Below, piece after piece: positions 1 through 53,360 of a DNA stretch of 53,360 nt. Numbering within the stretch: position 1 is the first letter of the stretch; each line of letters opens with the position of its first letter. Below the pieces are notes generated by a model. The model saw nothing but the letters and a program-made list of their open reading frames with translations, made no database searches and was not told the DNA's origin. Both the position numbers and the translations under genes were made by a program. Source of the stretch: Akkermansia muciniphila (GTDB lineage: Bacteria; Verrucomicrobiota; Verrucomicrobiia; Limisphaerales; UBA9464); contig CAMDGV010000030.1 of NCBI GenBank assembly GCA_945898055.1, positions 1 to 53,360 on the forward strand. The letters run 5' to 3'.

Positions 1-515
1 TCCGGCGAACCGAAGACCGCATCACGCGTGCCGGTTCCAATCACACAGACGCTGCGCGCTTCTTTCTCGTCCACGTCGTTGACCATCCGGCCGTGTTCGA
101 TCACGTGCTGGTTCAGCTCCAATGCGCCGGGCCAGGTGCCGACAAAATGCCAGGGGTTGAACGCCTTGCCCGCGCGAGTAACGGTGACTTCCCGGGTCTG
201 CATCTCCGGCGTGACCAAATGGACGAGCGGCGCGCTGTGTTGCAGGGCATAGATGTCATTCATCGTATTGCCCACCGCTTGATCCTTCCGGTGCTGCTGC
301 CACACGGGAATGGCCTGGGGCGTGACATAAACTTTTTCCAACCCGCCGATGGCAATGAGCGCCTCCTTCATCCCGTTCTCCAATCCTTTGACCAAGGCGG
401 ACTGCGCGACGAGGCTGCCCACTCCGAGAATAATGCCCAGCATGGTGAGCACGGAGCGGAACTTGTTCGCCCAAATTTCTTTGAAGCCAACACTGATGGT
501 GATCAAAAAATTCAT
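1..515 (-). CDS. MacB-type ABC transporter permease, N-terminal part (cut by window edge)
   Basis: Permease subunit of a MacB/FtsX-type tripartite efflux or lipoprotein-export ABC system in the inner membrane. The minus strand is open from an ATG at 515 to the window edge. The product begins MNFLITISVGFKEIWANKF, followed by a hydrophobic stretch with the motif LTMLGIILGVGSLVA, the typical first membrane helix of the MacB periplasmic-core-domain family. About 171 codons are visible; the second half of the periplasmic domain and the last three helices lie outside the window. Its ATG overlaps the stop of the ATPase gene by four bases (ATGA), so the two are translationally coupled in one operon with the fusion protein. 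The substrate cannot be read from the sequence. Confidence 0.9.
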   Translation of the reverse strand, partial: MNFLITISVGFKEIWANKFRSVLTMLGIILGVGSLVAQSALVKGLENGMKEALIAIGGLEKVYVTPQAIPVWQQHRKDQAVGNTMNDIYALQHSAPLVHLVTPEMQTREVTVTRAGKAFNPWHFVGTWPGALELNQHVIEHGRMVNDVDEKEARSVCVIGTGTRDAVFGSP

Positions 516-1261
516 AATGGCTGTTGGGTTGCGCTTGGACTTGGGATGGAGAATCTCGGGGTGGTCCCAAGGCCCGCCAGTTTGCGATCCACGTTCCTGG
601 CGATCTTGCCGTCGCGTATTTCAATGCGGCGGGGAGTGAAAGCGGCGATCTCCGGGTCGTGCGTGACCAGCGCGATAGTGCGACCTTCTTCGCTGATCTT
701 GTAAAACAATTGCAAAATTGTCTCGCCGGTGTGCGAGTCCAGATTCCCAGTCGGCTCATCCGCGAACACGATCTTGGGATCATTCACCAACGCGCGGGCA
801 ATGGCCGTGCGCTGCTGCTGGCCGCCGGAAAGTTGCATCGGGCGATGCTTGGCCCGGTTCTCCATGTCCACGAGCTTGAGCGCGTGGAGCGCGCGCTCCC
901 GGCGCTCGCGACTCGATACCCCGGTGTAGATCAGGGGCAGCTCGACGTTTTGCAGCACGGTGAGTTTCGGGAGCAGGTTGAAGAACTGAAAAACGAAGCC
1001 GATCTTCCGGTTGCGGATGCGTGCCAGTTCTCGCTCAGAAGCGTGTTCGATCATCGTGCCATCGAGCCGGATCGTTCCCTTCGACGGCGAGTCGAGACAT
1101 CCGAGAATATGCATCAGGGTCGATTTGCCGCTGCCGGAAGGGCCGATAATAGAGATAAATTCGCCCCCGTCGATGTCCACTGAGACGTCATCCAGTGCGC
1201 GGATCTCTTCACCGCCGAGGTGGTAAATTTTGCTGACGTTACGAACTTCGATGAGAGCCAT
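512..1261 (-). CDS. MacB/LolD-type ABC transporter ATP-binding protein
   Basis: ATPase that energises the adjacent permease. It has Walker A GPSGSGKST near residue 41, signature LSGGQQQR, Walker B IVFADEP with the following TGNLD, and the H-loop VTHD, all intact. This is the LolD/MacB/FtsE subfamily. I chose the ATG at 1261 (MALIEVRNVSKIY) because the longer reading frame to 1294 adds an unlikely proline-rich lead and would run into the end of the upstream fusion-protein gene. From 1261 the product is 249 residues, a little longer than the family's usual 220-235. The C-terminal extension after the ATPase core looks basic and low in complexity. It lies 10 bases after the fusion-protein stop and overlaps the permease start. 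Confidence 0.93.
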   Translation of the reverse strand: MALIEVRNVSKIYHLGGEEIRALDDVSVDIDGGEFISIIGPSGSGKSTLMHILGCLDSPSKGTIRLDGTMIEHASERELARIRNRKIGFVFQFFNLLPKLTVLQNVELPLIYTGVSSRERRERALHALKLVDMENRAKHRPMQLSGGQQQRTAIARALVNDPKIVFADEPTGNLDSHTGETILQLFYKISEEGRTIALVTHDPEIAAFTPRRIEIRDGKIARNVDRKLAGLGTTPRFSIPSPSATQQPL

Positions 1262-1271
1262 GGCGGTGAGT

Positions 1272-2468
1272 TTACTTTGCGGTGGCGGTGGCACCGCTTT
1301 TGGCGCCGGCGGTCTGACTAACGTTCGCTTCGATGGGTGGCGCGATGAGCGAAATCACCTCACCGCCCTTCAGGCCCTTGGTCACCTCGGCGAAGTCAAA
1401 ATCCGCCACTCCGAGCTGGACCGACTGGCGTTCAAACTTGCTGTCCTTCGTTTTGACGTACACGAAGCGCTCACCCTGATCGTTGAAGACCGAAGCCAGC
1501 GGAATTGCCAGCACGTTGCCGACGGAAATGAGCGGGATGGATAGGTTCGCGGTCATGCCAGGCCGCACCGCGCCTTCGGCATTCTTGAGAATGATGCGGG
1601 TGGAAAAACCTTTGACGCCGTTTCTGAAAGTGGCCTGGGGCGCGATGCGGTCCACCCGACCCATGAGCTTCAGTCCGGCCACCGCCTCCACCTCGACGGT
1701 CACGGCTTGGTCCACTTTTAAGCGTGTTACGTCCGCCTGATTGATGTGGGCGGTGATAATCATGTCTGCCAGATTGGCGACGGTGAAGACCTCGGTGCCG
1801 CTGTTGAATCCGCTGGAACCGGACACGGCCTGCCCAACGGAAACCGGACGTGTCAGAATCGTGCAGTCAAATGGAGCGCGAATAACAGTCTTCAGCAACT
1901 TGTCCTCGACCTGCTGGAGCGCAGTCTGCGCGGTTTCCAGACGGTTCATCGCGATGTCCAGGCTGTTCTTCGTCAGATCGTGGTCGATGCGCGCGTTATC
2001 GAAAGACTCCTGTGCTACCAGCTTGCTCTCGAACAATCCCTTGACCCGATCGAAGTTCAGCTTCGTCTTCTCGAGTTGGAGTTTCTGGGTCTCAACCGCC
2101 AGTCGGGCCCCAGCGATCTCCGTCTTGCGCGAGGATTTCTCGGTCTGCAAATCCTTGTCGTCCAGCTCGAAGAGAACTTCGCCCTTTTTCACTTTGTCGC
2201 CAATGTCCAGTGTGAGCTTGGAAATTAGCCCGCCGATTTCCGGTCGCACGTTAACGGCGTCGAGCGGACCGATGTCACCCGCCGCGGTGACCGCAAAGTT
2301 GATGTTCCGCGTCGCCACGACCGCCGTGGTGGGCGGACCAGATTTCCCGCCGACCGCCCCCGGACCAGATTTCCAGAACGCAATTTTGCCCGGGTATTGC
2401 TGCCCGCTCCGATATGCGATGCCTCCCACTCCAGCGAGGGCCAACAAGCATATAATCAGTTTTTTCAT
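1272..2468 (-). CDS. HlyD/MacA-family periplasmic membrane-fusion protein
   Basis: Periplasmic adaptor that links the MacB-type permease to an outer-membrane channel. 398 residues. A short N-terminal signal or anchor segment (MKKLIICLLALAGVGGIAY) is followed by a biotinyl-lipoyl half (NVRPEIGGLISKLTLDIGD), a long alpha-helical hairpin with many Lys/Glu/Gln residues at about 100-190, the second lipoyl half (VIRAPFDCTILTRPVSVGQ), and beta-barrel and membrane-proximal domains ending in a low-complexity Ala/Thr/Lys tail. It is the first gene of the minus-strand operon with the ATPase and permease. No TolC-like outer-membrane partner is in view. Confidence 0.92.
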   Translation of the reverse strand: MKKLIICLLALAGVGGIAYRSGQQYPGKIAFWKSGPGAVGGKSGPPTTAVVATRNINFAVTAAGDIGPLDAVNVRPEIGGLISKLTLDIGDKVKKGEVLFELDDKDLQTEKSSRKTEIAGARLAVETQKLQLEKTKLNFDRVKGLFESKLVAQESFDNARIDHDLTKNSLDIAMNRLETAQTALQQVEDKLLKTVIRAPFDCTILTRPVSVGQAVSGSSGFNSGTEVFTVANLADMIITAHINQADVTRLKVDQAVTVEVEAVAGLKLMGRVDRIAPQATFRNGVKGFSTRIILKNAEGAVRPGMTANLSIPLISVGNVLAIPLASVFNDQGERFVYVKTKDSKFERQSVQLGVADFDFAEVTKGLKGGEVISLIAPPIEANVSQTAGAKSGATATAK

Positions 2469-2895
2469 TCGTGAAAGTTAAGTTTACTTTTGAGCAGATC
2501 CGGTGGCCCCTTCAACAAGCATCTAATAAAAGATGGCAAGTTGTTGTGGATCAAACGCGCCGACGACAAGAATCCTGACCTCGACGTTTGTCATTCTTCG
2601 ACGGGTCGCTTTTGTCGGACATGCTGCTCGATCTCCGTGCGGGCCGACCTCAACATCAGCGGCGAAATCGAACTGCGTGACGGCAGCAATCGTGTCATCG
2701 CTAATGAAACCCTCGAGTCGGCCCCCTTTGGTGCGGTGAAGGTGCTCTGACACTTCTGAATTCGGATGATCCTTCTCCGCGCGAGACTGCCAACGAGGCC
2801 GTCGAAGAGAAGCCATCCAAGCGAGGACCGCTCTATTTCGTCTAAAGCGAAGATAGAATTTGACCTCAAGGAATCGTAAATTAATCTTAAAATTA
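2469..2895. other. Intergenic stretch without a supported gene
   Basis: About 430 bases between the divergent fusion-protein and SulP genes. Both strands have short open frames (for example 2490-2750 plus), but none has a convincing start or a family signature, and several overlap one another. It probably carries the two divergent promoters; I could not pick out a clear -35/-10 pair. Confidence 0.4.
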
Positions 2896-5172
2896 ATGGT
2901 TTTGCCCAAATCACCCATCTCAATCACGCTTCCAAAAGATATTACCGCGAGCATCGTGGTCTTTCTCGTCGCGTTGCCACTCTGTCTCGGTGTGGCGCTG
3001 GCCTCAAATGCGCCGTTATTTTCCGGTGTGCTGGCGGGGATAGTCGGCGGCATTCTCGTGGGTTGGCTGAGTGGCTCGCACAAGAGTGTGAGTGGTCCAG
3101 CAGCGGGACTCACGGCCATCGTGGCCTCGCAGATCGGGCAGTTGGGGTCGTTTGAAACGTTTCTGCTTGCGGTGATGCTCGCCGGCGTGATCCAGATCCT
3201 CTTGGGGGTTACGCAGATGGGTTTTATCGCGGCATTTTTCCCTGGTAGTGTCATCAAGGGTCTGTTGGCGGCCATCGGTGTGATTTTGATCTTGAAGCAA
3301 CTCCCGCATGTCTTTGGTCACGATTCGGATGCGGAAGGTGAGATGAGTTTTTTCCAGCCCGATCACCGGAACACTTTCACTGAACTGTTAGACACGGTGT
3401 TCGACATCCAGCCTGGGGCAGCACTGGTGGGCCTACTTGGTATCCTGCTGCTGATCGCATGGGATCGCGTGAAGGTGCTGAAAAAGAGTCCCGTGCCCGC
3501 GGCTCTCGTCGTCGTCATCATGGGCGTCGTCATCAGTCTCATCCTGCGTCAAAGCGGCAGCCGCTGGGCCATCTCTGCGTCCCACCTCGTGCAGGTTCCG
3601 GTGGCCAAGGATCTGGGGGCGTTTATTGGCTTTTTGCAGTTCCCGAATTTCTCTCAGTTTGGAAATCCAGTGGTGTATGCCGCAGCGATCACCATCGCCA
3701 TCGTCGCTACGCTGGAGACTCTACTCAATCTGCAGGCTGTCGATAAGATGGACCCTGATCAGCACCACGCCCCACCGAACCGTGAACTCGTGGCGCAGGG
3801 CATTGGGAATGTCGTCTCAGGCCTCATCGGCGGGTTGCCGGTGACCAGCGTAGTCGTGCGTTCATCCGTCAATATCAATGCTGGTGGCAAGACGAAACTT
3901 AGCGCCATCCTGCACGGCATTTTGCTGCTCCTCTGCGTCCTGCTGATGCCAGCTTGGCTTAATGAAATTCCGCTCTCCGCGCTGGCGTCCATTTTGATCA
4001 TGACCGGCGTGAAACTAGCCAGCCCACAGCTACTCCGGCAGATGTGGAGTGAGGGAAAGACGCAGTTCCTGCCCTTCATTATCACGGTCCTCGCCATCCT
4101 CTTTACGGACCTGCTCATTGGCATCTTAATTGGTCTTGGCGTCGCTATCGCTTTTATCTTGCGCAGCAATCTGCTCCGCCCGCTGCATAAAATCATGGAG
4201 AAACACATCAGTGGTGATGTGCTACGCATCGAACTGGCGAATCAGGTCAGCTTCCTCAACCGTGCCACTCTTGAAAAGACACTGCACGAAGTCCCCCGTG
4301 GTGGCCATGTGCTGCTAGATGCACGCAGCACAGATTATATTGACCCAGACATCCTCGATCTGATTGAGGACTTCAAAAAAACCACCGCCAATGCCCATGG
4401 AGTGAAGCTCAGCCTCGCAGGTTTTAAAGACAACTACCTGCTCGCAGATCACATCCAGTATGTGGACTACTCTAGCCGTGAGGTGCAGAGCTCACTCACG
4501 CCTGCCGCTGTCCTAGAGATATTGCGCGCAGGCAACAAGCGCTTCCGCAGTGGTGAGCGCATCGAGCGTGACTACAGCCGCCAAATCGGTGCGACGGCGG
4601 GCGGGCAGTTCCCGATTGCAGTCGTGCTGGGCTGCATCGACTCGCGCGCTCCGGCAGAGGCCCTCTTCGATCTCGGTTTGGGGGACATTTTTAGCGCTCG
4701 CGTCGCGGGAAATATCGCCACGACGGAGCTGCTCGGCAGCATCGAGTATGCCTGCGCTGTGGTGGGCGCAAAGCTCGTCGTCGTGCTCGGTCACACGAGC
4801 TGCGGCGCGGTGAATGCGGCCGTCGATCTGCTCGCCGCTGCAAAAAAGGCAAGTGAGGCAACCCCGTGCGGTAACCTTGATGGACTCGTCATCGAGATCC
4901 AACAAGCGATCAATCCCGCGACTCTAAAGAAGCCTGGTCAGTGGGCTGCTGGAGAAAAGACGTCCTACACGAATGAAATCGCACGCCTCAATGTAGTGCG
5001 TACGATCAAGACGATCCGCCAGCGTAGCGCCACGCTGAATAAGCTGCTCGAGGAAGGCAAGATCGCCATCGTCGGCAGTCTCTACGATGTCGCGACGGGC
5101 GAGGTGAGCTTCTTTCAAACCGCGGATTCGAGCGTCACGAAGCTGAGCATTCCGATGGCGGCCAGCGTCTAA
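2896..5172 (+). CDS. SulP-family anion transporter fused to a beta-carbonic anhydrase
   Basis: Predicted inner-membrane bicarbonate/sulfate-type transporter carrying its own carbonic anhydrase; 758 residues from the ATG chosen here. Residues about 1-390 are the SulP membrane domain with many hydrophobic segments, including LPLCLGVALASNAPLFSGV near the start. A STAS-like cytoplasmic domain follows at about 425-500. The C-terminal third is a beta-carbonic anhydrase with the zinc and catalytic motifs GCIDSRAPAE (Cys, Asp-Arg dyad, about residue 578) and GHTSCGAV (His and Cys, about 632), all intact. SulP transporters with a C-terminal carbonic anhydrase are a known bacterial architecture; the coupling of HCO3- movement and CO2 hydration is inferred from it. 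The start could also be an in-frame ATG at 2860; neither has a strong ribosome binding site. Confidence 0.93.
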   Translation: MVLPKSPISITLPKDITASIVVFLVALPLCLGVALASNAPLFSGVLAGIVGGILVGWLSGSHKSVSGPAAGLTAIVASQIGQLGSFETFLLAVMLAGVIQILLGVTQMGFIAAFFPGSVIKGLLAAIGVILILKQLPHVFGHDSDAEGEMSFFQPDHRNTFTELLDTVFDIQPGAALVGLLGILLLIAWDRVKVLKKSPVPAALVVVIMGVVISLILRQSGSRWAISASHLVQVPVAKDLGAFIGFLQFPNFSQFGNPVVYAAAITIAIVATLETLLNLQAVDKMDPDQHHAPPNRELVAQGIGNVVSGLIGGLPVTSVVVRSSVNINAGGKTKLSAILHGILLLLCVLLMPAWLNEIPLSALASILIMTGVKLASPQLLRQMWSEGKTQFLPFIITVLAILFTDLLIGILIGLGVAIAFILRSNLLRPLHKIMEKHISGDVLRIELANQVSFLNRATLEKTLHEVPRGGHVLLDARSTDYIDPDILDLIEDFKKTTANAHGVKLSLAGFKDNYLLADHIQYVDYSSREVQSSLTPAAVLEILRAGNKRFRSGERIERDYSRQIGATAGGQFPIAVVLGCIDSRAPAEALFDLGLGDIFSARVAGNIATTELLGSIEYACAVVGAKLVVVLGHTSCGAVNAAVDLLAAAKKASEATPCGNLDGLVIEIQQAINPATLKKPGQWAAGEKTSYTNEIARLNVVRTIKTIRQRSATLNKLLEEGKIAIVGSLYDVATGEVSFFQTADSSVTKLSIPMAASV

Positions 5173-5222
5173 ATCACCGCGTGTTCTTCTTCGCCTCTCG
5201 CTTGGGCTTGATCAACTCTGGG

Positions 5223-5468
5223 TCAGGCTACCTTGTACGAATATTTAGTCGAGCCCGCCTCGTAACCGTTGAAAACTTCTTTAGCTTGGGATTTCTGTTT
5301 AACGACCCACCGGAAAAAGTTGCCATCGATTCTTTTCTGTGGCGGCTGAGGCTTAGCTCCATCGACACTGCGAACCACCCTGAGTTCGTCGGCATGGAGG
5401 TCGAGATCGAGTTGAATTTGCGGAAATCGAGGCCGCTGAGTGAGTTGAGCCTCGGTGAGAGGGGTCAC
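5223..5468 (-). CDS. Small hypothetical protein downstream of frr
   Basis: Unrecognised 81-residue reading frame with a GTG start at 5468 (MTPLTEAQLTQRPRFPQIQL). The composition is protein-like, with a basic, aromatic C-terminal half (GNFFRWVVKQKSQAKEV). The same frame is open all the way back to the stop codon of frr at 5553, so about 110 codons after that stop could be read. No ATG is available in it. It could be a small gene co-transcribed with frr or chance open frame; no family was recognised. Confidence 0.35.
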   Translation of the reverse strand: MTPLTEAQLTQRPRFPQIQLDLDLHADELRVVRSVDGAKPQPPQKRIDGNFFRWVVKQKSQAKEVFNGYEAGSTKYSYKVA

Positions 5469-5552
5469 TGCAATGAGAAGTAAAGTTTTTGCTTTCTTCT
5501 CATCCGCCTCAAAAACGAAATTCCTATCCTGAAACCAGAGAGGAACCCGAAT

Positions 5553-6116
5553 TCAAACCGTCAGGATTTCCTTCTCCTTGTAAGCGAGGTGTTGATCGAT
5601 TTTGACAATGAAACCATCGGTCAATTTTTGAACATCCGCCTCGGCAGTCTTGATGTCATCTTCGGACACGCCACCTTCGTTCTTCAGTTTCTTTAACGAC
5701 TCAATCGCTTGACGTCTTTCGTTACGGACAGCGACACGTCCTTCTTCGGACATTCGTTTGCAGATTTTGACGAATTCTTGACGACGTTCAGCGCTCAGTT
5801 CAGGAAGGACCAAACGAATAAAACGACCTTGAACAGCGGGGTTCAGGCCAAGTCCAGCGGATTGAATTCCTTTCTCAATCGCTTTCATGGTCGTTTGATC
5901 AAAGGGTTGAACCATCAACATCCGTGCTTCCGGGGCTGAAATGGTGGCGAGTTCCTTGAGTCGCATGTGGGAATCATAGGCTTCAATCATTAAGTTTTCG
6001 ATCAAAGCTGGGGAGGCTTTTCCCGTGCGAACACCGGCAAACTGCTGCAAAACGTGCTCTTCGGTTTTGAGCATTTTATCCTCGGTCTCGAAAAGGACTT
6101 CATCGATATTCATCAT
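5553..6116 (-). CDS. frr: Ribosome recycling factor
   Basis: Splits post-termination ribosomes together with EF-G. 187 residues, the family's normal size (about 185). Recognised by the full-length pattern: an N-terminal helix (DKMLKTEEHVLQQFAGVRTG) with the conserved RTGKASPALIENL, the hinge region, EGRVAVRNERRQAIESLKKL in the second helical arm, and a C-terminal helix ending EKEILTV. The ATG is doubled (MMN), so the start may be one codon later. It follows pyrH on the same strand with a 63-base gap, a common bacterial pairing. Confidence 0.97.
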   Translation of the reverse strand: MMNIDEVLFETEDKMLKTEEHVLQQFAGVRTGKASPALIENLMIEAYDSHMRLKELATISAPEARMLMVQPFDQTTMKAIEKGIQSAGLGLNPAVQGRFIRLVLPELSAERRQEFVKICKRMSEEGRVAVRNERRQAIESLKKLKNEGGVSEDDIKTAEADVQKLTDGFIVKIDQHLAYKEKEILTV

Positions 6117-6179
6117 GTCAGAAAGAGAGATTTTGGAACGGAGAAGGAAGAAAGGTGGAAAAGGCGAAGTACGAAGTGC

Positions 6180-6914
6180 TCAGGTGGTGACCAATGTCCC
6201 AATTTTTTCTCCAAGAACCACACCGCGAAGATTATGCGGTTTAAAGAAATCGAACACAATGATAGGCATCTTATTTTCCATGCAGAGAGCGAACGCCGCC
6301 GCGTCCATCACCTTCAACTGCTTTGCAAGAGCGGTCGAATAAGACACCTGCTCATAGCGCTCGGCATCTTTGTATTTTACTGGATCCTTGTCGTAGATGC
6401 CATCGACCTTGGTTGCTTTCAGAACAACCTCCACACCCATTTCGTTGGCGCGGAGTGCTGCAGCCGTGTCGGTCGAAAAATAGGGGTTACCGGTTCCGGC
6501 GGCGAAGATCACCACGCGCCCTTTTTGAAGGTGGCGCACCGCTCGGCGGCGAATAAAAGGTTCGGCAATTTGGGTCATATTGATGGCACTCTGAACTCGG
6601 GTCTCGACGCCTTTTTTCTCCAAAGCATCTTGCAGAGCAAGAGCATTGATGACCGTAGCCAACATTCCCATGTAATCGCCAGTAGCCCGTTCGATACCTT
6701 TCTCGCTCCCAGTAATACCCCGGAAAATATTGCCACCTCCCACCACGATCACCACTTCAACTCCTAGCTTTTGAACCTCTGCCACCTGTGCGGCCATATC
6801 ATGGACACACTCAGGATCAATCCCAGATCCACCGCGACCGCCCAAAGCTTCGCCGCTTAGTTTCAAGAGAATGCGTCGAAAACGGGGCGTCGGTTTGGCG
6901 GTAACTTTCTTCAT
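6180..6914 (-). CDS. pyrH: UMP kinase
   Basis: Phosphorylates UMP to UDP in pyrimidine nucleotide synthesis; cytoplasmic, hexameric in the family. The product is 244 residues from the ATG at 6914, which has an AGAGG ribosome binding site just upstream; the longer frame to 6956 lacks one. Amino-acid-kinase fold motifs are present: [13 protein letters not shown] at the start, [49 protein letters not shown] (nucleotide-binding loop) and [12 protein letters not shown]. It lies between dprA and frr on the minus strand. Confidence 0.97.
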
Positions 6915-7000
6915 CGTAACCCCTCTGATATAGCAGCCTAGGCTCATTTGAGTCAACGAACCTAGTCAATCAACTGGGGTCTAAATTACCCAAATGCGAC

Positions 7001-8107
7001 TTAGCTGACTTGCACGAACCGTCGCCCGGGCAATTGACGAATGAGGCGTTTCATTTCTAGAGAAAAAAGGGCGACATTCACCGTGCTGGCCCCCAAATCT
7101 GTCGCGCGAATGATTTCGTCGGCTGCCCGTTCTCCTTCAGCTAATGAGGCATGGACAGCCTGTTCAGAGGGAGACAAAGGAAGGGCTGGTGCGGTCATTG
7201 TAAGCGACGGTTCAGGTCGATTAGACGGCGGGAAAATATATTCAAATTCCCCGAGAATATCCTCAATGTTTTCGCAGAGTTTTGCCCCTTTTTTGATGAG
7301 TTGATGGCAGCCTTTGCTCCGCGGAGAATCAATCCGGCCGGGTACCGCGAAAACCTGACGCCCATAGTCCACGGCGAAGTCGGAGGTAATCAGGGCACCG
7401 CTTTTATGATTAGCCTCAATCACGACCGTCCCCAGAGACATACCTGCCACAATGCGGTTGCGAATGGGAAAGGACTGTTTGTCGGCGGGGCGATTAAAGG
7501 GGAATTGAGTAATAACCGCACCATTGGCAGCAATCCGTTCAAAAAGATCCGCATTTTCCGGCGGAAAAGTGCGGTCAATTCCGGTGCCGAGAACGGCAAT
7601 CGTCCGCCCCTTCGCACTCAATGCACCGAGGTGGGCCGCCGTATCAATGCCTCGAGCCCCACCACTAATGATGGTGATGCCAGTATAGGCGAGTTGATAA
7701 GCGAATCGACGGGCAGTTTCCGTGCCATAGGGTGAGGTTTGTCGCGAGCCCACAAGAGCTAGTCCATGACGATCATTGGGCTGCAGTGCACCCTTCACGT
7801 AGAGGACAATTGGGGGATCATAAATCTCCCGTAAAAGCGGTGGATATTCAGTGTCCATTCCGCAAATCACCCGCACACCGGATTCGCTAATTCGTTTGAG
7901 TTCGGCGCAAAGGTCAATCGAGTGCTGCCACGAACTGATTGCTTGGGCGGTCTCCTCTCCAATACCGTGAACAGCCGAGAGTCCCGCTGCTGTGGCGTGA
8001 AGAATAGCGATGGGGTTGTTGTCAAAATGGGCCAACAGTTGGCGCAGACGAACTGGGCCGACGTGGTCAATCATATTGAGGGCGACAAAGGCTTCAATGG
8101 CTTCCAT
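7001..8107 (-). CDS. dprA: DNA-processing protein DprA (Smf)
   Basis: Binds incoming single-stranded DNA and loads RecA during natural transformation. 368 residues. An N-terminal helix-hairpin-helix/SAM-like region (LRQLLAHFDN, VHGIGEETAQAI) is followed by the Rossmann-type core with VGSRQTSPYGTETARRFA, ISGGARGIDTAAHLGAL, FPPENADLFERIA, FPIRNRIVAGMS and SGALITSDFAVDYGRQVFAV. A C-terminal winged-helix-like segment follows after a linker. A ComEC homologue at 18-20.5 kb supports a DNA-uptake capacity, although the two genes are not in one operon. Confidence 0.95.
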   Translation of the reverse strand: MEAIEAFVALNMIDHVGPVRLRQLLAHFDNNPIAILHATAAGLSAVHGIGEETAQAISSWQHSIDLCAELKRISESGVRVICGMDTEYPPLLREIYDPPIVLYVKGALQPNDRHGLALVGSRQTSPYGTETARRFAYQLAYTGITIISGGARGIDTAAHLGALSAKGRTIAVLGTGIDRTFPPENADLFERIAANGAVITQFPFNRPADKQSFPIRNRIVAGMSLGTVVIEANHKSGALITSDFAVDYGRQVFAVPGRIDSPRSKGCHQLIKKGAKLCENIEDILGEFEYIFPPSNRPEPSLTMTAPALPLSPSEQAVHASLAEGERAADEIIRATDLGASTVNVALFSLEMKRLIRQLPGRRFVQVS

Positions 8108-8190
8108 ACCCCGTCATCGGAGAGCAGTCGCAAAAGTCGCGCAATGGGCACTTGGCGCCCAGGGGGTGAGACGATCCATTATCGACTGAA

Positions 8191-9642
8191 TCAGGCCTTA
8201 AGAATGGCCCGACAAGCCGCCTCTAATGTCTTCAGGCGGGCCGCTGATTTGGCCTCAATATAGCAACGAATCAGCGGTTCTGTGCCACTGGCGCGGAAGG
8301 CAACCCATTCCCGATCCGGCAACAGAAATTTAAAGCCGTCGGTCGTAATAAATTTCTCAACTTTTAAACGACCGACAAAGTCTAATCCCCCAGCTAAGCG
8401 ATTCAGTAAAGTAGCTTTCGTCTCGGTCGGTACAGCGACATTGATCCGTGTCGTGTGAAATTCCCCGGTCTGCTTTTCTAAGGCGGCTAAAATTGCCTTC
8501 AATGATTTACCTTCAGTTGCCACCAATTCGGCCATCAGGAGACAGGCGAGGATGCCGTCTTTTTCAGGCACATGCCCCTTGACACTAAGTCCGCCCGATT
8601 CCTCGCCACCAACGATTATCGGGCCGGATTCCATCAGGGCACCGATATATTTGAACCCCACCGGCGTCTCGTAAACCGGGACATCGAGGAGTTCAGCAAC
8701 TGCATCGACCTGATGACTGGTGGGAACGGTCCGAACCACGCCGCCGGTCCAACCTCGATTTTTCTTCAGATGATACAGTGACAGGGCCAAGACCTGATTT
8801 GGGGTGAGCCAAGTGCCATCTGCATCAACGATCCCGAAACGGTCGGCGTCGCCATCGAGACCGAGACCCAAGGACGCTTTTCGAGCACGAATAACTTCGC
8901 GAACCAGTGCCATCCCTTCGGCATTTGGTTCCGGATGATGCCCGCCAAAGCTCGGGTTTAATTCGTCGTGGAAACGAATCACTTCGGCTCCACCTTCCTC
9001 CTCAAGAAGCGTGTCGAGATAGCCACGCCCAGTCCCGTACATAAGTTCGATCGCTACGCGAAGTTTGGCGCGGCGCAGGGTATCAAAGTCGATTAGTTTA
9101 CGGATTTGTTTGAAATAAACTGGGCGCGGATCGATTTCTTTGCACTTAAAAGTACCCACGACCATCGACGGAAAAGTCCATCCAGCCTCTTGACGTTTAC
9201 GGATGGCGATCTCGATTTCTTGGGTGACTTCGGGGGGAGCTGCTGCGCCATTAAACACACTAAATTTGAGGCCTTGATATTCAGCTGGATTATGACTGGC
9301 GGTCATGTTGACGCCACCGATCGCTTTTCGAACCCGAATAGTGTGGGCAATGACCGGCGTTGGGGCGTCTCGTTGACAGAGTAGCGGAATTAATTCATTG
9401 GCGGCGAGGACCTCGGCGGCGGCCAAGGAGAATTCACGACCGAGAAAACGAGTATCGTGCCCCAAGACGACCACCGGTTTAAGTTTGTGCAAAGGGGACT
9501 GGATTCTGGCGCGTTCGGAATTTAGGTAATCAGCAATGCCTTGAGCGGCCACCCGCACGGTGTCGAAAGTGAAGTCGCGAGCGATGAGGCTGCGCCAACC
9601 GGAAGTGCCGAACTTGATCGAGATCACCTTCTGAGTTTCCAA
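8191..9642 (-). CDS. Alpha-D-phosphohexomutase (phosphoglucomutase/phosphomannomutase family)
   Basis: Interconverts hexose 1- and 6-phosphates. 483 residues with all four family landmarks: the phosphoserine loop MTASHNPAEYQGLKF, the metal-binding loop GLDGDADRFGIVD, the sugar-recognition loop GGEESGGLS, and the phosphate-binding loop RASGTEPLIRCY near the C-terminus. Length fits bacterial phosphoglucomutase/phosphomannomutase rather than GlmM (about 445). Exact sugar specificity cannot be read. It is upstream of dprA on the same strand, about 80 bases apart, and could feed sugar nucleotides to the glycosyltransferases in the window; that link is inferred. Confidence 0.93.
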   Translation of the reverse strand: METQKVISIKFGTSGWRSLIARDFTFDTVRVAAQGIADYLNSERARIQSPLHKLKPVVVLGHDTRFLGREFSLAAAEVLAANELIPLLCQRDAPTPVIAHTIRVRKAIGGVNMTASHNPAEYQGLKFSVFNGAAAPPEVTQEIEIAIRKRQEAGWTFPSMVVGTFKCKEIDPRPVYFKQIRKLIDFDTLRRAKLRVAIELMYGTGRGYLDTLLEEEGGAEVIRFHDELNPSFGGHHPEPNAEGMALVREVIRARKASLGLGLDGDADRFGIVDADGTWLTPNQVLALSLYHLKKNRGWTGGVVRTVPTSHQVDAVAELLDVPVYETPVGFKYIGALMESGPIIVGGEESGGLSVKGHVPEKDGILACLLMAELVATEGKSLKAILAALEKQTGEFHTTRINVAVPTETKATLLNRLAGGLDFVGRLKVEKFITTDGFKFLLPDREWVAFRASGTEPLIRCYIEAKSAARLKTLEAACRAILKA

Positions 9643-9718
9643 ATTTACACCCTAAACTGCAAGCGGTCGTCGCAAGATAGACTGTGAAATTCTGAAGAAC
9701 ACGTATCCAATTGGGGCT

Positions 9719-10372
9719 GTGAAAACGCTCTTTATCGCGACTGGCAATGCCCATAAAATTGAGGAAATCTGCGATATGCTTCAAGAAACGGTGCGGTTGC
9801 TTTCCCAAAGAGACACTTCAGTCCGTTTTGAGATAGAAGAAACGGGAGCTACTTTTCAGGAGAATGCTTTGATCAAATCAGCGACATGGGCTGGATATTT
9901 TGCCTCTGACCTTTGCAATATGGGAGTCACGCATGTTCTGGCCGACGATTCAGGTTTAGAAGTCGACTGCTTAAAAGGAGCCCCGGGAGTGCATTCAGCG
10001 CGGTTTGCGTCCATGGATAACCTTCGATCTGGCAATTCAACCGATGCAGAAAATAATGCGAAACTGATCAGATGCCTCGCCGAACAGCCTCAGACTCGTT
10101 GGACGGCTCGCTTCCGCTGTATCCTCGCCTTAACCCCGGTTCTACCTCAGGAATCAATCGCGACCATGGCTGCTGCCACCGAATTCTTTGATGGAATCTG
10201 CGAAGGCCAAATCCGGATTAAGGCGGGTGGTACGGATGGATTCGGCTATGATCCACTCTTTATTCCTGAGGGGTATGAGCAGACCTTTGCGGAATTGGGG
10301 CGAGAGGTTAAGAACCGCATCAGTCATCGCGCCCGCGCTTTAAATCAATTATCAGCACGTTTGAAGGATTAA
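9719..10372 (+). CDS. rdgB: Non-canonical purine NTP pyrophosphatase (RdgB/HAM1 family)
   Basis: Removes ITP, dITP and XTP from the nucleotide pool. 217 residues with a GTG start. Motifs: IATGNAHKIEEI at the N-terminus (substrate-binding T/SxNxxK), VLADDSGLEVDCLKGAPGVH (catalytic Asp), GTDGFGYDPLFIP, and KNRISHRARAL at the C-terminus. It is slightly longer than the usual 190-200 because of a short extension after the first strand (residues about 25-40). It is divergent from the phosphohexomutase, with 76 bases between them. Confidence 0.95.
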   Translation: MKTLFIATGNAHKIEEICDMLQETVRLLSQRDTSVRFEIEETGATFQENALIKSATWAGYFASDLCNMGVTHVLADDSGLEVDCLKGAPGVHSARFASMDNLRSGNSTDAENNAKLIRCLAEQPQTRWTARFRCILALTPVLPQESIATMAAATEFFDGICEGQIRIKAGGTDGFGYDPLFIPEGYEQTFAELGREVKNRISHRARALNQLSARLKD

Positions 10373-10422
10373 CAGCTGCCTGTTAAAGTGCCTTTCGAAA
10401 GCCGAACGATCACCTTCACCCG

Positions 10423-12090
10423 ATGCCTGCACTCATTTCCTGGACCAAGACGTCAGCGATCCGCATCGGATGGCTCCTAATGATGGGTGTCCTCTTAGTT
10501 TTTGGGCTCCGCAAAATTACTTTCGCACCAGATCTCAAGAGTGCCTTGCGTTGGATGGACTTATCTTTTACCGCCGATCAGATTCGTCAAATGGAGGGTG
10601 AGGCACAGCGTCAAAAGGCCCGTCTGCAGTCGGCGCGTGAGAAATCGGTGGATCTACTGCGACCGCAGACCTTGGTTTTTCGGCCTTGGCACGATTCGGT
10701 TCCTAGCGCTATTCCAGACGGATTCAAGTGGCAGCCAGTTCAAGCCCTGAAACGTCCCCTCGTCGAATCAGATCTAGAATGGCTCAGTGTGGCCGATCTC
10801 GCCGCTTTTTTAAAGGGGCGTCTTATTTCTTCTGAGGCATTAACCCGCTTGGCCTTGGCACGATTGGGTCGCTTCGATGCGCGGTTACACTGTGTGGTGA
10901 CTCGCTTGGACGAGCGAGCGCTTGCGAGTGCTCGAAAGGCCGATGAAGAAATCCGCGCTGGCAAGTGGCGAGGGCCGCTTCATGGCATTCCTTATGGGGT
11001 CAAAGATATCCTTGATGTCCGCGGCTACCCAAGCACTTGGGGGGTGGCCCTTCGATCCAATACAATCGCAACAGAAAATGCGACCGTGGTTCGTCGTCTG
11101 GATGACGCAGGTGCCGTATTAGTGGCGAAACTAAGTCTCGGAGAATTGGCGATGGGAGACATCTGGTTCGGCGGTAAAACCCGTAACCCGTGGTCTACCA
11201 ATGAAGGTTCCAGTGGGTCTTCAGCCGGTTCAGCTGCAAGTGTCGCCGCCGGCTTGCTGCCCTTTGCCATTGGCTCAGAAACCCTCGGATCCATTGTGTC
11301 ACCGTCGACGGTTTGTGGGGTGACTGGACTCCGACCCACCTTTGGACGTATCCCGCGGACCGGTGCGATGATGTTGTGTCCATCGCTCGACAAACTGGGG
11401 ATTCTCGCTCGCTCGGCGGAAGATTGCGCGCTGGTTTTTCAGGTGATCCGTGGGCCGGATGGGCAAGATCCTTCCACGGTAGGCGCGGGCTTTGAGTGGG
11501 ATAATCGGACTGGAATTTCCAAACTGAAGATCGGGATTTTGTTGGAAGATCTGCAAAAAGATCTCGCCGGCAGGTCCAACCACCTCTCCACGATAAACTG
11601 GATGAAGGCAACGGGAGCCAACCTCACGGAGGTACGGCTCCCGAATTATCCGCCCGAGGGTTTAACCCTGATTTTGATGGCCGAAGCCTCCGCTAGTTTT
11701 GAGGCATGGGTCCGAGATGGACGGACGGAGAGCTTGGTCCAACAGGACAAGGAAAGCTGGCCGAATCAGTTTCGGGTGGCACGGCTTATTCCTGCGGTCG
11801 ACTATTTGGAAGCCAATCGTGGACGCGGCGAATTAGCAGAGGCTATGGAGCGATTACTCATCAACTACGACGCGGTGTTAGCCCCGGCTTGGGTCGGGCA
11901 AACATTGCTCTTTTCAAACTTTAGCGGGCATCCCTGCGTGGTGTTTCCCAATGGCCCGAAAAAGGGAAGTGAACCCGCGACAGTCTGCCTCATCGGACGC
12001 TGGTTTGGGGAATCATCGCTGCTCCATATCGTTCGCACGTATCAATCGGAAACTCGCTGGCACCTCTCACGTCCACCCGGTTTTGAGTGA
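10423..12090 (+). CDS. Membrane-anchored amidase (amidase-signature family)
   Basis: Hydrolase of the GatA/amidase-signature family, 555 residues. An N-terminal hydrophobic segment (IGWLLMMGVLLVFGL) is followed by a linker of about 100 residues, so it is probably anchored to or exported across the inner membrane. The Ser-Ser-Lys catalytic triad is visible: Lys in HGIPYGVKDILDV, and the Gly/Ser-rich loop GSSGSSAGSAASVAAG followed by SETLGSIVSPSTVCGVTGLR carrying both serines. The extracytoplasmic position and lack of gatB or gatC nearby argue against the glutamyl-tRNA amidotransferase subunit. The substrate is unknown. It starts 50 bases after rdgB. Confidence 0.9.
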   Translation: MPALISWTKTSAIRIGWLLMMGVLLVFGLRKITFAPDLKSALRWMDLSFTADQIRQMEGEAQRQKARLQSAREKSVDLLRPQTLVFRPWHDSVPSAIPDGFKWQPVQALKRPLVESDLEWLSVADLAAFLKGRLISSEALTRLALARLGRFDARLHCVVTRLDERALASARKADEEIRAGKWRGPLHGIPYGVKDILDVRGYPSTWGVALRSNTIATENATVVRRLDDAGAVLVAKLSLGELAMGDIWFGGKTRNPWSTNEGSSGSSAGSAASVAAGLLPFAIGSETLGSIVSPSTVCGVTGLRPTFGRIPRTGAMMLCPSLDKLGILARSAEDCALVFQVIRGPDGQDPSTVGAGFEWDNRTGISKLKIGILLEDLQKDLAGRSNHLSTINWMKATGANLTEVRLPNYPPEGLTLILMAEASASFEAWVRDGRTESLVQQDKESWPNQFRVARLIPAVDYLEANRGRGELAEAMERLLINYDAVLAPAWVGQTLLFSNFSGHPCVVFPNGPKKGSEPATVCLIGRWFGESSLLHIVRTYQSETRWHLSRPPGFE

Positions 12091-12215
12091 GTTTTTTCGG
12101 ATCAGACCGAGACCTGAAACTCGGCTGATAAAATAAGCCGTCACCGGTTCTTTACAGAATAGATACCTTCTTCTCAAGGAAACGTCATCCGCCTGTCTTA
12201 TTTGAGTAGTTAAGG

Positions 12216-12914
12216 TTGGAGGTGACCTGTACATCGAATTTAAGACGACTTAATGGGCGATTCTTCACGCTGGTTTTCTTCCTGAGTCTGTGGCCGAGCC
12301 AAGCCGTTGAAAATAAACCGGCTCGGCACCCTGTCGAAACGAGCGATCCCAGACTCTCGAAGTCCATCGCGAGGAATAATTCAGCGGAGCATCCTGTCGA
12401 AACGCTCAAGTCTTTGGTGCAGAAGTTGCCGCCAGCACCGGAAGGCGTTTCTAACCTCTTTTTTGATGACTTCTTTAAATCACCCGTAGGCCGACTTGGT
12501 CTGGAGATCAATCCTAAGCTGACCGAACTCAATGGAACTCGTGTTCGAGTGCTTGGGTTTATGGTGAAACAAACACGACCAACACCTTGGACCCTCATGC
12601 TGGCTCCAATGCCCCTCATCTGTAACGACGTTGAATTTGGATTAGCCGACGACCTTCCCGCCAGCACCTTGAGGGTCCTCCTTCCAAAATCACATCAACC
12701 GATTACTCCTTTTACCCCAGGCCTTCTATTGCTCACCGGTCGGATCGAAGTAGGCGACCGAGAAGAAGCCGACGGCCGACACTCGCTCGTTCGACTCCAG
12801 TTGGACCCTCTACCGAGTCGAACTTCAATCCAAACCACCGTCGACACAAGCGACTCCGCTCCCGCGAAAGAGGCGGCACCTAAGATTTCTGCGCTGGATT
12901 TAATCCCGCGCTGA
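12216..12914 (+). CDS. Exported hypothetical protein, DUF3299-like
   Basis: 232 residues. The N-terminus is basic then hydrophobic (GRFFTLVFFLSLWPSQAVE), a plausible signal peptide. Residues about 25-70 hold an imperfect 21-residue repeat (each unit contains HPVET). The C-terminal part (LNGTRVRVLGFMVKQTRP, then a LAPMPLICND stretch) resembles DUF3299, a family of small exported proteins of unknown function, but the match is weak. The start is uncertain because no strong ribosome binding site was seen. Confidence 0.6.
   Translation: MEVTCTSNLRRLNGRFFTLVFFLSLWPSQAVENKPARHPVETSDPRLSKSIARNNSAEHPVETLKSLVQKLPPAPEGVSNLFFDDFFKSPVGRLGLEINPKLTELNGTRVRVLGFMVKQTRPTPWTLMLAPMPLICNDVEFGLADDLPASTLRVLLPKSHQPITPFTPGLLLLTGRIEVGDREEADGRHSLVRLQLDPLPSRTSIQTTVDTSDSAPAKEAAPKISALDLIPR
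12313..12408 (+). repeat. Imperfect 63-base direct repeat inside the exported protein gene
   Basis: The core CCTGTCGAAACG occurs at 12330 and 12393, exactly 63 bases (21 codons) apart, and similarity extends upstream of each core (ATAA, GC, GCA). The spacing keeps the reading frame. Confidence 0.55.
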
Positions 12915-12980
12915 GAGGGAAGCACACCCGTGCGATTCCCATCGGCTAACAAATAATAGATAATTCAGAAACCCAAACGT

Positions 12981-14963
12981 ATGAAACCAACCGTGACCCG
13001 CATTTTCTGCGGACTCGCCCTCTCTACAGTTTTGTTGACAACTGGGATTGCCACAGCAGCGCCGAGCGTCTCTCGACTCACCCCGCCGAGTGCTTTGTTT
13101 ACCTTCGGCGACGCCACACCTCCGATCATTGCTCGCTTCTTTGCAGGCCAACGATTTGACCTCGCTGCGACCTTGAGTCCTGACGCTAATGCAACCATCA
13201 CTTCGGCAGTCTTCAAGGTAGACAACATCCCAGTTAGCGACTCATCCATCAGCTATACCGTGGCCGATAAGGTAGCGATCACCAACAGCGTTCAGGCCGT
13301 ATTTCGTGCCTATTCTACGGCGACGCCTGGTATTCATAGCTTCTCCGTGGTTGGAGTTCAATCTGACGGACAATCCGTTACCGCCACTGGAAACTTTGAA
13401 GTTGTCGCTGCCCAACAGTTGGGACGGCGAGCCAAGAATATCATCTACCTCATCGGCGACGGCTTTGGAATCGCTCATCGCACCGCCGCCCGGATCATGT
13501 CGCAAGGGGTTCAACTCGGAAAAGCGAACGCCCAAATGGCGGTCGACGCCATGCCGTACACCGCCATTGTCCAGACCCATTCCCTAAATTCTATCGTCAC
13601 CGATTCTGCCCCAGGTGCGGCCTGCTACGCTACGGGTAACAAGTCTAACAACAACGAGGAAGGGGTATTTCCTGACGACACACTTTCCTTCTTCGACAAT
13701 CCCCGCGTCGAATACATGGGATCCTATCTTCTTCGTACCGCTGGCAAAACTCTTGGAATTGTTACCACCGCGGATGTGTTCGACGCCACCCCCGCTGCCT
13801 TTGCAGTTCACACTTCTAATCGCGGTGCCGGCACGGGAATTTGTGACCAATTCCTCGACGAAGGCGTCACTAACCGCGGTCTCCGTGTCCTTTTAGGTGG
13901 CGGTCGTAAGTGGTTTCTCGGTGCCGGCACAAACGGCTCCGCCCGAGTTTCTTCGTCCGACTATGTGCTACCCGCTGACCTTGCCACTCGCTGGGGAGTC
14001 AATGCCGGTTCCATTGATCCAGCTCGCGACCTCGTCGGTGACTTCCAAAAAGCCGGTTTTAATTACGTGGCGAACGGGACCGAATTGGGCGCTGTTAGCC
14101 CGGCCAGCACTCGTTTGCTGGGACTGTTCTCCTTCTCCAACATGAATGTTGCCAAGGACAAAATCGACAAACGTCGAGGTGCTTCCACTGTGGTTGATGA
14201 TTTCGGTTTCCCTGATCAACCCATGCTGAACGAGATGACCTCAAAGGCCCTCCAGGTTCTCTCCAAAAACCTCAATGGATTCTGCCTTATGGTCGAAGCC
14301 GCCTCAATTGATAAGCAGGCCCACAATATGGACACTGAACGCTGGATCCTTGATACCATTGAATTCGATAAGACAATTGCTGCGGTCCGTGCGTTCGGTG
14401 CCGCCAACCCAGATACACTGGTCGTGGTCTGCGCCGACCACGAATGTGCCGGGGTCAATATTATCGGAGCCTCCACGGTATCTAATGCACGTCTGACCGA
14501 AATCGCCGCCTCCGGGGTCGGCCTCGGAACGGCCACCAACAGTTTACGGGACAGCGTTGTCGGCGTCTATGAGGCCGCCTCTTTTCCCGTCTACACCATC
14601 GCAGCAGATGGCTACCCGGTGACCACTGATCCGGACAAGAAAATGCTTATTGGTTACGCTGGTAACTCGGACCGTTATGAGGACTGGTTAACCAACCCGT
14701 TCCCCCTTCAGGACAGCCAACAGCCCTTTTCTAAAGTAGCTCCGTTGAGCACCTATCCGGCGAACTCGAGTAAGCGAGACGTCCTCGGCAATCTTCTAAT
14801 TACCGGCCAAGTTCCGGGCACCTCGGCAGTGCATACGGCATCCGATATTCCTCTTTATGCTGAAGGACGTGGCGCGAGCCTCTTCCATGGCACAATGGAC
14901 AACACCGATGTGTATTTCAATGTCATGCAAGCCTTGATTGGGGGCGTCCCTGTTGCCAAGTAA
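12981..14963 (+). CDS. Secreted alkaline phosphatase family protein
   Basis: Predicted periplasmic or secreted phosphomonoesterase, 660 residues. Signal peptide at 1-27 (ending ATAAP), then a beta-rich N-terminal domain of about 120 residues that is not part of standard alkaline phosphatase. The catalytic domain begins near residue 150 with NIIYLIGDGFGIAH (metal-binding Asp), then the nucleophile loop TDSAPGAACYATGNKS, later MVEAASIDKQAHNMD and CADHECAGVN (metal-binding Asp-His). This is the PF00245-type fold. The extra N-terminal domain may bind a polymer or the cell surface. PhoU in the window is far away. Confidence 0.92.
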   Translation: MKPTVTRIFCGLALSTVLLTTGIATAAPSVSRLTPPSALFTFGDATPPIIARFFAGQRFDLAATLSPDANATITSAVFKVDNIPVSDSSISYTVADKVAITNSVQAVFRAYSTATPGIHSFSVVGVQSDGQSVTATGNFEVVAAQQLGRRAKNIIYLIGDGFGIAHRTAARIMSQGVQLGKANAQMAVDAMPYTAIVQTHSLNSIVTDSAPGAACYATGNKSNNNEEGVFPDDTLSFFDNPRVEYMGSYLLRTAGKTLGIVTTADVFDATPAAFAVHTSNRGAGTGICDQFLDEGVTNRGLRVLLGGGRKWFLGAGTNGSARVSSSDYVLPADLATRWGVNAGSIDPARDLVGDFQKAGFNYVANGTELGAVSPASTRLLGLFSFSNMNVAKDKIDKRRGASTVVDDFGFPDQPMLNEMTSKALQVLSKNLNGFCLMVEAASIDKQAHNMDTERWILDTIEFDKTIAAVRAFGAANPDTLVVVCADHECAGVNIIGASTVSNARLTEIAASGVGLGTATNSLRDSVVGVYEAASFPVYTIAADGYPVTTDPDKKMLIGYAGNSDRYEDWLTNPFPLQDSQQPFSKVAPLSTYPANSSKRDVLGNLLITGQVPGTSAVHTASDIPLYAEGRGASLFHGTMDNTDVYFNVMQALIGGVPVAK

Positions 14964-15042
14964 GTCTTGCTGGTTTTCGAGAGAAGTCGTTGGAGAGATT
15001 CAGAGACTTTCCAACCCTTCCTCGAAATCAAAAAATCAATTT

Positions 15043-15705
15043 ATGACCTCAATACTTCGCTCCAGTTTACTCTTTGGACTGATCACCACCTCGGTCGCCG
15101 AGGCCCAATCGTATGTCATTAACTTCGATTCCCTTCGCTCTGGAAATGAAGCTAATCTCGCAGCGCCCTCTGGTGTTCGCTTCTCCGAGGGAACGTTCTC
15201 ACCGAACCTCGATTCCAATGGCGATGCCATATTAAACTCCAACCGCTGGCGCACGGCTGACCTCGCTCAATCCATTCTGGTGAGTAACCCTGCCGACTAT
15301 GGACGCGGACTCGCACCCTCCGGAGCCCTGGCTCTGGACTCTGTCTTTCAACCGACACTACTCCGTTTCAGTTCGCCGCAAGATCTCCAGACATTCTCCA
15401 TCACCTTGGACAGAGATCCCCTCGGCGAAAGCGTCTCAACGATCAATTTCTACTCGGTCGGAATTGATTCCAATTCGCTGCTTGGCTCGATTTCAGTCAA
15501 CCAAACAAGCCCAGGATTTATCGGCTCTCTTAGTTCCCCGCTGAAAGGCGTCGATATGATTGTCCTGCCGTCGGGTGCACTTTACGACAACATTTCTTTT
15601 TCCGGATCTGCAGTTCCGGAACCCGCTGAAAGTGCGTTAGCCGCACTCGGCCTCTGTTCATGGGGCCTCTGGGCGTTTGTTCGCCGTCGCTTGAGCAATC
15701 AATAA
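15043..15705 (+). CDS. PEP-CTERM surface-sorting protein
   Basis: 220-residue exported protein. Signal peptide MTSILRSSLLFGLITTSVAEAQ, a beta-rich body of unknown fold, and a C-terminal sorting signal: VPEPAE, a hydrophobic helix with Trp, then RRRLSNQ. This matches the PEP-CTERM signal processed by an exosortase in Gram-negative exopolysaccharide producers. The ATG at 15043 is chosen because it gives a proper signal peptide; the open frame extends to 14938 inside the end of the phosphatase gene. No exosortase gene is in the window. It is followed by a good terminator. Confidence 0.85.
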   Translation: MTSILRSSLLFGLITTSVAEAQSYVINFDSLRSGNEANLAAPSGVRFSEGTFSPNLDSNGDAILNSNRWRTADLAQSILVSNPADYGRGLAPSGALALDSVFQPTLLRFSSPQDLQTFSITLDRDPLGESVSTINFYSVGIDSNSLLGSISVNQTSPGFIGSLSSPLKGVDMIVLPSGALYDNISFSGSAVPEPAESALAALGLCSWGLWAFVRRRLSNQ

Positions 15706-15734
15706 GATTGTATCGACACTAATCGCCTAACCAT

Positions 15735-15770
15735 CACCCTCCAATGACCTGGTCAATGGGGGGTGTTTTT
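15735..15770 (+). terminator. Rho-independent terminator after the PEP-CTERM gene
   Basis: A 14-base stem (15735-15748 with 15752-15765, one G-T pair and one mismatch) and a three-base loop, followed directly by five T residues at 15766-15770. Confidence 0.85.
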
Positions 15771-15861
15771 CTGTCTCGACACGCTACCGCAGTGCCCACA
15801 CGTTTGACCCGTTCTTCTCAAATGGATCATCTCTCACTTGACTTTAGATTTATTCGACTTT

Positions 15862-15892
15862 TTTGTTGATATTAACCCGCTATATAATTTTA
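15862..15892 (+). promoter_or_regulatory. Candidate promoter with a -10 box just before the ATG
   Basis: A perfect TATAAT lies at 15883-15888, only four bases before the ATG at 15893. The expected transcript start would fall at or next to the start codon, so the message would be leaderless or nearly so. The -35 region is weak (T-rich). Confidence 0.35.
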
Positions 15893-16231
15893 ATGATTAC
15901 AAAATTTGAATATCACACGGGTGAAATTGTTATCACACAGGGGACGTTTGGTGATGGATTCTACATCCTCAAATCGGGCGCCGTCGATATCATACGGAAC
16001 CAACAGGTCATTGCCACCCTCATAAATCCAGGAAGCATTTTTGGCGAGATAGCCTTTCTCTTGAACGACCAACGAACGGCGTCCGTGGTGGCACGGAGTC
16101 CGTCGGAGATCTTACGTATCAATGGCGAAAGCCTCGAGGACATTACCGCCAAGCATCCGACCATTGTGGCGACCTTGCTCGTCACCTTGGCCAAGCGGCT
16201 TAAAGAAATGACAGAGAAGATGCCCAAATAA
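15893..16231 (+). CDS. Stand-alone cyclic nucleotide-binding domain protein
   Basis: 112-residue protein that is little more than one cNMP-binding beta-barrel. Motifs: HTGEIVITQGTFGDGFYIL, SGAVDII, and the phosphate-binding cassette FGEIAFLLNDQRTASVVA with the conserved Gly-Glu and Arg-Thr-Ala, so nucleotide binding is plausible. No DNA-binding or kinase domain is attached. The C-terminal helix (LLVTLAKRLKEMTEKMP) may pair with a partner. The start is the ATG at 15893; an alternative TTG at 15863 would include the -10 box. No ribosome binding site precedes either. Confidence 0.82.
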   Translation: MITKFEYHTGEIVITQGTFGDGFYILKSGAVDIIRNQQVIATLINPGSIFGEIAFLLNDQRTASVVARSPSEILRINGESLEDITAKHPTIVATLLVTLAKRLKEMTEKMPK

Positions 16232-17050
16232 ACTTCTTCTGCCTAAGCTTCAGGCGATCCGTGTGATAAAAATTTATCGCCCGCATCTCCTCCACAATCG
16301 GTCCTCTTTTGTCGCCACTCATCGTCCAATTTTTCCGCTAGGGCCAAGCTCTTCTCAACAGTACGAAGCGAGTGAAGATCGGATATTTAATCGGAATTTA
16401 ATGAAATAAATCAAAGTTCTCTGCAAATTTTCTGCAGGTTCATCGGTAGCCTGCCTCGAGATTGGTGAGTCTAACGCGGCTGTTTTACCGGACCGTTTTA
16501 TGAACCGTCCAATGATTGAAAGAGGCCGAAAGTGAACCCATCGCGCAAGGCCTAATTCGCTCTCATCGCAAATCGCGGTCATGGAGCCACCGTTGCCAGT
16601 TCTCAGTGCAAATTGGTGGAAATTAGCTTTTTTGATGCGGAAAGTAAGAATGGAGATCCTTCGGTAGACGGATGTACGATAAGCCCCCTGTGGCTCCTCC
16701 AGTTTGCGGTAGTGGACACTGAAAATGCGGAGCATTGTGAGGCCAGTAGATACCTGCAAGATGAAATTAATACACCCCATTAATTGGTCAAAAGCTGCAA
16801 TAACAATGATGAGTACCAAAACCATAGTTTGACCAATGACTGCACGGACGGGTATTTTTTTCTTGTTATATTGAAAGTGACTCTAAGCGATTTTAGGTCA
16901 TAGACTATGTTTTAAAACCCATGTGGTTCAGAAATAACAATAGCTGAGATGGTGCTAATAAGAAAAGTGGAAATAATTTCGGCCATGATATTTTCACCTA
17001 TTTATTCAAAAATATAATCTATCGAAAGGTAGCCTACCTCTAGTGGCTTG
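16232..17050. other. Gene-poor stretch
   Basis: More than 800 bases with no supported gene. A 156-codon minus frame (16355-16825) has an odd composition and no family signature. Its right half (about 16850-17030) is distinctly A+T-rich. It precedes a broken pseudopilin and may be decayed sequence. Confidence 0.5.
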
Positions 17051-17469
17051 ATGAATTTCTCTCAAACGAAGGGTCGGATTCACCCTCATTGAGTTACTGG
17101 TAGTTATCGCCGACATCGCTCTTCTGGCTGGGATGCTTTTATCGGCATTGGGATGGTAACATCGATCTAATGAAACAGGATCAGTGGCCCGCCGAACGTC
17201 ATCGCAACCGCTGCAATAGTATGTTTGGCGAGGGCCATGCAGACTCTGTCTGGCGGTCCGATGCCGTCAATCCGCCGAGCACCACTTGGAGGGCCCGATG
17301 GAACAATGACGACGATCCTCATTGGGAAATCGCCAATTGGACAGGTGACAACGGTAATTCCAAGGACGAATGCCCCAGTGCCGAACTGACGGCGAATGGG
17401 GATGAATTAACTCATTTGGCTTCCTCTTTTCGTGGGGCGCTGCTTGGATCTAAGGCGTGCGAGATCTGA
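17051..17469 (+). pseudogene. Broken type II/IV pseudopilin (prepilin) gene
   Basis: Relic of a prepilin with an N-terminal methylation signal. The ATG at 17051 opens MNFSQTK, after which one base too many (GGG at about 17071) shifts the frame. In the other frame comes GFTLIELLVVIADIALLAGM and then a stop just before 17160. From 17170 a third piece matches the C-terminal part of these verrucomicrobial proteins: a RHRNRCNSMFGEGHADSVW segment (the H...N..F.DGH-type motif) and WRARWNNDDDPHWEIANWT. The middle of the protein is missing. The C-terminal piece alone could be read as a 99-residue frame but has no role without the N-terminus. It overlaps the VanZ start by 13 bases. Confidence 0.75.
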
Positions 17470-17915
17470 AAAGAGTCCTGAGAGCGTGGTTGCCACTGGC
17501 TCTCTGGATGTTCTCAATCTTCCTCTTCTCGACTGACCTGATGTCCTCCTCGCAGACATCCCCTTTTCTCAACTCTTTGTTCGTCTGGCTTTTACCCACG
17601 GCGTCAGTCGATGAACTTAAACAGCTTCTTTTTGCGACGCGTAAAGGCGCTCATGCTGCCGAGTATGCACTTCTAGCGGTTTTAATTTACCGCGCATTGC
17701 AGCTTTCATCGTCCGAGGATGTGCAAAAGAGGACTTGGGTTTTAACTCTTTTTGCTTGGCTCCTGGCCATCCTCTACGCCGCCTCTGATGAATGGCACCA
17801 ATCGTTTGTTCCAAGTCGCACTGCGGCGCTTGGCGATGTCTTGATTGACTCTACAGGTGCCGCTTTGGGACTTCTTGTGCTTCGTTTCTTCGGAAGAATC
17901 TCAGGTCGCAGGTAG
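17457..17915 (+). CDS. VanZ-family membrane protein
   Basis: 152 residues, GTG start. Four hydrophobic segments (about 9-25, 40-50, 65-80, 95-112 and a C-terminal one) with family landmarks KGAHAAEYALLAVLIYRAL, SDEWHQSFVPSRTAALGDVLID and a C-terminal GAALGLLVL. VanZ-like proteins are small inner-membrane proteins of uncertain function; the name comes from teicoplanin resistance, but most homologues are housekeeping. It sits upstream of comEC on the same strand. Confidence 0.85.
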   Translation: MRDLKRVLRAWLPLALWMFSIFLFSTDLMSSSQTSPFLNSLFVWLLPTASVDELKQLLFATRKGAHAAEYALLAVLIYRALQLSSSEDVQKRTWVLTLFAWLLAILYAASDEWHQSFVPSRTAALGDVLIDSTGAALGLLVLRFFGRISGRR

Positions 17916-17999
17916 GCAATTTCTGCTGGTGGGCGAGTGGCGCCCAGTCCAATCGGTGTTTGGTTTAACTCCCTAGACTGTGTTTCCATTCTCGGTAGA

Positions 18000-20453
18000 A
18001 TGTTTCGTCAACGCCCACTACTTCTACCCTCACTTGCTTTTGCCTTTGGTATCTGGTGTGCGGAATTTAGTCTGCTGCCCTCCAGTTTTTTCGCTTTTTG
18101 TGCTCTGGTCGCTTTAATCGCGCTGGCTCATTTTCGTCCAAAATATCCACTTTCTTTGCTGCTAGCTCTCTTTGGGGCGGGAGGACTTGCCTATCAGACA
18201 ACTCAACTTCCTCTCGATCCAACGGATCTTCGTTGGAAGTTTCCAGGTCAAACAAAACTAGGAACTGTTCGCGGACATCTCATCGAATCTCCTTCTATCC
18301 GACTCTCCGAACGTCAAGGGCAACTTCACGAGCGAACCGTGGTTCGGTTGAGAATAACTGCATGGAGAACCCACGACAGTCCTTGGGAACCCGCTTCAGG
18401 GCTCATTATCGTCAGCTCAAAAGGAGTGCCAGACCCTCGCTTTTTCCGTCGGCAAAGTGTCGAAGTGACCGGCCTGCTGACCGCACCTTCCGGGCCGCTG
18501 GCCCCAGGAATGCTCGATTATGCTCAATTCCTTCGTCGCCAAGGGATTGGCTTCCAACTCCTTTGCGAAGCCCCCGATGACTGGTCGATCGGTCCTGAAG
18601 CCCTAGAATCTGCGCCTTGGAGCGAACAGTTTCTTCGATGGGCCGAAAAACGCCTTTCGCAGGGGTTACCCGACGACGAAGCAACCCGGCTTATTTGGGC
18701 GATGGCCTTGGGGTGGAGGACCGCCTTAAGCGGCGATATGGACGACGTCTTTATGCAATCGGGTACGATTCATGTCTTTGCAATCAGCGGTCTCCACATC
18801 GCTCTGATCGCCTCGATTCTGGTCCGCCTGTTGCGTCTTGCCCGAATCCCACGGTCCCTCTGCGGACTCATGGCCGCTCCGCTCCTCTGGTTCTATGTCG
18901 CGGCCACAGGGTGGCAGCCTTCCGCTATCCGGTCCGCCATCATGACCTCAGTCATTGTCGGTACCTGGACACTAGAACGTCCCAGTGATCTCCTCAATTC
19001 ACTTGCCGCTGCGGCCTTGACTGTTCTCATCTGGGAACCAGGACAACTGTTTCAAGCCGGGTTTCTGCTCTCCTTCGGCGTCGTGGGGGCCCTTACGGTT
19101 CTCAGTCCGCCGATTAGATTAGCGCTGCAAGCCTGCCAACCGTGGACTCCCGACCCATTATTACCCAAGTCACTTTGGCCAACTTGGAGAGGCTACCTAG
19201 AAGGTGGTCGCCGCTGGTTCATCGAAAGTCTCTCGGTCGGCGTGGCTGCCCTCCTTTTCTCTACTCCTTTTACGGTCGCCTTCTTCCACCTCTTTAGCCC
19301 CGTCGCGTTACTGGCTAATCTCGTGGTGGTTCCATTAAGTAGTCTAGTGCTGGTAGCTAACACCTGTTCCTTAATCCTCCCGTTCGGCACCACCCTATGG
19401 AACAGCGCGGCTTGGGTCGGCATGCATGGGATGATTTTCTTTAGTCGCTGGTGCGTAGAACTCCCATTTGCTTGGTTCCCTGTTCAATCCCTCCCGTTGC
19501 ACGTCTGGGTTCCCTACGGCACAGTGGTTTTCGGAGTGGGAATGGGCTATCTGCTGAATGCGCAGCGACGAGCCCTTTGGCTCATTATTACCGGGGTTCT
19601 CGCCGGCGGTATTTTAATTCCATTTTGGCAAAGGGAACGGTGTCCGGTTATGCTCGTTTTTGCTTCAGGTGAATCGATCTGGATTGATCAATCCGGACGC
19701 ACCCAGGACCTGCTCGTCGACGTAGGGGATGCCAATGGAATCTCTGCCCTGCTTATTCCAGCATTACTGGCAAACGGCGTTGTTCATACCCGCACACTCG
19801 CCGTCTCACACGGAGATATCCGGCATGTGGGAGGTCTTGATGTCGCTCTGAAGCTCCTAAAACCAGCCACCCTCAGCGGACCTGCAGCGCAAATGCGATC
19901 GGCAGCCTTTCGCAAAATCGAGAAGTTGGCAGGGGCTTTCGGCATCCCGTACCATCCACTCAGGTTAGGCGAAAACCTATCCGGTTGGTCCGTTCTTCAT
20001 CCAAGCCCAACCGACAAGTTTACCCGAGCCGACGATGCCTCGCTGACCTTGAAAGGTCGACTGAACGATTGGGCTGTGGTTCTCGCTCCCGACCTAGGGC
20101 GACTCGGTCAAATCAAGCTGTGCGAGCGTCACTCGACTACTTTGTCAGCAGATATCCTGATCACTGGGGTCCCTCGCGACGGAGAAATAGCCTCCGACCT
20201 CTTCCTGCAAAAAATCAATCCCCGGTTGATCATCGTCGCAACCGGACGACGACTGATTGCCGAACGAACTCCGCAAAGGCATCGGCTACGACTACGAAAC
20301 CGAGAATTTACAGTCTTATTTACGGAAGACCTGGGCGCCCTCCAGATCCGTTTTGGATCTCGTTTAGAGGTCCTAAATGCCCGAGGGCAAGAAATTTGGT
20401 CAGCAGAAAGGCCCGCCACGAGCCCATATCAAGGAACGGATATCGCCCGATAG
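18000..20453 (+). CDS. comEC: ComEC/Rec2-type DNA uptake channel protein
   Basis: Inner-membrane channel that moves single-stranded DNA into the cytoplasm in transformation; 817 residues from the ATG at 18000. An N-terminal DUF4131-type region with two or three helices and an OB-fold is followed by the Competence domain (motif IWAMALGWRTALSGDMDDVF, then HVFAISGLHIALIASIL) with many helices, and a C-terminal metallo-beta-lactamase-like domain at about 560-800. In that domain the usual SHxDxDHxGG loop reads SHGDIRHVGG, with Arg for the second Asp. DprA at 7-8 kb is a functional partner in known systems. Its 3' end overlaps the convergent gene by 25 bases. Confidence 0.92.
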   Translation: MFRQRPLLLPSLAFAFGIWCAEFSLLPSSFFAFCALVALIALAHFRPKYPLSLLLALFGAGGLAYQTTQLPLDPTDLRWKFPGQTKLGTVRGHLIESPSIRLSERQGQLHERTVVRLRITAWRTHDSPWEPASGLIIVSSKGVPDPRFFRRQSVEVTGLLTAPSGPLAPGMLDYAQFLRRQGIGFQLLCEAPDDWSIGPEALESAPWSEQFLRWAEKRLSQGLPDDEATRLIWAMALGWRTALSGDMDDVFMQSGTIHVFAISGLHIALIASILVRLLRLARIPRSLCGLMAAPLLWFYVAATGWQPSAIRSAIMTSVIVGTWTLERPSDLLNSLAAAALTVLIWEPGQLFQAGFLLSFGVVGALTVLSPPIRLALQACQPWTPDPLLPKSLWPTWRGYLEGGRRWFIESLSVGVAALLFSTPFTVAFFHLFSPVALLANLVVVPLSSLVLVANTCSLILPFGTTLWNSAAWVGMHGMIFFSRWCVELPFAWFPVQSLPLHVWVPYGTVVFGVGMGYLLNAQRRALWLIITGVLAGGILIPFWQRERCPVMLVFASGESIWIDQSGRTQDLLVDVGDANGISALLIPALLANGVVHTRTLAVSHGDIRHVGGLDVALKLLKPATLSGPAAQMRSAAFRKIEKLAGAFGIPYHPLRLGENLSGWSVLHPSPTDKFTRADDASLTLKGRLNDWAVVLAPDLGRLGQIKLCERHSTTLSADILITGVPRDGEIASDLFLQKINPRLIIVATGRRLIAERTPQRHRLRLRNREFTVLFTEDLGALQIRFGSRLEVLNARGQEIWSAERPATSPYQGTDIAR

Positions 20454-21430
20454 TTACGAGATGCAGCCATTTGAGTTTCGGTGAAAAGGGCTAATCCATC
20501 GGGGGAATTGGCCTCCACCACGGCTCGATCAACCCAAGTGAACAGGTCGTTGGAAGATTGAACGCGATAAAAAACATTCGGCTCACCCCAAATCCGCAAC
20601 TGAAGCGGCTTGGAATCAACGGAACTAACAACTTCTAACACCGGCGCGACGCCAGACGCGGGCAGGGCAATGATTCGGTAATTATCAAAGATCAAATAAT
20701 TATCATCCCATGTTCCGGCCCCATTGGCTGCCCAAACGCAATCAACACTACCAAGAGCCAAGGGCTTGTTCGTGGTACTAATGGATTGCTCAAAAACCAC
20801 GTTGTATCCGTTTAAGGAAGCTGACCACTTATTCCTAGCAAAACTCATTGAGATTTCAAGCTGATAGGTCGCGCCGTAATCGAAGTCGTACCCACTTGCC
20901 CTAAATCCTACTTCGTCATCGAGCGCATAATTGATGGATTGATCCGGTCCATGAAAATCAAGAGTGAACAATCTGCGGTCGTCCGGAGTGTAGACGCTCC
21001 ATCGAAAATCGTCTGCAGTCGCGGGCGAGGGCAGAGCATCGCGGAGACTCATGAGCACTTGAAAAACGAGGACCGGAGCTGCATTACTTACCGGCTTAAA
21101 ATTAATCGGCCGGAAAACATTGAAGAATCCACTCATATTTGTCGGCGTCTGAAATCCGACATACGCATACTGCCCAGAAAAATCAGGGATGATCTCCGAT
21201 AAGATGCCATTCCCTCCATAGCCGACAGACGTCCAACCATTTTGTCCCTTCCCCTTTGCATCCACGAGATCAATCGCGGTGTCATAGCCTTCAAAACGCT
21301 CAAAACCGGTTTCAAACAGAACTCTTGAAGACGCCCCATCGCCTAGACTGACGCAAAGGGGGATAACTAACATTACCTTCAAAACTAACTGGAACTTCAG
21401 TAGGACTAAAATACGATGGAGATGACTCAT
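20429..21430 (-). CDS. Exported hypothetical protein with lectin-like body
   Basis: 333 residues from the ATG at 21430. Signal peptide MSHLHRILVLLKFQLVLKVML followed by a hydrophobic run. The body is beta-rich with many aromatic and Asp/Gly residues (ETGFERFEGYDTAIDLVD at the start, WDDNYLIFDNYRI), resembling concanavalin-like folds in exported Verrucomicrobia proteins. The C-terminal 60 residues (FYRVQSSNDLFTWVDRAVV, ending YRAISVP) match a short module common at the ends of verrucomicrobial secreted proteins; the IPT protein at 24-26 kb has a similar tail. No enzyme motif was recognised. Confidence 0.75.
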   Translation of the reverse strand: MSHLHRILVLLKFQLVLKVMLVIPLCVSLGDGASSRVLFETGFERFEGYDTAIDLVDAKGKGQNGWTSVGYGGNGILSEIIPDFSGQYAYVGFQTPTNMSGFFNVFRPINFKPVSNAAPVLVFQVLMSLRDALPSPATADDFRWSVYTPDDRRLFTLDFHGPDQSINYALDDEVGFRASGYDFDYGATYQLEISMSFARNKWSASLNGYNVVFEQSISTTNKPLALGSVDCVWAANGAGTWDDNYLIFDNYRIIALPASGVAPVLEVVSSVDSKPLQLRIWGEPNVFYRVQSSNDLFTWVDRAVVEANSPDGLALFTETQMAASRNYRAISVP

Positions 21431-21556
21431 GGCGATCAAAAAATTGGGATCTCTACCCATGGAAAAAACAGAACAGTGAGCTCAATCAAACCGACCCAAG
21501 ACCCGAAAGACGCTCAAACTGAACTCATTTAAAAAGCGAATTAAAATTGAGTCGCA

Positions 21557-23653
21557 TCAAGGTCTAACCCTTTCCGGTCTAGAGGCCGGTTCCGATTTCG
21601 CGGGTGCCCCGGAGTTTTGAAAGGAAGACGGAGAAGGGGAGAAAGAACGCGGCGGGGAAGCTGATTGAGGCCGCGATGGGCTCGGCGATACGTTGGGAGA
21701 TGAACTGGAGATCGGCCGTGAAGGTGCAAACGAGGAGCTTGGAGCAGGACCGGACGAGCCTGTGGGCCTAGAAACGGAGGACGGAAAAGAGGGACTCGAA
21801 GCCTGAGGCGAAGAGGAACGTGGTAAAGATTCTGAAGACGATCGGAAAGTGCCATAACGTGGGGCCATCTGAATTGAACTCTGAGCTGCGGGAGGAGGTA
21901 CCGTCCGTACATCTGAATTTGCGGACCGACTGGGAAAAGTATTTGGTGAAGAAGGGCGGCTAATTTCACTCCGCATTTGGTTGAACTGCGGTGCAGCGAT
22001 CCCTCGATTGGGTGCCGAGGTAGAGGGCAAAACAACGCTTCCTGGAGAGACACCCCGCGTGGCACTCAGCCCCGTAATCGGAGCCGGTCGAGACGAGATT
22101 TTCGGTGCCGCACCGGCTGGACTAGGCAAAAGTGATCGTGTGTTGTCCAAAGAATTGACAGAATTTATAGACGGAGAGGCCACGGGGCGCGATGACAATC
22201 CTGATAACGAGGTCGAAGGAGACCGAGTTACAGCAGGAGATAAACGAGGGGATATCCTTTGGTCCATTGCGATCGGAGGAGCCACAGGAGATTGGGAGGA
22301 AACGGTCGGTCGGTAGGCGGCGAGTTGAGGATTTCGCGATGCTGAAGGAGTAGGCCTCGCTGCCCCGAAGGATTGCGCCGCACTCGGACTGGCAACGTCA
22401 CGGATTTCGGTACGACGAATTTCTTCACGGGTATGTCGTTGAACCTCTTCCCTAGAAATGCCGTTATTAATTACAACAGTGTTGTTGTTGCCTTTGACAT
22501 TAACAACGGTGCCACTGCCAACAGTGATCCGACTGTCATTCACAAACTGCCCCACATTATGCCGAGGCAACCCAACGTGATGAAGGCGAGGATGGCAGAA
22601 CCGATTCCAAGGAGTGGCGTACCATGCGTAGGGTGAAATTCCGAACCCGACACTAACTGAGGTATGACCATTAAACCACGAAAAGCCGACTCCAGAACTC
22701 CACCTGCATTCGGGGGGAAGAGGCGCCCACCCGCAATAGTCATTATTGCTCCGCCAAGCTACCCAAGCTGGCGCCCAATCGTATCCTGGGCTCCAGAGCC
22801 AACCATGATGATTGTGCCGATGCCAACGACCGTAATGATAAGGACCCCACCCCCAAGTATATGTCGAATGCCAATACCATCCGGAATCCGTCCAAGCCCA
22901 GCGCCCTCCATCAGAATAGGGAATCCAAGTCGAATTGATCACCGCTACTGTCGGTTGCCAGCACCGCCCATAGATGGGAACCTCAACCCACGTTCCGTAA
23001 GGGGAAAGGGCCTCGTTAAAAACCTGTTGATTGACAACCACAGGCTGAACCGGAAGCGGAGCGACTGAAGCGGGGGCCTCGGGAGCTTTGCCAACGCTGG
23101 ACTGCTCTGGAGAAGACGTTCGAGGGATCTGACCAACTGCATCTCCTCCCCCCGTCGTCGAAGTAAGATACGGATTTAAAATAACATTTTTTTCAGACGA
23201 CTGCGCGGCATTTACGGCAGAAGTTGGCTGGTTCAAAGCCGCCGAGGAATCCGCTTGAACAATCACCGTCTGGATAGCAACAGCGGAAGTAGAGGTCACA
23301 CTCGACTTTTGAATGAGTGACCGAAGCACCGGTTCAGGAATACCAAGGTCACTCAGATAAAGAATCTGATCCGAACTAAGCGAATAGGCCTCACTTATCC
23401 GCTCAATGAAATCAGTTACCACAGCCTCTCCAACCCCCCGACGGACCAACTGAATTACTTCGAGCACTGGAAGTGGAAGAACCGGGATGGCTAAATCGAT
23501 CTTCGGAGACACCCCGTTGGTCTTGGCAACCGCTGCAACGTCCGCTGGAGAACCATTAGTCTGACCTGAAGACGCCCGAGCTAAAGGGCTCACACTAGGT
23601 TGACCACAACCGACCCAGACCAGACACACCGCATATGATATGAAGCGTTTCAT
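21557..23653 (-). CDS. Exported Trp/Tyr/His-rich protein (DUF6600-like) with long Ser/Pro/Arg tail
   Basis: 698 residues from the ATG at 23653, which gives a signal peptide with a Cys (MKRFISYAVCLVWVGCGQ) and perhaps a lipid anchor, although the lipobox is weak. After a Ser/Ala-rich lead, a DUF6600-like region lies at about 210-340 with dense aromatic motifs (YGTWVEVPIYGRCWQP, WGWGPYHYGRW, GYDWAPAWVAWR). Residues about 430-698 are low-complexity Ser/Pro/Arg, probably extended on the cell surface. The function is unknown. The ATG at 23653 is preferred to the frame start at 23854. Confidence 0.8.
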   Translation of the reverse strand: MKRFISYAVCLVWVGCGQPSVSPLARASSGQTNGSPADVAAVAKTNGVSPKIDLAIPVLPLPVLEVIQLVRRGVGEAVVTDFIERISEAYSLSSDQILYLSDLGIPEPVLRSLIQKSSVTSTSAVAIQTVIVQADSSAALNQPTSAVNAAQSSEKNVILNPYLTSTTGGGDAVGQIPRTSSPEQSSVGKAPEAPASVAPLPVQPVVVNQQVFNEALSPYGTWVEVPIYGRCWQPTVAVINSTWIPYSDGGRWAWTDSGWYWHSTYTWGWGPYHYGRWHRHNHHGWLWSPGYDWAPAWVAWRSNNDYCGWAPLPPECRWSSGVGFSWFNGHTSVSVGFGISPYAWYATPWNRFCHPRLHHVGLPRHNVGQFVNDSRITVGSGTVVNVKGNNNTVVINNGISREEVQRHTREEIRRTEIRDVASPSAAQSFGAARPTPSASRNPQLAAYRPTVSSQSPVAPPIAMDQRISPRLSPAVTRSPSTSLSGLSSRPVASPSINSVNSLDNTRSLLPSPAGAAPKISSRPAPITGLSATRGVSPGSVVLPSTSAPNRGIAAPQFNQMRSEISRPSSPNTFPSRSANSDVRTVPPPAAQSSIQMAPRYGTFRSSSESLPRSSSPQASSPSFPSSVSRPTGSSGPAPSSSFAPSRPISSSSPNVSPSPSRPQSASPPRSFSPSPSSFQNSGAPAKSEPASRPERVRP

Positions 23654-23997
23654 AAGATTAAGTTGAGAACCAAATAAACCGATAAGGCTAACAATAAACC
23701 GAGTCGGCCTAAATCCAACCCTTCCACTTCTTAAGAATTTAAAATGAAAGAATAACAAACGACTATTTTTATCAATATCTAACTTCGGGCAGGCAGACGA
23801 CAGGACTTGTTCGATATTCATCAGCCATCCCAGCCTGACCAAAGGGCAGCTCAAAACCTAATTTAAAAGACCGGCAGTGCGCCTCAAAAAATGGAGGGTT
23901 CTCTGGTTAGATTTCCTACCGCAACGCACTAAGTCTCTTGAAACCTCCACTGGGCTTGTTCTTAGACTGCGATCGGGTTACACCCACATCGGTCCTA
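23654..23997. other. Divergent intergenic region
   Basis: About 340 bases between two divergent surface-protein genes. It should hold both promoters; no box pair was clear enough to place. Short frames in it have no signatures. Confidence 0.4.
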
Positions 23998-26148
23998 ATG
24001 AATTTGCCCTCGTGCCTTTATCGCTATCTGCTATCGGCTCTCATTTTATTCCGCGCATCCGTCGTTCTCGGGCAAGCGGCGCCCCGTATCGATTCCGTTT
24101 CATCGCGACGTGCCGAAATAGGATCGCTGATAACCCTAGACGGTATCAATTTTCTCAATCCCGTCGTTACCAAAGTTTACTTCAATTTTGCTCCTGGTCT
24201 AATCCAATCCATCGGGTTCATCGCAGGCGGCCGCCAAAGGATTACGGTTCGTGTCCCTGCAGACGCCACTATCGGTCCGCTGATCGTGGAGAATGCCTAC
24301 GGCCAATCACAAACCTCTTGGAATTTTCAAGTTCCTCCGGTCATCACCCGATTCGAAAAATTGGGTGTTGCCACTGAAATTGAACGAACCCGAGGCATCG
24401 CCGGCGACACCGTCTTAATCACCGGGGCTAATTTTATGGATAGCACCGATCCTAACTTTCAAGTGGCCGTTTTTTTTGATGGCGTTAGGGGTATTGCGCA
24501 AGGAATAACCGAGGGCGCCGTCTCCGTCTTCGTTCCCTTGGGCGCCGGTTCCGGCCCGATCACCGTTGCCAACCCTGTTGGGTCCGCCACCTCGGCGGGT
24601 TTTTTCTACATCCCCCCTACTGTCACTGCCTTTACCCCACGCGCCCGAACGGGAGACGCAGTGTCGATTACGGGACGCAGTTTCCGAGCGGTCACCTCGG
24701 TTTCTTTTGGGCCAATTACTACGACTAATTTAATAACCGTTTCTGCGACAAATCTCAGCGTAATTGTTCCAACGAACGCCCCCGCTTTCTCTCGACTCGC
24801 CGTCGAATCTATAGGCGGGCGCTTTTTGACCTCTTCAAATTTTGTACTGCTTCCGCGCATCAGCGACTTTACCCCCACATTCGGCAGTTCTGGATCGAAC
24901 ATTATCATCAACGGAACTGGACTAACTTCAGCGATCGCAGTGCTCTTCGGCGGCATAACCACTCAACCTTTCGTAGTTAGCCCGACCCAAATCAAAGCAA
25001 CTTTACCCTTTGAGGCGGGAACTGGGCCGATCACGGTAATTACCTCAAACGGTCAGGATACCTCGATCCCCCTTTTCTATGTTCCACCTAAAATTACCAG
25101 TCTAAGCCCTAATCGACTGAGAGCCGGGGAAGCCCTTGTCTTAACCGGAACTAACTTTACAGGCACCACAGACGTCCAATTTGGGCCAAACCAGATTAGC
25201 GCCACCTCCTATACGGTGAACAGTAACCACAAAATCACAGCGATCGTCCCAGAGCGTTTTACTTCAGGACGGGTCCGGCTCGTCACGCCGGGTGGGCAAG
25301 CGGAAAGTTCCTCCATCTTAACCGTCCAAGGGCTCGAGCCAATAATTACTGGGTTCTCACCCGCCAATGGTGAAATAGGTACCCTCCTTCAAATCAATGG
25401 AAAGAATCTGACCTCGATAACTTCCATCCGCCTCGGCGATATCTTCATCACTCAATTCCAACCGTTCGAAGGCGGCCTTTCTGCGACGATTCCTCAAGGC
25501 GCAATCAGCGGTCCTATTCGGGTCGAAACTTCCGAAGGGTCCGCAGTATCCACGAGGGAATTCCTCGTGGGATCAACCGTCGGCCTTTCGGTGGAGATAA
25601 TCTCATCCTCCAACCCTGTTGTCACCGGTATCGAATTTCGCCTATTTCTCCGAATCCGAAATTCCGGCCCCTTATCGACCTCCGAACTACAATGCAGTCT
25701 CAGCCTGCCAGCAACCCTCAATTTTCGTGGAACCACCCCATCCTCCGGAACATTCAACCGAACCGCTAAAGGTCTACTCTACAACCCCGACCCACTGTCC
25801 CCTGGAGCTTCTTGGACGTCCCAAGTTCGATTAGAAATCCCGACTGAATCTCAAGTGTCTTTTCAAGTTTCGGTCACTAACTCCATCCCCGACCCCATTT
25901 TATCCGACAACCAAGCCTCAACAACGGTCGAAGCGACGCCACTCCGTCTAAAACTAACTGCCTTTGGAGAGACACTGGTCCTCAGTTGGCCGTCGGGAAT
26001 CGGCGATGTGGTACTACAAGAATCCGCTACTTTAAATCCGCTCCAGTGGTTTAACTCCGTACTTGTCCCTTTGGATGATGGTCTTCAATTTCAGGCGACA
26101 CTGAACGCCACAAATCAATCGAATTTCTTTCAAGTGATCAAAAATTAA
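23998..26148 (+). CDS. Exported IPT/TIG-repeat protein
   Basis: 716 residues. Signal peptide MNLPSCLYRYLLSALILF ending near VVLGQA. About six tandem IPT/TIG immunoglobulin-like domains of 80-90 residues follow, each opened by a short Pro/Ile-Ser-Pro-type strand (PRIDSVSS, PPVITRFEKL, PPTVTAFTP, LPRISDFTP, PPKITSLSP, EPIITGFSP). Next is a CARDB/DUF11-like domain at about 540-650, and a short C-terminal module ending FFQVIKN. The role is probably adhesion or extracellular matrix; no catalytic site was seen. The ATG at 23998 gives the signal peptide; a TTG at 23938 extends the frame. Confidence 0.85.
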   Translation: MNLPSCLYRYLLSALILFRASVVLGQAAPRIDSVSSRRAEIGSLITLDGINFLNPVVTKVYFNFAPGLIQSIGFIAGGRQRITVRVPADATIGPLIVENAYGQSQTSWNFQVPPVITRFEKLGVATEIERTRGIAGDTVLITGANFMDSTDPNFQVAVFFDGVRGIAQGITEGAVSVFVPLGAGSGPITVANPVGSATSAGFFYIPPTVTAFTPRARTGDAVSITGRSFRAVTSVSFGPITTTNLITVSATNLSVIVPTNAPAFSRLAVESIGGRFLTSSNFVLLPRISDFTPTFGSSGSNIIINGTGLTSAIAVLFGGITTQPFVVSPTQIKATLPFEAGTGPITVITSNGQDTSIPLFYVPPKITSLSPNRLRAGEALVLTGTNFTGTTDVQFGPNQISATSYTVNSNHKITAIVPERFTSGRVRLVTPGGQAESSSILTVQGLEPIITGFSPANGEIGTLLQINGKNLTSITSIRLGDIFITQFQPFEGGLSATIPQGAISGPIRVETSEGSAVSTREFLVGSTVGLSVEIISSSNPVVTGIEFRLFLRIRNSGPLSTSELQCSLSLPATLNFRGTTPSSGTFNRTAKGLLYNPDPLSPGASWTSQVRLEIPTESQVSFQVSVTNSIPDPILSDNQASTTVEATPLRLKLTAFGETLVLSWPSGIGDVVLQESATLNPLQWFNSVLVPLDDGLQFQATLNATNQSNFFQVIKN

Positions 26149-26170
26149 ACTGTTATCGAGTTTAATTTCC
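26143..26170 (+). terminator. Hairpin over the IPT gene stop codon
   Basis: A perfect nine-base inverted repeat (AATTAAACT at 26143-26151, AGTTTAATT at 26159-26167) with a seven-base loop. The stem includes the stop codon and only a short T run follows, so termination is possible but weak. Confidence 0.4.
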
Positions 26171-26230
26171 TTCTGGCAGGCCAAGTTTATAAAGTCAAAA
26201 TATATAAAATCCTTACAGTAATATGAAAAA

Positions 26231-27856
26231 ATGATCGGAACACTTTCCTATCCATCGCCCTCGGCAGATCCGATACAAGAAGAGGTTCGCCGCCCTCTTT
26301 CTCAGGTCATTTCAGACTTGTTTGAGACAAATGCCGCCGCCAATACGCTCATGATTTTTACGATCGTCATTGGATTCATTCACGGATGGCTCAAAGTAAA
26401 ATTTCGCCATCCTATAATAACCTTTGCTTTCGATTTTCCTTTAGTTATTACGATGATACTAGTCATCATGAGCAAAAATAGAGAGAGACTGATTCCAAAT
26501 TCAAAAATCGGAGATGCTCTAAAATATCATTTTATACTCGGCTTAATCTATATACCTTTATCCGTTCTAATTTGGGAGATGCCAATCGTAGCTGTCCTAG
26601 CGGCATTTAGAGGTTGGTGTGTTATTCCATTTGCCTTTGTGGTTGGATATCATATAACTACAAGTATTCGGCAGGTTGAGTTTTATATGTGGCTAGTGAT
26701 TATCCTCGGCTTCGCAACGGCACTCTATGGGATCCAGCAATCCATCGAAGATATTCGCGCACTCATGGCAGCAGACCCAGAGATGGAATATCGCTTTCGG
26801 AATCAATTTTATTCCATGAATGGAAAACAAGTCTTTCGTAAAATATCTACTTATGTTTCCTCAGCGGTATTTGCAGCTCAGCTTTCTTATTCAATCACAT
26901 TTGCTCTCGCCCGCCTTTCGGTCAAATCCTGCCCAATGAAGGAGAGAATGATTATTGGAATCATGATGGCAACCATGGCATATGCACTAATCGAAACAGG
27001 TTCAAGAACTGCGGTGTTACAATTAGGGGCAGCAGTCTTATTCACATTAATATACCGGCGAGGTGGAATCCAACTTGGTATTATTCCCATTATTATTTTT
27101 ATTGTCTGGAAATTTTTAGGTTCCTCGGTTGCAGAGACTTCAGCAGACCGGTATGGCACCCTCATGGATTCACAAACTATATTTTTCCGATTCTGGATTG
27201 TTTTACTGCCTTCTTGGGAGGCATTTTTAGAGTCACCTCTTGGAACTGGACTTGGAAGTTCATCCCATGGCCTTCCTATGTTCTTGGTTTTTGCGCTTGT
27301 AGCCGCTGGAAAGCTAAGAATGATCGATGGCGACTTAGGGCACTTAGTCGTTGATATGGGACTACCCGGCCTAATAATTCTTGGCAATCTTCTGGTCAAA
27401 GCGTGTCTTGAATCTTGGCATTCTATGTTCCGGTTGCGCAATACTGTCATGAGTATTATTGCTTTACCGGCCGGCCTTTTTTTTATTGAAAACATCGTGG
27501 CTTTTCCCATCGGCACTCCTTTTCTTGGAATTCCTTATGGCGTACTCATTTGGTTCTTTCTCGGCGCGCTCTGCCGCCTAAACACAGATTACAAAAAATT
27601 GACAGAGTCTGCGGAGACTAATACGCCTATTTTTAATGCAAAATTCACTTCGTTTATTTTAAAACCGCAGATTAAATCACTTTTTCATACACCAAGCCAG
27701 CAAAGTTCAACTAGTGACTCCTCGTTAAATAAATTTACTAACAATAAAAAATACCGCACCAATTTTAGTGCAAACTACCCAGAGAGGGCAACAGAATCGA
27801 ATAAAAATATAAAACGATTTCTTTATTTTAAACCAAACAAAAAAACGGTATATTAG
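26231..27856 (+). CDS. O-antigen ligase/Wzy-like polytopic membrane protein
   Basis: 541 residues with about ten hydrophobic segments from residue 35 to 450 and a long hydrophilic loop (about 180-215, ending in FYSMNGKQVFRKISTYVSS), the layout of the Wzy/WaaL polymerase-ligase superfamily. SRTAVLQLGAAVLF and a loop with PLGTGLGSSSHGLP also fit the family. The C-terminal 90 residues are hydrophilic, rich in Ser, Asn and Lys. The gene is clearly A+T-rich compared with the flanks. Two glycosyltransferases follow, so it probably acts in making a surface polysaccharide. A four-codon mini-frame (ATG at 26223) overlaps its start by four bases. Confidence 0.8.
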   Translation: MIGTLSYPSPSADPIQEEVRRPLSQVISDLFETNAAANTLMIFTIVIGFIHGWLKVKFRHPIITFAFDFPLVITMILVIMSKNRERLIPNSKIGDALKYHFILGLIYIPLSVLIWEMPIVAVLAAFRGWCVIPFAFVVGYHITTSIRQVEFYMWLVIILGFATALYGIQQSIEDIRALMAADPEMEYRFRNQFYSMNGKQVFRKISTYVSSAVFAAQLSYSITFALARLSVKSCPMKERMIIGIMMATMAYALIETGSRTAVLQLGAAVLFTLIYRRGGIQLGIIPIIIFIVWKFLGSSVAETSADRYGTLMDSQTIFFRFWIVLLPSWEAFLESPLGTGLGSSSHGLPMFLVFALVAAGKLRMIDGDLGHLVVDMGLPGLIILGNLLVKACLESWHSMFRLRNTVMSIIALPAGLFFIENIVAFPIGTPFLGIPYGVLIWFFLGALCRLNTDYKKLTESAETNTPIFNAKFTSFILKPQIKSLFHTPSQQSSTSDSSLNKFTNNKKYRTNFSANYPERATESNKNIKRFLYFKPNKKTVY

Positions 27857-27869
27857 ACCATCAAATGTA

Positions 27870-28976
27870 ATGAAAGTCGCACTAGTTGTTCATGATTATA
27901 ACGCGAATTTCGGGCAAGGACGCTATTGTATTGAATTAGTAAAACGACTTCATAACAGGGTAAGATTTCTAATTTTTGCAAACACGTTTGAAGCCCCCAT
28001 TTACCCCGGAGAACTTCGGGTTCATGTCCCAGCTATTCGACTTAATGCTCTCGCAACTGTTTTCAGCTTTATTCGGCAGGCTGAGACGAGAATAAGTAGC
28101 TTCCCATCTGATTTAATACACGCACAGGGGTTAACCTGCTGGAATACAGATATTATTACAGGTCACATCTGTAATTCAGCGAGAGAGAAAAAAATGAATA
28201 CAAAGTGGATTAAACCACGCTTATTTATGAAGCTGGTTATTCCTTTTGAGAGAAGATTTTACCAAAATAATCGTGCTCAACATCTTATTTCAATTTCAAA
28301 TATCCTAGACACCGAGATAAGAAATCATTACAGATGGAATAAGCCTTCTTCAATTATTTATCACGGCACAGATCAAAGTCTGTTTCGAGTAAGCTTAGGC
28401 GTTGAAGATCGGCAGATATTTAAAAATCAGTTTAGACTGACTTCTAACCGGTGGACTTGGCTATTTATGGGGGAAGCGTCTAAAGGATTACGTCAATGTA
28501 TTGAGCAAATTTCTCGTTTTGAAAATGCGCAATTGCTGGTTGTCAGTCGATCACGACTTAATAATTTTAAGATTCAAGCTTCTAGATTGGGTGTAAGCAA
28601 TCGAGTGATATTTCACGGCTTTGAGAGCTGTCCACAGAACTCCTTTCGTGCGGTTGATCTTTTTCTATATCCTAGTGACTATGATCCATTCGGAATGGTG
28701 GTCACTGAGGCGATGTCAAGTGGGTTGCCCGTGGTTGTTGGATCGGGGATAGGGGCCGCAGAGTTGATTGATCATGGAACGACGGGCTTTCTCTGTGATC
28801 CGCACTGCCCCGATCAGATTTCCTCGATCCTCCGACAGGTCGAGCAACTACCGGATCGAGGATCATCGATTGGTCGGGACGGACGGAAAGCCATCAGCCA
28901 TCACAATTGGGATGCCTGTGCCGATCAAACATTTAGAGTTTACGAAGAAGCTCTCAGTAGAAAAGCCAACAGATGA
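27870..28976 (+). CDS. GT4-family glycosyltransferase
   Basis: Cytoplasmic GT-B fold transferase of 368 residues. MKVALVVHDYNANFGQGRY gives the N-terminal Gly-rich donor/acceptor loop, and the C-terminal domain has VDLFLYPSDYDPFGMVVTEA (E-x7-E element) followed by GLPVVVGSGIGAAELI. The first two-thirds is A+T-rich, like the gene before it, whereas the last 200 bases return to the composition of the following gene. It probably adds sugar to the glycan made with the Wzy-like protein. It overlaps the next transferase by four bases (ATGA). Confidence 0.9.
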   Translation: MKVALVVHDYNANFGQGRYCIELVKRLHNRVRFLIFANTFEAPIYPGELRVHVPAIRLNALATVFSFIRQAETRISSFPSDLIHAQGLTCWNTDIITGHICNSAREKKMNTKWIKPRLFMKLVIPFERRFYQNNRAQHLISISNILDTEIRNHYRWNKPSSIIYHGTDQSLFRVSLGVEDRQIFKNQFRLTSNRWTWLFMGEASKGLRQCIEQISRFENAQLLVVSRSRLNNFKIQASRLGVSNRVIFHGFESCPQNSFRAVDLFLYPSDYDPFGMVVTEAMSSGLPVVVGSGIGAAELIDHGTTGFLCDPHCPDQISSILRQVEQLPDRGSSIGRDGRKAISHHNWDACADQTFRVYEEALSRKANR

Positions 28977-30067
28977 TCCCTCTTCGGGTTACCGCAGTTG
29001 TTCATGGTGGACCAGACAGCATCGAGTCGACTCGGATCCGCTCCTTGTCGCGAGGATATCCTTCGGATTTTCTTCGAGTGCTCTTTCGGCAAGAGGGTAT
29101 TTACGCCACCGCCCGGGCTTGGAATCGAGATATCGCCAAGTACCCTCCAGATCTTCTTTACATTCTCAATACCGCTGCGCCCGGTTCTTTACTTGCTCCA
29201 TGGTGGAGAATGCGAAAATCCCTCCGTTACATTCTTGATACAGGTGATGCGGTCTATGAGATGGCTCGTACCTCTGGGATCGGGGCAGGATGGAGACTAC
29301 CTTTGCTTTGGACCTTTGAACGACTTGCTCAACAGCACGCCGAGGTCATCGTGGTTCGTGGGACTCGCCACCGTGAGCTCCTCCAGAGTCAGGGTCGCCG
29401 TCAAGTGAGGGTCATCCGTGACGGCTATGCAGAAAATCAGGTTGTATCACCCAAGTCGGTGGAGGCATTACGAGCGAAACTTGGCCTCACAGGCCGTTTT
29501 GTTCTTGGGGTGATGGGCTCGACGATCCTGAGTCCCCGCCTCGGTATTTGCTATGGTTGGGATTTAATTGAAGCCTTAGCTCAGTTGAAAGACCTGCCTG
29601 TGGCTGGGTTAATTATCGGAGATGGATCCGGTTTACCGTGGCTGAGAGAACGTGCACAGACGCTAGGAGTTGCAGGCCGCATTGTCTTCACGGGTAGAAT
29701 TCCTTATTCCGATGTTCCACTTTACCTGCGGCTCATGGACACCGCATTTTCAACTCAGACTAATAATTTACCCGGTCAAGTTCGGACGACCGGTAAGATT
29801 CCCGAGTATATGGCCGCCGGGCGTTTTATTTTAGCGAGCCGAGTGGGTGAAGCTGAATTGCTTCTCCCTGAGCCAATGCTGATCGACTACCATGGAGAGG
29901 TCGATCTGGGTTACCCCGTAAGAGTAGCCTGTCGGATTCGGACCCTAATTGCCTCCGAAGACTTGCGGAATTTAGGGGCAACTCTCCCTGCTCGGGTTTT
30001 GGAGCAGTGTTCCTACGATAACCTGGCTCTCGAGTGGAATCGGCTAATCAATGACTTAAGGGAATGA
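28973..30067 (+). CDS. GT4-family glycosyltransferase (second copy)
   Basis: 364 residues; the ATG at 28973 overlaps the upstream stop as ATGA, so the two are translationally coupled. GT-B features: an N-terminal region with VVHGGPDSIESTR, then LGVMGSTIL, VAGLIIGDGSGLPWLRE, GRIVFTGRIPYSDVPLYLRL, and YMAAGRFILASRVGEAELLL in place of the usual E-x7-E loop. The acceptor and donor sugars are unknown. It is the last gene of the glycan patch and is more G+C-rich than its neighbours. Confidence 0.88.
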   Translation: MIPLRVTAVVHGGPDSIESTRIRSLSRGYPSDFLRVLFRQEGIYATARAWNRDIAKYPPDLLYILNTAAPGSLLAPWWRMRKSLRYILDTGDAVYEMARTSGIGAGWRLPLLWTFERLAQQHAEVIVVRGTRHRELLQSQGRRQVRVIRDGYAENQVVSPKSVEALRAKLGLTGRFVLGVMGSTILSPRLGICYGWDLIEALAQLKDLPVAGLIIGDGSGLPWLRERAQTLGVAGRIVFTGRIPYSDVPLYLRLMDTAFSTQTNNLPGQVRTTGKIPEYMAAGRFILASRVGEAELLLPEPMLIDYHGEVDLGYPVRVACRIRTLIASEDLRNLGATLPARVLEQCSYDNLALEWNRLINDLRE

Positions 30068-30127
30068 AGCCGAACTTGATCTTCAATCCGCACAAACGTT
30101 TTGTAAGACGGCTGGATAATAATTAAA

Positions 30128-30207
30128 GGGTAAGGTTCGCCCAGCCTCCTGATTCCCTATTCGTCTTCCGCGGATTTAGCCGACGCAAATGGGCTCAATT
30201 GAACCGT
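30128..30207 (+). repeat. Intergenic element copy 1, upstream of glycerate kinase
   Basis: An 80-base block that aligns by hand with 31659-31739 at about 58 of 80 positions. Conserved islands are GGGTAA, CGCCCA, TTCCC, ATTCGTC, TAGCC and ACCGT. Strand is arbitrary. It sits in the 294-base gap before the glycerate kinase gene. Confidence 0.65.
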
Positions 30208-30361
30208 TTCGCACAACGATCGGAGTTTGCCCCCGCTGTTGTAGAAGCGCCCCGCCAGTGAAGTCTAGCTCCCCCGAATCCGAGGAAGCAGCCTTGGTTC
30301 GTCCCGCTTCCTTCTGATTTTCGGATTGCACTTCGGCCTCTCTCGCTCACCAGATGAGGGC

Positions 30362-31486
30362 ATGGCTCTACGCGTTCTCATTGTTCCTGATAAATTCAAG
30401 GGCACCCTGACCGCAAGGGAGGCTGCCGAGGCCATTGCTACCGGCTGGATGCAAGCGCGGCCTCAAGACGAGATGGAACTTCTCCCGATGAGCGATGGGG
30501 GTGATGGGTTCGGCTCTATCATGGCTGAGCTTATTGGGGCCTCTCAGCGCTCGGTGGCGACAATTGACGCAGCGCATCAACCCCTAACGACCTCTTGGTG
30601 GTTCGAACCCGAGTCAAGTCGCGCAATTATTGAGTCAGCCAACATTATCGGACTTGCCCTTTTGCCTCAGGGTCGATTCCACCCTTTCGAACTCGACACA
30701 ACCGGTCTAGCCGCCGTGCTGCACGCCGCTTGGGACGCCGGAGCTAAGGAAGTCCTCATGGGCCTCGGAGGAAGTGCGACCAACGACGCAGGTTTCGGCC
30801 TGATGGCCGCTTTGGGTTGGAGCTTTTGTGATGCTTCAGAACGACCGATTGAAAAGTGGATTCAACTGGGAAATTTACATCACTGTTATCCTCCACCCGA
30901 TCTTCCCAGCTGCCGACTCACCGTAGCTGTCGATGTCAAGAATCCGCTTCTGGGGGCCACTGGGTGCAGTCGCGTTTATGGCCCACAGAAAGGCCTTAGG
31001 GCTGAGCAGGCTCCACTGGCTGAAGCTGCACTGTTGAGGATCGCTGAGGTTGCTGCCAACGAATTGGGCACCGATTGGGCTAGCCTGCCTGGGGCCGGGG
31101 CCGCCGGCGGCTTGGGCTTTGGACTCAAGGCATTTCTCAATGCGACGATTGAAAGCGGCTTCAGTATCTTTGCTCGCCACGCTGAACTGGAAAAGAAGAT
31201 CTCCGCGGCTGACTTGGTCATCACCGGAGAGGGCTCGATTGATCGCCAAACATATATGGGCAAAGGAACGGGTCAGGTGGCCGCCCTGTGCCAAAAATCA
31301 GGCAAACCCTGTATCGGTCTCGCTGGGATGATTGAAGGAATCCAAATAGGAGTCGCCACCCCACGTTTATTCCATCGTGTGGCCGGTGTCTCCCCTTTCC
31401 TTACCAACCCGGCTGAGGCCAAAGCTAAACCCTCACTCTGGCTAAGTCGGTTGGCTGAAAAAATAGGCCGTCAATACAGCTTCTAG
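30362..31486 (+). CDS. Glycerate kinase (GlxK/GarK type)
   Basis: Phosphorylates D-glycerate to 2- or 3-phosphoglycerate, linking glycerate and glyoxylate breakdown to glycolysis. 374 residues from the ATG at 30362. Family marks: VLIVPDKFKGTLTAREAAE at the start, MSDGGDGFGSIM (Asp-rich loop), LMGLGGSATNDAGFGLMAAL, LPGAGAAGGLGFGL, and VITGEGSIDRQTYMGKGTG. All the glycine-rich loops are intact. It stands alone, with related intergenic elements on both sides. Confidence 0.94.
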   Translation: MALRVLIVPDKFKGTLTAREAAEAIATGWMQARPQDEMELLPMSDGGDGFGSIMAELIGASQRSVATIDAAHQPLTTSWWFEPESSRAIIESANIIGLALLPQGRFHPFELDTTGLAAVLHAAWDAGAKEVLMGLGGSATNDAGFGLMAALGWSFCDASERPIEKWIQLGNLHHCYPPPDLPSCRLTVAVDVKNPLLGATGCSRVYGPQKGLRAEQAPLAEAALLRIAEVAANELGTDWASLPGAGAAGGLGFGLKAFLNATIESGFSIFARHAELEKKISAADLVITGEGSIDRQTYMGKGTGQVAALCQKSGKPCIGLAGMIEGIQIGVATPRLFHRVAGVSPFLTNPAEAKAKPSLWLSRLAEKIGRQYSF

Positions 31487-31973
31487 TAATTTCCACCTCA
31501 CCGCCTCATCATCCCAAACAGCTTAGTTATCTACATCCCTTCCGAAACGCAGTTTTCTTCGACAATCTGCTAGGATTTTGCTTTCGACGCGGAGGTTAAG
31601 TGACGGCAAAAAACAAGAGGGCTCCGCTAAACTTAGATTTAAAGTCAGTGTAACCCAAGGGTAAGCGTACGCCCAACCTTATGGTTCCCAATTCGTCCTG
31701 CTGGGGTGTAGCCTGCGCGGATGAACTTAATGGGACCGTCGCGGAAGCGTCGTGGTCTTGCTGAAATCCAACTACGGAGCGCTGGCTACGAATCACGCAT
31801 CCAACCCAGTCACCGCAGTATTGAATCAAAGGAGGTGTAAGAAAAGTCCACGCGACTTGGGTCGCCCTTTCGTCCCCGTCTTCGATTGTAGAATATCCTA
31901 CTTTCGGTAACCGAACGCCTCTTTTGGAAGATCGAATTGATCTGCTGTCATTCGGTGTTCAGGATTCCCTCCC
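31487..31973. other. Intergenic gap between glycerate kinase and tatD
   Basis: About 490 bases. The only feature I can support is the second copy of the intergenic element (31659-31739). A 77-codon minus frame across it looks like chance. The tatD promoter is probably in the last 150 bases. Confidence 0.45.
31659..31739 (+). repeat. Intergenic element copy 2, downstream of glycerate kinase
   Basis: Second copy of the block at 30128-30207, in the same orientation. Both copies could form a small hairpin at the start (GGG ... CCC). In this copy AACC and GGTT (31675-31686) form a perfect four-base stem; in copy 1 it is imperfect. Confidence 0.65.
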
Positions 31974-32783
31974 GTGATCAGCCAGTTTTATGATACCCAT
32001 GCGCATCTTGATTTTAAGGACTTTAATGCGGATATCTCTGAGGTCGTGGAGCGAGCCACTGCTGCCGGGATTTCACGGATCATCACCATCGGTACCACCC
32101 TTGAAAAAAGTGCTCGGGCCATCGAGATCGCTGATCGGTTTCCTTCAGTTTACGCTGCGGTTGGGGTGCATCCAGGACACGTCAACGAATCACCTGAGGA
32201 AATCCGTGAAGCACTCTTGCAGCTAGCCTCTCATCCCAAAGTGGTGGCGATCGGAGAGATCGGTCTCGATTTTTTTCGACGTCCCTCCGATTCCCTGCCT
32301 GATCCGGAGTTAGAGACCCTAAACCGGAGACGACAGCATTCGCTATTTCGTCAGCAGCTGGAGGTGGCAAGCGTCGCTGGACTAAATGTAATTATTCATA
32401 CTCGCGATTCGTTTAACCCAACAATGGAGGTCTTTCGGCCCTATGCTGATCGGGTTCGAGGAGTTTTTCATTGTTGGGTGGGAACCGTTGAAGAAATGAA
32501 GGAGGTGACGGCTCTAGGATCACTGGTGAGCTTTACGGGAATCGCGACCTTTAAGAATGGAGAAAATGTCCGTGCATCCATTGCTGCTGCGGCGGCAGGA
32601 AGTTTTATGCTGGAGACAGATTGTCCCTTTTTGGCTCCTATGCCGCATCGGGGGAAGCGGTGTGAACCCTCCTATATTGCTGGAATGGCTCCGATGATTG
32701 CCGCGGTAAGGTCTGAAACCGTGGAGACTCTTTCGTCGGATACCTGTCGGACAGCGCGGCTATTTTTCCCTCGAATGGGGTGA
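31974..32783 (+). CDS. tatD: TatD-family metal-dependent DNase
   Basis: Metallo-hydrolase of the amidohydrolase fold, a 3'-5' exonuclease in characterised members. 269 residues, GTG start. Metal ligands: YDTHAHLDFKDF (HxH), GEIGLDFF (Glu), VIIHTRDS (His), GVFHCWVGT (His) and LETDCPFLAP (Asp). It is convergent with proS, with a hairpin between them. Confidence 0.95.
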   Translation: MISQFYDTHAHLDFKDFNADISEVVERATAAGISRIITIGTTLEKSARAIEIADRFPSVYAAVGVHPGHVNESPEEIREALLQLASHPKVVAIGEIGLDFFRRPSDSLPDPELETLNRRRQHSLFRQQLEVASVAGLNVIIHTRDSFNPTMEVFRPYADRVRGVFHCWVGTVEEMKEVTALGSLVSFTGIATFKNGENVRASIAAAAAGSFMLETDCPFLAPMPHRGKRCEPSYIAGMAPMIAAVRSETVETLSSDTCRTARLFFPRMG

Positions 32784-32841
32784 TCGATTGATTTCGAAGG
32801 TCTGAATTGGGCTGGAGACTTGTCGAAGAACGAACAGCCGC

Positions 32842-32877
32842 CGCCTCCATCCCGATTTCGGCGGAGTGGAGGCGTTT
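32842..32877. terminator. Possible bidirectional terminator between tatD and proS
   Basis: A perfect eight-base inverted repeat (CGCCTCCA at 32842-32849, TGGAGGCG at 32867-32874) encloses a small inner hairpin (CCG ATTT CGG) and is followed by TTT on the plus strand. It lies in the convergent 126-base gap. Confidence 0.5.
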
Positions 32878-32909
32878 CATTGGAATCGATGAACCCACTG
32901 CGGGGCTGA

Positions 32910-34655
32910 TTAAACGTAGCGCGCTTTTTCGGTGTGGAACCAAGCGATGACTTCAGCGGCGGCTTCAGAGATCGGAACACACTTGACTGGACCCGTTCGA
33001 GGTTTGAGCTCGACTTCACCCTTAGCCAAAGACTTTTCACCCAGATTGACTCGCAGAGGGAAGCCGACCAACTCGCTGTCTTTAAATTTCACGCCAGGAC
33101 GCTCGTCTCGGTCATCAAGAATAACTTCAATACCCGCAGCGGTCAGTTCAGCGAGGAGTTGGAGTCCGAGGGTCATCGGTTGACCCTCTGGGCTGTAGTT
33201 AAGAGGCGTAATACAAACATGGTAAGGGGCCACCGAAAGAGGCCAGATGATGCCGTCTTTATCGTTGGATTGCTCAATGACCGCTTGGAGAGTTCGAGAG
33301 ACGCCGATGCCGTAGCAGCCCATGACTGCCGGATGAGGTGATCCATCTTCGGCGACAAAGGTGGCATTGAGTTTCTCGGAGTATTTTGTGCCGAGCTTAA
33401 AGACATGGCCAACTTCAATTGCGCGGCGAATCTTCAGGGGCTTGGCACATTTTGCACACGGCTCGCCGGCCCGAACGGTTCGGAGATCAAACCAATCTGA
33501 AACGCGAATATCCCTTTCGATCGAGACATTGCGAAGATGGAATCCATCGCTATTGGCGCCAGTGGTCATATCGTTTGCCCCGCGAAGACGTTCATCGGCA
33601 AAGACTTTCCAAGTGGGTGGTACAGAGCGGACCGCTCCAAGTGAACCAGGCAAGGCGCCTAAGGTGGTAAAGTGAACAAGGTCAGCGGGGTTTTTGACAT
33701 CCGCTGGGCGGGCCTCGATTGAGCCCGTCCGAGCCATAAACTTGGACTCGTTGAGTTGATCATCGCCTCGAATGAGGATGAGCACTGGTTGCCCGTCAGC
33801 AATGAAGACGAGAGTCTTAATTTGACGATTTGCGGAGATCCCATACGGAGCTTTGGCAAGAGACTCAATGGTAACCGCGCCTGGGGTGGGGAACTGTTCA
33901 GGTTCGGGACCTAGATCCCTCGCGGCGGTTTTGGGTAAGCCGCTGATCGCCTTTTCTATATTGGCGGCATACTGACACGCCTCGCAGTAAGCGACATCGT
34001 TTTCGCCGGTCTCGGCGGGAACCATAAATTCGTGGGAGTAATTGCCACCAATGACTCCCGTATCGGCTTCAACTGGGAAAGCTTGGAGTCCGCAACGGGC
34101 GAAGATCCGTGTATAGGCGTCGTACATTCGTTTGTAACTGGCCATTGCTCCTTCATCCGACGTGTCGAAGGAGTAAGCATCTTTCATCAGAAATTCCTTG
34201 GCACGCATTAGACCAAAGCGCGGACGGATCTCGTCACGAAACTTGGTTTGAATCTGGTAGAAGTTTTTTGGGAGTTGCCGATAGGAATTAATTTCTGAAG
34301 CGGCCAAAGTGGTGATGACCTCTTCGTGAGTGGGGCCGAGGACCCATTCTTTTTTTGCTGAATCGCGGACTTTGAAAAGAACGCCGGAAGCGGTCTCGTA
34401 GCGACCCGACTGTTGCCAGATTTCGGTAGGTTGCAAAGCTGGCATCAGAACCTCGATTCCACCGGCGCGGTTCATTTCTTCGCGAATGATTTGTTCAATC
34501 TTGCGAAGGGCCCTCAGTCCCATGGGGAGGAAAGTATAAAGACCACCGGTCAGTTTCCGGATGAGGCCGGCACGGAGTAGGAGTTGATGCGAAACGATCT
34601 CGGCGTCGGAGGGCGTTTCTTTGAGAGTGGGAATGAAGGTCTGGGACCAGAGCAT
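32910..34655 (-). CDS. proS: Prolyl-tRNA synthetase, bacterial type
   Basis: Attaches proline to tRNA-Pro. 581 residues, bacterial type with the YbaK-like editing insert. Class II motifs: IRKLTGGLYTFLPMGLRAL (motif 1), LGPTHEEVITTL and FRDEIRPRFGLMRAKEFLMK (motif 2), and GCYGIGVSRTLQAVIEQ (motif 3). The editing insert is at about 230-390 (IKTLVFIADGQPVLILIRGD). A C-terminal anticodon-binding domain contains VILDDRDERPGVKFKDSEL. Confidence 0.97.
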   Translation of the reverse strand: MLWSQTFIPTLKETPSDAEIVSHQLLLRAGLIRKLTGGLYTFLPMGLRALRKIEQIIREEMNRAGGIEVLMPALQPTEIWQQSGRYETASGVLFKVRDSAKKEWVLGPTHEEVITTLAASEINSYRQLPKNFYQIQTKFRDEIRPRFGLMRAKEFLMKDAYSFDTSDEGAMASYKRMYDAYTRIFARCGLQAFPVEADTGVIGGNYSHEFMVPAETGENDVAYCEACQYAANIEKAISGLPKTAARDLGPEPEQFPTPGAVTIESLAKAPYGISANRQIKTLVFIADGQPVLILIRGDDQLNESKFMARTGSIEARPADVKNPADLVHFTTLGALPGSLGAVRSVPPTWKVFADERLRGANDMTTGANSDGFHLRNVSIERDIRVSDWFDLRTVRAGEPCAKCAKPLKIRRAIEVGHVFKLGTKYSEKLNATFVAEDGSPHPAVMGCYGIGVSRTLQAVIEQSNDKDGIIWPLSVAPYHVCITPLNYSPEGQPMTLGLQLLAELTAAGIEVILDDRDERPGVKFKDSELVGFPLRVNLGEKSLAKGEVELKPRTGPVKCVPISEAAAEVIAWFHTEKARYV

Positions 34656-34773
34656 GGGAATATTCGGTTACGGTTTTGCGGTAATTCCGCATCCGACCCG
34701 GTTTCGATAGCGAGAGTGAGGCTTAGACGCCAGAGAAACTCCTCACTGTTTGTTGAAAAAGTAAAAGAACCGA

Positions 34774-36630
34774 CTATTTGATGCCAAGAGACATCCAGCG
34801 AAAGAAGAATCCGCCGGGATCCGAACCGCCTGACATTGAACCCGCGGTCCAGAATCGAGCTATCTGATCGAAAGCAGGCAAACGCTTGAAATCTGCCCAG
34901 CTTTCGATGGCGCGCAGGGCATCAAGACTGAGGGTGCCAACCGGCATCAGGGTGTCGATGCCTCGAGCCGTTCTGAGAGCTTCCCAAGTTCCACGCATCT
35001 CCTCTCGACTATTATAAAATCCGAAGACTCCATTAGTAGCACTTCCGGATAGGGCTCTAGCTGCGGTCAAATTGGCTGAGTTAGCGAGCGTATTGCTTGA
35101 TCCGGTGAGGTAGAGATCAAGGGCTTCTGGGGTCTCCGAAACAACGAGATAGGTCCCATTTGTAGCGAGATTAAATAAGGTTGTTTCCCCTTCTTTTGCG
35201 GAAATTTTTGCGACTAGAATTTTCTGATTCTTGGGACCGATCCGCTCTGAGAACTGGAGAGCGCCCGACTGCATGTGGATTAAAGCTTCCATGGCTTTCC
35301 AACCGGCAATCAAGCGACCAGGATTCTCAGAACCGATCAACTGAATCTGCACAGGGTTGGTGGGTTGCGATAGGTTTGTCCCGCGCAGAGGAAGGGTGAA
35401 GGAGATAAAGTCATCCCCAAGATTGTTCGCCAAATCCCGTTGGAGGTTAAAATTAGAATCGAAAGCTTGGCCAGCAGACTCGAGTGTGAGTTGGGCGATA
35501 CTAGAAACTTGAGGCGAGATTTGTTTTAGAGCGTCGTCGAGCGCTTTCCAACCGGCTTTGCCGTCGATCCGCCACCGCAGAAAAGAGGTGGCAATCGCTG
35601 GTATAGTAGGCGGCGGCAATGCCTCCAAAGAACGAGTTTCAAAAAGTTTGGTCACACCGGTCCGTTCATTGGCAGGGGCAATAATACGTAAGGTCGAAAC
35701 CAAACCTTGCGGTGAGTGATGGATGCCTGCACCCATTGCTTTAATCGAAGCCAAACCGGTAGCGGGTACCACTTTGGCTGGGTCGGCCCCGAGCAAGGTT
35801 AACATCCCGAAGACCGAGCTAAGTCCAGGGGCCATTTGTTCGTAAAAAGCCGCTACATCTAAATAGACCCAAGCTGCTGCCTCTTTGAAGGCATCGGCTT
35901 CGATCGACTTAAAGTAAGGTCTCGACTGCAAGCCGGAAGCGAGGTTGGGACTAGTGGCGCGGAGGGCAATCCGGCGGAGGGCCTCGGGAGAACTCCCCGC
36001 AAAGAACGCTGTGCCGAGCTGACCAAAGGAGAGTTGGATAGGGTTCGAATCCAGATCGGCGACATGGGGTGCCCCTTTTTTGGCGCTATTCAGCCCAGCG
36101 ACCGCGGCGCTCTGCAAACTGAGCGTCATCGAGGTAAATGAAGCCTCGCCAATCTTAAGGGGCTTTGAATTTAGAGTGCTATTTGTGGCAATCCGTTGAC
36201 GTGTCGTGGCGAGAATCTCACTGAGCTTCGAGGATTGATCCCCGGTATCGAAGGCAAGAACCCACGCTGGACCGGGGGAGTTATCGTCCCCAGATTTCCA
36301 TCCATCTTTGAGCAGAGCTAGGGTGATCTGGCCTCGGGCCAGACCCAAAAGTAGCGTGAGATCAAGGCCAGATTCTTTTTCAAACGGTGTTGCAAATTGA
36401 GTGCGAAAACCCGTCTCGAATTGTGTGCGGAAGGGAAGCATTGAGGCATCATTCCAAAGGCGCCCCAGATTGGATGACTTGAAATTGGTTCGAGCCGCGG
36501 TGGCGCTGGGTAAACTCAGGGCAGCCAGCGTGTCGTCGGGAAGAAGCAGCGCTGGGGCGGGGAGGTCTGCGTGTGCCCTTAGCCCGATGATGGACCAGAG
36601 CAGGAGGTGGAAGTGTCTTCGGAAGTTCAT
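34774..36630 (-). CDS. Exported hypothetical protein (DUF3352-like)
   Basis: 618 residues from the ATG at 36630, with a signal peptide (MNFRRHFHLLLWSIIGLRAHA). The body resembles DUF3352 proteins: LLPDDTLAALSLPS at the start, many Ala/Leu/Ser residues, repeated strands, and LTLLLGLARGQITLALLKDG. No catalytic motif was recognised. It may be periplasmic. The function is unknown. It precedes proS on the same strand with a gap of 118 bases. Confidence 0.75.
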   Translation of the reverse strand: MNFRRHFHLLLWSIIGLRAHADLPAPALLLPDDTLAALSLPSATAARTNFKSSNLGRLWNDASMLPFRTQFETGFRTQFATPFEKESGLDLTLLLGLARGQITLALLKDGWKSGDDNSPGPAWVLAFDTGDQSSKLSEILATTRQRIATNSTLNSKPLKIGEASFTSMTLSLQSAAVAGLNSAKKGAPHVADLDSNPIQLSFGQLGTAFFAGSSPEALRRIALRATSPNLASGLQSRPYFKSIEADAFKEAAAWVYLDVAAFYEQMAPGLSSVFGMLTLLGADPAKVVPATGLASIKAMGAGIHHSPQGLVSTLRIIAPANERTGVTKLFETRSLEALPPPTIPAIATSFLRWRIDGKAGWKALDDALKQISPQVSSIAQLTLESAGQAFDSNFNLQRDLANNLGDDFISFTLPLRGTNLSQPTNPVQIQLIGSENPGRLIAGWKAMEALIHMQSGALQFSERIGPKNQKILVAKISAKEGETTLFNLATNGTYLVVSETPEALDLYLTGSSNTLANSANLTAARALSGSATNGVFGFYNSREEMRGTWEALRTARGIDTLMPVGTLSLDALRAIESWADFKRLPAFDQIARFWTAGSMSGGSDPGGFFFRWMSLGIK

Positions 36631-37025
36631 GCGACGTGGGAAACCTGACCGAGTCGGATGATCAGGCAAGTCTGTCTTGCACAGGTTTGATGGATAGGTC
36701 GGAGAAAGAGGAGCGGTTTTTTGTCAATCGACCCGCAAGTTGGGCTTCCTGATTTTAGAATTTCGAATCAGTGCTTAGATATTCGACCCCAAAAGTAATC
36801 AATGAATGAGCTGGATTTGTGTTGAGTTTAGCTAATGCGTTGATGGTAGGGGTGACGTTGAATTCTGAAACTTTCGCCAACCGACAAGAGGATACCCTTG
36901 GGCAACCAATAGCTTTGGATCAACGAAGTTAAGGGTCAAAGGAACGAACTCAGAGGCGGATTTTAGCGGTGAAGCGGAATAAATTGCAAAAGTTGCTCGA
37001 TTTCTAGGTGTCAACCGAAGCGAGG
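36631..37025. other. Divergent intergenic region upstream of phoU
   Basis: About 390 bases with no supported gene. It should contain the promoter of phoU and of the divergent exported-protein gene; nothing sharper could be identified. Confidence 0.4.
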
Positions 37026-37706
37026 ATGTTTTCCACTTGGGAGGTGACGCCACTGGGAAACGAGATTACCAAACTCAAACAACTGCTCTTGCGGATGGCG
37101 AGTTTGGCCGAAGGGATGGTTCAGAAATCGGTACGCTCGTTGGTGGAGCGGGACGATGATCTAGCGCGAGCGGTGGTGGGCGATGATGAAAAGTTAGACC
37201 AGTTGGAAATTGAGATTGACGAAGCCTCGATTCGTTTACTGACCAAGGCGCCCTTGGCGGGGCAGTTGAGGCTTATCGCGGTGGTCTTGAAGCTGACCCG
37301 GGATTTAGAACGGGTCGGCGACGAGTCAACCACGATCGCTCGTCGGGCATTGGCCCTAGGAAAGGAACCTCAACTTAGATCGTACGCAAGTATTTTGCGA
37401 ATGATGGAATTAGCCACGGCAATGTTGAGTGGCGCACTGGATGCCTTTGTGCATGGCGACACGGTTCGCGCTCGGTTAATTATTCTGCAAGATAAACAGG
37501 TCGACGTTCTAAACCGACAACTGCAAGGCGAACTAACCGATCGGATGGTCGTGGATTCTGGAAGTATACCCCGTTGTCTGCATCTGATGACCACTAGTAA
37601 GGCGCTGGAGAGAATTGGTGATCATGCAAAAAATATCGCTGAGGAGGCCGTTTATTTGTATGAGGCGCAAGATATACGGCATCCAGGGAAACTAACTTTG
37701 AAGTGA
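37026..37706 (+). CDS. phoU: PhoU-like phosphate regulator
   Basis: Cytoplasmic helical protein that in known systems links the Pst transporter to the PhoR/PhoB sensor pair. About 226 residues in two similar three-helix halves, each with the metal-binding E-R-[VI]-G-D pattern: LTRDLERVGDESTTIARRAL and SKALERIGDHAKNIAEEAV. The start is uncertain between the ATG at 37026 and a GTG at 37008. No pst, phoR or phoB genes are in the window. Confidence 0.93.
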   Translation: MFSTWEVTPLGNEITKLKQLLLRMASLAEGMVQKSVRSLVERDDDLARAVVGDDEKLDQLEIEIDEASIRLLTKAPLAGQLRLIAVVLKLTRDLERVGDESTTIARRALALGKEPQLRSYASILRMMELATAMLSGALDAFVHGDTVRARLIILQDKQVDVLNRQLQGELTDRMVVDSGSIPRCLHLMTTSKALERIGDHAKNIAEEAVYLYEAQDIRHPGKLTLK

Positions 37707-37770
37707 TGGAACCGCGAGTTTGGCTTGCTTGAGGGGGGCGGTCTCAGAGCACTCTTGTCTTCACTTCAAA

Positions 37771-38184
37771 ATGACAAATCCTTCCCGCCGCTTTATCACG
37801 ACCGTCGAAGCCTTGAAGGAAGACTTTAAGGGGCGAACAAACTTCTGGATGGTTCGGCCTGAGGTTGCGGATTCTAAAGATCTTCAACTTTGCCGAGCTG
37901 TACTTCCTGCCGGAGAAGGTCACGGTTTTCATACGCATCCGGAACTGGAGGAAATTATCTATGTGCTCGAAGGTGAAGTCGAGCAGTGGGTCGAAGCTGA
38001 GAAACGCTCTCTTCATCCCGGAGAGGTCGCTCATATTCCAGCAGGTACGGTTCACGCTACTTTCAACGCCTCGGACCGCGATGCTATTATCCTAGCTATC
38101 CTGTCTCCATCCACCACTCAGGGGCCTTTTATGGTGGATGTCAGTGGAGAGGAACCTTGGAAGTCGCTGCGTCCAGTCGGTTGA
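37771..38184 (+). CDS. Cupin-domain protein
   Basis: 137 residues from the ATG at 37771. Single conserved beta-barrel with cupin motif 1 (GHGFHTHPELEEIIYVLEG) and motif 2 (PAGTVHATFNASD), with metal-binding His, His, Glu and His in place. Enzyme or sensor role unknown. It ends inside the convergent DUF309 gene, with an overlap of 44 bases. Confidence 0.85.
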   Translation: MTNPSRRFITTVEALKEDFKGRTNFWMVRPEVADSKDLQLCRAVLPAGEGHGFHTHPELEEIIYVLEGEVEQWVEAEKRSLHPGEVAHIPAGTVHATFNASDRDAIILAILSPSTTQGPFMVDVSGEEPWKSLRPVG

Positions 38185-38605
38185 CCTGGAGGGGTTCCAA
38201 GTGAGGCTTCGAGAGCGTATTAAGAGGATTAAAGTTGAAATCACCCGATTCGATGGCAGTGCGCCAATCTTGAATTAGCGCGAGAATCCAATCGAGATCC
38301 AGACGCTGGTGCGGTGTCGGATAGAGGCGAAAATTATTTTCAGCCAGTCGGAAGAGAGCTACCGCTGGTTTGAGGCGGTTTTTCTGAAGATGGACGAAGG
38401 CGCCTGCGAGTTGGATTAGGCCCTTATGAAAGGCGTAGTTAACTGCGGATCGTCCTTGCACTAGCCAGAGTTCCTCCAAGACATCGTGAGCTTCGAAGTA
38501 AAGCCCCCGATTGAAGCACACGAAAAATCCGGCATAATTGGGGTCGAGCCCCTCAGTGGCGATGCCCTCTAGTAGTGCGGCGATTGCTGGGCTTTTCTTA
38601 CTCAT
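38141..38605 (-). CDS. DUF309-domain protein
   Basis: 154 residues. Matches the small helical DUF309 family: FNRGLYFEAHDVLEELWL followed by KGLIQLAGAFVHLQKNR. The conserved His-Glu pattern suggests metal binding, but the function is unknown. The C-terminal 45 residues are a less conserved tail, encoded partly over the cupin gene. Confidence 0.85.
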   Translation of the reverse strand: MSKKSPAIAALLEGIATEGLDPNYAGFFVCFNRGLYFEAHDVLEELWLVQGRSAVNYAFHKGLIQLAGAFVHLQKNRLKPAVALFRLAENNFRLYPTPHQRLDLDWILALIQDWRTAIESGDFNFNPLNTLSKPHLEPLQVNRLDAATSKVPLH

Positions 38606-38623
38606 TGATGCAGTCAGTCGACG

Positions 38624-38953
38624 TTAAGATACTGTCAGAGGTCCGTTGAAACGAGTGAGTGAAATCACTTCAGTGCGAGCATGATGGGGGCCGTGTCGGA
38701 CGCCTCGCGGAACCCTGAGCACCGATCCAGTTCCATAGATTTCGCCTTCTTCCTCCCATTCGCCACTTAAAATATAGACGAACTCATCGGCCAGCGGATG
38801 CGTGTGGGCTGGGACCGTGATTCCCTGATGAAAACGGCGCAGTACGGTTAGGCCACCGGTGGATGGATCTTTCTCGAGAAGACACAAGTCGACACCAGGG
38901 TAGGGGCCCGGAATCCACGGCCGAGAGTTAGCATCAGAAATTTCGGGAAACAT
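38624..38953 (-). CDS. Small cupin (ChrR-like)
   Basis: 109 residues, a single cupin barrel like the anti-sigma cupin ChrR: VPAHTHPLADEFVYILSGEW (His, His, Glu) and VPRGVRHGPHHA (His). It is on the same strand as DUF309, with 18 bases between them. No sigma factor is nearby, so a ChrR role is not supported. Confidence 0.82.
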   Translation of the reverse strand: MFPEISDANSRPWIPGPYPGVDLCLLEKDPSTGGLTVLRRFHQGITVPAHTHPLADEFVYILSGEWEEEGEIYGTGSVLRVPRGVRHGPHHARTEVISLTRFNGPLTVS

Positions 38954-39103
38954 ACTTGGCCCAAGAGTTTTGCATGGGAACCTTGTTGCGCAAGCAGTCA
39001 GATGGCTGATCGGTGCGCGCGCAAGAAATGCAGGGTTGATTTAAATCCGGTCTGATGTACCTAAACATAGTCACGGTTATTTTTGGCTCTCGTTTTTGTT
39101 GGG

Positions 39104-39883
39104 ATGAATTCTACCGCAGTTCAAGGACTGGCGATCGGTCTGTTGGCTAGCTTCGGGTTAGTTATCGGGGTCGCTGTTATTTTTGCAGCTATCTATCGCA
39201 GGCATTTGCTAGCCCTACGTCTAGCAAACCGTGGGTTCGATCCCTTAACGCGGTTGGGCAGCGTCCATCGACGCTCAGCACCTCTGCTCATTCCGGGGCG
39301 GTGGTTGGCTGTTCGTGGGTCGAATAGGGACTTAGTCTGCGCCGCTTTAGGCCTGCAACCCGACAAAACTCTCCCTTGGAACCAAGCCTTGTTGCGTCAT
39401 CGAGAAAGTTCTTTTTTTATTTCCCAACCGGTGGAGGATTGGATGCTGATAATGGGAGGGGCAATTCCAGATCCATTTCTGGACATTGATGTCTTTTACC
39501 TCTTTTTGACCCGATTGAGCGGTAGGGTAGGGGAGGTCCATTCTTTTTCGGTTGATCGAGTTTTAAATTATCACGGGTGGGCCTTGTTGCGCGGTGGAAA
39601 TGTTGTTCGAGCGTATGCTTGGGCGGGTGAAACGCTGTGGAATCAGGGACCGATAACTTTGGATGAGAACATGTTGGACTTAAAGGTCCGAGACTATGGC
39701 GAGGAAATCAAAGCATCCAGTTATGGCACCGTTCCGGCCGATCAAAACAATGTCGATCGCGTGATTTTTCTAGCTCGAAAATGGGGGTGTGATCCCGTGG
39801 ACCTGATTGAAGCCCTGTTGCTTCGAGAATCTCCGCCTGAGGAAAGCGGTTATTCTGGAAATTTGGGTTCGACTGAGGCTTGA
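39104..39883 (+). CDS. Membrane-anchored hypothetical protein
   Basis: 259 residues. N-terminal hydrophobic helix (GLAIGLLASFGLVIGVAVIF) followed by a soluble part with motifs FDPLTRLGS, DLVCAALGL, GEVHSFSVDRVLNYHGWALL, YAWAGETLWNQG and ARKWGCDPVDLIEALLLRE. The aromatic/Trp pattern in the middle suggests a conserved fold, but no family was recognised. The ATG at 39104 is chosen over a TTG at 39083. Confidence 0.65.
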   Translation: MNSTAVQGLAIGLLASFGLVIGVAVIFAAIYRRHLLALRLANRGFDPLTRLGSVHRRSAPLLIPGRWLAVRGSNRDLVCAALGLQPDKTLPWNQALLRHRESSFFISQPVEDWMLIMGGAIPDPFLDIDVFYLFLTRLSGRVGEVHSFSVDRVLNYHGWALLRGGNVVRAYAWAGETLWNQGPITLDENMLDLKVRDYGEEIKASSYGTVPADQNNVDRVIFLARKWGCDPVDLIEALLLRESPPEESGYSGNLGSTEA

Positions 39884-39943
39884 AATCCTAGGGCAATTCA
39901 CTGAACTTCAGCGCCTAGGGTTTCTTTCTGACCCTCTTTGACC

Positions 39944-42900
39944 ATGACTTCTCCGTTTCTCTCCGAAGTGGCCGTGTTGCACCGGCATATCAATCTAAAG
40001 TTAGCTGAGTTAGGAATGGAAGGGGTCCCTTTCGCTGGGAACGAATCTCCGTTGGATGCCTCGCTTGCAAGTTTTATTGCTCATTCACAAGAAAAGGACC
40101 GCTTGTTGAGTCAGTATTTCAGTCCAGTCGATAAGCGGATCAATAACTTTCTTCACGATTACCTCTGCGACGTCACTGTCCCCCCTGAATTACCTAAACG
40201 GACCTTTACCTTGGACCGTCCAGGATTGGCTCGCTTTTTGTCGATGCCACCGGATCGGGACGAGGTTGTTTCCCCTATGCTCCGGAGTTACCGATTGCGT
40301 AATGGCATTTTGCATAATCCGAAGTCGGATCGGCGCACAACTGCGGGAATTTTTCATGTGACCGAGGGCGGTTTACCTATCCCAGACGACAAGAAAGCAG
40401 TTCCTAAGGCGGTGTTTGCGGCCTTGTTGTCACGAGCACTAAAACCATCGGACGAGATGTTGCGATTTCCTTTTACGGCGTCGCAGAACGCTCCCGCGGC
40501 AAGTTTTGTCTCGCTCCTTATTCGCCCGGTGGTTTGTCCGAAGATTCCAAGTTTTCAAGACGAACAAAGCATGGAGATTCGCTTTTTTGTACCGGGATCG
40601 CTGGTGGCTAATTTGGATTTTGTCGAAAGCATTTTTGGCAACGCCGGCGATCCGCTCCTCCCGGAGAATGATGCCAGTTTGGATGCGTTGCACTGGTCAG
40701 GGCACACCGGTTGCGTGGTGTTGGCACCGCATATTAACGGTCTGAAAAAACAAGAGTTGGGATTGCCTCACTATGATGTCGCTACAGAGCGACAACGACG
40801 TGATGAAATGTGCTGGAAGGACCCGAACGAACTTTATAATGACGGGAACGCTTTTAAAATCACCGCGCGCGATGCCTCGGGTGTCATCGTTACCTTGATC
40901 TCCGATAATTACTTTGGCTACTGCAAGAAAGAGGTAAAAACCCAGATTAGTTTTGCGACCAATTTAATGGGATTGGCAGAGGAAGAACACGCGGGTGGGG
41001 CTCTTGTGTTTGCGAGTTACGATCTTGGAAGTGACTACGATGCTCGGCAGTATAAGTCAGAATTTCCTCATAGCTTTGACGATGTAAAACGTCTTTTTTC
41101 TGGGGTCTTGGACCTTCAACCTGAGGGGTACGGTATTGACCGGATCCATCCCTCGGTTCAGTACGTGCCGGAAACCTCCCAGTTTGATATCGAAACTCAG
41201 ACAATTTGTTGGGAGACGAATGGGCAATCTCAATCGATTCCTCTGCGATTAGGTCACACCTACTTGTTGCCGAGTGGCTTTAAAGTTCATCTAGAGCAAC
41301 CAAAGGGAGCGAGAGCTTGGAGGTTGGTCGGCACACAACCGGAGGGGGCCCTTTGTCACAAGCCCAGCACTGTCTCGGGAGGAGGAAAAAGTGAGATTTC
41401 AAAACCTCTCACTGATGCCATTATCCATGGTTCAATTTTTGTTGCTGATCTAGAACAGGATCTCGAGATAGTGGATACCATTTTGAAGCGGGACTTTTCG
41501 ATGAGGTTCCGAGAACCCTCGCAGTGTGGTCTCGATTTTCGCCCAATTCTGTCGACTCAGCGGACGCTTGGATCGGTGATTAAATTAATGACACCTTGTG
41601 CTACTTTTTCCGATGAGCACAACCATTGGGTGAGCGGGGTTCGCCCTCACATCCGCGAATTAGTTTTGGTGGTGAAACGGTTTTGGAAATCGAGTTGGGG
41701 CGATGCTTGGAGAGGAAACTTTAGCGTCGATGTGATCAACGGTAATTCAGCAAACGAGTTGCGATTGGGGCGGAAAAAGTTAGTCACGCAATTTCTAAGG
41801 GTAGGCTACGATGAACATGGCTATTGGCGGACCTTCGGCTTGCGAAAGGATTTCATTCCAGCTCGAAAAATACAGATGGAAGATGACATTACCGTCAGTG
41901 TCATGGTGCCCCGCGAATGGCTGGGAGTGTTGGATGCCCAAAGTTCTTATCCAGCGCTGAAACTTGTGCGCAATGTCGAAAATCGACTCTTTCAACGACC
42001 CGACGACGCGATCCACCGTGGCTACGATACCACCGCGGAATCTGATTTTGCGGGTACAGATAATTTCTTCAGCAATTATGCCCCCGTTTCTCGGACTGAA
42101 GCTCAAGCTTTGGTTCAGGATTGTGTAGGTCTTTTTCAATATACAGATCCGATGAGATTACTGGTGGAATCGGCTGCATCTTCATCGGAGAAGGATGGAT
42201 CTGCCGACTGGATCGTCACCACGGCCCATCCACGCATGGTCGACGGTAAACCCTCAAAGAATCCGCGTTACCTGCAGAAGCGTCCGGATTTGTTGGATCC
42301 AACTGGATGTCATATCGCAGAAATGGGGGCTAGATTGGCGCGGCACCTCCCGATCCCCCAAGTTTTATCTACTCCAGTGCATGCCATCTTGGCTGGACGC
42401 CGCAATAATCCGGCTGAAGTTGGAGTACGTTCGCTCTCTTGCTACGGACCAATCCACTATATGGAATTACCGGAGGCATTCATGGAATTCATCTCCAGTA
42501 TGACCGGTAAATCACCGTCGACGACGGGCGCTGGGAGTGAGGGGGCTCTAACCAAAGGGCCTTTTAATGCTTTGCCCCCCATTTATGACCTCAATGCGGC
42601 CTTCGTTTCCTTTGCTCTGAGTGGTTACCCAGTCTTTATCACCAGCGCCGGCTATGTGGGGCCGAAGACTCGAGTGGATCACGATATTAGCCTCTTGATT
42701 CCTGAAATCTGGTGTCGATTGGGCGTGCAAGAGCGAAATCCTGTTTATTTAATTCAAAACGGCTACTTGGAGAAAGTTCAGGATATGACCCTCGAAGGTC
42801 GGACGATTCCAGCGAGTCGACTCGGTTGGCGGGTGACCTCGCGGTTTGTTTCGGAGTTCTTTGGACGTCTTTTTAATCAACCCCATACGGTACTGACCGA

Positions 42901-43375
42901 GGATATCTTGCGGCCTGAGTTACAAGACTTGGCTCAGTATGTGGACTCGGTAGAAAATATAGCGGCTACCCATTGCCGAGTTGCTGCACACTATTTTGGC
43001 GATGGTTCAGTGGCTCAGGCGGTACCGCCTTTGCGGCAGCTTTTGGAGATTATGAGGCAGGGTGGGACTGCTGATCGACAACTTCAGATTCCAGAATTCA
43101 GGGCCTTATTTACCCGCGAATCCGTTTTGGCGAGTGCTTGGTATCAAGCCCGACTTCAGGCTCGTCGTACTTCGGAAATACGCCACTGGACCCGAATGTT
43201 AGCCTACTTTGATCGGTTTATTTTGCGGGTCGAGTATGCGGGGGAAGTCGATCGTCTCGGACTACTGGAGCGTCGCGCCTTCGCCCAAAGAATGAGAGAC
43301 CGTTGTGCCTCAAAGGGTCGCATTCAAGAATTGTCGGGAACGATCGGTGGTGAACCCGCTACCCAACTCTCTTGA
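39944..43375 (+). CDS. Large protein, candidate diphosphate-dependent PEP carboxykinase
   Basis: 1143 residues, no signal peptide, no obvious transmembrane segments. The length and motif pattern fit the PPi-type phosphoenolpyruvate carboxykinases (EC 4.1.1.38), large proteins of about 1100-1150 residues known from Propionibacterium and Entamoeba. Supporting motifs: GYCKKEVKTQISFATNLMG near residue 325, a Gly/Ser/Thr-rich P-loop-like segment TGKSPSTTGAGSEGALTKG near 855, and PPIYDLNAAFVSFALSGYPV after it. The reaction would be oxaloacetate + PPi to PEP + CO2 + Pi, or the reverse. The family identification is from memory, without a search. The gene starts with an ATG at 39944 (an upstream TTG is possible). 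It stands apart from the upstream membrane gene. Confidence 0.5.
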   Translation: MTSPFLSEVAVLHRHINLKLAELGMEGVPFAGNESPLDASLASFIAHSQEKDRLLSQYFSPVDKRINNFLHDYLCDVTVPPELPKRTFTLDRPGLARFLSMPPDRDEVVSPMLRSYRLRNGILHNPKSDRRTTAGIFHVTEGGLPIPDDKKAVPKAVFAALLSRALKPSDEMLRFPFTASQNAPAASFVSLLIRPVVCPKIPSFQDEQSMEIRFFVPGSLVANLDFVESIFGNAGDPLLPENDASLDALHWSGHTGCVVLAPHINGLKKQELGLPHYDVATERQRRDEMCWKDPNELYNDGNAFKITARDASGVIVTLISDNYFGYCKKEVKTQISFATNLMGLAEEEHAGGALVFASYDLGSDYDARQYKSEFPHSFDDVKRLFSGVLDLQPEGYGIDRIHPSVQYVPETSQFDIETQTICWETNGQSQSIPLRLGHTYLLPSGFKVHLEQPKGARAWRLVGTQPEGALCHKPSTVSGGGKSEISKPLTDAIIHGSIFVADLEQDLEIVDTILKRDFSMRFREPSQCGLDFRPILSTQRTLGSVIKLMTPCATFSDEHNHWVSGVRPHIRELVLVVKRFWKSSWGDAWRGNFSVDVINGNSANELRLGRKKLVTQFLRVGYDEHGYWRTFGLRKDFIPARKIQMEDDITVSVMVPREWLGVLDAQSSYPALKLVRNVENRLFQRPDDAIHRGYDTTAESDFAGTDNFFSNYAPVSRTEAQALVQDCVGLFQYTDPMRLLVESAASSSEKDGSADWIVTTAHPRMVDGKPSKNPRYLQKRPDLLDPTGCHIAEMGARLARHLPIPQVLSTPVHAILAGRRNNPAEVGVRSLSCYGPIHYMELPEAFMEFISSMTGKSPSTTGAGSEGALTKGPFNALPPIYDLNAAFVSFALSGYPVFITSAGYVGPKTRVDHDISLLIPEIWCRLGVQERNPVYLIQNGYLEKVQDMTLEGRTIPASRLGWRVTSRFVSEFFGRLFNQPHTVLTEDILRPELQDLAQYVDSVENIAATHCRVAAHYFGDGSVAQAVPPLRQLLEIMRQGGTADRQLQIPEFRALFTRESVLASAWYQARLQARRTSEIRHWTRMLAYFDRFILRVEYAGEVDRLGLLERRAFAQRMRDRCASKGRIQELSGTIGGEPATQLS

Positions 43376-43434
43376 GGATTGCGAGTGACTCTTCTTGCGA
43401 TGGCCATTGGCTTCAATTCTGACAATCAAAAAGG

Positions 43435-44124
43435 GTGAGCGCGACGATCCTAGATGTTTGCGGTTTGACCAAGCACTACCGCTCAGCGGACGGCGGTGAG
43501 TTGGTCGTGCTCGATGGAGTGGATCTACAGATTGGGGTCGGGGAGACATGTGCCATCGTGGGGCGCAGTGGTTCGGGGAAGAGCACCCTTTTGGCGCTGT
43601 GCGCCGGTCTTGATACGGCGACACGTGGAACGGTGCGGTTAGTGGGCCAGGATCTGGGATCGCTGGATGAGGATGGGCGCGCTCAAGTGCGAAATCGTTA
43701 TGTCGGCTTTGTTTTTCAAAGTTTTCAGCTTCTTCCCACCCTGACGGCCTTGGAGAATATTATGGTTCCCGCTGAACTCCGAGGTGGGAGTGCGATTCGG
43801 GGACGGGCTCTTGAACTACTGAGTCGGGTGGGATTAGAAGCGCGTTCGCGACACTATCCAGCTCAACTGTCCGGAGGTGAACAGCAGCGTGTTGCCTTGG
43901 CGCGGGCCTTTATTAACAGTCCGGAGATTCTGTTTGCAGACGAACCCACTGGTAACTTGGACGGTGAGACCGCCGCCGGTATCACTGAACTCTTGTTTGG
44001 TCTGAACGCTGCTGAAGGAACAGCGTTGGTCCTCGTAACTCACGATCTCGAATTAGCCGCAAAGACGGGCAAGATTCTGAGGCTGCGGGCAGGTCGGCCC
44101 GAGAGAACTCGCTCTCTTGACTAA
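43435..44124 (+). CDS. LolD/YbbA-type ABC ATPase without a visible permease
   Basis: 229 residues, GTG start. Walker A GRSGSGKST, signature LSGGEQQR, Walker B ILFADEP with TGNLD, and VTHD are all present. It is a LolD/YbbA subfamily member. The next gene downstream is convergent, so no permease is attached; YbbA-type ATPases usually have one next to them. Its partner must be elsewhere, or it has been separated. It begins 60 bases after the large protein. Confidence 0.9.
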   Translation: MSATILDVCGLTKHYRSADGGELVVLDGVDLQIGVGETCAIVGRSGSGKSTLLALCAGLDTATRGTVRLVGQDLGSLDEDGRAQVRNRYVGFVFQSFQLLPTLTALENIMVPAELRGGSAIRGRALELLSRVGLEARSRHYPAQLSGGEQQRVALARAFINSPEILFADEPTGNLDGETAAGITELLFGLNAAEGTALVLVTHDLELAAKTGKILRLRAGRPERTRSLD

Positions 44125-44221
44125 ATCCTCAAAAAACGTCTCGCCATGGGGGTCGCTACCCAACCCTCCGTAAGAAAATGCGGTTTAGCTTTCTGAACCC
44201 TCTCCATATCTGAAGATGCGC

Positions 44222-44818
44222 CTAGCATCGTCGCAATAATCGGATGAGCTCTTTGCCCGCTCGTCCAGGAAAGGAGGTCGTGGGAATTGCTGAATAAAGC
44301 AGATCAAATTCAGAGCCGAAGAGTGCATCTAGTTCATGCAAATCTGAGCGAAAAGGGGGGCCTTGAGTCTGATCTTCATCTTGGTCCCAAGGCTCGAGAT
44401 AAAACACTGCGAGCAAATGTCCCCCAGGTCTGAGTGCGCCAGCGACGGATCGTACGTAATCCTCCCGGCGACTGCGATCAATGGCGCAAAAACAAGTGTG
44501 CTCGAAGACCCAGTCGAAACGGCATCGCAGCCTGCCATGGTCTAAGGTAAATAGATCACCAGTCACCAAGGAAACCCCATCCATCCCACGGGTTCTCTCA
44601 GCAGCGATTGCAATAGCTCCCGCGGCAATATCAAGACCGACCACTTTCTCCGCTCCACTGGTTGCAAGGGCAAGGAGATCATTTCCAGGGCCGCAGCCGG
44701 GAACCAGAATAGCACCGGGCATTCGATGTGATCTTAGCCAGTCAATCAGAACCGGCGACGCAGCGCCTCGATCCCACGGTGTATTTTTTTCTTCGTACAG
44801 TTTCTGCCAATTAGTCAT
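44222..44818 (-). CDS. TPMT-family SAM-dependent methyltransferase
   Basis: 198 residues from the ATG at 44818. Thiopurine/thiol methyltransferase-like: WQKLYEEKNTPWDRGAASP, the SAM site LVPGCGPGNDLLALA, then VVGLDIAAGAIAIA, and FDWVFEHTCFCAI. Bacterial relatives methylate selenium, tellurium or halide ions, but the substrate is not readable. A longer frame starts at 44863. Confidence 0.88.
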   Translation of the reverse strand: MTNWQKLYEEKNTPWDRGAASPVLIDWLRSHRMPGAILVPGCGPGNDLLALATSGAEKVVGLDIAAGAIAIAAERTRGMDGVSLVTGDLFTLDHGRLRCRFDWVFEHTCFCAIDRSRREDYVRSVAGALRPGGHLLAVFYLEPWDQDEDQTQGPPFRSDLHELDALFGSEFDLLYSAIPTTSFPGRAGKELIRLLRRC

Positions 44819-44897
44819 CGGCCAAATCTTTATGGGGCACTCCTTAAAAGCAATGTTCCTCATTCATTTGCGACACTCGGCGCACTGGACCTAGATC

Positions 44898-45245
44898 TTG
44901 GCCCCACCAGTACGACTGTCGCTGGTCTTCGACCTAGTGCCGACGGTACCCATTCTTCTACTGGGAGATTTTGAGGAACGAGACAGTTGGGCCCTCACAC
45001 TCACCGGATTTACCGCCATTCCAGACTCGCCGGACTACGCCGCCTTGGCCGCTCTAGTCTTGCCTAGTTTTGGTATTTGGCGGAAGCGATTCAAGTACAG
45101 CGACTTCCGCAAGCCGGCCAGAGTCTTTTGGTCGAAGACGCTCGTGGAAGAATTGGACGCTGGGGCAGGCAACCTAGTCCTTACCCAATCTACGGAGAGC
45201 CGTTTTAAGCGCGTGGTGGGGTCGGGTGTTGGAAAAAAATTATGA
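44898..45245 (+). CDS. Hypothetical protein
   Basis: 115 codons from a TTG. It reads like protein (LVPTVPILLLGDFEERDSW, then FWSKTLVEELDAGAGNLVL) but has no family signature, no ATG and no ribosome binding site. It may be a real small gene or the end of a decayed one. Confidence 0.3.
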   Translation: MAPPVRLSLVFDLVPTVPILLLGDFEERDSWALTLTGFTAIPDSPDYAALAALVLPSFGIWRKRFKYSDFRKPARVFWSKTLVEELDAGAGNLVLTQSTESRFKRVVGSGVGKKL

Positions 45246-45318
45246 CGATTAAAGGGCACAGTCGTTGACTCGGGGATAGGTGGTTACTTAGAACTACATC
45301 TACAGAAACTCCTAACCT

Positions 45319-46197
45319 ATGAATCGCCGCCATTTTATCCATCTTGCAGCCCTCGCTGGGGCCTCGCTCCCTGTCATAGCCCAGTCCACTGGTGCGCGTC
45401 GCCGGATCCGTAAAGGAATTATGTGGGGCACCGTGGGTGTACCCGGGACAGTGATGGAAAAAATGAAAGCCATTCAAGCGGCGGGATTTGAAGGAGTTGA
45501 GCCGATGGGTGGCATGGATAACGCTGAAATGATAGCAGCCTTGAAGGCGACTGGATTAAAGGCTGGCTCGGTTTGTTGCCACACTCATTGGGCTAAACCG
45601 TTATCTGATCCCAGTCCAGCCACGCGTGAAGTGGGGGTTGAGGGACTAAAACTCTCACTCCGTGACGCCAAGGCCTATGGAGCCCCGGCGGTGCTGTTGG
45701 TGCCGGCAGTGGTAAGTAAGAGTGTTAGCTATGCGGACGCCTACAGTCGCTCGGTAGCCGAGATCAAGAAAGTGGTGCCATTGGCTGAGGAATTGGGGGT
45801 AAAAATTGCCATCGAGAATGTCTGGAATAATTTTCTCTTGAGTCCGATGGAAGCTGCTCGTTACGTCGACGAATTTAAATCTCCAATGGTCGGTTGGCAT
45901 TTTGATGTGGGGAACATCATCCACTACGCGTGGCCAGAGCAGTGGGTGCGGATTCTTGGTAAACGCATTGCCACTCTGCACATTAAGGAATATAGCCGGA
46001 CAAAATCCGATAAGCAGGGAAAGTGGGCGGGGTTCGATGCCGAATTTCTCAAGGGTGATAATGATTGGCCGGCGGTGATGAAAGCCTTAGACGATATCGG
46101 TTACGATGGATGGGGTATTGCTGAGCAGGGCGGTGCCGGGTCAATCGAAGGTTTAAAGAAACTATCGACTGAGATGGATCAGATCTTCGCCTCGTGA
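45319..46197 (+). CDS. Exported sugar-phosphate isomerase/epimerase-like protein
   Basis: 292 residues. Tat-like signal (MNRRHFIHLAALAGASLPV), then a xylose-isomerase-like TIM barrel: AAGFEGVEPMG, KIAIENVWNNFLLSP, GWHFDVGNIIHY (metal-binding Asp) and YDGWGIAEQGG. Related to hydroxypyruvate isomerase and inositol-type isomerases, which are common in Planctomycetes-Verrucomicrobia. Substrate unknown. Confidence 0.85.
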   Translation: MNRRHFIHLAALAGASLPVIAQSTGARRRIRKGIMWGTVGVPGTVMEKMKAIQAAGFEGVEPMGGMDNAEMIAALKATGLKAGSVCCHTHWAKPLSDPSPATREVGVEGLKLSLRDAKAYGAPAVLLVPAVVSKSVSYADAYSRSVAEIKKVVPLAEELGVKIAIENVWNNFLLSPMEAARYVDEFKSPMVGWHFDVGNIIHYAWPEQWVRILGKRIATLHIKEYSRTKSDKQGKWAGFDAEFLKGDNDWPAVMKALDDIGYDGWGIAEQGGAGSIEGLKKLSTEMDQIFAS

Positions 46198-46363
46198 CCC
46201 ATTAGAGTAAGTAGGGATTCGGGGGCGTGGGTTTTGGAGCCTGCCCAAGAGTAAACAGTTGATCGGCAGTCAACCTCGCCCCGTCGTCGGTGAGAATCAG
46301 CGACCCCTGAAATCCAAGTCGAAGAGGAGATCAAATATCGCTCAGTTTGATCCAGCTTTGACC

Positions 46364-47788
46364 TCAGGCAATGACGCCTTGGATGACGTTCCCGTGGACG
46401 TCAGTAAGTCGATAATCACGACCCCCTTGGCGAAAGGTCAATTTCTCGTGATTAATACCAGCGAGGTGCAATACGGTGGCGTGGAGGTCGTGAAAGTCGG
46501 TAATCTTGTCGACGGCCTTCATTCCAAATTCATCGGTTGCCCCATAGACTGTGCCCCCTTTGATACCGCCGCCGGCTAAGAAAACCGAAAAGCCCTCCGA
46601 GTGATGATCACGACCGTCCGGACTCGGCGCGTGGGGAGTCCGTCCGAATTCTCCAGCCCACAAAATAAGCGTACTATCCAGTAGTCCCCGCTGTTTGAGA
46701 TCTTTAATTAACCCAGCGACAGCGCGGTCGGTTTGACGAGCGTTTTTCTCATGGCCTGCTTTGAGTCCGCCGTGTTGATCCCAAGTCCCGTTTGAAAGTC
46801 CGTAGGCACAATTGACTTGGACAAAACGCACTCCGTTTTCCACCAACCGCCGAGCCCGCACCATCTGCCGGGCATAAAGTCGGGTATTGAGGTCAGGATC
46901 ATCGAGACCGTAGAGGTTTCGGGTTGATTGACTTTCGCGACTCTCGTTTAAGACATCTGGCACCAAGGACTGCATTCGAGCCGCCAATTCATAATTTCGT
47001 ACCGCGCTCTCCACAGCATTATTTCCGCCTAAGCGAGCAGCAAAGGCTTCATCTTGCTGGCGTAACACATCTAGCTTGGTTCGTTGCACCGCAATTGAAT
47101 CCGATGGCACAAGATTATCGACAGGTTGTCCGTCAGCTCGAATAAAAGTGGCTTCATGATTTGCCGGAAGAAATCCGCTACTAAAAGCCTCTAAACCGCC
47201 GACCGGGACATGGCCAAAGCTAAGGACGACATATCCCGGTAGATTTTGGTTTTCGCTCCCGAGACCATAGTTCATCCAAGAACCGAGACTCGGTCGACCG
47301 GCTGAATTGTTGCCAGTATGGAGCAAAAGAACCGCCGTTGAGTGAATGGGTAAGTCAGCCTTCATCGAGCGGATAACGGCAATGTCATCGACACAAGTGG
47401 CAATGTGCGGAAATAGGTCGCTGACGGGTGTCCCGCTTTGTCCGTGCTGCGAGAATTTCCACGGGCTTTTCACCCACTTGCGCGAAGCGTCGCCGATCCA
47501 AGGTTGCCCTTCTTTTTTGTCCAGCATCGGCTTTGGGTCAAAGGAGTCCACGTGAGAGACTCCTCCGTCCATAAAGAGGAAAATCACACTCTTGGCCTTC
47601 GCAGGAAGGTGGGGAGGCCTCGTCGAGTCGATAAACTTGGCACTCTGACCCTGAGCTAAGGCTGACCAAGCCATCCAAGCAAACCCAGTGGCACTCGATT
47701 TAAGCAAGTCTCGACGACTTAATGTCCCGGGTCGGAGGCTGGAATACGGTCGACTTTGGTGGGACCTTTGAAAAAAAGAGTGACTCAT
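46364..47788 (-). CDS. DUF1501 (sulfatase-like) Tat-exported protein
   Basis: 474 residues. Twin-arginine signal (SRRDLLKSSATGFAWMAW), then the DUF1501 body: VIFLFMDGGVSHVDSFDPKP near the start, WAGEFGRTPHAPSPDGRDHH, and HLAGINHEKLTFRQGGRDYR near the end. It is a fold relative of alkaline phosphatase/sulfatase, with unknown activity. DUF1501 genes are normally paired with a PSD1 gene as here; the starts and stops overlap by four bases (ATGA). Confidence 0.92.
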   Translation of the reverse strand: MSHSFFQRSHQSRPYSSLRPGTLSRRDLLKSSATGFAWMAWSALAQGQSAKFIDSTRPPHLPAKAKSVIFLFMDGGVSHVDSFDPKPMLDKKEGQPWIGDASRKWVKSPWKFSQHGQSGTPVSDLFPHIATCVDDIAVIRSMKADLPIHSTAVLLLHTGNNSAGRPSLGSWMNYGLGSENQNLPGYVVLSFGHVPVGGLEAFSSGFLPANHEATFIRADGQPVDNLVPSDSIAVQRTKLDVLRQQDEAFAARLGGNNAVESAVRNYELAARMQSLVPDVLNESRESQSTRNLYGLDDPDLNTRLYARQMVRARRLVENGVRFVQVNCAYGLSNGTWDQHGGLKAGHEKNARQTDRAVAGLIKDLKQRGLLDSTLILWAGEFGRTPHAPSPDGRDHHSEGFSVFLAGGGIKGGTVYGATDEFGMKAVDKITDFHDLHATVLHLAGINHEKLTFRQGGRDYRLTDVHGNVIQGVIA

Positions 47789-50700
47789 GGAATAAAGATG
47801 AATTCCTTTAAATTAAACAGCGTATGGGCCAAGTCTTTCCAAACGGTGCGATCATTCAGGATCTCCGTTTCGGCAACGGCATGGGTTGCGGCTAAAGTCC
47901 GCAGAACCTGAGTGAATTGGTTGACTTCTTTTGGGCTGGCAGGCCGTCCTAATCCACTTTTGAACATGGCTTCGATCCGTTCAGTCGTGTCGCGATGCCG
48001 CTCCGTTAACAGTAACCCAGCCCAGAGGTCAGCCATGGCTAAAACGAAAGGGTCATTGAGTAAGGCGAGGCTTTGTGCCGGAACGTTTGAAGCATCTCGA
48101 CGCCCTTGAGTGACCTTGCCACCAGGTAAATTAAACGCGCCCAAAAAGTGGGGTGACTCCATCAATTGTACCTTTAAATAAAGGCTTCGACGCCCGTGGC
48201 CATCGATAGGACCGGTGTAGAGCCGTTTATCAGTATCCGCTTTTTCGCGATACGGATGAACGCTCGGGCCGTAAAGTCGCGGATCGAGACGGCCTGACAC
48301 CGCGAGAAGGCTATCACGAATGACCTCAGCTTCGGCCCGGCGAGCGGAGTAATGGGAGAGCAGGCGGTTGTCAGGATCGTGGAGTCGAGCTCCCTCGGTG
48401 GGGCTATTAGCAGATTGAAAGGCTTCGCTCAGGACCAAAGTGCGAATCAATTTTTTGATCGACCAACCATCGGAAATAAATTGTGAGGCGAGATAATCTA
48501 AAAGCTCTGGGTGCGAGGGGGCTTCACCCAAATGGCCGAAGTCATCCGGTGTCGTCACCAAACCCTTGCCAAAGACCCATTGCCAAGCTCGGTTGACGAG
48601 GACCCGACGGGTCAATGGATTGTCGGATCGAGTGATGAGTTGGGCCACCTCTGCACGACCACTTCCCTGAAAATCGCCTTTGAAACCGCTCGGCGTTAGG
48701 GCTCGGAGATAGCCTCGTTCAGCCAATTCTCCCGGCTTCTCAGAGTCGCCCCGTTGCAAAATGGCTTGAGTAAATCCTGGTCCTTCATCGGCTATTCCTG
48801 GGATCACGGTGGGCGAGGTAATCTGTTTTTCAATTGACCGATAGTTGGTTAAAAGTCGGGTCAAACGCGGCGTGGAATTTGTCCGGTTAGAAAGGAGTCG
48901 ATTCTTCACCAACCAATCGAGCCATTGGACATCGTCATCGGTGGCTCGATTTGCTGCAAATGAGGCGACGACATCTTTAGCAATTGAGGCGTAACGGCTA
49001 GCCACTTCTGCTTGGGTGGAGGGAGTGGGTTGAGAAAATAAACGAGCCAGAGGACTTAGATCCTCGCGGGGTGTTTCTACGGTATTGTGTTGCACAATAC
49101 GCCGTACACCCCACCAAGTGCGGGGGTTTTTGGAATGTTCCGCGAAAGTGCCCCGCAGGTTTTCTGAGTCTTTACCAAGTGTCCCGAGTATATCCGGAAA
49201 TTTAGGGCTATCCCAGAAGGTCAACAATTCCGCATAGGGGCGAAGTTGGTCGGTTTTCTCTGGAAAGTCCACCGTGACCCAAGTCCACTCGTTATGATGG
49301 ATAGAATGTTGATGGTTATAATTCAGTTGGCAGTTATTGAAGACAATTCGTGCCAGACTATAACGACCTCCTTGTACTTCGAAACTGAGTTTACTTTTTC
49401 TGCGTTGTAGAGTCGGGGACCGGAGTGCCCCGTTCAGGCGGTCGGACAGGGCATAGGTGAACAATCCTGAGGGGAGGACCCCTTTAAGAACGGAATCGCC
49501 TTCCAGCGAGATCAGAAAATCGTCGTGCACCGACACTCCGCCCCGCAGTCCCATGCCATCGGTATGCCACTCCTTTGGTAGCTCGCGCCGAAAATCGGCG
49601 AGTGTGGCGAAGTTTGTGCGGTTAAATTCAGAGCGAAGGTTGGCTTCTCCAGTCCTCGTGGCGCCTAACTTAGACCACTCTTCACTAATGTTTTGGACCT
49701 CGGGCCGGGTGACGCCATACCAAGCGTGCAGGGGATGGTTGATAGGGGGGGCTTTACCCTTTAGATCAGCGACCAGTCCTTGCAATTTGGGGACATCCAC
49801 TGTGGGTGCCTCGTTTTGCCAAACGGTAGCAAGTTCGGCGCGAACCTCTTGCTTCAATCGTTGCAATTGGATCAGGGCGTCTCGATTGACCTCGGGAGCA
49901 TCCAAGGTTTGCTGAACCAACCGAGAACTGCGGAGGACGCCAAGAAGCGCGTGGTAATCTTTCGTCGAGACGGCATCTAACTTATGGTCGTGACAACGGG
50001 CACAGGCGACCGTCGTCGCTTGAAACGTTTTGGTAAGGGTATCGAGTTGGTTATCAATTATATCATAACCAATCGATCTAAAGGTGACGCAACTATCATG
50101 GTTCACCTCGCCGAAACGATAAAAGGCAGGACCGATGGCGGATTCATTGTAGTGGCCAGTCAGATTCCAACGGGGCTTGGCTAACAAATCGCCAGCAATG
50201 TGCTCGCGAACCAACTGGTCGTAGGGCAGGTCGCCATTAAAAGCGCGGATTAAATAATCCCGATAGCGCCACGCATAAGCCACATCGTAATTCCACTCGC
50301 TGCCATGCGTCTCGGTGAAACGGACAACGTCGAGCCAATGACGGGTGAAACGTTCACCAAACTGAGGGCTCGCCAGTAATCGATCGACAAGTGCCGAGTA
50401 GGCTTTCACCGGGTTCTTCCGCGAAGCCAACGTAAAACCCTCCACATCCACGGCGGTAGGAGGAAGTCCAGTGAGGATCAAAGTTGCACGACGAAGAAGA
50501 GTCATAGCATCGGCGCGAGGAGAGGGAATAAGACCCGATTTCGCCATTTGGTCCCGCAAATAGAGGTCGACTATTTTAGGTGGTTTGTCGGTAGAAAGTG
50601 AGCGAGACGGCCGGAGTCGGCGGACCGGTAGCAAGCTCCACCAGTTTTGGCGCTGGGCAAAAACCTGATCCCAATTCCCTCGCACCTTGAGGTCAGGCGG

Positions 50701-51099
50701 GGAAATTCGAGGGTCAAAAGCACCGTGTTCAATCCAATTTTTTAGATCAGCAATTTCTGTTTCGCTGAGTTTGACTCTGACCTTTTCCGGTGGTCGACCT
50801 TCTTGCTCGGACCAATGCACCGCATTAAAGAGCAGGGAATCATTCGGTCTGCTGGGGATGAGTGCTGGACCGGAGTCACCACCCTTTTGCCACCCTAATT
50901 TACTATCCAACAGGAGCCCACCTTTCTGCTGTTTTCCGGTACTGTGACATTCATAGCAGTGTTGACTCAGTAGCGGTCGTATTCGGCTCTCAAAAAAGGC
51001 ATTTGAATCATGAGCCAAAACAGCGGCCATCGAGGGAAGCAGGAGGCACACTGCCAGAAGTAATTGTCTCCAAGAGTCGCATTTTGACTTTAAATCCAT
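47785..51099 (-). CDS. PSD1/planctomycete cytochrome-type protein (DUF1549-DUF1553)
   Basis: 1104 residues. Signal peptide at 1-30, then a planctomycete-type cytochrome domain with one heme-binding motif (CYECHSTGKQQKGG), DUF1549 (PPKIVDLYLRDQMAKSGL, ATLILTGLPPTAVDVEGF, FGERFTRHWLDVVRF), a beta-rich middle part, and DUF1553 (DNPLTRRVLVNRAWQWVFGK, PDDFGHLGEAPSHPELLDYL). Paired with DUF1501. These pairs are abundant in Planctomycetes and Verrucomicrobia and are thought to act on extracellular polysaccharides, but they are unproven. Confidence 0.95.
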   Translation of the reverse strand: MDLKSKCDSWRQLLLAVCLLLPSMAAVLAHDSNAFFESRIRPLLSQHCYECHSTGKQQKGGLLLDSKLGWQKGGDSGPALIPSRPNDSLLFNAVHWSEQEGRPPEKVRVKLSETEIADLKNWIEHGAFDPRISPPDLKVRGNWDQVFAQRQNWWSLLPVRRLRPSRSLSTDKPPKIVDLYLRDQMAKSGLIPSPRADAMTLLRRATLILTGLPPTAVDVEGFTLASRKNPVKAYSALVDRLLASPQFGERFTRHWLDVVRFTETHGSEWNYDVAYAWRYRDYLIRAFNGDLPYDQLVREHIAGDLLAKPRWNLTGHYNESAIGPAFYRFGEVNHDSCVTFRSIGYDIIDNQLDTLTKTFQATTVACARCHDHKLDAVSTKDYHALLGVLRSSRLVQQTLDAPEVNRDALIQLQRLKQEVRAELATVWQNEAPTVDVPKLQGLVADLKGKAPPINHPLHAWYGVTRPEVQNISEEWSKLGATRTGEANLRSEFNRTNFATLADFRRELPKEWHTDGMGLRGGVSVHDDFLISLEGDSVLKGVLPSGLFTYALSDRLNGALRSPTLQRRKSKLSFEVQGGRYSLARIVFNNCQLNYNHQHSIHHNEWTWVTVDFPEKTDQLRPYAELLTFWDSPKFPDILGTLGKDSENLRGTFAEHSKNPRTWWGVRRIVQHNTVETPREDLSPLARLFSQPTPSTQAEVASRYASIAKDVVASFAANRATDDDVQWLDWLVKNRLLSNRTNSTPRLTRLLTNYRSIEKQITSPTVIPGIADEGPGFTQAILQRGDSEKPGELAERGYLRALTPSGFKGDFQGSGRAEVAQLITRSDNPLTRRVLVNRAWQWVFGKGLVTTPDDFGHLGEAPSHPELLDYLASQFISDGWSIKKLIRTLVLSEAFQSANSPTEGARLHDPDNRLLSHYSARRAEAEVIRDSLLAVSGRLDPRLYGPSVHPYREKADTDKRLYTGPIDGHGRRSLYLKVQLMESPHFLGAFNLPGGKVTQGRRDASNVPAQSLALLNDPFVLAMADLWAGLLLTERHRDTTERIEAMFKSGLGRPASPKEVNQFTQVLRTLAATHAVAETEILNDRTVWKDLAHTLFNLKEFIFIP

Positions 51100-51204
51100 C
51101 GAGGAAAAGAGATTTAGGTAAGGTGAAAACGTAAATCATTTAGATGGACAAGGACGACATTTATTTAGAGGAAAGGAAATTGATGGGAATTGTTTTTTGA
51201 CATG

Positions 51205-51354
51205 GAGGGGGAAAATGACGCTTGGCGGGCAGTCGATAGGAGGCTCGAATTTGTGCGAATTTGCGCGTCAGTGCAGCGCCGGTCGAGACTGAACGTGGCG
51301 TAGTGATCAGGTTGGGAGTCCGACAAAGCGCGGCGTTCAGGGTTGGAACGACTT
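51205..51354 (-). pseudogene. Decayed J-domain (DnaJ-like) fragment
   Basis: On the minus strand the frame reads PDHYATFSLDRRCTDAQIR, which lines up residue by residue with the J-domain start (DYYxxLGxxxxAxxxxIKxAYR). A duplicated CGAATTTG (51246 and 51256, ten bases apart) then shifts the frame. If one copy is removed, it continues ASYRLPAKRHFP, the helix and HPD region with the HPD motif lost (HFP). It has no start codon or C-terminal domain and is a gene fossil. Confidence 0.7.
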
Positions 51355-51394
51355 ACTGATAGGTGGAATTTGCTTTTTGAGGCGGAGTTCAAGA
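51355..51394 (+). repeat. Direct repeat, copy at the left end of the G+C-rich islet
   Basis: A 40-base copy that matches 53155-53191 except for a three-base insertion (GTG). Core: GAATTTGCTTTTTGAGGCGG. It forms the truncated end of the GT2 pseudogene. Confidence 0.8.
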
Positions 51395-51863
51395 CCGAGT
51401 GCGCGAGTGCAGTAGTCTTCTTCTTCGTGCCAGAAGCCACCGAGGGCACGGGCCGCTGCACCGCGGACGAAGGAGCAGCACCCCCGCACCGTATCGACCG
51501 GCCCGCTGTTCGCCGTGTGCTCAGGGAGAATATCGCGCCGGGACTCGTGCACCTGGATCGTGAAGACCCAGCGGCCCGCAACACCGAGACGTGGCTGGGT
51601 GGCGAAGGCGTCACGAAAGGGGACGTCCTAGCCGGTCTTCACTTCGATGTCGTTGTCGAAAAAGGCGAGGAGGTCGTCATCGCCCATGGCGGGCAGCATG
51701 CGCTCGAAGAGTCGGCTGCGCCCGCCACTCACCCGGAGGTTGTCGGTGCGGAGTTCGACGTCGAACCGTGGATCATCGAGCGCGGCCAGAAACGCCGGCG
51801 TCTCGTCGGTCGAGACAGTGTCGACGATCGACGCACGCCAGTCCCCACCGGTATACGCTTGCA

Positions 51864-51897
51864 GCGTGTGATGCAGCGACGCGTGTGATGCAGCACG
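51864..51897 (-). repeat. 17-base tandem duplication in the GT2 pseudogene
   Basis: The 14-base unit GCGTGTGATGCAGC occurs at 51864 and again at 51881, 17 bases on. The offset is not a multiple of three, so the second copy breaks the reading frame. Confidence 0.8.
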
Positions 51898-51941
51898 TTG
51901 TGGGTGAGGGTACCGATATGCAGGACCGCCATCGTGTCCGC

Positions 51942-53045
51942 TCAGACCAACGATTCAAGGACGCGGACCATCGCGCTGGCCGAGGCGTCCCAGCTGAACT
52001 GCGTGGCCGTGGCGAGGCCGGCCACGTTGCGCTGGCGGCCATCACTCTGGCGCAGGGCGTGCACCGCGCGCAACTGCATCACGAGTTGATCGTGTTGCGC
52101 CGTACCCCAGGCGGCCCACCGTCCGGCGGTCGCGCCACCGGCGGCGGGCTCGAGCTCGTCGATGCGAATGAGTCTGGCATTCTCGGGGACGAGGAACTGC
52201 CGGTGCGCCGAATAGTCGGTCGCGATCACGTCGCGGCCCATGGCGAGCATCTCCAGCGCCTCGAGATTCCATCCTTCCGCGCGCGCCACAAACACGCCGC
52301 AGTCGGCGGCCGCCATCCAGCCGGCGACCTCGTGCTGCGATGGCAGCTCCTCGGTCAGCAGCGTGATCTTAGCGGTCATCGGCGATCGGTGGAACGGCTT
52401 GAGCAGCGCCTCCATCTGTTCGCGGGAGAGGAACGGGTTGCCGCAAACGAGCACCAGATGGACGCTGTCCTTGGGCGTAAACGCCGCCTCGAAGGCCCGC
52501 AGCAATTCGAGCTGCCCCTTGCGGGGCTCGAGCTTGCCGACCTGCAGGAAGGTGGTCTCCTTGAACGTTCGGGCCGGCGTGACCTGCTCATGGAACACGG
52601 CGCGGTCTACGCCGAGCGGCACCACGTGAATCGGGAGCGAGTTGACCCCGTTCTCCAGACAGACCTGGCGGGCCCAATCGCTGCACACCATCAGCGCATC
52701 CTGGCTGTGGAGGTTATGGAGTTCGCGCGGCGTGAAGGTGTCGAGTTCGAAGATGGTGAACCCGACCCTGGGGCCACGCCCGATGTGCTGGGCCAGGTCG
52801 AACTGCTGCGACAGGCGCACACTCGGCGCGTCGGGGCGATAGCTCCCTTGCGCCTCGAGCGCGGCGCGCAGCTTGGGATTCTCGGTGAGCGACGCGTCGA
52901 CGGGACCGATCGGGAAATAGGCGACAGGGATGCGTTGCTGCTGCAGCGCGCGCAGGAGATGGGCTCCGGCGACGCCGTAGCCCGTGCGCGAGTGCGACGA
53001 CTGGAAGGTGAACCCGTTGGTGACGATCGAGGACGGCGACGCCAT
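51942..53045 (-). CDS. GT4-family glycosyltransferase in the G+C-rich islet
   Basis: 367 residues from the ATG at 53045 (MASPSSIVTNGFTFQSSHSR); the longer frame to 53333 runs through the direct repeat. GT-B features: SRTGYGVAGAHLLRALQQQ (Gly-rich loop), PIHVVPLGVDRAVFH, FLQVGKLEPRKGQLELLRA, and the E-x7-E segment EGWNLEALEMLAMGRDVIA. Strongly G+C-rich compared with genes to the left. It is in an operon with the GT2 pseudogene (nine-base gap) and bounded by a direct repeat, which suggests transfer. Confidence 0.9.
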   Translation of the reverse strand: MASPSSIVTNGFTFQSSHSRTGYGVAGAHLLRALQQQRIPVAYFPIGPVDASLTENPKLRAALEAQGSYRPDAPSVRLSQQFDLAQHIGRGPRVGFTIFELDTFTPRELHNLHSQDALMVCSDWARQVCLENGVNSLPIHVVPLGVDRAVFHEQVTPARTFKETTFLQVGKLEPRKGQLELLRAFEAAFTPKDSVHLVLVCGNPFLSREQMEALLKPFHRSPMTAKITLLTEELPSQHEVAGWMAAADCGVFVARAEGWNLEALEMLAMGRDVIATDYSAHRQFLVPENARLIRIDELEPAAGGATAGRWAAWGTAQHDQLVMQLRAVHALRQSDGRQRNVAGLATATQFSWDASASAMVRVLESLV

Positions 53046-53154
53046 GATATGCAGACCCGCGCGGTTTCCCGGGGGGGCATGGGTGTCGGCGGCGACAGGA
53101 AAGATGTCGAGCACGGGTTCGGCGGCGGTGCCTTCTACCAGTGACGTCGGAAGG

Positions 53155-53191
53155 ACTGATAGGAATTTGCTTTTTGAGGCGGAGTTCAAGA
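53155..53191 (+). repeat. Direct repeat, copy at the right end of the G+C-rich islet
   Basis: A 37-base copy of the element at 51355-51394 in the same orientation, immediately upstream (on the minus strand) of the GT4 gene. The three-base difference keeps the frame (LELRLKKQIP in both). Confidence 0.8.
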
Positions 53192-53242
53192 GACCTGTCG
53201 AAAGGTGAAGCACCGTGCATCCCGAAGTTGTTGGTGGTTTAG

Positions 53243-53360
53243 CTGGACTATCTCTTCGGTACGGGCCACAGTCGGCGCATCGAAACTGAATTTGCATTAC
53301 AGGGGCGTCAAATTGCGCCCGGGGATTTACCATGGCTGCAGGGCTGGATTGATGCGAATC
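53243..53360 (+). CDS. Start of a DUF4338/transposon-type protein (cut by window edge)
   Basis: Open frame from after a stop at 53240 to the window edge, with no ATG, GTG or TTG. The reading EFALQGRQIAPGDLPWLQGW, followed by IDAN, resembles the N-terminus of DUF4338 proteins (also found in Druantia defence and transposon-type genes), whose pattern is G-R-x-I...L..L..WI..NP. Only 39 codons are visible, so the assignment is tentative. It may be a decayed copy or start at a non-standard codon. Confidence 0.4.
   Translation, partial: MDYLFGTGHSRRIETEFALQGRQIAPGDLPWLQGWIDAN

What the first reader, a model, noticed from the sequence alone, without database searches (positions are those of the whole stretch)
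51355..53191. G+C-rich glycosyltransferase islet bounded by a 37-40 bp direct repeat
Two copies of a nearly identical element in direct orientation flank a segment of about 1.8 kb that is clearly richer in G+C than the rest. It holds one intact GT4 and one broken GT2 gene. The left copy truncates the GT2 gene. The layout could be a captured cassette, a repeat-mediated insertion, or a chimeric assembly join.
Basis: partly seen in the sequence, partly recalled or inferred. Interest (0 to 1): 0.65.

Follow-up and report, generated by a model that had tools for sequence, protein, structure and literature searches.

The report
Gene cassettes bounded by short repeats
A short stretch of DNA from a distant bacterial phylum sits between two copies of a roughly 38-letter repeat that occurs more than 200 times in this genome and marks the edges of many other stretches, an arrangement that looks like integron gene cassettes but uses a different kind of site.

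Summary
Two direct copies of a 37/40-bp element (30 bp identical) flank 1.76 kb of 66.7% G+C in a 52% contig. The segment is Gemmatimonadota-like DNA: an intact GT4 gene and a broken GT2 gene. Homology to a Gemmatimonadota contig with the same gene pair reaches within 4 bp of the left repeat. The element (E) is a large family: 245 core copies in this genome, control 2; 13 of 49 family relatives have any, at most 7 each. In the loci held, neighbours within 3 kb point the same way in 50 of 60 pairs. Segments between them vary far more in G+C than native windows, and G+C steps are larger at E than at other intergenic points. In four places synteny with a close relative stops 2-22 bp from E, always on its 3' side. 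Copies that share a flank mostly share the upstream one. I read E as the fixed 3' end of captured segments (X-E) stacked head to tail. It works like integron arrays but fails the attC tests, and no integrase passed the cut-off. The enzyme is unknown.

The parts
53155..53191 (-). Right copy of element E (37 bp); 3' end CTATCAG faces the islet
   Evidence: 0 mismatches to the core consensus
51395..53154 (-). Foreign segment X (islet), 66.7% G+C, Gemmatimonadota-like
51942..53045 (-). GT4 gene, intact (start codon assumed); 55-66% identity to 12 loci, 11 of them in Gemmatimonadota records
51395..51932 (-). GT2 pseudogene: frame change and stop, cut off by the left E
51355..51394 (-). Left copy of E (40 bp, 3 extra bases near its 3' end)
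   Evidence: 2 mismatches
51180..51215 (-). Third, degenerate copy of E in the same orientation
53213..53360 (.). Another dispersed repeat in which the contig ends; four further copies at 91-100% in held loci
5493..5530 (+). Worn copy of E beside the 3' end of a minus-strand gene (5553-6116)
   Evidence: 4 mismatches

Best explanation
The islet is one unit of a genome-wide, cassette-like capture system. Each unit is X-E: a captured segment X, often one or two genes, that ends at its 3' side in the ~38-bp element E. Units are added beside E or beside native DNA with E's 3' end as the fixed joint, and repeated events build short head-to-tail arrays E-X1-E-X2-E at many places. Shown: foreign origin of this islet, size of the family, same-direction arrays, larger composition steps at E, the fixed 3' joint at four native borders, shared-upstream polarity. 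Inferred: that units move as X-E and that a site- or end-specific enzyme makes the joint. Unknown: the enzyme, and how foreign DNA first becomes joined to E. Some long copies carry a promoter, so they could drive the gene that follows E (read from sequence, not tested).
For: Collinear Gemmatimonadota homology up to 4 bp from the left E. 245 core copies, control 2. Neighbours within 3 kb: 50 same, 8 divergent, 2 convergent in the 110-copy set; 55/12/4 in the 130-copy set; 45/10/4 at 300-3000 bp. 43 between-E segments: G+C 36-67%, SD 0.075 against 0.033 in matched native windows, 0 of 2000 draws as wide. G+C step at E median 0.060 (n=117) against 0.035 at 85 E-free intergenic points of the same loci, p 6e-5. 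Synteny with G020 stops 6, 2, 2 and 22 bp from E, always on the 3' side. Flank sharing: 59 pairs (11 groups) upstream only, 10 (3 groups) downstream only, 3 both, of 108 copies. Of 34 segments scanned, 22 gave a Pfam family over its cut-off; the gene runs with E in 16 and against it in 6.
Against: Only one segment has a proven donor. At about 70% of E copies the G+C step is under 0.10. E also occurs alone, as a solo insertion in a leader and as a head-to-tail pair. 10 of 60 neighbour pairs are not same-direction. Loci were fetched because they held E, so array counts are not a random sample, and copies are not independent. No clean empty site for an array was found. No enzyme is tied to E.
Confidence: 0.48

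Rival explanations
1. E is a non-autonomous dispersed repeat (MITE-, SINE- or 'mobile promoter'-like) that inserts between genes, mostly in regions already mosaic. The genes between copies arrived by other routes.
For: Solo E in the leader of a gene that lacks it in four congeners. About 14 long copies carry the same promoter before unrelated genes. One long copy is shared with G019 at the same gene. E-E tandem without cargo.
Against: Same-direction arrays, E at exact native/foreign borders always on one side, upstream-only sharing, and G+C steps larger than at other intergenic points are not expected of random insertion.
Confidence: 0.3
2. E's 3' end is a breakage-prone or cleaved sequence. 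Repair captures stray DNA and copies E again on the far side (template switching), giving the same arrays without a cassette enzyme.
For: Fixed 3' joint with variable upstream length. Short iterations of the E end at 3 of 130 copies and in G014.
Against: No nuclease was tied to E. The 5' edge of the TCTTGAAC-type copies is also sharp by eye.
Confidence: 0.12
3. E is the terminal inverted repeat of ordinary DNA transposons, or a decayed integron site.
For: 8 divergent pairs with 3' ends outward, one with TAATTA on both sides by eye. Two tyrosine-recombinase fragments near long E copies score at least as well with the integron-integrase model as with PF00589 (C87 46.4 against 37.9 bits, C10 35.1 against 34.5).
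Against: Same-direction pairs dominate; by eye no matching duplication at the other divergent pairs. No attC hairpin or R boxes, no integrase over the cut-off.
Confidence: 0.07
4. The islet is a chimeric assembly join.
For: Draft of 136 contigs; foreign composition; the contig ends 170 bp to the right inside a repeat.
Against: Both ends of the foreign DNA join the repeat; the exact 26-bp core was found in no scanned species genome; the pattern recurs at many loci, some well inside contigs over 100 kb.
Confidence: 0.03

Closest known systems
Chromosomal integron cassette arrays and CALIN (attC clusters without integrase)
   Same: Gene-sized segments of mixed composition, a uniform site at the 3' end of each unit, mostly one direction
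   Different: E is about 38 bp with no hairpin and no R boxes, no integrase passed the cut-off, and arrays are scattered over the genome instead of one platform
Mobile promoters / promoter-carrying MITEs (papers by van Passel and co-workers, recalled and cited in PMC9208149; not held)
   Same: Long E copies put one promoter before unrelated genes
   Different: Most copies are short without the promoter, and they stand in directed arrays at foreign/native joints
REP elements as IS110-family targets (IS621; PMC11208160, passages seen)
   Same: Hundreds of short intergenic copies; an IS110-family element inserts in them at a CT
   Different: E shows no hairpin signal and comes in directed arrays with cargo
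One-ended (IS91/ISCR-like) transposition (recalled)
   Same: One fixed end, variable far end, neighbouring genes carried along
   Different: No such transposase was looked for genome-wide or found; E is far shorter than such an element

Membership tests
Integron / CALIN | attC site that folds into a hairpin as a single strand | tested here: not met
   93 copies: median z -0.15 (sense) and -0.39 (antisense), random windows -0.21, mononucleotide shuffles
Integron / CALIN | R boxes GTTRRRY at the 3' end and RYYYAAC upstream (motifs recalled) | tested here: not met
   1 of 130 and 9 of 130 copies, none with both
Integron | Integron integrase in the genome | tested here: not met
   TIGR02249: 8 matches, none over the cut-off, genome 95% complete; two fragments near E copies lean towards that model
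Integron / CALIN | Tandem same-direction array of gene-sized units ending in a common site | tested here: met
MITE / DNA transposon end | Paired inverted copies with target duplication | tested here: not met
   10 of 60 neighbour pairs are not same-direction, 8 of them divergent; a duplication was seen by eye at one pair only
Mobile promoter | Same promoter before non-homologous genes | tested here: met
   About 14 long copies; not the short copies at this islet. Promoter read by eye, activity not tested
IS110-family target repeat | IS110-type element inserted at a fixed place in the repeat | tested here: met
   TTCCT^ATCA in L010, L016, L021 and C40; Transposase_20 49.6 bits over 21.3

The most novel reading that the evidence does not exclude
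A dispersed, non-integron gene-cassette system: an unidentified enzyme adds X-E units at a ~38-bp, non-hairpin end sequence and collects genes, in at least one case across phyla, into many small arrays over one genome. A different variant of E builds a similar array in another genus of the family (G014).
Probability: 0.35. Interest if true: 0.9.

Novelty: new variant of a known kind. Interest (0 to 1): 0.68.

Why it matters
How genes from unrelated bacteria become gene-plus-site cassettes is an old open question of the integron field (recalled). This genome shows a similar product, segments that end in a uniform site and are stacked in one direction, on a site that does not pass as attC. If the enzyme that makes the joint is found, the first joining of a foreign gene to a site could be tested directly. 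It also warns that sharp G+C islets flanked by short repeats in draft genomes of uncultured bacteria need not be assembly errors.

Tried and rejected
Integron membership: rejected on hairpin, R boxes and integrase cut-off. Rfam: no match at the gathering score in the window and eight loci. Transposon-end reading: disfavoured by orientation. Viral carriage: the exact 20-bp core is in no viral contig scanned. Retroelement reading (fixed 3' end, variable far end, end iterations): considered; the genome has one reverse-transcriptase frame over the PF00078 cut-off, next to an HRDC-like frame on C10, but nothing ties it to E. DNA uptake sequence: considered and dropped, because E stands at foreign borders (inference). 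Gene direction by my own gene caller was a weak signal: next gene downstream same 40, opposite 23, none within 400 bp 36, E inside an ORF 11, of 110. The first G+C control used random points and overstated the contrast; the intergenic control is the fair one. No clean empty site for an array in 1.05 Mb held of the close relative. Literature: the searches listed no title on such a system in this group; I saw listings of at most 15 rows each, and only open-licence PMC papers are held.

Full report
What is there. Window 51395-53154 is a segment of 66.7% G+C in a contig of 52.0%. On both sides lies the same element in the same orientation, 40 bp on the left and 37 bp on the right, identical over 30 bp. 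A third, worn copy lies 175 bp further left. On the minus strand, the strand of the glycosyltransferase genes, the element reads TCTTGAACTCCGCCTCAAAAAGCAAATTCCTATCAGT. I call it E.

Where the islet comes from. The GT4 protein finds 12 loci at 55-66% identity in the species-genome collection. Eleven are in records named as Gemmatimonadota or members of it; one record is labelled Candidatus Kuenenia. L088, a Gemmatimonadetes contig, carries GT4 and GT2 side by side, collinear with the islet. Nucleotide homology runs in pieces from about 53017 to 51398, within 4 bp of the left E. In L088 the GT2 frame runs 590 codons, of which about 183 are matched. The islet's GT2 also has a frame change and a stop. 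So the islet is a fragment of Gemmatimonadota-like DNA, cut inside GT2 at E.

E is a large, lineage-specific family. The 30-bp form has 28 copies with up to 3 mismatches in this genome and none of the reversed pattern. The core AAAAAGCAAWTTCCTATCAR has 245 copies and 2 of the reversed pattern. A 23-bp form has 155 copies here; 13 of the 49 other family genomes searched have any, at most seven each. In 130 held copies the base after CAG/CAA is T in 90%, the next is partly conserved and the rest near random; on the 5' side the signal fades at about 38 bp. A different variant of E stands three times in one direction, about 2.4 kb apart, in G014 of another genus.

E stands in directed arrays. In the 110 copies of the first set (up to 5 mismatches), neighbours within 3 kb are 50 same, 8 divergent, 2 convergent. 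In the 130-copy set (up to 3 mismatches) they are 55, 12 and 4, and at 300-3000 bp 45, 10 and 4. Median same-direction spacing is 1.2 kb. These loci were fetched because they hold E, so they are not a random sample. The 43 segments of at least 250 bp between same-direction copies range from 36 to 67% G+C, with an SD of 0.075 against 0.033 in matched native windows; none of 2000 draws is as wide. By ORF size many hold one or two genes. I scanned ORFs from 34 of the 43. Twenty-two gave a Pfam family over its cut-off, with the gene in E's direction in 16 and against it in 6. They are accessory genes: sulfatases, esterases, a full-length peptidase S46, MurJ, a serine hydrolase, a multihaem cytochrome, prepilin-like proteins, a methyltransferase, DUF418. 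Some are fragments.

E marks joints. Across E the G+C step has a median of 0.060 (n=117) against 0.035 at 85 E-free intergenic points of the same loci (p 6e-5); it exceeds 0.10 at 30% against 7%. Against the close relative G020 (matched blocks about 91-93% identical, 1.05 Mb of it held) synteny stops 6, 2, 2 and 22 bp from E at four places, each time on E's 3' side. The other listed end points near E fell in dispersed repeats (one place 94 bp from E on its 5' side, one an IS110 copy) and were set aside. In one of the four cases G020's continuation lies on another contig of this genome, at a break where I found no E. Of 108 copies with both flanks, pairs that share a flank share only the upstream side in 59 cases (11 groups), only the downstream side in 10 (3 groups) and both in 3. 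One downstream group is the IS110 insertion, one a short tandem unit, one a local duplication. A 0.95-kb unit keeps the same 5' end in four places; in two of them it ends in E, one copy is cut short and one starts at a contig end. I take E to be the fixed 3' end of the joined segments.

Long copies. About 14 copies continue upstream with a promoter-like stretch (TTGACA, 16 nt, TATAAA) and a leader. In four congeners the same stretch stands before a gene with a CxxCH motif, without E. In this genome E is found in what looks, by eye, like that gene's leader. The composite also stands before unrelated genes. One long copy is shared with G019 at the same gene, so some are older than that split.

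How it most likely works. I favour a capture process whose units are X-E and whose joint is E's 3' end. Family size, arrays, joints and polarity are shown; movement as X-E is inferred; the enzyme and the first joining of foreign DNA to E are unknown. Solo insertions and promoter copies keep alive the rival that E is a dispersed repeat which favours mosaic regions.

What it is not, as far as tested. No hairpin signal and no R boxes; TIGR02249 gives 8 matches, none over its cut-off. Ten tyrosine-recombinase matches pass the PF00589 cut-off. Two fragments near long E copies score at least as well with the integron model, so a decayed integron link is not excluded. An IS110-family element sits inside E at TTCCT^ATCA in several loci, as IS621 sits in REP elements (PMC11208160, passages seen). 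It uses E and is not shown to make it.

Limits. Only one segment has a proven donor. Recombinase searches were limited to PF00589, TIGR02249 and PF00078. Copies are related to one another, so p-values are guides only.

Noticed in passing
L010 2615-2665, L016 8258-8308, L025 305-355, L011 2978-3028; about half of it near L189 4372-4397: A 51-bp near-perfect palindrome (TGTACAACGACGATTATT...) is dispersed in the genome; one half borders a recombinase fragment on C10.
   Followed up: partly
L010 1-1580, L016 about 4991-5650, L021 end, L017 start, L189 2074-2869: An IS110-family element in several, mostly broken copies, inserted inside E at TTCCT^ATCA.
   Followed up: partly
L187 168-1596 (G000 C10): A reverse-transcriptase frame beside an HRDC-like frame, near an IS110 copy and, 3 kb on, a long E copy.
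   Followed up: partly
L017 10961-11131 and L189 about 4400-4520: Short C-terminal tyrosine-recombinase fragments directly beside long E copies.
   Followed up: partly
L186 761-1415 and L185 4295-4949 (G020), against window 46329-46983: In G020 a 655-bp stretch equivalent to window 46329-46983 is present in two contigs next to non-matching DNA: a long flanking duplication or an assembly overlap.
   Followed up: no
L183 4838, 7279, 9625 (G014 C127): Another genus has an E variant three times in one direction, with short iterations of its 3' end.
   Followed up: partly
L094 4000-4359, L091 8716-8894, L200, L201: A short repeat unit (..TGCGTGAGACCTCATCCGCC) alternates with E in tandem at about 178-bp spacing.
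   Followed up: no
L081: A GT4 gene close to the Gemmatimonadota ones lies in a record labelled Candidatus Kuenenia; misbinning or transfer.
   Followed up: no
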